A DNA stretch of 64,000 bases from Brachionus manjavacas (Eukaryota > Rotifera > Eurotatoria > Ploima > Brachionidae), in the NCBI GenBank assembly GCA_019054805.1, contig JAHQIY010000001.1, positions 6,090,501 through 6,154,500 on the forward strand, written 5' to 3'. Shown one piece after another: positions 1-64,000 of the stretch. How positions within the stretch are numbered: the stretch's first letter is position 1; each line of letters begins with the position of its first letter. The notes under the pieces are model-generated. The model was given only the letters and a program-made list of their open reading frames with translations. It had not been told where the DNA came from and did no database searches. The position numbers were made by a program, and so were the translations under genes.

Positions 1-574
1 GTTTGAAATGCTGTCAGTATCAGAATCGGTTAAAAGATCAGAGATTTTTTTAAAATAGGCCAAGCAGACAAAAGTTCTCTTATTGTGCTTTTAAAAGCAA
101 GAAAAGATGCAAGAATACCAATATTGACTTACTTATTGTTAGTCTTACCCCTTTAAAAGCTTATTTAAATTTTATTTTTTAGTAAATTTTTTTTCCTATT
201 TTTATCTATATTTTTTTGTTTTAAGTAGCCTTTCTGTGGCGTTTTTTATTCGAATTTAACAAAAATAAATACCTCTCAATCAAAGCTTTTTCATTTTTTT
301 AGATTTAATTAAATTTAAAATCCTTTTAATTAAAAATGAAATTTTTTTGTTCAAATATTCACTTTATTAATCCATTTTTATTTTAAAGTAAATGTTGATA
401 ATTTTAATTAAAAATTTAAACTATTGAAATTTAAACACAATTTAATTCAGTATTTGAATTTTAAGGAAAAAAATATGCGCCTGCGAAAAAAATAATATAA
501 ATAGATTTATTTCAACAAAAAAAATGCTAGCATTCCATTTCGATTTTAAAATAACTCTTCTAAAAAAATATTGT
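1..574. other. AT-rich intergenic stretch
   Basis: Homopolymer-rich A/T sequence on both strands. I see no open frame with protein-like composition, no RNA gene and no clear transposon motif. It ends at the outer edge of the TIR element that begins near 575. Confidence 0.6.
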
Positions 575-685
575 CATATTTACCGTAAAATATGGTAATC
601 TAAAAAGGGGTATTTTTCGTAAAATACCGATAATTATAATTATTGTAAAATTCAGTGAAAAAAAAAATTTCCAAAATTTTGGAAA

Positions 686-1277
686 AGCTAAGGAATTGTA
701 TTAATAACATTATTTTGTGGTGGTGAAGTTTGGAGCAAAAGCTGTGGCAAAAATAGTTAGATTGAATCCCAGTTTTATTTAAATTATAGGCAATTATTTT
801 AAAGATTACTGTTTAACAATTTTAAATGAAATTTGTTTTTTTGAATTTTTTGAATTTTTTTCTCGCATTATAAAACTTTTTTTTTTTTTAAGTTTCTAAA
901 ATATTTCTTTAATTCTTTTTTGCTCCAAACTGCTATTTTTATCATTTAATCTAGTTACCTCAGTGAAATTTGAAGATACCATTTTGTCTATTGGTGATGC
1001 AGTTGAGAAACTTAGTGTGTAAGAAGACTTATTTGTTGATAATGTCTAGTAAAATGGAGTAGATTCAACTTCTGTCAGATGATTTGAAGTAAATTGAGAA
1101 TTCATTGTTGAATCTGTGATTAAAAAGCTATTTGATATTGAAAAATTGGTACTTTCCAAGCAATGCACATCTGAACCAACATTTAGCGAAAAATATAATT
1201 CCTGATTTGTAATTTTCCAAAAATTGACTTCTCCTTTTTCGTGTCCCGAGGCTATTATTAAAGGGCTGAAAACGTCT
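686..1277 (-). pseudogene. Inverted partial copy of the propeller/EGF gene, intron included
   Basis: This segment is about 99% identical to the reverse complement of 2444-3036; by eye only about three differences appear (one T-run length change and two substitutions). It holds the 3' part of exon 1 (here about 959-1277), the whole 272 bp intron, and two bases of exon 2. Because the intron is retained, the copy arose at DNA level and not through mRNA. It has no start and no EGF or TM part, so it should not encode a working protein. If transcribed on the plus strand it would be antisense to the parent gene. Confidence 0.85.
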
Positions 1278-1278
1278 G

Positions 1279-1316
1279 AAAAAAAAAATTTCCAAAATTT
1301 TGGAAATTTTTTTTTT
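1279..1316. repeat. Perfect 38 bp palindrome at element junction
   Basis: Ten A, the 18 bp core TTTCCAAAATTTTGGAAA, then ten T form a perfect palindrome with no spacer. The left arm of the element carries the same A-run and core (658-685) but is cut off before the T-run, exactly where the captured gene sequence starts. Confidence 0.85.
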
Positions 1317-1454
1317 ACTGAATTTTACAATAATTATCGGTATTTTACGAAAAATACCCCTTTTTAGATTACCATATTTTACGGTAAATATGGTAAAATA
1401 TCGTGAATTTACCATAATTTACGTAATATATGGTGAATTTACGTAATCTATGGT

Positions 1455-1535
1455 GAACCGTTTTTACACAATTAGAAAAAAAATTATAGCGTTTTTACTT
1501 TTTGTACTGTAATTTTTGTACTAATATTTCACATT
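1455..1535 (+). repeat. Dispersed repeat copy (shared with 56597-56676)
   Basis: The blocks ACACAATTAGAAAAAAA, TTTTGTACTGTAATTTTTGT and ACTAATATTTCAC recur in the same order, slightly diverged, at 56597-56676 inside scribble intron 1. A shorter match is at 55111-55154. Probably a small non-autonomous element family. Confidence 0.6.
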
Positions 1536-1685
1536 GCCAAATCCACTATGTATAGCAAATTAAAACTATGCTTTAAATTACAAAATGAGAATTAAGATTT
1601 TGGACTACTGAATTTTTTTCTCATTTTTATTTTTTTATTCAGATTTTTGAAATTTAAATAAAAAAAATCATTAAATTATAAAGAA

Positions 1686-4054
1686 ATGCTTTTAGAAATT
1701 TTTTTTGGTGTAATTTTTATTGAAGGAAATTTGGCCTTTCAGTTTGCAGTTGGCTTGAATGACAAAACTGAAATTAGAACAAACAATACTTTGAATTCGT
1801 TTTATTCATCGCAAGATATTGTTCAGTCACTTGTTTTTGATATTGAAAACAATCTCTTAATGGGAGGGGATAAGAAAAAGAATATATTTAAGGTATCGAT
1901 TGATGGATCAATTTATAGGCAAAAAACAATGGCAAAAGACTGCTCTGAATCTGTTATTTCGATCAACAAAACTCATTTAGTAGCTGGATGTGATAAGTCG
2001 ATAATTTTTTTTAATAAATCTGATTTGAATGAGTATCATGAAGTCCTTAGCGACGATTTTGGTAATGTCAAAAGTATGAGAGTACTTAGAAATGAAAAAA
2101 TGCTCTTAATAGGTTCAGATCAAGGAGATATAACTATATTTAATTTAGAAAATCAGAAACACCTGAAAAATGACAATGTTGCAAACAAAATATTGGATAT
2201 TGATGCTTTGGATAGAGATTTTGTGGTATCCCAGTGTAATCAAAAGTGTGTGTGCAGTTTTGAAGTAAATAATACTAATCATCTTGTAGAAAAGAAAAAA
2301 CTCGACTTTGACCAAGAAATAAAAGTAATCAAAATAATAAACAAAGATCAGGTGGTTTTTGGTGGAGAAATTTTTTTATATTTATGGATTTTGCAGAACA
2401 GCTCTAAATTTAGCTTCGACGCGAAGGAAAAAGTTTGGGGCTTAGACGTTTTCAGCCCTTTAATAATAGCCTCGGGACACGAAAAAGGAGAAGTCAATTT
2501 TTGGAAAATTACAAATCAGGAATTATATTTTTCGCTAAATGTTGGTTCAGATGTGCATTGCTTGGAAAGTACCAATTTTTCAATATCAAATAGCTTTTTA
2601 ATCACAGATTCAACAATGAATTCTAAATTTACTTCAAATCATCTGACAGAAGTTGAATCTACTCCATTTTACCAGACATTATCAACAAATAAGTCTTCTT
2701 ACCCACTAAGTTTCTCAACTGCATCACCAATAGACAAAATGGTATCTTCAAATTTCACTGAGGTAACTAGATTAAATGAAAAAAATAGCAGTTTGGAGCA
2801 AAAAAGAATTAAAGAAATATTTTAGAAACTTAAAAAAAAAAAAAGTTTTATAATGCGAGAAAAAAATTCAAAAAATTCAAAAAAACAAATTTCATCTAAA
2901 ATTGTTAAACAGTAATCTTTAAAATAATTACCTATAATTTAAATAAAACTGGGATTCAATCTAACTATTTTTTGCCACAGCTTTTGCTCCAAACTTCACC
3001 ACCACAAAATAATGTTATTAATACAATTCCTTAGCTGAGTTATGGACCAACAACAAAACATTCAACTGAAAAATCGGAAATAACTTCAGAGAGATTTTTA
3101 TTTTTAAATTCAGAAGAGAATCAGAAAAATTTTCCAAGCACTTCATTAAAGACTGAAAATAGCGAAGAAAACCAAACAAAATTTATTAATAATTCTACAA
3201 ATACAAATGGTGTATCAATAGCTAATTTTTTGAATGAAATAACCACTAGTGATTTGTTTCAAAAGAAAGATCATAATTATAACAATACTGAAAAAGTTTC
3301 TTCTGGAATGCCAAATTACAGTTCTTCCCATAAAAAAGAACAAACTTTAAATCAAGATTTTAATTCTGCTAAAAGTTCAGCGGAAACAAATTCAACTATT
3401 CCAACTGTATCAAACTTTTTTTCAACAAATCAAGATTCGGTGGAGCATACTTTCTCAGAGTATTATCTAAATACAGAGGAACTAATTAGTTATTTGTCTC
3501 ATAAATTTGATTTAAACGACTGCTTAATGAACTGCTCGGGAAATGGAATGTGCAAGTTCATTCAAAATAGAAAATTTATTTGCGAATGCTTCGAGAATTT
3601 TCTTGGTTCCAATTGTCAAATAAATACTCTTCCTTGTGCATCGAACCCTTGCTTGAACAATGGAACGTGCTTTAACAATTTGGAAAATGGAACATTTACT
3701 TGCGAGTGTGATACTCAAAACAACCAATTGAGCCTGTACTATGGGAAAAACTGCGAGAATAAAATTGATGTTTGTTCAAATGAAACATGTTCAAAGCAGG
3801 GTGTTTGTTATGATATTGATGGTATGGCTAAGTGCAAATGTTTTCCTTGGTATTCTGGAGAAAACTGTCAAATAGAATCAAACGAAATGATGATGAGAAA
3901 AGTTGTGATCAAGACCTCCACAATTATAGCGATTATGGTCATAGTTTCGTTCTTTGTCTTGTTTTTGGCTTGTGATCTACTAAGTGTATTCTTTACACAA
4001 AAGAAGAAAACATGTAAAAAATACAAAACAGAAAAATTAATTTACGTGAATTAA
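1686..4054 (+). CDS. Beta-propeller (WD-like) / EGF single-pass membrane protein, two exons
   Basis: Proposed join 1686..2762, 3035..4054 (698 aa). The donor (GAG^GTAACT) and acceptor (CCTTAG^CTG) are both in phase 0, and the exon 2 frame is open back to the acceptor. Exon 1 starts with a hydrophobic stretch (possible weak signal peptide), then WD-like strands such as LLIGSDQGDITIFNL and IIASGHEKGEVNFWKI at about residues 50-300. A Ser/Thr/Asn-rich linker with many N-glycosylation sites follows. Exon 2 ends with three EGF-like modules with six-Cys spacing, a TM helix (about 650-675) and a short Lys-rich tail. This is probably a cell-surface glycoprotein; the ligand is unknown. An in-frame stop lies just upstream of the ATG at 1686, although an acceptor-like site near 1642 could add a 5' UTR exon. 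Part of the gene is copied in inverted form upstream. Confidence 0.75.
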
Positions 4055-4806
4055 AAACTTGTGAATTTAAATGGGAAATGTTTTATGACAGAATTCCTAA
4101 GTATAGACCTATTTTAGAATTTTTTTAAAATGTATTCTTTCTTATAGAAGTCAAAGTAAAAAAAATATTAAAATTTATAATATTGCTTATTTATTTTACA
4201 TTCCTTGACTCAGTTGCAACAAAACTGGAAAAATCTAATTTTTTAATTAAAAAATTTTAAAATTCATATAGGTCGCTTATTATGTTCAGTTTTAGACTTA
4301 TCTTTGTTTACATTAAATTGTTCTAATAAAAATTTCTAAAAGCATTAAACAAAAGGAAAAAAGAAAATTTGATTTTTGAAAATTATTGCGATTATTTAAT
4401 TAATGAAGAATCCGATTGAAACAAAATTTGTATTTATTTAGAGAAAAATAATAGCAAAAGATTTGAAAATTATTTAAAGACAAAGAATTAAAAATTCATT
4501 AAATTTTTTAAAACTTAAAGAAAAGAAAGTATCGAATTTTTTTAATTTCTTTTTTAAACGATATTTTTTTGAAACTCCCGCATTTTTCAATGTCATTTAA
4601 AATTTGATTAAAAAGCAGATTTTGCATTGTTAAAAAATTTTATATTTCAATCGGAAAATTTTTATCAATAACTCTTATTTTTTTATTTGTTTTAAAAATA
4701 TAATCAACTTTATTATTTATTATACAATTATTTAAACTCGGACTTAATTTAACACAAAATTTTACATTTTAAAAAACTTAAAAAGTTTCAATCTTCTGTT
4801 TTTTTC
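4055..4806. other. AT-rich 3' flank, no gene seen
   Basis: Downstream of the EGF gene. A possible polyadenylation signal AATAAA is at 4325-4330 on the plus strand. Otherwise only A/T-rich sequence; no frame or repeat unit stands out. Confidence 0.45.
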
Positions 4807-4980
4807 TTAAGCAAAATAATCAATTATTTTTTCCAAATCAACATTTTCAGCTTCTTCTGGTTTCATATTAATTAAGCATATGTCCCCAAGTCGCTTTTGA
4901 GTCATTGTATTCGTTAAGTAAATTTCCAAGCGCTTTGAAACGGAGAAAGATCTCACTGAATTCGCATTTGAAATCGGTAC
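4807..4980 (-). pseudogene. hAT-type transposase C-terminal remnant
   Basis: The minus strand translates without interruption for 57 residues to a stop at 4807-4809, with segments SFSVSKRLEIYLTNTMTQKR and LGDICLINMK followed by an acidic LEKIIDYFA end. This is the pattern of the hAT dimerisation region in the ZMYM/DUF4371-like group, where a short conserved tail ends in a Leu/Ile...FA motif. Nothing upstream in the frame is transposase-like, so this is a 5'-deleted relic. The family call is from pattern memory. Confidence 0.65.
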
Positions 4981-5099
4981 AGTTAAATAAATTAATTTCT
5001 TAATTACTAAATAGGCAAAAAAATATTAAATAATATGTTAAAATTTTCTTTTGACCTCAGAAAAAGGTGGGTAATTTAATTTTTTTTTTGAAAATGCAT

Positions 5100-5469
5100 G
5101 GATAGACAATGAGATCAAACTTTTAAAAAAACATTTTCCTTTCTGTACTTTTTGTACTTTTTCAGAATATTATTTTATTTGGCACTGTTCCTTTTTGTAC
5201 TTTTTGTAATTAAAAGTATTATATTAAAACATAAACGGGGTCAGGGGCGGAGCCCTGGTTTAGGGATTCGGGTGTACTGGAGGTAAGAAAAATATTAGTT
5301 AAATTTAAAATTGAAAAATAAATTTTGATTAATTAAAAGTTATTTTTGTTACCATTTAGAACAGAAAGTACAGAAAGTACAAGAAGGAAAATGGCCAAAT
5401 AATTTAATTAGAAAAAGTACAAAAAGTACAGAAAGGATTTTTACTTTTAAATATTTTCATTTTCTATAC
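5100..5469. mobile_element. Foldback element with GTACTTTTT arms and a GC-rich core
   Basis: Inverted arms run from GGATAGACAATGA at 5100 and from its diverged complement ending at 5469. Each arm continues into CCTTTCTGTACTTTTTGTAC (5138 onward; complement ending at 5436). The centre (5233-5271) is a GC-rich block containing CAGGGGCGGAGCCCTGG. The same block in inverted orientation, and similar ends (ATAGACAATGA), occur in the 660 bp element at 51391-52050, so the two belong to one family. No coding capacity. Confidence 0.7.
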
Positions 5470-5517
5470 TTCTGGGGGGACAGCCGCCCCCTTCGCCACC
5501 ATGTAGCTACGCCACTG
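5462..5517 (-). mobile_element. hAT terminus (CAGTGGCGTAGC end)
   Basis: Read on the minus strand this begins CAGTGGCGTAGCTAC and continues through a G-rich stretch, a typical outer end of many animal hAT elements. It abuts LINE sequence on its outer side (5519 onward) and the foldback element on its inner side. With the transposase tail at 4807-4980 it may be one internally deleted hAT into which the foldback element inserted. I did not find the opposite end. Confidence 0.55.
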
Positions 5518-5518
5518 A

Positions 5519-5780
5519 GTCCAACCAGATATTGATCATTATATATTCACTTTGGTTTAAAGTTTTTTTTTTTGTATCTGGTGATCGCCACGTCAGTTTG
5601 TGTATATCTTTGTTCTGAAACATAGTTACAAATATACATAGATTTTTAGTCATGCACAGATCTACTAGTCTTTCATCATTGTTATTTCTTTCTCCTTAAC
5701 TGTGGGTACCGACGCAATTCTCAAATCCATAATTATCTTTCCTAATTTTGTGTTAATGTCGCCCACAATCCACAATCTAG
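5519..5780 (-). pseudogene. LINE endonuclease-domain fragment
   Basis: Minus-strand frames give VGDINTKLGK, the conserved GDxN-K-G block of non-LTR retrotransposon AP-endonucleases. After a frameshift they continue as GERNNNDERLVDLCMTKN and HKLTWRSPD, matching the later endonuclease blocks. Frames are broken. There is no reverse transcriptase continuation downstream, so this is an isolated fragment. Confidence 0.7.
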
Positions 5781-6629
5781 AAAAAATAAAAGTAAAAAAC
5801 GATTTTTCAAATCACGAAGATATTTAAAGTCAAGATAAAACAACGCAATAAAAACGTTTATCAGAATCACTCTCAGAGTCGGAATTAAAGTCAGAATCAG
5901 AGTCTAAGGATTCAATCAAATCAAGTTAATACTAAGAGTGTCTTCATTTTTAACAAAATCTAGCAAAACATCTTTTCAGTTTCTTGCAAGATCTCTGCCA
6001 GTAGTAGTAATTCAACACAAATAAAGTTTAATTGTCTCAAAGATCTTGAAAACCTGTCATTTGATGCACGTAAATCCAAATTATTTCTCTTTGCAATGTA
6101 TAAAGCTTAATTGACTTTCTATCCACAATATAGCCTAAAAATCTTTATTCATGAATCAAAGCCTTCAGCTCTCTCTATACCGGGATAAGAGTATTGCCAT
6201 CGAGCTGTATATGCCCTCTGGTTACACGACTGGCTAAATCAGTAATTTAAAGTTAATGACGCTTAAATAATATGCATAACTGTTTATGTGAGAGTAATAA
6301 AATAAAATTATTTTTTTTAAAAGATTAATATAAAACTATTCAATTTTGACTGTTTTATAAAGTTTCTCTTTTCATTTTGGCTAAAGTGAAAAATTTAGCA
6401 ACATTTTCATTCCGTTTCTGATAGACACACATCGAATCAGAACCGAAATTCAAAAACTACAAAATCGAATTTTAGAACAATACACTTCTTTCCATTAAAA
6501 ACCAGTGTAAATAAATCCACAAGAATCAATCTTTTCGAAACTCGACTCAACAAATTTTTTGACAAATTTTTTGAAGCAAAGACTAGTCACGAACTCATCC
6601 CACAAGAGATACAACTTTATGAAAAAAAC
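5781..6629. other. Unassigned sequence with broken coding-like patches
   Basis: Around 5860-6110 a plus-strand frame is rich in Ser/Glu/Lys and then reads LSFDARKSKLFLFAMYKA. Around 6420-6620 there are similar short patches. Stops interrupt all frames and I recognise no family; probably old transposon coding debris. Confidence 0.3.
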
Positions 6630-6968
6630 CAGACTTGTTTATAAGTCACAGTTTTAAGTCTAAGTCACAAAAATTTAAGTCAAAGTCATGACTTGACTTG
6701 AAATTCTTTTTTTTAAGTCAAGTCAATGGCTTAAATTATTATTATTTTTTTTAAGTCAAAGTTATGACTTGCACAAAAATTTTTATCAATACCTGCTTTA
6801 CTGGACCAGTTGAAAGAATTATTTCTAAATCTGGTTACATTTACAAAGCACATAGGTCAAGATTAACGGTCAGGAATTTGGAAGCAACTACTTTATTGGT
6901 ATCAAATATGGATTTATTAAATCATTGACTTGACTTGACTTAAGACTTGTGACATAAAAACAAGTCTG
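6630..6968 (+). mobile_element. Internally deleted hAT element with transposase C-terminus
   Basis: The ends CAGACTTGTTTATAAGTCAC and the inverse of CAGACTTGTTTTTATGTCAC form TIRs, followed by subterminal AAGTCAAGTCA repeats. Inside, frame 6782-6928 reads CFTGPVERIISKSGYIYKAH then RSRLTVRNLEATTLLVSNMD and a stop. This is the conserved hAT dimerisation block (PxER-FSxSG...HR-RL). Only the last ~48 codons remain, so it depends on another source of transposase. A related minus-strand copy lies at 51254-52150. Confidence 0.75.
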
Positions 6969-7264
6969 AAAAAAAACCAAACTCTAGATTCAAAAGTTGA
7001 ATGTAATTAAAATTTCAGATAAATTAGCTTGTTTCACTTAATGTTTCATGTAATTTACTAGAAATATTAGATCTCATTTAAATTCCCAGTCGGATTTACA
7101 CGAGAAAATACTGTATTTATGAAACAAAAACTTTTAACATTTTAATCCTTTTTTATTTTATAGTCAATTTTACAGAATCTAGAATAACAATATAACTTTG
7201 ATCAAGAATGTAAACGTCAAAGATTTTGTTTTGATAAAACCCAAAATAGTCCTTACAGTCCTTA

Positions 7265-7699
7265 TAATTTTTATTCTTTTGTCCTTTTTTTTTCTTCCTT
7301 ATTCACTCCTAGTGGAGCATAATGTCATTACTTTTTATTTCCCCTCAAGTCAATCTTTTGCCTTTACCCTTGCTTCTCCACATGTCATTCCCATTTCGAT
7401 GAGCTCTTTCGTGATTTCTGCCCCCATGTTACTGGTCGTCCTACCTTACGTTTAAGTTTTATTTCCTTTCTGTAGCTGGTTGATTTCCATGCTGGTCGGA
7501 GTCTAGCAAAGGCACTCTTTGCTTTAGAAAGTCTATTCTTAATGTCTCTGTGTGTTCCCATTTTTGTACTGATGGTGCTTTCTAAGTATGTGAATTCGCT
7601 TACACACTTGATTTTATGTCCTATATGATGCACTTTTTTATTTAAAAAAAGGTTACAATTTTTTACAAAAAGAGATACTCTGAAAAAAAAGTTTATCAT
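7265..7699 (-). pseudogene. LINE reverse transcriptase 3'-end fragment
   Basis: The minus strand encodes EFTYLESTISTKMGTHRDIK and LSKAKSAFARLRPAWKS, the block following the RT core in RTE-like LINEs. After a deletion and frame change come GEARVKAKD and TLCSTRSE, the usual extreme C-terminus. A sister copy of that tail is on the plus strand at 24538-24640. Not functional: deleted and frameshifted. Confidence 0.7.
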
Positions 7700-7848
7700 A
7701 TTAAATAATCATTTTTCTTTTTTTTTAATTAATCAGTCCGCAATTAAGATTCTGAATAATTCTTGTTTGGAAACCCAGACTTTGAATCAGGACGAATTAT
7801 TACATTCTCTTAAATTTTTATTTATTTGAATTAAAATTATTTATTTTA

Positions 7849-9672
7849 TTAAGCATTTTCAAAAAGTTTGACCAGTTCATATGTAAAAACAGATATCATT
7901 TTTATATCCACACACTCTTTGCTAGTTAAAGATTTGTAAAAGAATTCAGGCGAGAACATTTTTAATTCATACATTTGAAATAATATTCCGCCATTTAAAG
8001 GCTTCAAAATTTCGAACAGACTCAAAATACCATGTTCATGAAACCATGTATTGACTTTCTCTTCATCCCAATCTTTAGGTCCAGTTGAATTATTGATCAA
8101 TAATAGCTCGGGTTGTTGTGCGATCACGCTATTGCTTTTATTAAAATACAAATTAATTTGATTTTTTAAGCGCTTAAGCGATTCTTCAAATTTGTATTTT
8201 GTAAAATCAACAAAAATCTTATCTCCTATGATTATTCCAAGCCATCCACTTACATTATGATATCCGGGCTGCATTATCAACGGTACTATAGTCTTATTTA
8301 GCCTAAAAGCATACTGGGCTTCAGCTTGACAATTTATACTTTGGCGATATTTTTCACTAACACACATCAAAATAATTGATGAATTTTCGATAGCTTTTGC
8401 CATTGAGTCCAAACTGCTTCCGTGGATTTCATTTACATCTATCCATATTTTAAATCCTGCTTGTTCCAGCTCAGTTTTTATCTTAAGGCACATTTCTCTT
8501 GAAGCAGTATTATAGGATATCATTATGTGCAAGCCATGTTGATCAATTGTTTCCATTTTTGGCTCGGATTTTGACAAAAGCCAAATAAAATCCGAACTAA
8601 TAATTTTCAATTTTTTAAACTCGAAACTAGCTGAATTTAATTCTTTTAAGAATTCAAATAATTCTTTATCTTTGCCAATTTCTTTTTTGATTTTCTCATT
8701 AAAAGACAATTGTGTTAATAGCTTTATTGCATAGAATTTTTCCACTTCATTTCCATCATACACTAAAAATTTGACACTTTCGGCCAAATCCTGATAGAAA
8801 AATATTTTTCCTCTGAACTTATCATTGATGGAATATCCGTATAAAGTATTTAAATAATAATCTATCAAATAGACAAAGCCATTGTTGCCACTAATTGTTC
8901 TAATGCTTGCATTGATGCTTTCGGACTGATCATGGAATTGTTTTGAATACAAGCAGATAGGCTCACGGATGCACTCAATTGTTAAGGGGATGAATTGGGA
9001 TAATATTTGGTCAAGTTCGTTCATACTTTCCATCTCCTGATCCGAGGCTATCAAGGCTATTATTGCGTAGGCCACAAAATTCCATTTCGGAATTGATCTG
9101 GCGAAATTTAGGACTATTTTAGTCGAGTCCAAAGACAACCAGTTATGCTTGTACTCATTGGAACTTTCGCTTAAATAATAGAGTGTGTTTATAAAACCAT
9201 CGAAATGTGATTGATAAGTTGTGAATGCGGAGATAAATTCAATGTCATTTAAAAAAATCATAAAAGTTTTTAGATGATCAACATTTTCATTAAAATAGCA
9301 CCGGGCTTCTGTTGAATAAAGAAACGTTGTGTTCAAAAAAAAGTTTAAATCTTTTAAAAAGTGAAGTATTTTTTCGCTACGGTTAAAATCGGGATCATAG
9401 TAGTCAATTGGTTTAGTGCATGATTGGAAATCTATTGTTGATCGTATCGAACAAATGTGTTGGAGTAATGCGGAAAAAAATTCGTAAATTTTTGTTTTGC
9501 TCACTAATTGAATGTATTTTTGATTATCTAAGACAATTTGATAGCAATGGAATAAAAATTCGGAAAAATTTTCACCATTTTCTAATAAGCTATCAAAATT
9601 TTGAAGCGATTTTAGGTAGTTTACGTAAGCCTCAACATCATTTGAATCAAATTTATCAGAAATGTCGCTCAT
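7849..9672 (-). CDS. TIR-domain protein with helical N-terminus and SAM-like C-terminus
   Basis: An intronless 607 aa frame. Residues 1-370 are helical and repeat-like (ARM/HEAT-type is my inference). Residues about 380-505 form a TIR domain: LHIMISYNTASREMCLKIK (strand A/box 1 region), FKIWIDVNEIHGSSLDSM, then SSIILMCVSEKYRQSINCQ. Residues 532-605 (DWDEEKVNTWFHEHGILSLF onward) look like a SAM-type helical bundle. Glu451 in the C-Q-A-E motif sits where catalytic TIR NADases such as SARM1 have their glutamate. SARM1 has ARM-SAM-SAM-TIR order, so this ARM-TIR-SAM order differs. A role in NAD-linked immune or stress signalling is inferred, not shown. The minus-strand stop overlaps an AATAAA hexamer (7845-7850). 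Confidence 0.85.
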   Translation of the reverse strand: MSDISDKFDSNDVEAYVNYLKSLQNFDSLLENGENFSEFLFHCYQIVLDNQKYIQLVSKTKIYEFFSALLQHICSIRSTIDFQSCTKPIDYYDPDFNRSEKILHFLKDLNFFLNTTFLYSTEARCYFNENVDHLKTFMIFLNDIEFISAFTTYQSHFDGFINTLYYLSESSNEYKHNWLSLDSTKIVLNFARSIPKWNFVAYAIIALIASDQEMESMNELDQILSQFIPLTIECIREPICLYSKQFHDQSESINASIRTISGNNGFVYLIDYYLNTLYGYSINDKFRGKIFFYQDLAESVKFLVYDGNEVEKFYAIKLLTQLSFNEKIKKEIGKDKELFEFLKELNSASFEFKKLKIISSDFIWLLSKSEPKMETIDQHGLHIMISYNTASREMCLKIKTELEQAGFKIWIDVNEIHGSSLDSMAKAIENSSIILMCVSEKYRQSINCQAEAQYAFRLNKTIVPLIMQPGYHNVSGWLGIIIGDKIFVDFTKYKFEESLKRLKNQINLYFNKSNSVIAQQPELLLINNSTGPKDWDEEKVNTWFHEHGILSLFEILKPLNGGILFQMYELKMFSPEFFYKSLTSKECVDIKMISVFTYELVKLFENA

Positions 9673-10486
9673 TTTTTCATAAATAATAAATTTTTTATTT
9701 GAATTTATTTTTCATTTTTAAAATTTATTTACTCGATTTTTACAGCTTCAATTGGAAATAAATTTAAATGCTTAAAAAAATGTAATCATGGTAACTTGTT
9801 GAGAAATTTTCGGAATTTTCAATAAAAATTTCAGCGTCTTTTTTTTTAATTATTAAATTCAGAGTAACATAATTGCATAAAATAGATATAAATATGCTAA
9901 ATATCAGAGTTGTTTAAAAGTAACAAGTCTCAAGTCAAGTCAAAGTCCGAATTTTTTTTTTTTAAAGTCCGAGTCAAAGACTTTTATTTTTTTTCACGAT
10001 GAATATAATGACTAGATAAAATTTTTTAAGTATTTTAAAATAATAAATTGTCTAATCTTGATGACTCGACATTCCGAGATTCCAAAGTCAATTTTTTATC
10101 CTGTTTTAAAAATTGTTCAAAAAAATGTTCCTGTTTTTCCATGTAGAGTAATTATTCAGGAACGGAAGATCACGATCAGGATGATATTTTTGCGGCCCAG
10201 GTGGTTATTATGGAAGCCAAGCGAGTGTTGGGCTTTTTTTTTTTTTTTTAAATTTAAAGGTCTTTGACTTCCCAGTCACAACCAAAATATAGTTTCATCG
10301 AGGAATTAGCGAAGTTCATTGAAAAATCATCAAATAGATGAGACAATTGAATCCCCAATCAGAAGTCATATTTTTGTTAGATACTAACAAAATATTAAAA
10401 AAATAGGGGGAGTCACTATTTGAACCTTGCATGAACTTTGAATCTATGTTTGAGTAATATTTAGAAAGCATATATGCTTTAAAAAC

Positions 10487-11181
10487 GTAAACGTAAACGA
10501 CTTGTACACCAAGCCATTAGCAAACTAAGAGCAACTGGACTCCTCACACCTCACATCCACCCAACAATGAAAGGACAGCTCTATAAAACATATATTAGAC
10601 CAATTCTGCTCTATGGCATAGAAACGTTCTATTTAAAACGCACTGAAATCAATGACCTCAAGCGATTTGAAGGAAACATTGTCAAAATCTTAATGGACAT
10701 TTCAACAAGGTGAAGGACGAGGAAACTGTTTCACGCAATGAACATTGAGCCCACCGAACACAAAATAAAGCTAATCAAATTAGACTTCTTTCTCAGGCTG
10801 GACTCAAATCGGCTAACCAGCGAACTTATAAAATATATGAGTGATATTGATATCATGGATGACGTTTTGAGCGAGATTTTTGAGATAACAGAAATACTTG
10901 ATTTTGGCACAAGCGTGACTATCCAAGAAGCATGTGCTGCAAAAATTTATATAATCAAAGATGAAATAAGGTGCGAGAGAGAAGATGAACAGGTCAAAGA
11001 AATTAGAAGAATATTTGACACGAAGGACCAAAGCACAATACCAAAAAAAATTTTTGAAAAGCTAAAGTTTTGAATTTTTTTTTTTTTTTTAATTGACGTA
11101 CTTCTTGTGTAAATACTGCACGCTTTATTTTACAGCGTGTTGTCATTGACCGAGAAACGGCCTTAAACTAATTAAATAAAA
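10487..11181 (+). mobile_element. 5'-truncated LINE insertion with 15 bp target duplication
   Basis: Flanked by a perfect direct repeat ATATGCTTTAAAAAC (10472-10486 and 11182-11196). The plus strand encodes the reverse transcriptase C-terminus: YKTYIRPILLYGIETFYLKR, then FEGNIVKILMDIS. After one in-frame stop near 10712 it continues to a stop at 11071-11073. A 3' untranslated tail of about 110 bp ends in an A-rich stretch. The 5' truncation and the target duplication are signatures of target-primed reverse transcription. The related minus-strand copy at 23398-24300 keeps more of the RT. Confidence 0.85.
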
Positions 11182-11322
11182 ATATGCTTTAAAAACTCAG
11201 TTATTTATTTTTTTGACTAGTATTGTAGCTTATTTCTATTAAACACGCAAGTAGTAAATTTTAATTGAGTCATTCATCGATTATTTGCTAAGCATACTCA
11301 ATTTCTGTTAAGATTCGTTAAT

Positions 11323-11528
11323 CAGAGTTATTCAAAAATCTTAAGCCAAGCTAAAGTCACTGACTTTAAATTTTTTTCAAGTTAATCTTATTTTAATTTG
11401 CAATAGCAATTCTAGAAATTTTATTTATTTTTCCTTTCCCGTCGATCAAAAATTCAAGATTATTTAAATCAAGTAAAAAATTGGCTTTAGTGACTTTGGC
11501 TTAAACTTGTGACTTAAAAACAAGCCTG
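11323..11528. mobile_element. Short hAT-related MITE, nested
   Basis: About 206 bp with ends CAGAGTTATTC and the inverse of CAGGCTTGTTTTTAAGTCAC. Inner inverted blocks read TTAAGCCAAGCTAAAGTCAC on the left and the matching complement on the right. It lies inside the 9905-12355 element and resembles the copies at 6630 and 49778. No clear target duplication. Confidence 0.5.
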
Positions 11529-12355
11529 GCTGAAATATCATCATTATTAAAGAAAATAACCATCTTTTTCCTGACAAATTAGACTTTACTCAATTAACTA
11601 ATTTAATTGATTATTGATTTTTTTTTAAAGATTAGCTTAAATTAATAGAGAAATAGATTTCGAAAAAAATGAGTTATGGACCTAATCATATATCCGAATC
11701 GAATACTTGGACTATTGAAGTCAACGACAAGCTCTAGTCTAGTTGAGACAAATTCAACAACTCAAGTAAACCGTGGTCAAAAAAGCAAAATCACACGACT
11801 AGCGATGCCGACTTTAATAAGTAGTACAATACGGCAAAGAGAACTTTAAAATTATTGTTAAATGATGAGAAACCATAAACCACAATTTTTTAACAGTTTT
11901 TGTTAAAAATGTTAGTTATAAATTTTTTTTTCTTAATTTAAATGAAAATTGTATATTTTATTTACAAAGTATAATTAAACTAATTTTTTTTTTATGAGAA
12001 TTTTTTTAATAGTTAATTTTGAATTTTTTTAAACAGGCTTGAGTATTTTATTGTTTTTTTCAAAAATATTTTATAAATTAAATTAAAATAAAGAAATAAC
12101 AATTGATAAATAACTTTTATATTTATTTTAACTCGATGAAAAAAAATTCATTGAAATATGTAAGAAAAGCCGATGAAATTTATATTTTTCATCGATGTAA
12201 CATAATGAATCCGCTCACTCCTCATCGATGATAACTCGATGAATTTTTTTTTTTTTCATTGATGCAACATCAAATTTTAATTGACTGGGTTGGACTTTTG
12301 AAAATAAAAAAAAGTCTGGACTTGGACTTTAATTTGTGACTTTTAAACAACTCTG

Positions 12356-14386
12356 CTAAACGTTCGTTTCGTATGTTATTTTTGAGTTTATATTTGCACG
12401 TTTAATAAATAAATTTATTTAATTAAATAGCTAGATAAAAAACAGTTCTATCATACCTTTACATAATTTACATACATATGCTTTGTTTAACATTAAGTTT
12501 ATTTGGTTTAAGTTAAAATTACTTTAAAATTAAATGCTTAATTTTTCATATCGAACGAACAAATGTACTTTTCAAAAATACATTTGTTCGACTTGATCGA
12601 TTTCAAAGTTTGAAATCTCTTAGAAATAGTTCTGGACGCTTTTCTTTATTGGTTTGATCGTTTTATTTTTAGAGGCCTATGATATTTACTAGATATGAGA
12701 TAATATTTTCAATATTCTGTTAATATATTAACAGATATATTAACAGAATATTGAAATTGAAAAATACAAATAGACTTAAAGTCCAATAAAAACTATACTT
12801 TATTTAATAGCTTTTATTTTTTGGTAAAAAATTAATCATAAGATGCTTCGATAAATGTGTCGTGGATCTTACTAAAATATTTCTTGTTCGAAAAAAATAA
12901 TGAAAAAATTAGTGTAAAAATTTTAATGAAAATGAGCATGATTAGCATCATACTATAGTTGAAAAATTAAAAAATAAAGTTTTATTACTGATTTCTAATT
13001 TTTTTTATTAATAATCTTGAAAAACCCAAAAAATTGAGAAAATAAGTTCGGTTTAAGATCAAAAGTCGTAAACAAGATCTTATAAAGGATCTGGATAAAA
13101 GTCTTTTGATTATCTTAATCAAATTTTCTTTCACGATATTCAAAAAGATGTTATTGAGAAAATTTTATTTTTCTTTGGAAAGATTTTATTAAGAAAGATT
13201 TGTCATATCTTATTTAGGATCGTAAATTTTTTTTTATTTCAATATCATTAAAAGATCTTGCGCATCCAAATCCAAATCATGAAAAAACTGACAAAACATA
13301 TATTCTTGATGAATCTCGAAAAGACCTTAAAAGATCTTGCTAAGAATCCATCTTTCTTTCTTTCTAGATCATAAAAGATCTAAAATAAGAAAGATTTCCT
13401 GGGATATCAAATATATAAATTTTATAAAGACCCCAAATTAATAAATTTTCTAGTCAGTTAGGTTAACTATATGAACCAAAGTTGATTCATTTAGACAATA
13501 ATTCATGTTCTCGTGTTTGGTGAACAATTAAACCTAATAGAAACTTTACACCTGAAAACAGACACTTTAAACTGTAATTTTGCAATTAAAATTTTCAAAA
13601 AGTTCAATTTGGAAAGATACCCAGAGTCACATTATTAAAAATTTGCTGACCACAGTAAAAATAAGAACATACAAAATGATATTTTGATTAATTGACTTTA
13701 TTTTTTTCTTATTAAGACTTATTGTCTAATTTTATATTTAACTTTAAAATTAACATAAAATTTGAAAATAGTCTTAAAATTTTAGATACTTAGTTCTCTC
13801 GAACGAGTAGAAAAAAAAGCGTTTCAATGCTCGTAACTTCATTCTCACTTAAAAACTCTAACAATTTCCAAATCAAAATACTAAACTTAATTTTTGTTCT
13901 ATTTTTTCTTTTAAATTTTTACGATTAAACCGTCTTTTTTGTTTAAGTAAAGAATTTTCATTAACCGATTAGAAAAAACTAAGGGTTCACAAACGTTCAC
14001 AGCTTAATTAATGCAAATTTTTCAAACATTTTCAGAAATTAAAATTAATTCACAAATGTCATTCAATTGGATTTAATTTTAAAAAATTCTAAAACTTGAT
14101 TTTTAAATCATAAAATATAAAAAATTAAATTTCTAATTTTATAGAGAATCAAAAAGAAAAAATAATTTTATAAACAATTTTTATTAAAAAAATGTTTTTT
14201 ACTTTTAAATGCAGTTCAAATTTTATTTCAAAAATAAATCTTGTTTTAGTAAAACAAAGCGATTAGACAAATCGAAAGTAAATAAACAAACTTCAAGAAA
14301 TTAAGTTTGATTGAATAAAAGAATTATTCTCTAAAGCCTAAACTGGAATTTTATTATATTACAAAATAATTAGAAAGAAAAAATAT
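12356..14386. other. Intergenic, AT-rich, with AAAGATCTT-type repeats
   Basis: A perfect hairpin lies at 12708-12755 (listed separately). Between about 13040 and 13400 the motif AAAAGATCT and close variants recur many times on both strands, interleaved with AAGAAAGATTT blocks. This suggests a decayed foldback or TIR element, but I could not fix its ends. The minus-strand polyadenylation signal of the LIM-C2 gene (AATAAA) is at 14350-14355. Confidence 0.4.
12708..12755. repeat. Perfect 20 bp inverted repeat, 8 nt loop
   Basis: Arms 12708-12727 and 12736-12755 are exact reverse complements (TTCAATATTCTGTTAATATA in the left arm). The loop is TTAACAGA, itself part of a nested palindrome. It could be a transposon core, a cruciform or only a chance-enriched AT hairpin. 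Confidence 0.7.
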
Positions 14387-17300
14387 TTAGTTTCCAAGTC
14401 CGGCGAGTATGTTTGCACATGAATTAAGTGGTTGTAGATAAAACCATCGCGTGAATGGATAGTTAAAATGTGGCACAGACTTCAATTTCATCACAACCTT
14501 TTTTCAAAAAAAAATAAATAAAAAATTGTTCCATTTTTAACAACAAAAACATTACTTCTCCTAAAAACTTATTTTCCGGCTTTTCAAAAAAACCTCTCTC
14601 ATCTTTTAAATTAACTACCAAAGTCCTGGTCAACGCTTCCAGCTGCGTCATCGAGTAGTCAAAAGTTTCCTGCCACTTGGGATTTATACTGTTCTTCACT
14701 AATTTGGTCTTTCGTTTCAACTTTTGTTTCTCATCCGGATGTAGATAAACTCTGGCATACGGATCAATCATACCTTTAGGATCAATATTTTTCAAACCTC
14801 TGGCCTCATGTACAGTAATTGAGAGTCTGTCTCTAATTTCGTCATATTGAACAGTCAATCTTACAACTCCGTAGCCTTTGTTCTCGCCAATTATCTCCGG
14901 TCTAATCTCATCCAAGGTTCTGCCATCCGAATTTTGTCTTATCATGCTCAGATCACTGTTCGGTCTGACATTTGGTCTCGGCTCGACTGTGCTCGGAGAA
15001 CTCACATCTGTGTGGATCATTTCAGAGACCATTTTTTTCAAATTCGACATTGTTTGCGGGTCTGGTGTTGCATTATTTGATGTGAATGATGATGATGGCT
15101 GAGAGTAGCCCTCTATTTTATGTATATCACTCACAATCTCTTTGACATTGGTCATATTCTCAGGGTCTGGTAAATCAATATCTGGCGGAGTATAGCCCTC
15201 TATTTTTTGAACATCTTTGATAACTTTTTTCACATTTGTCAAATTGTCAGGATCCGCAATAGCATACTGTGTCTTGCTAGCCTCAAAAATTGGTTTGTCA
15301 TAAGCGAACTTATTTTTGTCTGTTTGTATGGCATCGCCCATTAAATTTTTCAGATTCGATGGTTCATTGTTAAAGTTTGTCGACGAAGCAATCACACTTG
15401 AGTGAAAATTTTGTTTGTGCACTACTGTTTCTGAGTAAGAATTGTAGTTTTGGATGGCATGGGACCAATTGAGATTTTCTTTTGAATTTGAGTGTAGAAT
15501 TGTAGAAGTTCCGCGTGAGCCAGAAGCTTTGTTGGCTTCGTAAAATATGTCTTTTAGATTGTGGTCTAAGTTGGGGTCGTTAATCTCAAGAGAATCATCT
15601 TGATTGCTCACAAAACTCCAGTCCGATCTGTTCATAGTGGCCAGCGCGGCTTCATAGAAGATATCTCTCAAATTTTCATTAGATTCACTTGTTTCTGATC
15701 GGCTCATGTCAGCCAGGCGGGCTTCTTGGAAAACATCCTTCAGATGCTCGTCTTTAGATTCATAATGATGAACAGGTATGTACTGGGTGGCGTGACTTTC
15801 TTCGTGTCTTTTAGCCTCTTCGATAATGTTTCCTAAATTTGAATGATTACTGCTGGGAATTATTTTTATCTCGTGAGTTTCGTGGAACGAATCGTTCAAG
15901 CTAACAGGTATATCTTTGGCATCATAAAAGTCTCTGGTGGCAGAGTTTATGATTATAGAAGAAGAGGACTGAGTGGCAGTATTCAAGCTACTAGAGAGTG
16001 TGTTTGTGTTGTCATTGCGAATTTTGTTTAGTATATTCACTAAATGCTCTTCTACCGAGTTTTCTTCAAGATTTTCATGGCTAACTTTGTCCAAATTTAG
16101 ATTGAGGCGCTCTCTTTCCAAAAGCTGTTCGCGTTCCATTTCTTTCTGTCTGATCAAATCTCGTTGTCTCTCAATCTCTTTTAGTCTAAGCAACTCTTTT
16201 TGTAGCTCCATTTCTCTTTGTCGCTCCTGCTCTAGTCTCTGTAATTCGTGTTGTCTTTCTATTTCTATCTCTCTTTCTTGTCTGTCTCTTTCTCGTTGCC
16301 TCTCCAATTCGAGTTCTCTTTCTCGTTCTAGTTCGGTTCGTCTGGTCAAATCTCTTTGCCTTTCAAGCTCAAGTTCTTTTTCGCGTTCCAAACGCTGCCT
16401 TTCTTCGGTATCAAAGCGGTCTCTTCCAAAAAATCCGAGTTCATGAGTATTGTTGTGCAGAAAATCATATGAGTTGCTAAGATGATCTTTATAGTTTGGA
16501 TTTTCCTCAAAATTTATGTTGCCATAAGAATATTTTTCTTGGCTTTTACTTTCATGATAGTACTCCGAATATTCGTGAGACTTAAATTGGATAAATCAAT
16601 TTTAAATTTATTTGAAGAATAAACAATATTTATTGTTGAAAAGATGTATTTTTATAGAATTTTAAAAATTTTTAACTTATATCTTTAAGCCTTTTTAAAT
16701 GTTTTCCTTGTTGTATTTTATATTTAACTTTAAAAATTTTACAGTTTTAAGAGATTTAAATTATAAAAAGGCTGTCAGTATTTAACGCAATAAAATTAGT
16801 AAAATTACCACAAATTTATATAGAAAATCAACAAAAATTATAAATTTTTATCTCTTTCTTTTTTTTTCCAACTTATTATAAATAAAACAATTAAATTAAT
16901 GAAAACATAATACAAAAAATTTTCTTTAAATTTATTAATATTAATTTTTTTAGAATTGATGAACTTCAATGATATTGGCTTGGATATACAAGCCAAAGCG
17001 AGGATCAAAAAAGAAAACAAGGTCGTGCCTACAACATCAACCAGCGGACTGTATTTAGAACGAAAAGAATGCCATACTAGAATCTGAAGAAGATTCAGAT
17101 AAAAAACTTGAACAAGCTCCAACATCATATAAAAGATACAAGCCGAATGATCCAGCTTTATCAATAGAGAATATTTGTAAAACTTGTAATGCCCCAATGA
17201 AGAAAAAAGAGGTTTTTATTGCCCAAATGTTTGTACTAGGAAAAAAAATTAAATTTTTTGATATTTTTTTTTTTTTTTTATTTACTAAAAATATTTTTTA

Positions 17301-19126
17301 TTATTGATTAAATGGAAAAATTATTTTTTTTTTGGGTATTCTTACTATTTTTATTAATTTTATATAAAAAATTGACACAAAATTAATATTATTACTTTTT
17401 TATATATTTATAGGTTTTTTACTATTTCTGTGGAATTTTTACTAAAAATATTGAGCCAAAATATTAAGAGTCTTATAAAAATAAGCTTTCATTATTTTTA
17501 ATATATTTGAAAATTTTTTCCATAATATGTCTTGACATATAAGAGATTTAAAAGAACTTTGAAAAATCAACTCATCAGTTTATAAGCTTGTAAAATTTAG
17601 AAAGATGCTTATCATTAAATTCTCTAGTCGAAATTATGTTTTATTTTTTACAATGTTAGAAAATGTAACCTTACGAAAATTAAAATTTTATTTTTATCGT
17701 TCAAATGAAAAATTAATTTAACTTTTCCATTTATAAATTATTACATTTTTTATATTTAAATTCATTCAAATATTTTTCATTAAAAGAACTTTATCTTCAA
17801 AATAAAACCTCAATCTTGCTTAAATTTATTTATTACTTAATTTGAAAGAAATAATAATAAAACATCGAATGCAATTGATATAATATTGACCAAAATATAA
17901 ATTTGACCATCATTATTTCCTAATGTTTAAATAAAGGCCTCAATTAAATAAAGATAATAAAGCACCATACACCTTTAATAATGAAAATTTAAATTAACAT
18001 GAGTAAAAGTATAAAATTCCACTGTTTGAAATAAAAAAATGTAATTTATTCGAAATTTCTTAATAAATATAACTAAAGTTTTATTATCTTTTAATAATCA
18101 TAAGAAAATACAAAAAAAGAAAGCTTTATTTAGAGAGATTTTTTATTGACTAAGCTAAATTTTAAATATTAATTATTTTAATATAAATTTTCTTTTAATT
18201 TAATAAACTTATTTAGGTGGTTGTTTCTCGATCTTCTAGCTCTTAGACTATTAATTAAAATTAAATTAAGAGAAAAGATAATTAAAAAAATTTCGTTTTA
18301 ATTTGATATTCATTTAAAATTTTTCTATTTTTAAAGTTCAATTTACAGCCAGCGAATATTTGCTTTGTTTTATTCTAATTTGCCATTTGAGCTCGATCAA
18401 AAATAAAAATAAAATTTTTTCTTTAAGCATTCTTTTCTTAGAAAATATTTAACTCTAAAAAATTATAAGTCTTCCAAAAACAAATTTAATCAAGACCTAA
18501 AGAATCGAGAGTGTTCAAATAAATCCGTGATAGTATAGTGGTGAGTATCCCCGCCTGTCACGCGGGAGACCGGGGTTCAATTCCCCGTCACGGAGTTTTT
18601 TTTCAAAAAAATCCAAAAATCCTGAATTTTTTACATTTTCAAATTTTAAACAATAAAGGTGTAAAATAAACCGCTACTCGAAATCAAGTAAATGTTTGAA
18701 AATGAATAATCAAAAAAATACCTCAATTTGCGGAGACTTAGAGCTGAGTCTGTAAGCAAACAGAGAATCGGTATATTTTCCATTCCTAGGGTGATGATTA
18801 ACACAATACAATTGACGATCGTTAAGGTCTATTAGATTGGTTCTGTAGTTGATGAAATCTAGTTGTCTGTCACAAATATGGCATCTAAAGCAAAGCTTGT
18901 GGTATTTGTGGCCCATGACTGGACCCATTAGTTCTAGTTTAAAAAAAATAAATCTAAAATCCAAAGAGTGAATAAGTGTCTAATTACCCAATGGATATAT
19001 GTATTTGGAGCACCGTTTGCAATGATCGCTTTCGACATCCTCTCGGTACAAATTAAATGTCGAGCCTTTAGTCGGACTTGCACTTCCGCTACGATAATAA
19101 CTTGAGCTAAGCCGATGTTCGGTCAT
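14387..19126 (-). CDS. LIM - coiled-coil - helical repeat - C2 protein, four exons
   Basis: Minus-strand join 18988..19126, 18722..18933, 14556..16580, 14387..14497 (828 aa). All three junctions are GT..AG with matching phases (1, 0, 0), and two introns are only 54 and 58 bp. Residues ~38-100 form a LIM domain (CKRC, HKLCFRCHIC, then YCVNH). About 170-278 is a Glu/Arg/Leu-rich coiled coil. About 365-645 holds eight copies of a ~15-residue helix motif (NLKDIFYEA and variants). About 686-820 is a C2 domain (DRLSITVHEARGLKNIDPKG, then KFLGEV), completed by exon 4 (FTRWFYLQP) and resembling Piccolo/RIM/synaptotagmin C2A. Loop Asp residues are only partly kept, so calcium binding is uncertain. Joining the LIM exons to the C2 exon across the 2.1 kb intron rests on phase and orientation. 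A membrane or cytoskeletal scaffold is inferred. AATAAA is at 14350-14355. Confidence 0.75.
17059..17240 (+). other. Coding-like fragment inside LIM-C2 intron, unidentified
   Basis: Plus-strand frame reading LESEEDSDKKLEQAPTSYKR, then ENICKTCNAPMKKKEVF with a Cys-x2-Cys pair. An earlier open patch in another frame starts near 16970 after an AG acceptor-like site. Composition is richer than its surroundings. Antisense to the host gene. Could be a relic of a zinc-finger transposon protein or a lost gene; I recognise no family. Confidence 0.35.
18524..18595 (+). tRNA. tRNA-Asp (GTC)
   Basis: A 72 nt cloverleaf. The acceptor strands TCCGTGA/TCACGGA pair. The D-arm contains TAGTATAGTGGTGAGTA (box A). 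The anticodon stem CCCGC/GCGGG encloses loop CTGTCAC with anticodon GTC at 18557-18559. The T-arm is CGGGGTTCAATTCCCCG (box B). No intron and no encoded CCA. A run of eight T (18596-18603) follows directly as a polymerase III terminator. It lies on the plus strand inside the largest intron of the minus-strand LIM-C2 gene. Confidence 0.97.
18596..18603 (+). terminator. Polymerase III T-run terminator of tRNA-Asp
   Basis: Eight consecutive T immediately after the discriminator base of the tRNA, sufficient for eukaryotic polymerase III release. Confidence 0.85.
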
Positions 19127-20469
19127 TTTGTTAATTAAACTTTAATTCTTTGATTAAACTAAAAAAAAATTTAAATTTTTCAATTTATTTAAATATCAAG
19201 TGAATAATTGAGACATCAGATGTAGGTGCATAATTTTATGTTTTAAGAAATTTAAAATAAATTTTAAAAACTTAATTTAGACGAATTAGTAATTAAATAT
19301 TCGGATAGAATTTGTTTCATAGAAAAAGTGTAGCAAATATTTGAACAAGAAACAAATTGTCTTCGACTAGATACCGACTGTTTTTAAAATATCGGTCAAA
19401 TCATTTTTTTTAATTATTTAAGGAAAAATTGGCTTAAAAAAAGAGTAAAAAAATTATTTCAACTCAGCTATCTCGGTCCGAAATTTCTTTTAAATATAAA
19501 AAATTAGCTCCGAGGATTTATGAAACATTAGAAAATGAAAAAATTTACTAAACAACGAAAAACAACAAAAATTCTAAACGAACCTAAAAAAATAAAAAAA
19601 AAATTTTTAGTTGTTTTTTTTTGTAAGTTTTATAAGTTAACTAATATTTATATAAAAAAATGTAAAATTTTGAAATTAGCGAATAGCAAAAATTTTAAAG
19701 TAACCTCCTACCTTTAAAGGTAGAAAAAATAATAAATTACTAATTTTCAGAATTATGTGTGGCACGCGGCAAATTTCAATGCTCGCGTTTGACCAACTTC
19801 AAGCCCTCGCATATCCTGGCGAGCTTTTGTCTTTGTCTATGCAAGGAAAAAAAAATTTTTGTATCAAGTTAATAAATCATTTTGACTTAATGAATCATAA
19901 ACCATTGTGCTTAATTATTGCGTATTAATCATTTTCGACTAAAAATTCGAGTCTTTAACATTTTATTCAAATCTTAAGGTAAATATGCGATTAATAAGAT
20001 TCGTATAGGCTTATGAACAATTCTTAAATAATCTTAGGAATTTGGGTGTCGTGATGGGCACTGCTCTTTCTAGCAACAACTCGAATTCAGTTGTTGCAAA
20101 ATTACTTGAAAAAACACTTAAGGGATGTTGTGAATTATGCTGTTTGAATTTTTTTTTCTGATTATTTTTACCTAGTCGATTTAAATTCAAAACTTGTTAA
20201 ATCATAAAATATTTTAAATTATATTTGCTTTAAATAAATAATCTTAATAGTGTTCTACTTGATGCCTATAGTCAACACTGTTCAGTTTAATTCGGAACCT
20301 AGTGCTACTTCAGAGTTTAATTTAACTCCAAGAACACGCTTTTAGAATAATAAATTTTATTTTTAAAATAAAAATGTAAACTCTTCTTTAGCTAATAAAT
20401 TCAGCAACAATTACGACAACAACAACAAAACTTCATTTAAATTTTTAGACAATTTGATTAGATAATTAT
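19127..20469. other. Intergenic between LIM-C2 and START copy 1
   Basis: Mostly A/T-rich. A short GC-rich island at about 19750-19850 follows an acceptor-like TTTTCAG and is open on the plus strand (ATG at 19755, MCGTRQISMLAFDQLQALAY onward), but it matches no family I know and is isolated. The rest shows no gene. Confidence 0.4.
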
Positions 20470-22085
20470 TTCTTCAAAAATCGTTGCCATAAATGGAATT
20501 TTATCATTTAGAAATTAATCATTCATAGTTATAAAATAAACAATTTATCAAAGTTTTGTTAGTTTTAAGTTTTATTTTTTTTATTTTTAAAAAAAGTCAA
20601 ACTTCTACTTGGTTCTCTTCGACATTACTTTCATCTCTCAAATCATTATTCAACTCATCTGTATCAAATTGTTTAATGTCATTCCAATCTAAAAAAGGTG
20701 ATTTATTTTGTTCAGGATGCACCCAAGGCATGTAATCAGAATTGTGTTTTTTTTTCCATTTATCATATTTTAAACAAGCATGATGCATTTTGTCAACAAA
20801 TTTAGGACCGTAGAGTTTAGTGCTTAGATTGACGATCCAAGCTGGCAGGCAACCTGGGTCCGACTGAGAAATAAAATAGAAAGCGCATGTTCTGGGTGAT
20901 GTGGGCTTAATCAAAACCGCTGTAAGATAAGAAATTCCTCGAACTCGGTCAGATTTAGCAGGATATTTGACATGATTTACAGAATGATTGAAAACAACTT
21001 TGTCTTTATTCTCCCCATAGTCTTTCCAGCATCGCTGTATGACGAAATCTCGATTCCTGAACGGCTTGGGAAATTTGATTGAGTAGTAAATGATGTCACT
21101 GTTGAAACTGATTTGACAGATGTCGGCGCTTTTTTCTTTTCGCTCATCCCAATAGTCACTGTACTCTTGGTCAAGAAGCACATTGAATAAACACTTAGCT
21201 GGGCACTTGTAATCACCTTTGGCCTTGACCATTTTAAATGGACTATTATTGCTTGATTTTGTATAAATTTTTACATCCTTTTTTGAGTTATCCAAGATCC
21301 AACCTTCGTCTTGAAGGCATAATTGGCAAATTGATTCAAAATCCTCATCGGATGGTATTTTAACTTCACCAAGTTTGTACATTTTTTTTTATCGCAATCG
21401 ATAAAAATGAAAAAAAATTCAATTTTTAAATTTCAACAAAGAATAGTTATTTTTTTTAATTTTTAATAAATTCATTTTATTCATAATTAACAACAAAAAT
21501 GATAGGTATTTTAAATTTTTTTTTTGAAAAATAAAAAAATAAATTTTTCTTTTATAATTATGTCTTTGAGACGGATTTTTTTAAAATTTTCAATCATTTT
21601 TTTCGCATGGTTTGCAAAGATGATATCCAAGGATTCAATGATAAAGCTTTAACAAATAAAAAATATCATAAAATAAACAGCTTTGCTTCACTATTTAAAA
21701 AAATTTAATTATTAATTTGCGTTTGACCAAAAAAATTTTTCGTTGAACCATTTTTATTCAAAGTTGCTTGTTTGTTTTAAGGCAATGAATAATTCCAGGT
21801 AATATGATGGAGAATAAAAAATCAAAGACGCAATTTATTCAAAAATCATTAATTTGTGAAATCACAACACTAATATTTTATTCAGAAAATTTTCTAATTA
21901 ATGGAAAAATTCAAGCATTTTTAGTTTTTTTTATAATAATATTAAAAATTAATTTAATTAAGCAATTCTGAATGATTAAAAATATAAACATAAAATGATG
22001 CCATTTTGTTCAAAATAAAATAAATGCCAAATAAATTTCAGCAAAAAATGAACTATTTTTCTTTTTAAACAATCATGAACATTTA
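20470..22085. repeat. Segmental duplication unit 1 (START gene copy)
   Basis: This stretch aligns in the same orientation with 26455-27990, including non-coding flanks (for example ATTAACAACAAAAATGATAG about 120 bp upstream of each gene, and ATGATGCCATTTTGTTCA near the far end). The units are about 6 kb apart, with LINE fragments in between. Confidence 0.8.
20597..21382 (-). CDS. START-domain lipid-transfer protein, copy 1
   Basis: Single-exon 261 aa protein starting MYKLGEVKIPSDEDFE. Nearly the whole chain is one START domain: YSDYWDERKEKSADI, IIYYSIKFPKPFRNRDFVIQ, VRGISYLTAVLIKPTSPRTC and the C-terminal helix (LPAWIVNLSTKLYGPKFVDK). The WDE...FP-P--NRDFV pattern fits the PCTP/STARD10 branch, which moves phosphatidylcholine and related lipids between membranes. 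The ligand here is inferred from the branch only. There is no signal peptide, mitochondrial presequence or extra domain, so it should be cytosolic. The tail is acidic. Its paralog lies on the duplicated block 6 kb away; parts are nearly identical, suggesting gene conversion. Confidence 0.85.
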   Translation of the reverse strand: MYKLGEVKIPSDEDFESICQLCLQDEGWILDNSKKDVKIYTKSSNNSPFKMVKAKGDYKCPAKCLFNVLLDQEYSDYWDERKEKSADICQISFNSDIIYYSIKFPKPFRNRDFVIQRCWKDYGENKDKVVFNHSVNHVKYPAKSDRVRGISYLTAVLIKPTSPRTCAFYFISQSDPGCLPAWIVNLSTKLYGPKFVDKMHHACLKYDKWKKKHNSDYMPWVHPEQNKSPFLDWNDIKQFDTDELNNDLRDESNVEENQVEV

Positions 22086-23397
22086 ATTTAAAAAATGTTT
22101 GCTTAAAACCAGACTGTTTTAAAAAACTTAGCTAATTTTAAACTTTATTCTATCTATTTGAAAATGTAATAACTAAACATAGGCGTTTTTAAGCATTTTA
22201 TTGAGCAATTTAAAGTCGTAAACTAAATTTTTTCTAGAATAGATTTAATTAATGAAGCAAAATATCACGAAATGATAGGGATCAGAATCGAAAATGATAA
22301 AATTCTTTACAAAAGAATATTTAATTCATAAAATTTATTACCTTAAAGAAAAACTTCGAAATGCATATGAAATTTTTTGAAGCAAATATTTAGAAAAGGG
22401 CATGAAGCAAAATAAATTTTTAAGATTGATTACATTTATCTAACAAAAGAGCTCTTTTTCATAAAAAAATCTACATCATTAATAAATTATAAAAAAATTT
22501 TTACAAAAATTTAATTTTGTTTATGGCTATTAGCATGATAAGGAAAATACATCAAATTCAAAATCAAATTTATCAGTTTAATAATAATTTTTAGACGCTA
22601 CAAGTGTATTTTTAGAGTTTAAAAACTAATGAAATCGTTTCTTAGTCAAATTTTACTAGAAAAAGATTAAAATTTTAAATTAGATATTTTTAGAGGATAC
22701 TTCTAAAATACAGGTTTTTTTTTTGGATAAAATCCATACTAGATCCATACTTTTTGACCGAAAAACATTACGGCTAAGTGCCTTCCTATGATTATTTTAT
22801 TCAAAATTTAATAAGCTTTTCAAAATAACTATCAGCTAAGCTCTAGGATTTTTGCTTCGGTCTGCAAAAGTTTTTAAACACCAGCAAACACTGTCTTTCT
22901 TAATCCTAGAATAAATTAAAGAAAAACATGCTTTTAGAAAAATTAAATCTTCATTTCAAGTCTTATAAATTCTGTCTTAAATTTTGATTTTATTTTTAAA
23001 ATTATATCTTATTAATTCCACATCATTAAATGTTTGACCAAAATAATATGGAGCTGGTAACATCAGTTGCTTCTATATCGATTTTCCTGTTGATAAAGAA
23101 ACATGAAGAATAAAAATAAAATTGAGTCATATAATTTTTTCAAAACTATTGGTTTTTTATTAAATAACGCTAAAGTAAGTTTGAGAAAAAAATAAATTCT
23201 ATAATTTTATTATTTTAAGATTAAAACAAATAAAAATTTTCAAAACGTTATAGTTTAGTTTTTAAAGAGCAATAAATCCGCGTGAACTTTTTTTTTTCGC
23301 TTTAATTCTTTCAATTTCAATTTCAAGGTTAATCAACAGGCTTGTGCTTTTATCATAATCGGTTGAAGAAATTTAAAAAAAAATTAAAAATTAAGAT
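22086..23397. other. AT-rich spacer, nothing recognised
   Basis: Between the first duplication unit and the LINE at 23398. Long A/T runs; no frame, RNA gene or terminal repeat detected by eye. Confidence 0.5.
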
Positions 23398-24300
23398 TGT
23401 TATAAGATTATTTTTGAAGCCCTCAGGTCAGTCTTTGCTATGTATTTGAAGAAGTTACAAACTTCTCTCCGTTCCAAAGAGCTGTCATCTCCTACAAAGC
23501 TTTTTAATGCGTCTTTTTCAGAAATAAAGCTTTGATTGACTTCAATTGTTTCGAAGATTCTTAATATTTCCCTTGTGTAGGTATTTCGGATGAGTCTCTG
23601 ATAGAAATCACATTTTAAAGTGATAAGTCGAATAATGGTTGGCTCTAAGTTAAGCGCCAGAAGCAATTCAGTTGTCCTGCATCTTTTTGGTATTCCAAGT
23701 ATGCTTTTAATGACGTTACCCTCTATTCGTTTAATTTTTAGTTTTTCTATTGGACCCAGATTCTGGTTCTCTAGTCCATAAAAAAGATACGTCATAAGTA
23801 CGTCTTATATGATTGCCATTTCATGTTTGAATGTGCAATATCGCTAACAATACCAAGGGCCTTTAATTTGACCAAGGATTCATAAACTGCCTTTTTTCTT
23901 CTATTGATATGTTCTAAATCTTATCATCGTCAGAGAGTGTAACACCTAGATATTTCATGGAGTTTGCTTGTTTAATTGATGTTCGATACAATTGAAGATC
24001 ATCTTGCCAAAGATCACACCGTCTCTCATCAGCATTTCGATAAATTTTTGAATTAAATTAAATACCATGCATGCATAGTCTTCTCAGATTTAAAACTGAT
24101 TTCATTACGAGCTCCAAACCGTTCAACTACGTCTATTTGCTTTTGAAGATCGTTTTTAGAAGTGATAATAAGAATGATGTCATCCGCATTTCCAATCACA
24201 TCAATCTTAGTCGAGCTGTCCAGTTTAAGACTGGATGGGCAGTTCTCAATATCTTTTAGCAAATCGACGATATCGTTCATTTCTGTTTTTGCTTCTTTTT
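23398..24300 (-). pseudogene. LINE reverse transcriptase fragment
   Basis: Minus-strand pieces include VIGNADDIILIITSKNDLQK (the catalytic F/Y-x-D-D box, here N-A-D-D), SMKYLGVTLSDDD, and a long open piece MTYLFYGLENQNLGPIEKLK ... NVIKSILGIPKRCRTTELLL. Frame changes separate them. It matches the plus-strand copy at 10487-11181 (FEGNIVKIL, then NIEPTEHK), so both belong to one LINE family. Not functional. Confidence 0.75.
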
Positions 24301-24304
24301 CTTG

Positions 24305-24640
24305 ATTACCGCGAACAGTTTCATGAATCTAGAATTCACTGACTTGAACCGCTTTTTGAAGCAACACTGATGGACGGAAGTGAATGTTGGGGGATGTGTG
24401 AATTTGGCAGGAAAAGCCTTAACACCTTCCACACTGGAAGCCTGCGGAGGATCCTTGCCTGAAACATACATAATGCTGACCTAAACATTAGAAAAATTCA
24501 GAGCCATTAAGTCAGTTTAAAAATAAAATACTGCGATGATTTGGGCATGGGGAGAAACGAGGGTAAAGGCAAAATATCGACATGAGTGGAAATCAAAAGT
24601 AATGACTCTTTGCTCCACAAGGAATGAATAAGGAAAAAAA
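24305..24640 (+). pseudogene. LINE RT tail, second family
   Basis: The plus strand reads GSECWGMCEFGRKSLNTFHT then GSLRRILA, and after an internal deletion GETRVKAKYRHEWKSKVMTL with CSTRNE and a stop. This is the C-terminal region of an RTE-like LINE and the same family as the minus-strand fragment at 7265-7699. It lies tail-to-tail against the other LINE fragment. Confidence 0.6.
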
Positions 24641-24899
24641 AATGTCTTTTTGATCCTAATGTTAACTACCAAAAAATATACAAATTGTAATTAAATTAAT
24701 TAGCCTTTTTTGTTTAACTTCTAAGGTTATACGTTGGTCCTAAAATTTCATTTTTATTTGGTTCTTTTAGTTTTTCTGGGTAATTTTTTCTCACTCTAGA
24801 ATAAGCCAAAATTTTAACAAAACCACGTTTTTTTTTGGAATAAGTAATGGAGATGTCAACTCCCGAACTGTAAGTTGCTGAAACAATAATTGCTGTCAC

Positions 24900-25480
24900 T
24901 CACTCTACATGTAGGAATTAGTCATATGTTACCCAATTTTTATCGGTAAGAGTACAGTAGCTCCTGGATTTCAGAAATATCGTGAAGTAGGTATGAAGAT
25001 GTTATTGGCGAAGAAAAGAGCCAAGTCATCGATAATTAGTTTACTCGCACAATCCAGAACAAGGATAACAGAGAGTTCTGATATACTTGTTGCAGGTGAG
25101 GCGGTTTTAAGCGCGACAAGGTGATTCTTAAATTTTGAATTTAGAAGAGTTGATCACAGAAGATTTAGATTCGCTTAAAAGAAGTTTCAGGATCAGAACA
25201 TTCAAAAAATGATTCGAGAAGATGAGTCTAGGGACTCAAAATCGCGATCATTATCAGTGTGCGAAGAGCTCATCAAAAATTTACGAAAATCGGATTTAGT
25301 TTTGATCTTGGTCCAGAGCAGACACCTCAAGCCATGCGTTCATTTACAAGATTTTTTTCTGAAAACGACCCGCTGTGCAGTAAAAGAAAGAAGTTGCTAA
25401 TGGAAAACCTATTTCCTAGAATAGGACGTATCCGAAAACCACCAGATAAATGGAAATTTTTTTTTATAATATTGTTTTTG
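24900..25480 (+). other. Broken coding-like region, unidentified
   Basis: The plus strand has several open patches: APGFQKYREVGMKMLLAKKR near 24960-25130, LEELITEDLDSLKRSF near 25140, and RSFTRFFSENDPLCSKRKKL with MENLFPRIGRIRKPPDKW at 25330-25450. Stops and frame shifts divide them. Composition is clearly coding-like, but I do not recognise the protein. Probably a mobile-element ORF. Confidence 0.35.
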
Positions 25481-26454
25481 TTTTAAAATTCCTTCTCATA
25501 CATCGAGAATAAAATGTTAAGTTTTGCCAAATGATCCACTATGCCTTTATGAGTTGCCGGTCAATGAAGCATATCAATTCAATCAATTCTAAACACGAAA
25601 AAAAATATCATTTGATCGAATGGGTTTAAATTCGAGGCTGACTTATTTGGCTTTTTTTAAGTTGCATTTTGGAGAAAATTAAATAGAAATCATTAAAGTG
25701 ATTCGAGAAAATATTTTCAACTTAAAATTAAATTCCTGTACAAAATCAATTTTGTCTAGAAAATCTAATATTCACAAATTAATTTTGATTTTCTTAATTA
25801 CTTAAAATAAATTTTTTGAGTCAAATTGTCTCCTTTGGAAAACCCAATCAGTATAAAAAAATTTTCTAGAAAAAGTTAAAAAAATCAAATCTTGTTTAAA
25901 AATTTGTTTTACACACAATGGGGATTAAAGATTTAAAAACTGAAACAGTATTGCATAAAATTTTTTGGAAAAGATTTTTTACTAATGATAATTTTAAATT
26001 TTTTTTTTAAAATAAAGAATAAAGTGAGATGAGATCCAAATTCTTATTATTTTGATTTAACTAAAAGCGAAGTAGCAAGTATTTATTCTGAATTAAAAAA
26101 AATATAAATTTGTTTAGTAAGGTTTTAATTGAAGAATTTTATTTGTTAAAATAACTTTGATCTCCCAGAATGCTAACTTCAGGTTGCAGCTGACACAAGA
26201 GTATTTATTTCTCTTAAAATTGTTCCAGTTTTTTTTTGCGATCCTCACTAAAAATTAGCCTACTAAAGAAAAGCCCACGCTTCTTCTTTAAAAATTTTCA
26301 GATTCTCTAAACACCATATTGAATATCCTAGACAAGTTAAATATCTGATTTAGTAATATTCCATCTTAAGTTATTAATTCACAGCAACGAGATTAGTTAC
26401 TGAAAGAAAGTCTCCTAAGGTATGAATAATCAGCAATTTTGATCACCCGCTAAA
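25481..26454. other. AT-rich spacer before START copy 2
   Basis: No gene or RNA gene seen. The short GC-richer stretch near 26160-26420 contains no open frame of note. Confidence 0.45.
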
Positions 26455-27990
26455 GCCTTGTTAAAAATCGTTTGCCATTAAGAAATTGTATCATTTAAAA
26501 ATTAATGATAAAGCAATTTATCAAGGATTTTTTTAAATCTTTATTTTTATTTAAAAAATTTAAACTTCTACTTGGTTCTCTTCTACTTTGCTTTCGTCAC
26601 CCAAATTATTTTTCAACTCATCTGTATCAAATTGTTTAATGTCATTCCAATCTAAAAAAGGTGATTTATTTTGTTCAGGATGCACCCAAGGCATGTAATC
26701 AGAATTGTGTTTTTTTTTCCATTTATCATATTTTAAACAAGCCTGGTGCATTTTGTCAACAAATTTAGGACCGTAGAGTTTAGTTGTTAGATTGACGATC
26801 CAGGCGGGCAGACCTCCTGGGTCTGACTGGGAAATAAAGTAGAAAGTGCACGTTCTAGGCGATGTGGGCCTAATTAAAGTCGCTGTAATATATGAAATTC
26901 CTCGAACTCGGTCAGATTTAGCAGGATATTTGACATGATTTACAGAATGATTGAAAATAACTTTGTCTTTATTCTCCCCATAGTCTTTCCAGCATCGCTG
27001 TATGACGAAATCTCGATTCCTGAACGGCTTGGGAAATTTGATTGAGTAGTAAATGATGTCACTGTTGAAACTGATTTGACAGATGTCGGCGCTTTTTTCT
27101 TTCCGCTCATCCCAGTAGTTACAATATTCCTGATCTTGAACCACATCGTATAAACACTGCGCCGGACACTTGTAATCAGCTATGGCTTTCAACATTTTAA
27201 ATGGACACTTATCGTTTGATTTTGTGTAAATTTTTACATCTTTTTTTGAGTTTTCCAAGATCCAACCTTCATCCTGGAGACAAAATTGACGCATAAATTC
27301 AAAATCCTCTTCGGATGGTATTTTAACTTCACCAAGTTTGTACATTTTATGTTTTTGCGCATCGAAGAAAATGGCAAACAATTTTTTTATGCTAACAAAG
27401 AGTATTTTTTTTTTAATTTAATAAATTCATTTTCTTCATAATTAACAACAAAAATGATAGGTATTTTAAATTTTTTTATTGAAAAATAAAGAAATAATTT
27501 TTTCTTTTGTGAATGAGTTCTGTGAAACGGATATTTAACTTTGTTATTTTTTCCGCAGTTTTTTAGAATGGAATCCGCAGGTCGAATCTTGAAATTTTAC
27601 AAATCAAAAAAATCTCCTAAAATGATCAGCCTTGCTAAAAATTTAATTTTTAATTTGCAACCGTCACGAAAGGAAATTATTCTCGGACCTATTTTTATGT
27701 AAATTAAAGTATTTTTTTTTTCGAAGGCAATTAATAATTCCATGCTATAATAGAGATTAAGATATATTTTATTCAAAAATTGTAAATCTGTTAAAAACAC
27801 AATACTTAAATTTTATAACTATTAAAAAATGCCAAAAATTTTGAATTTTTTTCATTTCATTTAATTAAGCAATTTCAAATAAGATAAAATATCAACATAA
27901 AATAATGCCATTTTGTTCATAATAAAATTAATGTTAAACAAATTTTAGCTAAAAAATTAATTATTTTTCTTTTTAAACAATCATAAAGAT
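26455..27990. repeat. Segmental duplication unit 2 (START gene copy)
   Basis: Direct-orientation counterpart of 20470-22085, alignable through the gene and about 600 bp of upstream non-coding sequence with small indels. Unit 2 lacks some upstream segments present in unit 1. Confidence 0.8.
26560..27345 (-). CDS. START-domain lipid-transfer protein, copy 2
   Basis: A 261 aa START-domain paralog of the gene at 20597-21382. An in-frame ATG 12 codons upstream (27381) would add MFAIFFDAQKHK, but homology with copy 1 supports starting at MYKLGEVKIPSEEDFE. The same domain blocks are present (YCNYWDERKEKSADI, NRDFVIQ, LPAWIVNLTTKLYGPKFVDK). Amino-acid changes are concentrated in the first third (VVQDQEYCNYW versus VLLDQEYSDYW) and near the C-terminus, while the centre and tail are nearly identical. 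The frame is intact, so the copy is likely functional. Ligand unknown; PCTP/STARD10-like by pattern. Confidence 0.85.
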   Translation of the reverse strand: MYKLGEVKIPSEEDFEFMRQFCLQDEGWILENSKKDVKIYTKSNDKCPFKMLKAIADYKCPAQCLYDVVQDQEYCNYWDERKEKSADICQISFNSDIIYYSIKFPKPFRNRDFVIQRCWKDYGENKDKVIFNHSVNHVKYPAKSDRVRGISYITATLIRPTSPRTCTFYFISQSDPGGLPAWIVNLTTKLYGPKFVDKMHQACLKYDKWKKKHNSDYMPWVHPEQNKSPFLDWNDIKQFDTDELKNNLGDESKVEENQVEV

Positions 27991-28444
27991 TTTATTCGAA
28001 AAGAATCAAAATATTTATTCTTTATTTTCAATTCTAATGTTAGATTAAGGCCACTAGAGAGGCCACAAATTTAGTAAATCATCAATTTAGTTAAAAGATA
28101 TTTGTACAGAAATTTGAAAAAAAATTTAAAATTTATCTTTAGCTATGTTTATAAACATAATTCATTGAATTTATATTTATAAAAAGCATTTATCAATAGT
28201 AACAAATGTATTCCAAGTTTTTCAGTTTTTATTTTTACTCTCCAGCATATTTTAAAAACTTTTGTACTTAATTCTGAGCCATTTTTTTTTTTAAATGATA
28301 AAAAATCATTACATTCAATTCTCGTTAAACCGCAACGATTTTGACCAGAAGAGATCGGCACTTTGAAGTTTATGATCAATATTTGATGCTCAACTCAGAG
28401 CTGGAGAGGAACTTCCTATAAAAATTAGAAATTATTCTCAGATT
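27991..28444. other. AT-rich spacer
   Basis: From the duplication end to the transposase relic. The last 130 bases may be part of the Tc1-like element, but I could not place them in a frame. Confidence 0.4.
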
Positions 28445-28800
28445 GCCGGTATCTGGGGATGCATTTCCTACTAAGGCACTGGTATATGCAACATTTATTC
28501 AGGACGATTTAATGAGTTTATCAACATCAACACCTTGGAAAACAATATTTTACATCTGTTGAAATCCTATTTGAGCCAGACGACCCTTTGATTGTTGAGC
28601 AAGATGGTACATACGGCACATACTGGTAACTCAGTAAGCGACTGGTTCAAAGAATAGAACATTGAGGTTTAGATGCGATGGCGAGCCCGTTCACCAGATC
28701 TCAATCCAATAGAGTACTCATGATCATACATGGATGCCAAATTGGTAGACACTAAAGATACCTCTATTGAGCATTTAAAAGAGTTCTTTCACAAAGGTCA
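28445..28800 (+). pseudogene. Tc1/mariner transposase remnant
   Basis: Plus-strand frame with stops: IWGCISY, GRFNEFININTLENNILHLL, then KMVHTAHTGNSVSDWFKE and RARSPDLNPIEYS. The W-x-A/R-x-SPDLNPIE motif, which includes the third catalytic acidic position region, is diagnostic for Tc1/mariner. The H-T-A-x2-V-x2-W-F segment sits at the usual place before it. Several in-frame stops make it inactive. Terminal repeats were not found. Confidence 0.8.
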
Positions 28801-29599
28801 TTTTTTCTAGAAAAAAATGAAGTTAATTTAAGAGTTGTTCAAGTTGTTCGGATAAAGTCTCAACAGGACTATTAGCTGGGAGATTTTCCATTTTTTGAAA
28901 ATATTTATTTTTTTTGAAAAAAAATTTTAAAATTATTAGTCAATTCATAGATTGTATAATGCAAACTGATTATTTAAAAAAAATAATTTACAAAAAAATT
29001 CTAACTTTGCATATACATTTTATTAATTTATATATTTCATTATGAATTCCATAGATTTCATAAATTTATACTTAGCATAGAACAAGTTCATCGGCTAACA
29101 AGAACAATAGGGAACTAGTTGAGTTACGATTATTAATTAAAAAATTGTGTTCCAGTATCAAAGAAAAAGAAACCCAATATAATCCTAGATGGTTCAAGGA
29201 ATTGGGTTTCGCACCACTAAAAAAGACCGGCTCGATTAATTTCTTTCATTAAATTAAATATTTTGTTATGAAAAAATATGATCCAAAGACGAATAACGGG
29301 GAGGTGCTCATCTCCTTTTCTAGAACCTTTTTGAAGAACGGCTCCGATCTGACATAGAGGTTACTGCACCGAGTTTAACACCTACACCGCATTTATTACT
29401 AAGTCGAAACAGGTCCTGCTATTTTTATGATGCAAGGGGTCCTGACTTTCGCCCTGCAGAGATAATTTTAAGATTATTTTGAAAGCTGATACAGAAAAAA
29501 TATATTTTAAACAAAATATTTTGAAATTTGAATAAATGCTTTCTTATCTGTTTAAATTAAATACCTATTCTAGAATATGATTAAAAAGTAGTTAAAAAT
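28801..29599. other. Unassigned spacer with a GC-richer patch
   Basis: 29150-29470 is less AT-rich than its surroundings and has short open patches on both strands, but no family is recognisable. Possibly more transposon debris. Confidence 0.35.
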
Positions 29600-31133
29600 T
29601 AAAGTAGTAGTAGTAGTAGTAGTTCTTGCTGCGAAATCCTAACAAGTAGGAAATCTGAGCTCATCACCACTTAAAGGTGTATGAAGCTTTAGCAGCCAAT
29701 TCTGTTAAACCTATCTAATGCTATTTTGAAGCCACTAACTGTCTTAGCTTTAACCACCTCCTCAGGAAGTCTTTTCCAGTGCGGAGCTACTCTGTTCGAG
29801 AAAAAAACGTGTCTAGCACTCACTGCGGCAGAAAAATCATTTCTTTTTCGTGCTGGAAAACTATCTCTTTGAACTTTTGCGCTGCTTCCTCTTAACCTCG
29901 GTATCGTTCCATTCCTGCCAACAGGATCCAGAAGTTCTCTGGTAAACGATATTTTTCATGACCATTAATCACTTTAAAAACCTCAATCAAATCACCTCTC
30001 ACCCTTCTCTCACTAAGTTTTGTTAAACCAAATCTGGCAAGCCTTTCCTCGTATGAAATTTCTCTTAGTGACCAAGGAATTTTCGTTGCACGCTTTTGTA
30101 CTTTTTCTAACGCTTTTACGTCACCTTTTGTGCTCGAATTCCTTGAACTTGAACTGCATAGTCGAGGTGAGGTCTAACCAAAGACATATAAAGTTTCAAC
30201 CAAAGAGTTTCTTCTCTACTTAAAAATGTTCTTTTAGGAATTCCGAGTGCTTTATTTGCTTTCGCGCACGCGTTCTTTACTTGGCATGTCCATTTCAGGT
30301 CTGAAGACACCATAACGCCTAGATCCTTTTCACACTCAGTGGTACACAGTTGATTTTTATCCAATCCCTTTTTTCCCGATGTTTCATTCGAAAATCTACC
30401 ATTTAGCCTTCCAAAATGCATAATCTTACATTTTTGAGCACAGAGACTCATTCTCCATGCATCAATCCATTCACACAGAGCATCTAGGTCTTTCTGCATA
30501 TTTGCCCTATCACACAAGTTGTTAACTACTCAAAGAATCTTCGAGTCATCGGCATAAATTTCTATTTTATTTGAACTGCTGTCAGGTAGGTCGTTTATAT
30601 ATATAACAAAAAGCAAAGGGCGAAGCACAGACCCTTGAGGTACGCCACTCAGTACTTTGACCAATCCGAAACTGCATCTCCAAGCACAACGCGCTGAACC
30701 CTTCCGCTTAAAAAGTCTTTAAGCCATTCGATCAATTGTATACATAGTCCGTAACTGCTCAATTTTTGTAGGAGGCGTTTATGCGGAACTGTATCAAACG
30801 CTTTCGAAAGATCGAGGTAAATTTCGTCAACGCTATTTCCCTTAGCTAACTCACTCATCATTTCAAAAGTCTTCAAGAGATTAGAGACGTATCTTTTTTT
30901 GGGAACAAAGCCATGTTGACTTCCGGATATTAGATTATTCTCTATTAAATAAGACATAAGCCGATCTCTTATAATACCTTCAAGTACTTTACAAGCCACT
31001 GATGTCAGAGAGACCGGTCGATAGTTTTCTGGTTCAAGTATACTCCCTTTTTTGTGGATCGGAGAAACATTTGCTATTTTCCATTGTTCAGGAATTTTGA
31101 TAGAAATTCTTACTTCTTGGCAAAGCCTTTAAA
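29600..31133 (-). pseudogene. CR1-like LINE, 5'-truncated, nearly complete RT
   Basis: The minus strand runs FPEQWKIANVSPIHKKGS, ENYRPVSLTSVACKVLEGII, IYLDLSKAFDTVPHKRLL, then SGVPQGSV and IEIYADDSKIL (catalytic YADD), then KDLGVMVSSDLKW and LYMSLVRPHLDYAVQV. The C-terminal part runs down to about 29650. A one-base shift near 30655, a stop after the YADD block (about 30529) and stops in the tail inactivate it. The 3' end is a microsatellite of seven AGT units (29603-29623; ACT on the element strand), the usual tail style of CR1/L2-like LINEs. It is the best-preserved LINE in the window. Confidence 0.85.
29603..29623. repeat. (AGT)7 microsatellite at LINE 3' end
   Basis: Seven AGT units on the plus strand, lying at the 3' terminus of the minus-strand CR1-like LINE and probably its tail repeat. 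Confidence 0.8.
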
Positions 31134-31559
31134 CGTCACGCCGTGTAACACACAACAAATCATATATAATTCTTTATTTTGTTATGCAGCACATTTTTTG
31201 TATTCCTTCTATATCAGTTGCTGCGGAACAGTTTTTTTCAAATACTGGTAATACTCTTTGGACGCAACAAATTATAGTTACAGTGTATTATACTCAACTT
31301 TTTTCAAATATTTTCTAAACAATTTTTATTCGATTCGTCTAATTATTTTTAAATTAATTCAGTTTCTAAAATTTTAATATGAAAATGATTTTATGACTTT
31401 TTTAACTTGATTTTAGTATTTGGATCTGCTATTTATTCAAACTTTTGAATCAAATGAAAAATTTATTTGTTTTCATAAATTAAATTTTTTTTTGTTTGAA
31501 TTTTATATTTAAATAACATTTTCTAAAATTTGGATGAAATTTAAACAAATTTTGAAATA
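31134..31559. other. AT-rich spacer
   Basis: No gene or repeat family recognised between the truncated 5' end of the CR1-like LINE and the next RT fragment. Confidence 0.45.
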
Positions 31560-31804
31560 TCGTCAATTCAAATTACATCATTAAAGCCAATATAAGAGCC
31601 AAGGTATTTGAAGTCTTGAACTTTGTTCAGCTCTTTTATTCTTAGTGTAAATTTGATATCTGAATGTTTGTTACATACCATGTATTCGATCTTCTGTTCT
31701 TGGGCGATAAGTCCAACTTTCAAGTGACAAGCTTGGTGAAAAGTCTTAAGCTGTTTTTGAGATCTCAATATCTCATTCTTCAAGATTGTGATATCATTCG
31801 CCAA
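31560..31804 (-). pseudogene. LINE reverse transcriptase fragment
   Basis: Minus-strand frame ANDITILKNEILRSQKQLKT ... KVGLIAQEQKIEYMVC ... LNKVQDFKYLGSYI. This is the RT palm region: the catalytic A-D-D has become A-N-D, followed by the Lys-x-Glu-Tyr and F-K-Y-L-G-S blocks. The mutated catalytic residue and the missing flanks mark it as dead. Confidence 0.75.
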
Positions 31805-34800
31805 GTCTTGATCATAGATTTCAAGAAGAAACCAAGCAACTAAGCAATTTTGACTAAATTTTGTTAATTTTGATCATTACTTTTTTGAGTCAAAAAAATA
31901 TATCTAAGAACCAAATTTCAATAATTTTTCTCTACTTTGAAAAAAAATTTCCACCTACTTAATTCCCTCTAAAAATTTATATTTTTGATATGTTTAGCCT
32001 AATAAAAATTTGTTCATCTTAAAATTTAAGCCGTATAACTAAATTATCCTCTTCACATGTTATTTCAGATTTAAGCATTTTTAAACCACTCTTTTCAACT
32101 TATCAAAACATTTAAAGCGTTTTAAATTAAATTTTTTCAATTTTAATTTAAAAGATTTTCAGTTTTTAAATGAACACTGAAACATGGACCCGGATTAATT
32201 TGAATTTTAATATGAAAACACAGCTAATTTATTTAAAATTGAAAATAAATAAACTTAATTTAAACATATCTTTGAATAATATACGGAAAGTTGCCAAGAA
32301 ATGTATGATAAATAAAATAAATTTGTGATCCGCTTTTTTTCACTTTATTTGTTTTTATTATTCTCTACTTTTTATTTTGTATTTATATCAAAATAATTCA
32401 CCCTCTCACTCTCATGAGGGTACCTCAATTATTATCTGGGGTTTGCTCCAGATAATAATAAATCACCAATTAAAAAAAATAAAGGAAAAATTTATTTTAA
32501 ATAATTTTGAGATTAAAATATTTTTTCCTATTTTCATTAAGATCTATGAAATGCATTTTCAGTTAAAACAGCTTAACTTTAATTTTAGCCATTTTGCGGA
32601 GCAAATCTGTGTATTTTGTCTTTCACTCATTGTCAAATTTTCATTTCTTAGTTTTTCAAAAACCTTGTCTTTTTGCTCAAAATTTTTTCAAAATTTCTTT
32701 TAGAATTTCTCTTTAAAATGCAAATTCGTTTTTCATTAAATGTCAGATCTTGTGAAGGTAATAAGGTAATAGGTAATAGGTTTATTAAAAAGTATCGCAC
32801 ACATTAGACTATGTTTCCAGAATAGTCAAATTATTTGAATTTTCTTTTCAGAGAATTATAAAATTTTTTAAATTTTGAAACCTTTTAAAGCTCTAATTTT
32901 TAATTGATTTTAATAACTAATTTTTCACATATTTATTTGATTAATTTTAGCTTGAAATTTTGAAAACTAAATATCACTCAATATCATGTTATTCCAAATA
33001 GAAATTGTTTTTTTTTAGGTCCTAAAAGTCAAATTAAGAAAACAATTTAAAATTATTTATAGCTTTTACCGAGTTTTACTCTTTTACCCATAGAATTAAA
33101 TAAATGTATAATCTCAATTGAATCGAGACTTTCGAGTCTCAATTTAATTTGTGAGCAATTAATTTTTTAAATTCAAGTTTTTAATTATAAAAAAAGGTAA
33201 AAATAAAATGCTTTGAAACTAGATTTTTGGCATCTGGTTCGATTTTTTTAGATAACGAAAATTTGAAAAATGTTGAGAACATTTAGCTGCTACAAATAGC
33301 TAGTTTAATTATAATAAAAAGTTACATAATTCAAAATTGTCAAGCAAAAACTAAAAAACTAAAATTAGATTTAAATTATTTTAATTAAATTCATGGTCGG
33401 ATTTAAGATAATTAAGATGCTGAAAATATTCAAAGTATGCTTTGGAGGAAAATTTGCGGAATTAATCAAATCAAAGCCTAGAGTCTAATTGTATCAATTA
33501 CGAAATTAAGAATTGAGCTTTTCGAGTAGCGTGTTTGACTTATATGATATAATAAGACACCTTGCATTGATTGTTTATCTAAGAAACTCTTTCATATTGT
33601 TTATCGAATTTATCAAATTTTGTTCATCACTCCCATCAATGCTTTCAATTTGGCTTCCAATTTTTTCATGCAAATCAAGTCAGAGCTATAAAATTTAAAT
33701 ATTTTTGCTGAAAATGGATGCATGCCACATAAATGGTGTATTATTCAAGATATTTTAGAAATTATGCCACAACATCAGAACAGCATTCTATAAATAGGAT
33801 ATGAACGCATTTATCATTATTAATTATAATTTGATAAGATTCATTTGAAAAATCAAAAACTTCTAGGAAGCCAAAACTGAATAATTATTTTACAATTGCC
33901 TTTAAAATGACATTTTTCATTTGTTAAACCTTTAGCAGTTGCATTAGAGCCCCAAAAAATTATTTTATCTTCGAATATCTTGGCAAAATTGTTGCATTTT
34001 TTCTACATTCAATTTTAATCATGATTAATTTAAATGTTGATAGGAAAATGAAAGTTAATTAATATGGAGATTTTGTGATTTACGTGTGTTTAATGGGAGA
34101 TAAGAAAAATTAAAGTCAGTGAATTTAATATGATTGAAATTTTTTTATCAAACTTTGCTTATTTCGTATTTTTGCTAAGTGGATTTTGGCTCCAGTTATC
34201 TGTTAAATCACCTTTAATTGCTGCACTTGTCAGTTAACTTAAGTAATTTAAAGAGCACGCTTCCAAACCACATCTTTTCTTCTAAAATATTCTAAATATG
34301 TTCTAAAAATTTGCAAAGGCGTTTCGATTTCAGAGTAAGTTTAGGAAAAAATAATTATTCGTAGCTCTATCTTTTAAGTTCTTGAAAACAAACGAAGCAG
34401 AAAAAAATAAATGCATTAATTTTTTTACCGTGATAAAGATTTCGAAAGATTTAGAAATTATTAATTAATATAAAAGAATAAAGGAATCAAAAAGAATGGA
34501 AAGTGAATGCAAAAATTAAATCTTTTAAAATTTTTTTCCAATAATTTTAATGAAATAAAATGATCTTTATTTGAAAAAAATAAAAATATGTTGTTTTTTT
34601 GGTCAAATATGTGATGACTGAGTTTTTTTTCTATAAACAATTAAAATAATAAAATTTTTTTGTAATTTTGAGCGATTGATATTTTAATTGTTTATCAAAA
34701 ATAGAGTTAAGGAGTCACCCAGGCAAGTTTGACTAGAACTTGGTCCTTTCTTTCAGCCACATGTAATTAATTTTTTAGTTTTCCTTTTTTTAAGTTACTT

Positions 34801-34989
34801 TTTTATTAAAAAATACTTAATTTTTTTAATTAAAAACAATTATTTTTATTAATAATTAAAATTTATACATATTGTCACCTATGAGGCTGAATTTTGTGCT
34901 ATTAATACTAATTATAGTATAAATTTATTTTTTTGAATTCAATTAACGTCCTTCAGGAGAAGTAACAAAAAAATTAGTGTAAAAAAAAA
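31805..34989. other. Gene desert with a hairpin and a coding-like patch
   Basis: Mostly A/T-rich. A 12 bp perfect hairpin is at 32428-32459. A minus-strand patch at about 33518-33690 reads DLHEKIGSQIESIDGSDEQN and, after one stop, TINARCLIISYKSNTLLEKL; it is preceded by an acceptor-like TAG. I cannot assign it. No RNA gene seen. Confidence 0.4.
32428..32459. repeat. Perfect 12 bp hairpin
   Basis: ATTATTATCTGG and its exact reverse complement are separated by GGTTTGCT. Upstream, CCCTC...GAGGG adds a further small inverted pair. Possibly the centre of a small foldback element. Confidence 0.6.
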
Positions 34990-36340
34990 TATTTGAAAAA
35001 GTGTTATAATTGTAGAAAAAATGAAGAAGAAAATATTAAAATGGACCTCATGCTATTAAATTCATTTAAAAATATACGATAATCTTTAAATCTTATGTTT
35101 TCTAAACATATTTTGATAGAGTCAGAAATTTCATCACTGATGTAAAAATGCTTCTTTAACTCTCTTTTATACTTACTTATATTACTTAAAAGTAAAGTAA
35201 AATCATAGTTGCAATGGTTAATCAAAAATTGAAAATCTGCCTCAAAAGAGTTGACTTTGATGGACAGATAGTCTTGTTTTACATAATGTACCCAAAAATA
35301 CTAGATGCTAAGGAATTAAATCTTCAATAAATGATAGTTTTCTAAAAAGATAGAGTTGAACAAATTTTAAAATCTGAAGAAACTGATTAATATTTAATGC
35401 ATTAATCGTTGTTTTTTTTTAAAGTGTAACTAATTCCAGACCATACGTAAATTGTACAATAAGTTTTATATATAAGGCTTTAAGAGATGGAGTTAGTTTA
35501 CTAATTTTCCCAATTAAGAAGGAGGACGAGGTAAAATATTTTTTTACTTTTTTAAAATTCTCTAATGATACTTTATTAAAGTCGAAATTTGAATTTAAAT
35601 TAATACCCAAATATTGGAGCTCCTCAACTTTGTTTAATTTAGGGTTATTTAGATAGAAATCACTTCTAAATAAAAGATGACCAAAACCAGTGACGTTTGA
35701 CTTTTTAGGATTTCAATGAGCATAATGTTGTCAGCGGAAACAAATACCGATACTTTTAAATTAATGATTATGGTCCCTAGGTCGATTTCTAACAATTCAT
35801 AAATCATGTCATTTATAAAAACGTTGAAAAGAAATATCCTCTTGTTTCGCACCACTTTCAATCGGAAACAGATCAGAAATATTACCATTTGGTAGACAAA
35901 TTATAGCTGAAGCTGAGTCAAAGTATTTCTTTAGAAGAACCCAATGGGAAATGTTTAACCAAGGAATAAGTTTATAAGACATCCCATCCCTCCATACTTT
36001 ATCAAATGCTTTTTGAGCATCCAGAGAAGCCTTTTTGACATAATTAAGAATTGTTTCTTTAATTACAAAAAAAGCATGATTACAAGATATTTTTTTACGA
36101 AAAACAATCTAATCCTTTAACTAGGCAATATTTACGCTCATCTTCAATTTTTTGAACCTAAAGTGAATAAGGGCGTCTGCTTGTTTTGAATATTTTTTGT
36201 GATTTGTTTATCCACCACTCCTTTAATAATTTTTTGTTCAGCAGTTGATTCCCCAGACTCCTTAAAAAGATTAACAAAATGTGAAATTATCTCAGCAGGT
36301 TTAACAGAAACTTCTTTATTAACTTTTCTTATCCATTAAT
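34990..36340 (-). pseudogene. LINE reverse transcriptase, degraded
   Basis: Minus-strand pieces in order: NKEVSVKPAEIISHFVNLFK, then a region reading DAQKAFDKVWRDGMSYKL after frame correction, then FNVFINDMIYELLEIDLGTI with ADNIMLI (catalytic ADD changed to A-D-N). Last is EELQYLGINLNSNFDFNKVS with LTPSLKALYIKLIVQFTYGL. Frames shift several times. The order and blocks are those of a non-LTR RT. It differs from the CR1-like copy at 29600-31133. Confidence 0.7.
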
Positions 36341-38763
36341 AGAAAAATTCAATTCTACTAAATGACTTCCATTAATAATTATTATAGTTTGAGTCAGAAA
36401 AATTTAAAGTTTTTGAGTTTAAGTGTAAGGTTAGAAACAAGCATAAAACAAAAAAAAATGATTAAAAATATTTTTTTGGTCGAACAAAAAAATCAATCCT
36501 AGATAATGACGCGTGGTAAGTTTTTAGTACTGAAAATGATAGCTTTTGGTTCTATAACATGCTGAAACTCTTATAAGTGAAAATAAGTTTATTTACGCTA
36601 AAATAACAAATAGAATAAGTGAATAGAAGTTTATTTATGCATCTAATAGAAGTCTTCTAGATTCGAAATGCTCAAATAATGGCTAGACAAATAGTAAACG
36701 TCTGTTTTCTTAAGTATTGATATCTGCCAAACAATTCTACTATTTTATTTAAATTAAAATGGTTAGGGTAGGATAAACCATAATTTTTTTATTTTTAAAA
36801 ATTAAAATTTAATATTAATAGTAAACTGAATTGAAATAAATCAATTTTTAATCAGTCTAAAATATAAAGACACATGCCTTTTGATTAGCCTTGAAATTAT
36901 AGTATTGATAATTAGAAAATTATTTCTTTTTATTAGTTAGGTATAACTAAAAGTTTGGAATATAATAAATTTAAAAATAAAATAAAAAATTTATGTCAGA
37001 AATGTTCCCAATAGATACAGTACCAGTCTCCTCATATCTTTATTCTATTGCTACTTTTAAAACAGTCATCTATTTTCATTTGAATGGAATTAAATTAGAT
37101 TTATGAAAAAATAGCTATCTGGTCTTTTCTTGTTTCTCTAAAAATGTCCTCAAATAAGCTCGATTTAAGTTATAAATGAAAGCTGAAATCAAATTTTTTC
37201 TTTACTCAATCTCAATTTCGCTCTTAAATTTTTTTATCTTTTATTGTTCTTTGTAAATAAGAAAAATCAAAAAAAGAATAATTTTGATTTTTATTATGTT
37301 AAAAAATTAAAAATAATTTATTTGAAAACAGAGAAACTATACAATCTTGAATTATCATTTTTGAATTAGATTTTTGCACATCAAAGATTAATTTCTTTCT
37401 CATTTTGAAAACTTTTTCACACACATTATTGAATTTCAAAATAGTAAGGCTATCCAAGTTTTGTTTCGCACTTAAGAACATTCTTTATTTAATTTCCATT
37501 TGAATATTATTACAGATCTTAATCAATTTAATTATTAGCAATTATTAAATTATGATTGAAAAAATCTTTAAAAGATAATTGCTTCAAGAAGATTTTCTAA
37601 ATTTTTTTAGTTTGAGTGGATTTGGATAAAAACTATTTCAATCAATTACTTAATTTTCAATTAAAAGGACCATTTTTTCTTAAAATTTTCAAATAAAATT
37701 TCGTTAAATTTTTCAGAAAATAATTAGACCTATTTTTTGCAATTAAGTGCACATCTAAGACTTTTTCAATAAAGCAGATTTACATTATTTATACTAAAAT
37801 AAAGTTTCCCAATATATCATTCATCTTTATTAAATATCTGCTCGGTAAGCTAAGGCGCTGAATTCTTCAATAAAGACACCATTTTGGGTGCGGTAATTTT
37901 TAGATTCAGGTATCAGAAATTTTATGTAAAAAATTAAATTTTAATTTTTAATTTCATTTTCTGAAATGTAGCAAAATTCGTTCAATATTAATTTCTTAAT
38001 TTTCAAAATACTATATCAGTTTCATATAATTGCTTTGTATTTAATTTTTGGTATTAGATTATTTTGGTTTTAAGTGACCGAGCATGATTTTTTATAAAAA
38101 ATTACGAAATAGTATATTTTTCAAAATAAATAATTAATTATTTTTAAATTGCATGGCTTTAACATTAAAACTTATATATTTAAATTTTTTTTAAAGAATT
38201 TTTTTATAACTAAAAAATAAATTCTGAATCTGAAAGAAAAACCTTATATTATTCGAACTGCTAAAGAGCATTTAAACTATTTTTTTCAAAGTTAAATAAA
38301 AAAATTAGGGTCAAAAGGAAACCGGTAGAAATTTTATTAAAATAATATTATTGATTACATTTTCATAGTTATTAAGCATAGTTTTAAATTTAATTAACAA
38401 ATTTTGTTACTCAAATTTGACAGAAAAGGGGTAATTTGAGTTAATTGAAGGAATGAAGATTAGAAAAATTATATTTGTAGAGCATGGTAAAAATAAAATT
38501 ATCTTGATTGAATTGTTATCGTTACACAATAAAAAAATCATGATTTTATAAATTAAGTTAAAATATGAGATCTATCAAAAGGCTTTAAAATACGATAAAT
38601 TAAAAATTAAAAATAAAATAACCATTCGTTTGGATTATTTTTGCCAGTATTAACTTACACTTATGTTCAGACTCGTTCGCCATATATTACACCAACTTTA
38701 AAGCGAGATATATTGAAATAATTGAATTTATAATGCTTAGTAAGTTATTTTTATTTATATAAT
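36341..38763. other. Gene desert
   Basis: A/T-rich with no coding signal. A stretch near 37850-37900 has a tRNA-like look (GGTAAGCTAAGGCGCTGAAT) but does not fold into a tRNA. Confidence 0.45.
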
Positions 38764-39000
38764 AGGTCCAAGAAATGAGCTCTGTGGCACACCACTTAGC
38801 ACTGGTTTAAATTCAGATGAAGCATTTCCCATTATTACTCGTTGGAGTCTGTTAGTTTGAAAACTTTCGATCCAACCTACTAGATTTCACTTAAGATTAA
38901 TTTTGAATGTGGGACTTTGTCAAAAACGGAGTAGAAAATATCCATGCATTTATTACTCGCTCCACTTCCCGTGATCACATTTTGTGCTTCAAATGAGTAT
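38764..39000 (-). pseudogene. CR1-like LINE RT fragment
   Basis: The minus strand reads DIFYSVFDKVPHSKLILSEI, an RT block A in which the usual SKAFDKVP has become YSVFDKVP. After a stop and frame change it continues with TDSNE, then a frame giving SEFKPVLSGVPQSSFLGPI. Same general class as the 29600-31133 element but a separate, more decayed copy. Confidence 0.7.
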
Positions 39001-42000
39001 GAATGAATTAAATTGAAAAGCAGGTAAATCGTAAAGGTTTAGATATTTTTTTATGCTAGAGAAAAATTAATTTAATTTTCACAAATAAGTGAAGGTATTT
39101 TTTCAAAGTTTTTTAATAAATCTATCAAAATATTTAATTATCAAAACCACAATTTTTAGCAATCTACCAATTTATTTGCCTTGTTATTAATTTTTACCCA
39201 TTTTGAGATTTTTGGTTTAGACTATTAAAAGTGATTAATTAAAAGAATATTGAGTTTAATAGTTTAATAGCCTTTTGTTTTAAAAAAAAAGCATATGTAA
39301 GAAGCAGCGAAAAAACTTACATTGATTAAAATTTTAGTTAAATATGAATATATAAACTTATGCACCAAAGTGTTCAAGCGATTGTTGATGAATCCGCAAA
39401 GAAATTTATATTAAGCTTAAATAAAATTCTAAAAAATACCTTTTTCATGTATTAAACCAATTCCCAAATTTATAAGCTTGAAGCTTTTAAATTGACTTAA
39501 GAAAAAATTGAATTAAAATATAAATTTGCAAAGGAAATTGATGACAAAATTCATTTTGTTTTGTAAGCTCCTTTAGATAAATTAAATATGACTGAATTAT
39601 AATTCTAGCTATTTAAATGCTAATTTAAAAATTTTGTTTGTTTTACAGCCAAGAAAAACGCCGCAAAAGAAATTATTTTTAAGTGATATCAGCGTTTTAA
39701 TGTTAATTAGTTTTTTATGATTCAGATTTAATTATTCAAAATTTTCGGAAATCTTACTCGAACTTTAAAACTGATTAATTTTAGTCGCTCATAAATTTAT
39801 TAAAATAATAAAAAAAATTAATTAATCGTATAAAGTTTAGATAAATAGAATTAATTTAAGCATATTTGATAAAGGATAACATAAAAATTTGATTTTTTTC
39901 AAGGATAAGCTACATACTTTATTTTAGAATTTATTACACAATGCACAGTTTTCGAATCCCGTTTTGAAATTAATTATTAAATTAGATTTAAAATATAAGC
40001 AAGTTTTAATGTAGCTTCTAAAATTGTAGAAAAATGAAAAAAATTTTCACTCTATTGACTAAATTCATCTTACAATAAAAATTGTCTTTGAATTTTAAGC
40101 TCTTTACGAATATAATGTCGAACGCCATTTTCTTTTAGAAAATACGATATTTAAATTCAAAATCTAAATCAATATGAATTAAAAAAATAACTAAAAGAAA
40201 ATATAATTATTTTATCTTAATTATGTACTAGGATAAATCTAGTAATAAAGAATTAATTACGTAAAAGGTACTACGTATAATAAATGCCTTATACTGATAT
40301 TTTATGTAAGAAGTATTGAAGAAAATCAAATATTTATACGGATTTGGCCGAAAAAATACAAAAGAATTTTTAAGATTTTTTAATGACTCATTTGTAATGA
40401 AATGAGAAGAATCCCTTTTTGTTTTGTTATCTCTTCCATAGCTTTAGAGATTTAAATTTAGAGAGAGTGTCAACGAGTATTGGTTTCAAGAGTGAGTTTG
40501 TGTTAAAGCAAGGGATCAATGGTTTCAAACATGATTTAGCCATATTAATATGTCTAATCAAAAACTTGATAGATTAAACTCTATAAAAATAGATGTATTT
40601 AAATGAGTTCTTTAATTTTGACAATTTAAAAAATTTTTCTAATTACTAAAAAAAATATTTGATCAAACATTAAAGGACTAATTTTCTCAAAATTAACCCT
40701 TTAATGTAAAAATTCGAAATTTTGATTTACCTACATTTTGAGGACATTCTTCAATTTACATCTAATTTATTCGCTTAAGGAATAACCTAGTTAAACTAGT
40801 TTTAATATACAAGTTAAAAGAATAAGACAACAGAAAAAAAAAATTTGAAATAAAAGATTTTTTAATTTAAGGTGAATATTTTTCTTTTTCAATAGACGAA
40901 GAAAACTTTATTTTAAAATCTTGAAATTTTTTAGTTTTTTTATTTTTAAAAAAATTAACATTTTAAAATCAATTAAAAAATTTTTTTTTAAATATATTAC
41001 GAATGATACACATTTAGCTTTTAAATTGAAATATTTTTTTTATCATATAGATCTAGGATAAAAAGGGCAAGCTTAAAATTATAAGAATTGCATTTTGATT
41101 TGTGTCTAAAAGGCTAAAATATCCAGGTTTGTATAATTATTTTATAAAATGTTTTAAAACGTTGTTCAATTTACATGATTAATTAAAAAAAATTTAAAAG
41201 AGTTGATTTTTTCCGTTTATGCCAAGTAAAAAAATTTAGCTAATTTATTCTCAAAAGTTAAAATAAATAAAAAATGAATGAAAATGTGCTAGATGTCTAG
41301 GTTTTTCACAATGCGTTGAACAATTGAATAAGAAAACTTGGTATCATTCTATGCTTTTTTTTTTATTATTAACTTGTTTTTGTGTTCATAAACTTGTTGA
41401 TTACACCACTTTAGAAGCGTATATGAGATTTTTAATTAGAAAAGAAAGAAAGATATCAATATTATAATGTATTAAATTAGATGATAAACGACAAAGAAAT
41501 CCCAAAAGAATACAATTATTAAAATTAGGTAATTTAATTCTATCTAAAATAAATTATCTTTTTTATCTAAAATATCATTCTTATTTACAAGCGTTTCATT
41601 TTAAACAAACTTACATATAATAAATTTTATTTTTTCAAAATCCTAGTTAGCCTGCGCTCGCAGAGTTTGTTTTATTAAGCATTATTTAAATTTTAAGTTT
41701 TTTTCATGTTCTTTAATCTTTTGTAACTTATTTGACCGAATTATATGAGATTTTTATTTAATAACAATGTAAATAAAAATAAAAAATTAAAAAAGATAGT
41801 TTTATTCTCAAGCTCAGAATTTATTGCTTGCCACCATTCATTTTTGCATCATTTTATCCTAAGGAGTCAAATTAAATTTGTTTTAAGTTTTTATTTTTGG
41901 CGCAATATTTGAAAATTTTGCTATAGAAGATAGCATAAATCGATTTAATAACGTGATATGATTGAGCAAATTCAGAGTTAAAAGAAGGTAAGTGACATAA

Positions 42001-43626
42001 AAATTTTGAAGTAAATGATATTTGAAAAATAAATAAATAATGTAAGAATTTTTAGCATGAAAAAATTAACAGAATTATTTTATTCTAATTTTCGAAGATA
42101 TATTTTTAATCAATAAATAAGGTAAAGCGATATTTATATTCATTCTGTTGCTTACACATTTTGATTTTTAAATCGAACAGCAGCCAAAAAAAATTAAGAA
42201 ATTGGAATAGTTTTTTTTTGGATAGTATTGTTTTTCATTATTTTAATATTTTTTTGTTCAAATTACTTAATCGATGAATTTGTTTTTTCAACAACTTATT
42301 TTTCATATTTTTTTACAAAAATAATTCTATTAATAAATGTAAACAAGTAAAAACTAACTCTTTTATTTTTCGAGTGAGAAAAAATAAACTAATATCTAAT
42401 TTATCATTAGATTTGAAATCAGAAAACACATTTTTTATGTGGATTGTCCTTATATTTAAAGGAATTCAATTTTTTAGTTTTATCTATCATTTTTTAACAA
42501 TAAAATATAGTTTTGTAATCTTTGTGTCTAAAAATCTTTCGAGATTTTTAAGATTACAAAATTTTTATTTCTGTTGAAAGACTCAGCAATTTTTTAGCTA
42601 AATAAGTATAAATTGGCATTTCTAGGATGTTTCATGAAGCCTGATTATTCCTTGATAATAGAATATTAAAATAAAGAATTTTTTATAGCCTTTATTCAAT
42701 GTTCATTTTAGTTTTTCAAAAATATGGAAAATTAAGTTTTACTGTTTAATCGAAAAAACTGATAAAATCTTTGATATATTGATTGACAATTAGCAAGCGA
42801 ATTTGTTTCTTAGTGTTGTTAATTTTGGTTAAATTGTGCTCATGAGTTCATGATATTTTATTCAAATTCAGTATAATTATTAAATTGAATTAGTTTATAT
42901 CCTCATAATTACTCGAAGAAGTTAGAAAAATTTTTACAAATAAAAAACTTAATACAATACCAAAAAAACTTAGTTACTGAAAAAAAATCAGATTTTGACA
43001 GACCAAATAAATTAAATTAATAGAAAAATTATTCAATTAATTTTCATAATATTTCATATTATTTAGAACGAAAATCTTAAATTTAAATATGGAATTTTAA
43101 AATTGTATTCTTTAAAATTTTAAAATGTTATTTAAAATTTGTTTTAATAAAATCAATTATCTTATTTGAGATACAAATCACAAGAGATTTGTTTTATTTT
43201 TATTTTCTTAAACTATTAATTTTTACAACAAATTACGGGGTTATGAATTTTCATACAAAAATTACAATAAAAATTTTTAAATTCTTGTCTATATAACAAA
43301 AATATGGATTTTGTTATAGAGATTTTTCTGTAAATTTTAAAAAGTGAAACAAACAATGTTTCATTTAACAGTCCAGTTTAAAGAAGAATTTTAAGTAATA
43401 TTTGTCCAGTTTAAAGAAGATTTTTAATAAATTGATTGTTTTAAATCAAACTGTTTCATTTTTAATCATTTTTTTGTCTAACATTTTTAATTATTTTTTT
43501 GTATTTATTTAATTTTTTTTTTAAGTATGAACTAAAAACATTTGGCTGAAAGGAAGGACTAAGATCCATTCAAAACTGCCAGGGTATTACCCGAGCTATA
43601 TTTTTAAAAATAAATAAAAAAAATCA
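39001..43626. other. Gene desert, strongly AT-rich
   Basis: Over 4.6 kb with no recognisable gene, RNA gene or transposase. Open frames in this range are short and of low complexity. Confidence 0.5.
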
Positions 43627-44384
43627 AATTGGTTTAATTTTTTGTGTTTGAATTACAAAATATATCCAATGTTGAAATAACATTGAAAAAGTGCGATGTT
43701 TCAAATTATTTTTTCAATATCAAAAAAAAATAATTTTAAGTTAATATTCCAAACATAAAAAACCTTGTTTTTTGTTTTTTTATAAATTTTGACTTATTAG
43801 GTAAACTGTAGTTCAGCTGGAGCAATTCTTGTTCTCAGGTTTTATTAATTATTAGTTCACCTAATCTAAAAATTGTTCACCTAATTTAAAAAAGCTAATG
43901 TAATGATAAAAAATAAGATAGAAAAAATAGTTACATAGAAAATTTAAAGTTGGGCTGAGAAGGTAAATTTAGCTAATAATAAGTGAACTATGGTTCACCT
44001 AACCTCTTAGTTTTTCAACGATTGAAACTTTAGTCTAAATGAATTATTTATCTATTTTTTTCTTTTATTCATTTTTTTAATTTTTTTATATTATTTAACT
44101 TTATTTTAGTTTTTTCATATGTTCTTATTCTATAGGAGCATTTTCTCGGTAAAAAATAAATAACTGAATTGTTTAAAAGTTAAAAGAATTTTCAAATTTT
44201 TTTTTCCGAATTTCTAAATAAAAATTAAACTCAAATCACCAAAGAGTTTAATTTCAATTAGAAAATGCTTGCAATTTTAACTTTTTTTTGAAACTGAAAA
44301 AAATATTTGAAACATCGCACTTTTTTAATGTATTTTCAACATTGGATACATTTTTTAATTCAAACACAAAAAATTAAACCAATT
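43627..44384. mobile_element. 758 bp TIR element with ~100 bp arms
   Basis: The left arm 43627-43735 and right arm 44289-44384 are inverted copies. They share AATTGGTTTAATTTTTTGTG at the outer end and TTTGAAACATCGCACTTTTT (as written on the right arm) further in. The interior repeats AGGTGAAC/GTTCACCT in both orientations. It has no coding capacity, so it is a non-autonomous element. Part of the interior near 44150-44290 recurs at 51001-51170. Confidence 0.75.
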
Positions 44385-47300
44385 GTATGTTAATTTAGAA
44401 TTGAAAGTTAAAATTTTTAAATTATAATTTAAAATCATTTATTTTCCTAGCGATGACAGAGTTTATACATTTTGTAAAAAAATTAACAAATTGCAATAAA
44501 AATCAAATTAGAATAGATCATAGAGACTAAAAAAATAAATCTCAAAATATTGATAAATATTTTCTTGTTAATTAAAATTAATTTTTTATGTTGAAACTTA
44601 TTTAGAGATCTTGATCCTTTTTATTTTGGAAAAAAACAGAAATCTTGTCTAGCATTTAGATAATGCATACCACAAATTACTGTCTTTGGGGGTTTTGCAA
44701 AATTTTCAATAGAATAAGTATTTTTATTAGTTCCTAGTTTATGACGGAATTTCCGGATTTAATATTTATTTTCTCTTTTCGGGAGAAATTTTGATTCTAA
44801 TGAAGTCTGGATTCCATCTATTTTAGGAAATTATTTATTCTTTTGTGCAATTTCAACAAACTTGCGTTTATTTTAAATCTAGATGTTTTTGCAAAAATAA
44901 ATTTAGACAGATTTTGAATCATTAAACTTAATTTTAAAAAAAATTAGGTAAAATACTCTTTTTGGGTATTAATTTTAGTCAATTGGAGGTTTTAATGATA
45001 GGTTGATTGATAAAAAATCCGTTAATTTACATAAATTCACAATTATTTAAAGTAAAAAATGGCAAAAAATAGTAAAAAAAATACTAATAAACGAGACTCT
45101 CTTTTTTTACTTATTTAACCATTTTTCACTGTAAAAATTTGTAAAAAAAGAAATTTAACTTTGATATAAGTTTGAAATATAAGACATTTTTCTAAAATTT
45201 GTTTTTTTTTTGCAAAATTTGAAAAAGAATTTAGCATCGCCTTTCAGATTATTTTGAATGTTTGAGAGCTCGTAATAAAAATCAAATATAATTAGAAAAA
45301 GGAAACAATTAAATGAATATATTGCTTAAATAAAATTAGATAATAAGAGAAAGTTTTTTAGATAAGAAAAATGAATTTCATCTTTAAATTATTAAGCTCT
45401 TTATTTCTGAGGAATATTGAGGAATATTCAAATCAGTTAGTTTTAATGGCTTTTAACTTAATTTCAAAATTCAATATTTTATCATTTTTAATGAAAATGA
45501 ATCGTCAAGATAACAAAAATAAAATATATTTTATTAATTTATTTACAGTCTCATAGGTGATAATCAAAAAATTTTAATTTTTATTAAAAAATTAAATTTT
45601 TTTTATACTATCTTGCGAATGTGAGAATTGAAAATTCTATTATTAATTATTGTCACAGTCAATTAGACAGTTATTTTATTCAAAAGATTTAAAGAATAAA
45701 TGCATCATTACATTAGTGATTTTTTCCATTAGTAATTGAATTAAATTTTTTTTTAACAATTCCGCTTAAAGGTCTAAGAATAAAAAATTATAAAAATTTT
45801 CGATAAACTAATACCTTTGAAAATTAAACTTTGAAATAACTCTTACTTACCTGTATTTTTAAAATTTGTTTTCGCGTCTAAAAATAGCTTATCCTGACTG
45901 AGCAAATAAAAAATATTTTCAATAATTTAGTGCCAAAATTATTTTTATGAATATAAAGCTTGTTTGAATAAAATTCAATTTTGGTTTCTTGAATTTTCTT
46001 TATTTTAAAATTAATGTAAAGAATACAGAACCTGGTACTTTGGCACATCATCATCAGAGAAGCTGGAAAGGCGCGACAAAGCAGCTTAGGCACAAAATTT
46101 TAACTAATCGAAATTTTTGAATCATTTTGAATTTTATCTTTTTATTGTTTAGATTGTAACTCAAAATTTATTTTAAGTTGTAGTCATTTTATCTTAAATA
46201 AAAGTCTGCAATTCAAAAATATATTAAATATTTCAAAAAATTTTTTTATTTATTTGTATTGTATTTTAATTAAAAGAGAGATAGAGATCATTTTTTAAAA
46301 ATAAATTTTAACTTGATCAGTCAAGATAAAAATGCATTAGAGAAGAAAATACCGTTTTTAAATTCTTTAACCTACGTTTATAAAATAAAATGAATTTTTC
46401 AATCAAAAAAATTAATAATTGGAAATTTTTGTTTTTCAAGAGTAATAAATTAATAAAATATTTTTATATTTGGGAGTAAAAATGTTTCGATAAATTTTAC
46501 AATATTGTCACAATTTTTTTTGAATCAGAATCATCTTTATCATTGCGATCTTTCAATTTATTTTTTTTAGTTTTTTTATCTTTGAATTTTTTAAATGACT
46601 GCAGAATATAGAACAGAAGATTTCAGCCATTTTTTTATTTTAGGTTATTACTTTTTCCTAGAGACAAAATATGCGTATTTTGCATCTGATAATCAATTAC
46701 TCGATATTCAGTGACCAATTATGTTCTCACTGCTTAAGTGACAAACGGTAGTCTCAAATTAAATAAAATAATTTATTTATCAATCGTTTTATTTTATTTG
46801 AGACTAAAAAAAACTGGCTTATAATTTTAAATTTAATAGCCTAGCATCATCACGTTTAATTTCAGATTCAAAATTTTTCTTGGGGTTAATTAAAAATCAA
46901 AATAGATTTAGCACTATCATACATTTTTTCTATCAACTTTTTTTTGCAATATCTTTTAAAAAGATGATCAAAGAAATTTTATTTGAGTGATTAATTAAAG
47001 CAAAATTAATTTTCTATTATTATTTAGGAATATTTTGTATTATCTATATCATAATGAAGAAATTATCAACAAAATGATTTTGATGACGAAAAAATTACAG
47101 ATTATAAAAATTAAATTTCAAGTCGCAAAAAAATCTATTAATTTCTTATAATAATATATTTCAATGATTTGGATTAATATTTAAATCTGTTATTTTTGAG
47201 TCGATTATAATCTACTTTATTTACTTTTGTGAGGAATCTTTTACTGGACGCTTTATTATCCTTTAATATTAAGTGGAATGTCATTTTTAATTTCTTTTTA

Positions 47301-49777
47301 TTAATTATTGATAAATTCTGTTTCGAGCATTAATTCCTTGAATTAAAAATAGGCAAAAATTAAAATCAGTGTCTTGAGTCGATAGATGAAAAGTAAACTT
47401 TTTATACATTTTTAATTAAAATCAAAAATTAAATTTAGTTTATATTTTGATTAATAAATTTGAACTAAGTTTACTTATTAGATTTAAATACAAAAAGTGA
47501 ATAAAAAAACCTAGAAAATAAGTTAATTTACCTTAATCGTTATACTTATAAAATTAAAAAATCAATCCTCAATATTTAGAAAAATATTTTCTATATTTTT
47601 TGACATTCAATTATTAGTCAATTTTGAGTTTATACTCACCGCTCACAATACTAGTTAAATATAAGTAATTAAAATTCAATTTTTTCTAATTGTCGATCAA
47701 CTCTCGTTTAATGAGTAAAATTTTTTTCAAGTTTTAATTAACAGCCTAGTACCTAAGTACTTGAAAAGCTTACACTAAATCCTTCAATTAATTAAACTTT
47801 TAGAAAACTAAATTAATTTTAAGCTACTAGTATTAGAAAAATTGAAGTTATTCAAAATTCAGAAGTTTGATCTTTTCTTACATGAAATATAAATCTTGAG
47901 GTCTTTAAAAAGTTGATTCAATTTTAGGAGAAAATTGAGTCAATTGCTTTCCGTTGAAATTATTTTTTGTTAGATCTTTATAAAAAATCCAATTAGGACA
48001 AAAAAATTAAATTTAGGATGTTGTCATTAGTTTTTGATTATTTCAATTTATTTTTGTTGAAAAAAATTAATTTTATTATAAAACACAGGCTTCTTTGAAA
48101 ATAAATTTAAATAATAAAAATGTTAATTTGGAAATGTCAAGATTTACAGAATTCGGTAAGTAAGAATGGTCAGTAAAAATAATTTTTTATTTTTATTTTG
48201 TATTTCTCATAAATGATATGTTTAGAAGCGAATTGAAGCTTTTTAAAAATGCCTCTGAAGTATATTCAGTAATCAGTTACTCCAAAAGAAAATTTTTTAG
48301 AGCTGCTAGAACACATCTATTTAGACGATAAAAAAAAGTTTTTGTTTCAAATTCAATTTAAAAATAAAGATTAAATTAAAAAATTTATTTTCAAAATAGG
48401 TAATATTTTCGTACATTTAGAACCTATTTTAATATTTTATATTTTAAAATATTACTTTTTTACTATTGTTTTGTTGCTTGTTTGTAGGGTTTCTTGTAGG
48501 GTGGGGAGAATTGATTGACAAGAAGCTGGTTTGTTTTAGTTTGTTTATTAATCTAAAAATGATAATGAAAACGGCCGTTCTAAAGCCAGTTTAGAGTTTG
48601 GAAGAAAGATAAAAATTGGATAATGTGAATAGTTTGTGAATAGAGTTACTATCGTTAGTTGGTTTTATTTATATTAAGATTGTAAGCTTAGGAAATTAGT
48701 TATTATACATAGTTAGTGTTGTGTTTTTTTTATAGAAGTTATGTAAGTAGTGTAAATATGAAAATAGTGTAAATAAGTTTTTTGTTTAATGTTTAGCGAG
48801 CATAACAAAATCTTCTCTTGTGGTTGCTACACCACAACTATTTTAATTTCTATTTTGTATTTTAAGATAGTAATTAAAAATGACTGTCAATAATTATGAA
48901 ATTTAAAAAATATGTTGGTACTTTAGGGCTAATATAAGAAAATGCTTGTTTAAATATTTTGGCGGAAAAATGATTCAGGTGGCAACTTATATACAAAAAT
49001 TGATGATTTTAAGTATTTTTTAGTTTTGGTCAGATTTTTTGAAAGTTAATTTAAAATTTGAACTTTTCAGTCAAATATGGCAAAAGAGTTTATCTTCAAA
49101 ATGAGCTCAGCGTTGCACGCTTATTTTTAGGTGTAATTCAAACAATAATTATTATTAAAAAAATTGAATGGGTTTTGAATGTAAAAACTGATGAAAACAA
49201 GGTCATAACAGTCTGTTTTACAGTTTTGCAATCTTAGGTATAGGTCTATTCTCGTATAAAATTTGAATATCGTTCCTTTACAGCTAGAAAATATTTTTTT
49301 TTTAATTTCCAACCATTTTGGCTCATTTGTTGTATTTAATTTTATAATTTTATTTTAACTATTTTTTTTAATTATATGAAGAAATTTAATTTAATGATTA
49401 AAATTACCATAAAGTACAAAAAGAACAAAAGGGAAAAAAGTTATTTTTTATAGTAAAATATGCTTAAATAAGTAAAAAAAAGAGACTCGTTTATTAGACT
49501 CACCAAGATAAAGATTCTAAACAGACAGTTTCTTTGACAATTTACAAAATAATAAAATATTACATTTTTTAGCTTTTTTTGTTGCCATTTTTTATTGTAA
49601 AAAAATTTGATTAATTTAATTTATTTGATTTTATGTAATTTTATATAGAAATAAGCTTAAATAATTAGTTTAAAAAATAATTTAATCAAATAAATTTTTT
49701 TCAATTTCTAATTCCATTGGCAAGTGTTTTCTATTTGATCCGAATATTAAGATTGTTTGATTCGGCATACTTTACTT
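44385..49777. other. Gene desert with one exon-like island
   Basis: A/T-rich throughout, apart from a small GC-rich island near 46030-46090 (listed separately) and a G-rich patch near 48480-48540. No gene supported. Confidence 0.45.
46032..46084 (-). other. Isolated exon-like island, 53 nt
   Basis: On the minus strand this is bounded by a CCTAAG acceptor-like site and a CAG^GTTCTG donor-like site. In one frame it reads LSRLSSFSDDDVPKYQ. GC content is far above its surroundings. It may be an exon of a gene with very long introns, or a chance island or relic. Confidence 0.25.
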
Positions 49778-49984
49778 CAGAGTTGTTTAAAAGTGCCAAA
49801 TTAAAGTCCAAGTCCGAATTTTTTTCTCACAATAGTAGAGAAATAGGCGCAAATTTTCGTGATCTTCCGTTCCTAGAATAATTCCTCTACATAAATGGAA
49901 AAACAGGAGCAAAAATTTACTTTGAGATCTCGGAACTTGGAGAAAATTTTAAAGTCCGGACTTGACTTGCGACTTGTGACTCTG
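49778..49984. mobile_element. 207 bp hAT MITE with perfect 8 bp target duplication
   Basis: Starts CAGAGTTGTTTAAAAGTGCC and ends with the inverse of CAGAGTCACAAGTCGCAAGT. It is flanked on both sides by CTTTACTT (49770-49777 and 49985-49992), an exact 8 bp target-site duplication as made by hAT transposases. The interior (CTACATAAATGGAAAAACAG and the adjoining CTTCCGTTCCTAGAA block) is shared, in inverse orientation, with 10057-10175. It is therefore a deletion derivative of the 9905-12355 element family. The perfect duplication implies fairly recent insertion. Confidence 0.9.
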
Positions 49985-50489
49985 CTTTACTTATTAGCAC
50001 ACTTTTTGCTGAAAAACAAACCTGTCTTTTTAAAACTACTGAATTTTTGAAATAAATTAAAAAGTATACATAAAAGTAATTAAAGTCAATTTAAGAAATG
50101 CTTAAGAAAAAATTCAATTTAAATTTTTCATCAACGCACTCTCTCATTTTTTCAGACCACCAAGCTTGGGTTTGTTTACAAAGTTAATAGACTCCACCAC
50201 ACATTTAAAATTAACAAAAAAAATCTATTTAAATTGCGAGTTTTAAGATAAATTTTAATCTAGTAAAAAGTTAAAAAAATCAAAAATTCCTATATATCGA
50301 ATGCTTTTTGGCGAATTGAATGTTAATCAGATGTTAGTGTGTTATTAAGGTGTTTGTTATGTTGGGATGAATAATGGGTCTGCTGAACAGTTCTGCTGGT
50401 ATTTAGTAAGATGGTCTAACTGGGTTATCTATTTTTAAAATAATTTACAAGCATACTAAAGTGAGAAAATTCCAAATCTGATCACTTAA

Positions 50490-50640
50490 TTTGCCCCAAG
50501 ATTTTGACTCACCCATATAGACCAATCTGCTAACCGGGTGAGGGGCAATTGGGTCAACCTAATTGCCCCATTTTTTAGTAGGATTGTCCCACATATTAAT
50601 CCGGTTAGCCGGATTTTCACCTGATTGCCCCGAAAACTTG
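50490..50640. repeat. GC-richer structured segment with a strong hairpin
   Basis: GGGGCAATT (50542-50550) and AATTGCCCC (50561-50569) form a perfect stem with a 10 nt loop. GCTAACCGG and CCGGTTAGC lie on either side, and TTGCCCC-like motifs occur at both outer ends. It looks like a small MITE built from inverted GGGGCAAT units. No target duplication identified. Confidence 0.5.
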
Positions 50641-51000
50641 ATTTACGTTTTTTATAAAGAATGCTCTTTTTATATTCAAGAGGAATAAACAAATTAATTT
50701 CATCAATAAATTTTTTATAATCGATATGGATTTAACTACTTTACAATTAATTTTTACAAATTTTTAAAAATAACTTTTGAATAAACAAAACTGAGATTTA
50801 ATTTTTGATAGATTTTTCTAATTTAAAAAAAGAACAAAAACATTTACAAAACCCGAGAACAAGAATATTTCGCAAAATATTTATGAATAAGAATATAACT
50901 GACTAGACCCAGTTTTTCAATTATTGTATTTAAATTTAAAAATCCAAAAGAATTATTTAAGTTTTTTGGTTCAATATATATATATATATTAATAAGGCAC

Positions 51001-51170
51001 ATTAGCTCGGTACAGATAAACAAATAAATAAATAAATTATTTAAAAGTTAAAAAAAGAATTTTAAATTTAATTTTCAATTTTTTTCAAATTTCTAAATCA
51101 AAATTAAACTCATTCAAGATTAACTTAAGAGTTTAATTTCAATTATGAAGCTTTGAAATTAAAAATGCTG
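51001..51170 (+). repeat. Partial copy of the 43627-44384 element interior
   Basis: Shares CTCGGTA..AAATAA, TTTAAAAGTTAAA and the long AAATTAAACTCA...GAGTTTAATTTCAATTA blocks, in the same order, with 44150-44290. The terminal arms of the other copy are not present here. Confidence 0.55.
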
Positions 51171-51253
51171 GGAATAATTTCTCAAAAAATAAAATTTACT
51201 TAAATCCCAGATTTTACAAAATTAATACGATATTTTGGGGCAAACGGATTAAA

Positions 51254-52150
51254 ATCACAAGTCTTAAGTCAAGTCAAAGTCATGGCTTGACTTAAGACTT
51301 TTTTTTTTCAAGTCAATGATTTAATAAATCCATATTTGATACCAATAAAGTAGTTGCTTCCAAATTCCTGGCCATTAATCTTGGCCTATGGACCCATAGA
51401 CAATGAACTTGTTGGTTCTTTAAGGTACTCTAAAAAAAAAGAACAAAACTTCAGTATAATTCAATTCGAATAAAAAAGTAAGGTTCTTATTAAATTTTCT
51501 AAATAAATATTTTTGATTCTTTCATATTTTTTCAGGTTCTTTTTGGTTCTTATGAGGTTCTTTTAGGTTCTTTCTGGTTTTTTATAATTTCTTTCCTTAA
51601 GATCTTCGGTTCTTTTTCCTTTTTTTTCAAAGAAACTTTTTGGTTCTTTTTCGTTCTTTTTCGTTCTTTTTAGGTTCTTTTTAGGTTCTTTTTTTACTTA
51701 TGATCATCGGTTCCTTTTCCTTTTTTTGGTTCTTTTTTTACTTATGATCATCGGTTCCTTTTCCTTTTTTTGGTTCTTTTTTTTTGGTTCTTTTTGAAAA
51801 CTTCAATTGAAATCTAGGACTTCTCTTATCGTCTTATTAACCGAAGCCCTAAACCAGGGCTCCGCCCTGGACCCGTTTACTTTCCCCGCAATGCGAAAAA
51901 CCTGACAGAACTTCAAAAGAACCAATAAAAACAAAAAAGAACCAAAAAAGTACCAAAAAGAACCTGAAAGAACAAAAAAGAACAAAAAAATTCTTTTTTA
52001 AAAAAGAAACTATAATATCCATTGGGTTCTTTTTTCATTGTCTATGTATGGACCTATGTGCTCTCTAAATGTAACCAGATCGAGAAATAATTCTTTCAAC
52101 TGGTCGAGATGAAGCAGGTGTTGATAAAATTTTTGTGCAAGTCATAACTT
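51254..52150 (-). mobile_element. hAT remnant with transposase C-terminus, split by an insertion
   Basis: Reverse-complement relative of the 6630-6968 element: the same hAT dimerisation coding block, subterminal AAGTCAAGTCA repeats and flanks, diverged by about 10%. The copy is interrupted at 51391-52050 by the foldback element. Its outer TIRs are incomplete. Confidence 0.75.
51391..52050. mobile_element. 660 bp foldback element with GGTTCTTTTT arms
   Basis: Inserted in the hAT remnant with 8 bp flanks GGCCTATG (51383-51390) and GACCTATG (52051-52058), one mismatch apart. The ends share CATAGACAATGAA in inverted orientation. The left half is built of GGTTCTTTTT units and contains a directly duplicated ~46 bp unit near 51690-51780. 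The right half is the complementary AAAAAGAACC array. The centre (51840-51880) holds the GC-rich CCAGGGCTCCGCCCTGG block also found at 5233-5271. Non-coding, with hAT-like target-site length. Confidence 0.8.

Positions 52151-64000
<11,850 letters not shown>

Follow-up and report, generated by a model that had tools for sequence, protein, structure and literature searches.

Inverted copy of a neighbouring gene segment, intron included, inside a truncated TIR element of Brachionus manjavacas: a probable one-off repair patch

The inspection of a 64,000 nt stretch of the genome of the rotifer Brachionus manjavacas (GenBank assembly GCA_019054805.1, contig JAHQIY010000001.1, positions 6,090,501–6,154,500 of the forward strand; hereafter the window, numbered from its first nucleotide) revealed a segment of a gene lying in inverted orientation between the arms of a truncated TIR element, upstream of the gene itself (Table 1). 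The data support a DNA-level capture of a piece of the neighbouring gene within the TIR element. The captured piece is probably a one-off repair patch, made in place beside its donor, a known kind of accident rather than the work of a gene-collecting transposon.

Table 1. Features of the captured gene segment, the TIR element that holds it and the donor gene (window positions)
Feature	Position	Strand	Basis or remarks
Left arm of truncated TIR element, outer part missing	575..685	+	
30-nt direct duplication, first copy; spans the palindromic arm-arm joint TTTCCAAAATTTTGGAAA	656..685	+	
Captured copy of 2444-3036 (end of exon 1, complete intron, first 2 nt of the second exon), with one premature stop	686..1277	-	
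Second copy of 30-nt direct duplication; base 1277 shared with donor	1277..1306	+	
Right arm core	1289..1392	-	
Right-arm outer part, still family-like, terminal ~21 nt missing	1393..1439	-	Match to family member L045
Exon 1 of donor gene, from ATG at 1686	1686..2762	+	Weak WD40-like matches below Pfam cut-off
Source of the captured copy (donor segment)	2444..3036	+	Self-comparison, genome search
Phase-0 intron, 272 nt	2763..3034	+	GT at 2763, AG at 3033-3034
Second exon of donor gene	3035..4054	+	EGF-like domains; membrane-spanning stretch judged by eye

Self-comparison of the window showed the 592 nt inverted copy to be the reverse complement of the 593 nt donor segment, as stated in the original prediction (a note made from the nucleotide sequence alone); the two differ by six substitutions and one 1-nt gap, which corresponds to 99% identity over 592/593 nt. 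They lie 1,166 nt apart, and the high identity suggests that the copy is recent, in agreement with the recent event next to the donor that had been proposed. The donor segment begins inside exon 1, spans the whole intron and includes the first 2 nt of the next exon; this end point, 2 nt beyond the 3′ splice site (3034-3036), is probably due to chance. The inverted copy keeps the full 272-nt intron. In its exon part, the three differences from the donor all fall at first codon positions and all are nonsynonymous, one of them creating a stop. Since all three alter the protein, the inverted copy looks like a decaying, derived relic. A search of the 114-Mb assembly, in which 40 of 85 candidate places were scored, found a full-length match at two of these places, the copy and the donor. 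The donor segment was the unique best match among the scored candidates, and its 99% identity over 592/593 nt lies within the limits that Tan et al. (2021; PMC8277862) set for the source of a Pack-TIR (at least 90% identity, length ratio 80–120%). The 38 further places in this set matched the intron part alone (73–85%), at the site of a dispersed repeat.

The joined exons of the donor gene are in frame and encode 699 codons, with a sole stop at the end; in the Pfam analysis only the EGF-like domains exceeded the cut-off. The intron holds a MITE-like repeat (within 2791–3011), whose ends, read by eye, resemble GCGGCGGTGAAGTTTGGAGCAAAA; the 3′ part of the intron (about 2885–3011) belongs to this dispersed repeat. 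This repeat sits inside the copied intron, and the flanks of the donor segment are in-frame exon. A protein search with exon 1 identified, besides the gene and its captured copy, six further loci with 27–35% identity, one of them with a stop (C31:75960-76985, C31:89870-90883, C1:6162301-6163152, C8:205563-206549, C10:903008-903724 and C8:169910-170407); judging from these similarities, the relatives form a small dispersed gene family. Elsewhere in the window, a 620-codon open frame on the minus strand (7849–9711) contains a TIR signalling domain (Pfam PF13676, E 1.1e-21).

The original prediction placed the copy between two inverted repeats of ~110 bp. Such arms are indeed present, with 94% identity over 111 columns (seven gap positions, no substitutions); they are, however, internal portions of longer inverted repeats and not the ends of the element. 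The family termini (TA followed by CAGTGCTGCTACGATACC...) are missing: neither the window nor the 1,500 nt preceding the element contain one at up to seven edits. On the left, the outer part of the arm is absent; this part is commonly 68 nt long, and 28–38 nt in some siblings. The right arm matches the family to within ~21 nt of its end: positions 1381–1439 are 98% identical to positions 1973–2031 of family member L045, an element that ends at 2052.

The inner ends of the arms hold a scar. A motif at the inner end of the arm was found in 86 of the 102 arms of 51 other family members; it is followed by CTCG in 67 cases, by other letters in 19, and by TGG in none. Both arms of the window element depart from the family at the same base and continue with TGG; they are thus joined over a 6-nt self-complementary overlap, AAATTT. 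The 24-nt joint (AAATTT plus flanking bases) was found at a single place in the genome, the window, when up to one mismatch was allowed; an older palindromic subfamily carrying this joint was considered and rejected on the basis of that search. The insert is flanked on either side by identical copies of a 30-nt block (TGAAAAAAAAAATTTCCAAAATTTTGGAAA) that spans the joint; this perfect direct duplication at the junctions was absent from the original prediction. With the insert taken out and the flanks joined, the centre is palindromic and pairs perfectly over 19 bp, up to the first indel. Relative to its siblings the window copy lacks the element core (a central deletion). The overlap with the donor is 1 nt at one junction and 0 nt at the other.

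The arms of the window element recur elsewhere in the genome, a point that the original prediction had singled out for checking. A 36-nt core of the arm was detected at 210 places, and the family terminus (TA, then CAGTGCTGCTACGATACCTTGAATTCA) 335 times, in both cases at up to three mismatches and with no match for the reversed control sequence. The 335 termini imply a family of roughly 165 elements. Sixty other loci were fetched, comprising 51 delimited elements and nine loci where just a single arm or end was recognised. The comparison of the 51 elements left out L051, L054, L055, L056, L058, L059, L061, L063 and L064, as well as a partial entry (L048 1577–2701) that is covered in full by L072. 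The 51 elements range from 430 to 3247 nt (median 1061), with paired TIRs of 35–886 nt (median 226). They contain 97 recognised termini, with both present in 47 elements, and TA precedes 92 of the 97. The family thus shows the TA target-site duplication of Tc1/mariner-like MITEs, the window copy's own ends being gone. It is a TA-targeting, long-TIR and apparently non-autonomous family.

When the 51 elements were compared with one another and with the window copy, most interiors proved to be family sequence common to more than three members. Leaving aside the window copy and L078 (an end effect), low coverage was seen for the interiors of L031, L045, L047, L048, L050, L069, L076 and L085, of which L085 is not an inverted pair. 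All six atypical interiors searched genome-wide (L076, L048, L069, L050, L056 and L059) turned out to be dispersed repeats. A piece of the L076 interior was found at 20 other places (96–100% over at least 547 of 631 nt), and one from L048 at 15 (87–96% over at least 230 nt). The L050 piece has two other copies at 96–98% and ten at 69–75%. The L069 interior consists of two different dispersed repeats, and its last ~130 nt matched only itself among the 40 of 174 candidates scored. By eye, the inserts of L076, L069 and L050, which terminate in ACT- or TAA-type repeats, resemble the 3′ ends of LINE-type retroelements. In L056 and L059, a dispersed repeat (877 and 405 nt, respectively) separates two family stretches. 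L051 is a single 1,093-nt stretch of continuous family sequence, and L054, L055, L058, L061, L063 and L064 contain one family stretch each (183–508 nt). A host-gene fragment could be shown in none of the 60 loci, 10 of which are only partly characterised (six one-armed loci and the interiors of L031, L045, L047 and L085, which lay outside the genome-wide search), in a family of an implied ~165 elements. Neither several members with different host-gene interiors nor one such member that had spread was observed among these 60 loci.

One sibling, L047 (1248–4494), is a 3.2-kb family member with an open frame whose SWIM-like zinc finger falls just below the Pfam cut-off, a further frame that by eye resembles a LINE tail, and a third terminus at 7713. 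An identical 12-nt flank at all three termini makes L047 part of a larger inverted arrangement. This member is a possible lead to the family's mobilising protein.

The loss of the core, the hexamer joint, the duplication that contains this joint, and an insert taken from the opposite strand ~1.2 kb away fit break repair or template switching at a replication fork. The events probably started with a copy of this TA-targeting, long-TIR, apparently non-autonomous element located 5′ of the gene. A break or a stalled fork in the middle of the inverted repeat would have removed the core, and the two single-stranded arm ends, identical and each terminating in AAATTT, would have annealed to generate the palindromic joint. 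Either then or during a subsequent round of repair, DNA synthesis would have passed through the joint, switched to the gene ~1.2 kb away and, once 593 nt had been copied on the opposite strand, returned to the arm 30 nt earlier, leaving the inverted gene piece between two copies of the 30-nt block. The captured fragment has since accumulated changes and is most likely without function. As a variant of this repair explanation, the 30-nt duplication could derive from a staggered break filled in around the inserted fragment. Against a repair patch count the short microhomology at the junctions (1 nt and 0 nt) and the possibility that the AAATTT joint arose earlier, in an event of its own.

The original prediction likened the locus to Pack-type capture. 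In a true capture of that type, an active element would have acquired the gene piece while transposing and afterwards have landed, or stayed, beside the donor. The size of the family (335 terminus matches), the TA that precedes 92 of its 97 recognised termini, and the position of the insert between family arms speak for it. However, both termini are gone from the window copy, its joint was found nowhere else, the donor is only 1,166 nt away, and the insert was listed once besides the donor among the 40 of 85 candidates scored. As no sibling read (60 loci, 10 only partly characterised) shows a gene fragment, and the six atypical interiors searched are repeats, a Pack-type amplifying family was not kept as the leading reading; a true Pack-type capture at this locus is unlikely. 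A still less plausible sequence of events is an older inverted duplication of the gene into which the element was inserted later. Inverted neighbouring duplicates do occur, but here the copy ends exactly at the element interior on both sides, and no gene-derived inverted repeat was listed outside the arms within positions 1–4500, so this order of events is extremely improbable.

Alternatively, an unspliced or antisense transcript would have been retroposed into the element, the 30-nt repeat then being the target-site duplication. This would account for the flanking duplication, and inserts resembling LINE tails by eye do sit in sibling elements. Yet no poly(A) or microsatellite tail belongs to the insert at either end, in contrast to the ACT- or TAA-type endings of the LINE-like inserts of L076, L069 and L050; the A-run seen after the insert belongs to the family arm, and the donor is adjacent. 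Retroposition is thus very unlikely. The retained intron had been taken to rule it out altogether; this holds for a spliced retrocopy, which the absent tail also disfavours, while retroposition of unspliced RNA is compatible with an intron-bearing copy. As for an assembly artefact (a fold-back read or a mis-joined contig), adjacent inverted copies are a known artefact shape. The copy and the donor nevertheless differ at seven sites, one of which creates a stop, and the transposon arms and 30-nt duplication that border the inverted segment are not what a fold-back read should yield; there is very little likelihood of such an artefact.

The locus preserves a clear and recent trace of how TIR elements in animal-type genomes come to hold gene fragments, with the palindromic joint and the 30-nt duplication as records of steps in the probable repair. 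The inverted gene copy upstream of its source is also a candidate locus for the natural origin of a hairpin RNA. RNA pairing between copy and donor was predicted to involve 586 bp (about -935 kcal/mol), and the model therefore makes dsRNA against the donor gene physically possible. The region upstream holds no long open frame: among frames of at least 50 aa, only two (57 and 56 aa) were found in the 1,620 nt that run from the start of L001 into the left arm. It is conceivable, as a long shot, that palindromic MITEs are break-prone sites at which inverted pieces of neighbouring genes are written, and that the window locus is a nascent self-targeting hairpin. If that were true, and if transcription started upstream of position 575, the pre-mRNA would form a duplex of ~590 bp that could give rise to siRNAs against the gene. 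Such an arrangement would resemble hpRNA and inverted-duplication siRNA loci, to the extent that the available descriptions of these allow comparison, in that an inverted gene duplicate could pair with the gene's transcript. It would differ from hpRNA loci in that the spacer contains the gene's own first exon.

Among published systems, the plant Pack-MULE and Pack-TYPE elements, as presented in the accessible part of one report (PMC8903248), carry gene fragments between TIRs as the window element does; repeated capture or spread of gene fragments was not seen among the 60 family loci, 10 of them only partly characterised. Gene-fragment capture of this kind had been thought rarely described in animals. 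It is less rare than that: the available text of Tan et al. (2021; PMC8277862) reports 370 Pack-TIRs, mostly single-copy, in 55 of 100 animal genomes (no literature under the term ‘Pack-TIR’ was found beyond that paper). According to the same text, 160 of 281 unique Pack-TIRs lie within 15 kb of their source, 67.6% show microhomology at one or both breakpoints (median 2 bp), the gap is small (median 4.6% of element size), single-copy cases are ascribed mostly to transposition-independent gap filling, and antisense transcription is mentioned in two human cases. The window case is similar in having single-copy non-TE sequence within a TIR element, a nearby source, interior breakpoints and little microhomology, and TcMariner elements are among the common hosts of Pack-TIRs (PMC8277862). 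It differs by the loss of its termini, by a palindromic joint in place of the core, and by the 30-nt duplication on either side of the insert; the absence of the whole core, compared with the small gaps of Tan et al., counts against a repair patch. The Tan pipeline, as far as its text was available, requires a match of at least 10 bp to the consensus terminus in each TIR; since the termini are gone, the window element is not a Pack-TIR by the letter of that pipeline (PMC8277862). The pipeline also sets aside intronless retrocopies, whereas the window copy retains its whole intron, and inserts whose parental copy has a TE within 100 bp; here the donor segment is flanked by in-frame exon and has the MITE-like repeat within its intron.

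The window locus also has the features of the repair-mediated duplications of Pace et al. (2009; PMC2671141), as defined in the available part of that study: a donor at 1,166 nt, a central deletion, a 30-nt duplication and no tail. The definition calls for a TE interrupted by a copy of DNA from no more than 5 kb away, for microhomology, deletion, filler or target-site duplication at the breakpoints, and for the absence of poly(A). That part describes 824 closely linked duplications in human, of up to 619 bp; among 39 examined breakpoints whose donor lay within 5 kb, a poly(A) tail was never present (0/39) and target-site duplications, of 4–21 nt in the table, were seen at six. One exon, of ACSBG2, was copied in the opposite orientation (PMC2671141). 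As in these cases, a TE in the window is interrupted by a copy of similar size from within 5 kb, with no poly(A), and the flanking target-site duplications of some of them resemble the 30-nt duplication found here. The window locus departs from them in the length of this duplication (30 nt versus 4–21 nt, which counts against a repair patch), in its missing core, and in belonging to a rotifer rather than to a surveyed vertebrate (PMC2671141). The rule of Pace et al. that the two TE halves lie no more than 30 bp apart on the consensus would exclude the window element when typical siblings (median 1,061 nt) are taken as the reference, its core being missing, and would include it if the resident element already had a short palindromic form. 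With these differences, and within what the available parts of both papers describe, the window case works like both the Pack-TIRs of Tan et al. (PMC8277862) and the duplications of Pace et al. (PMC2671141).
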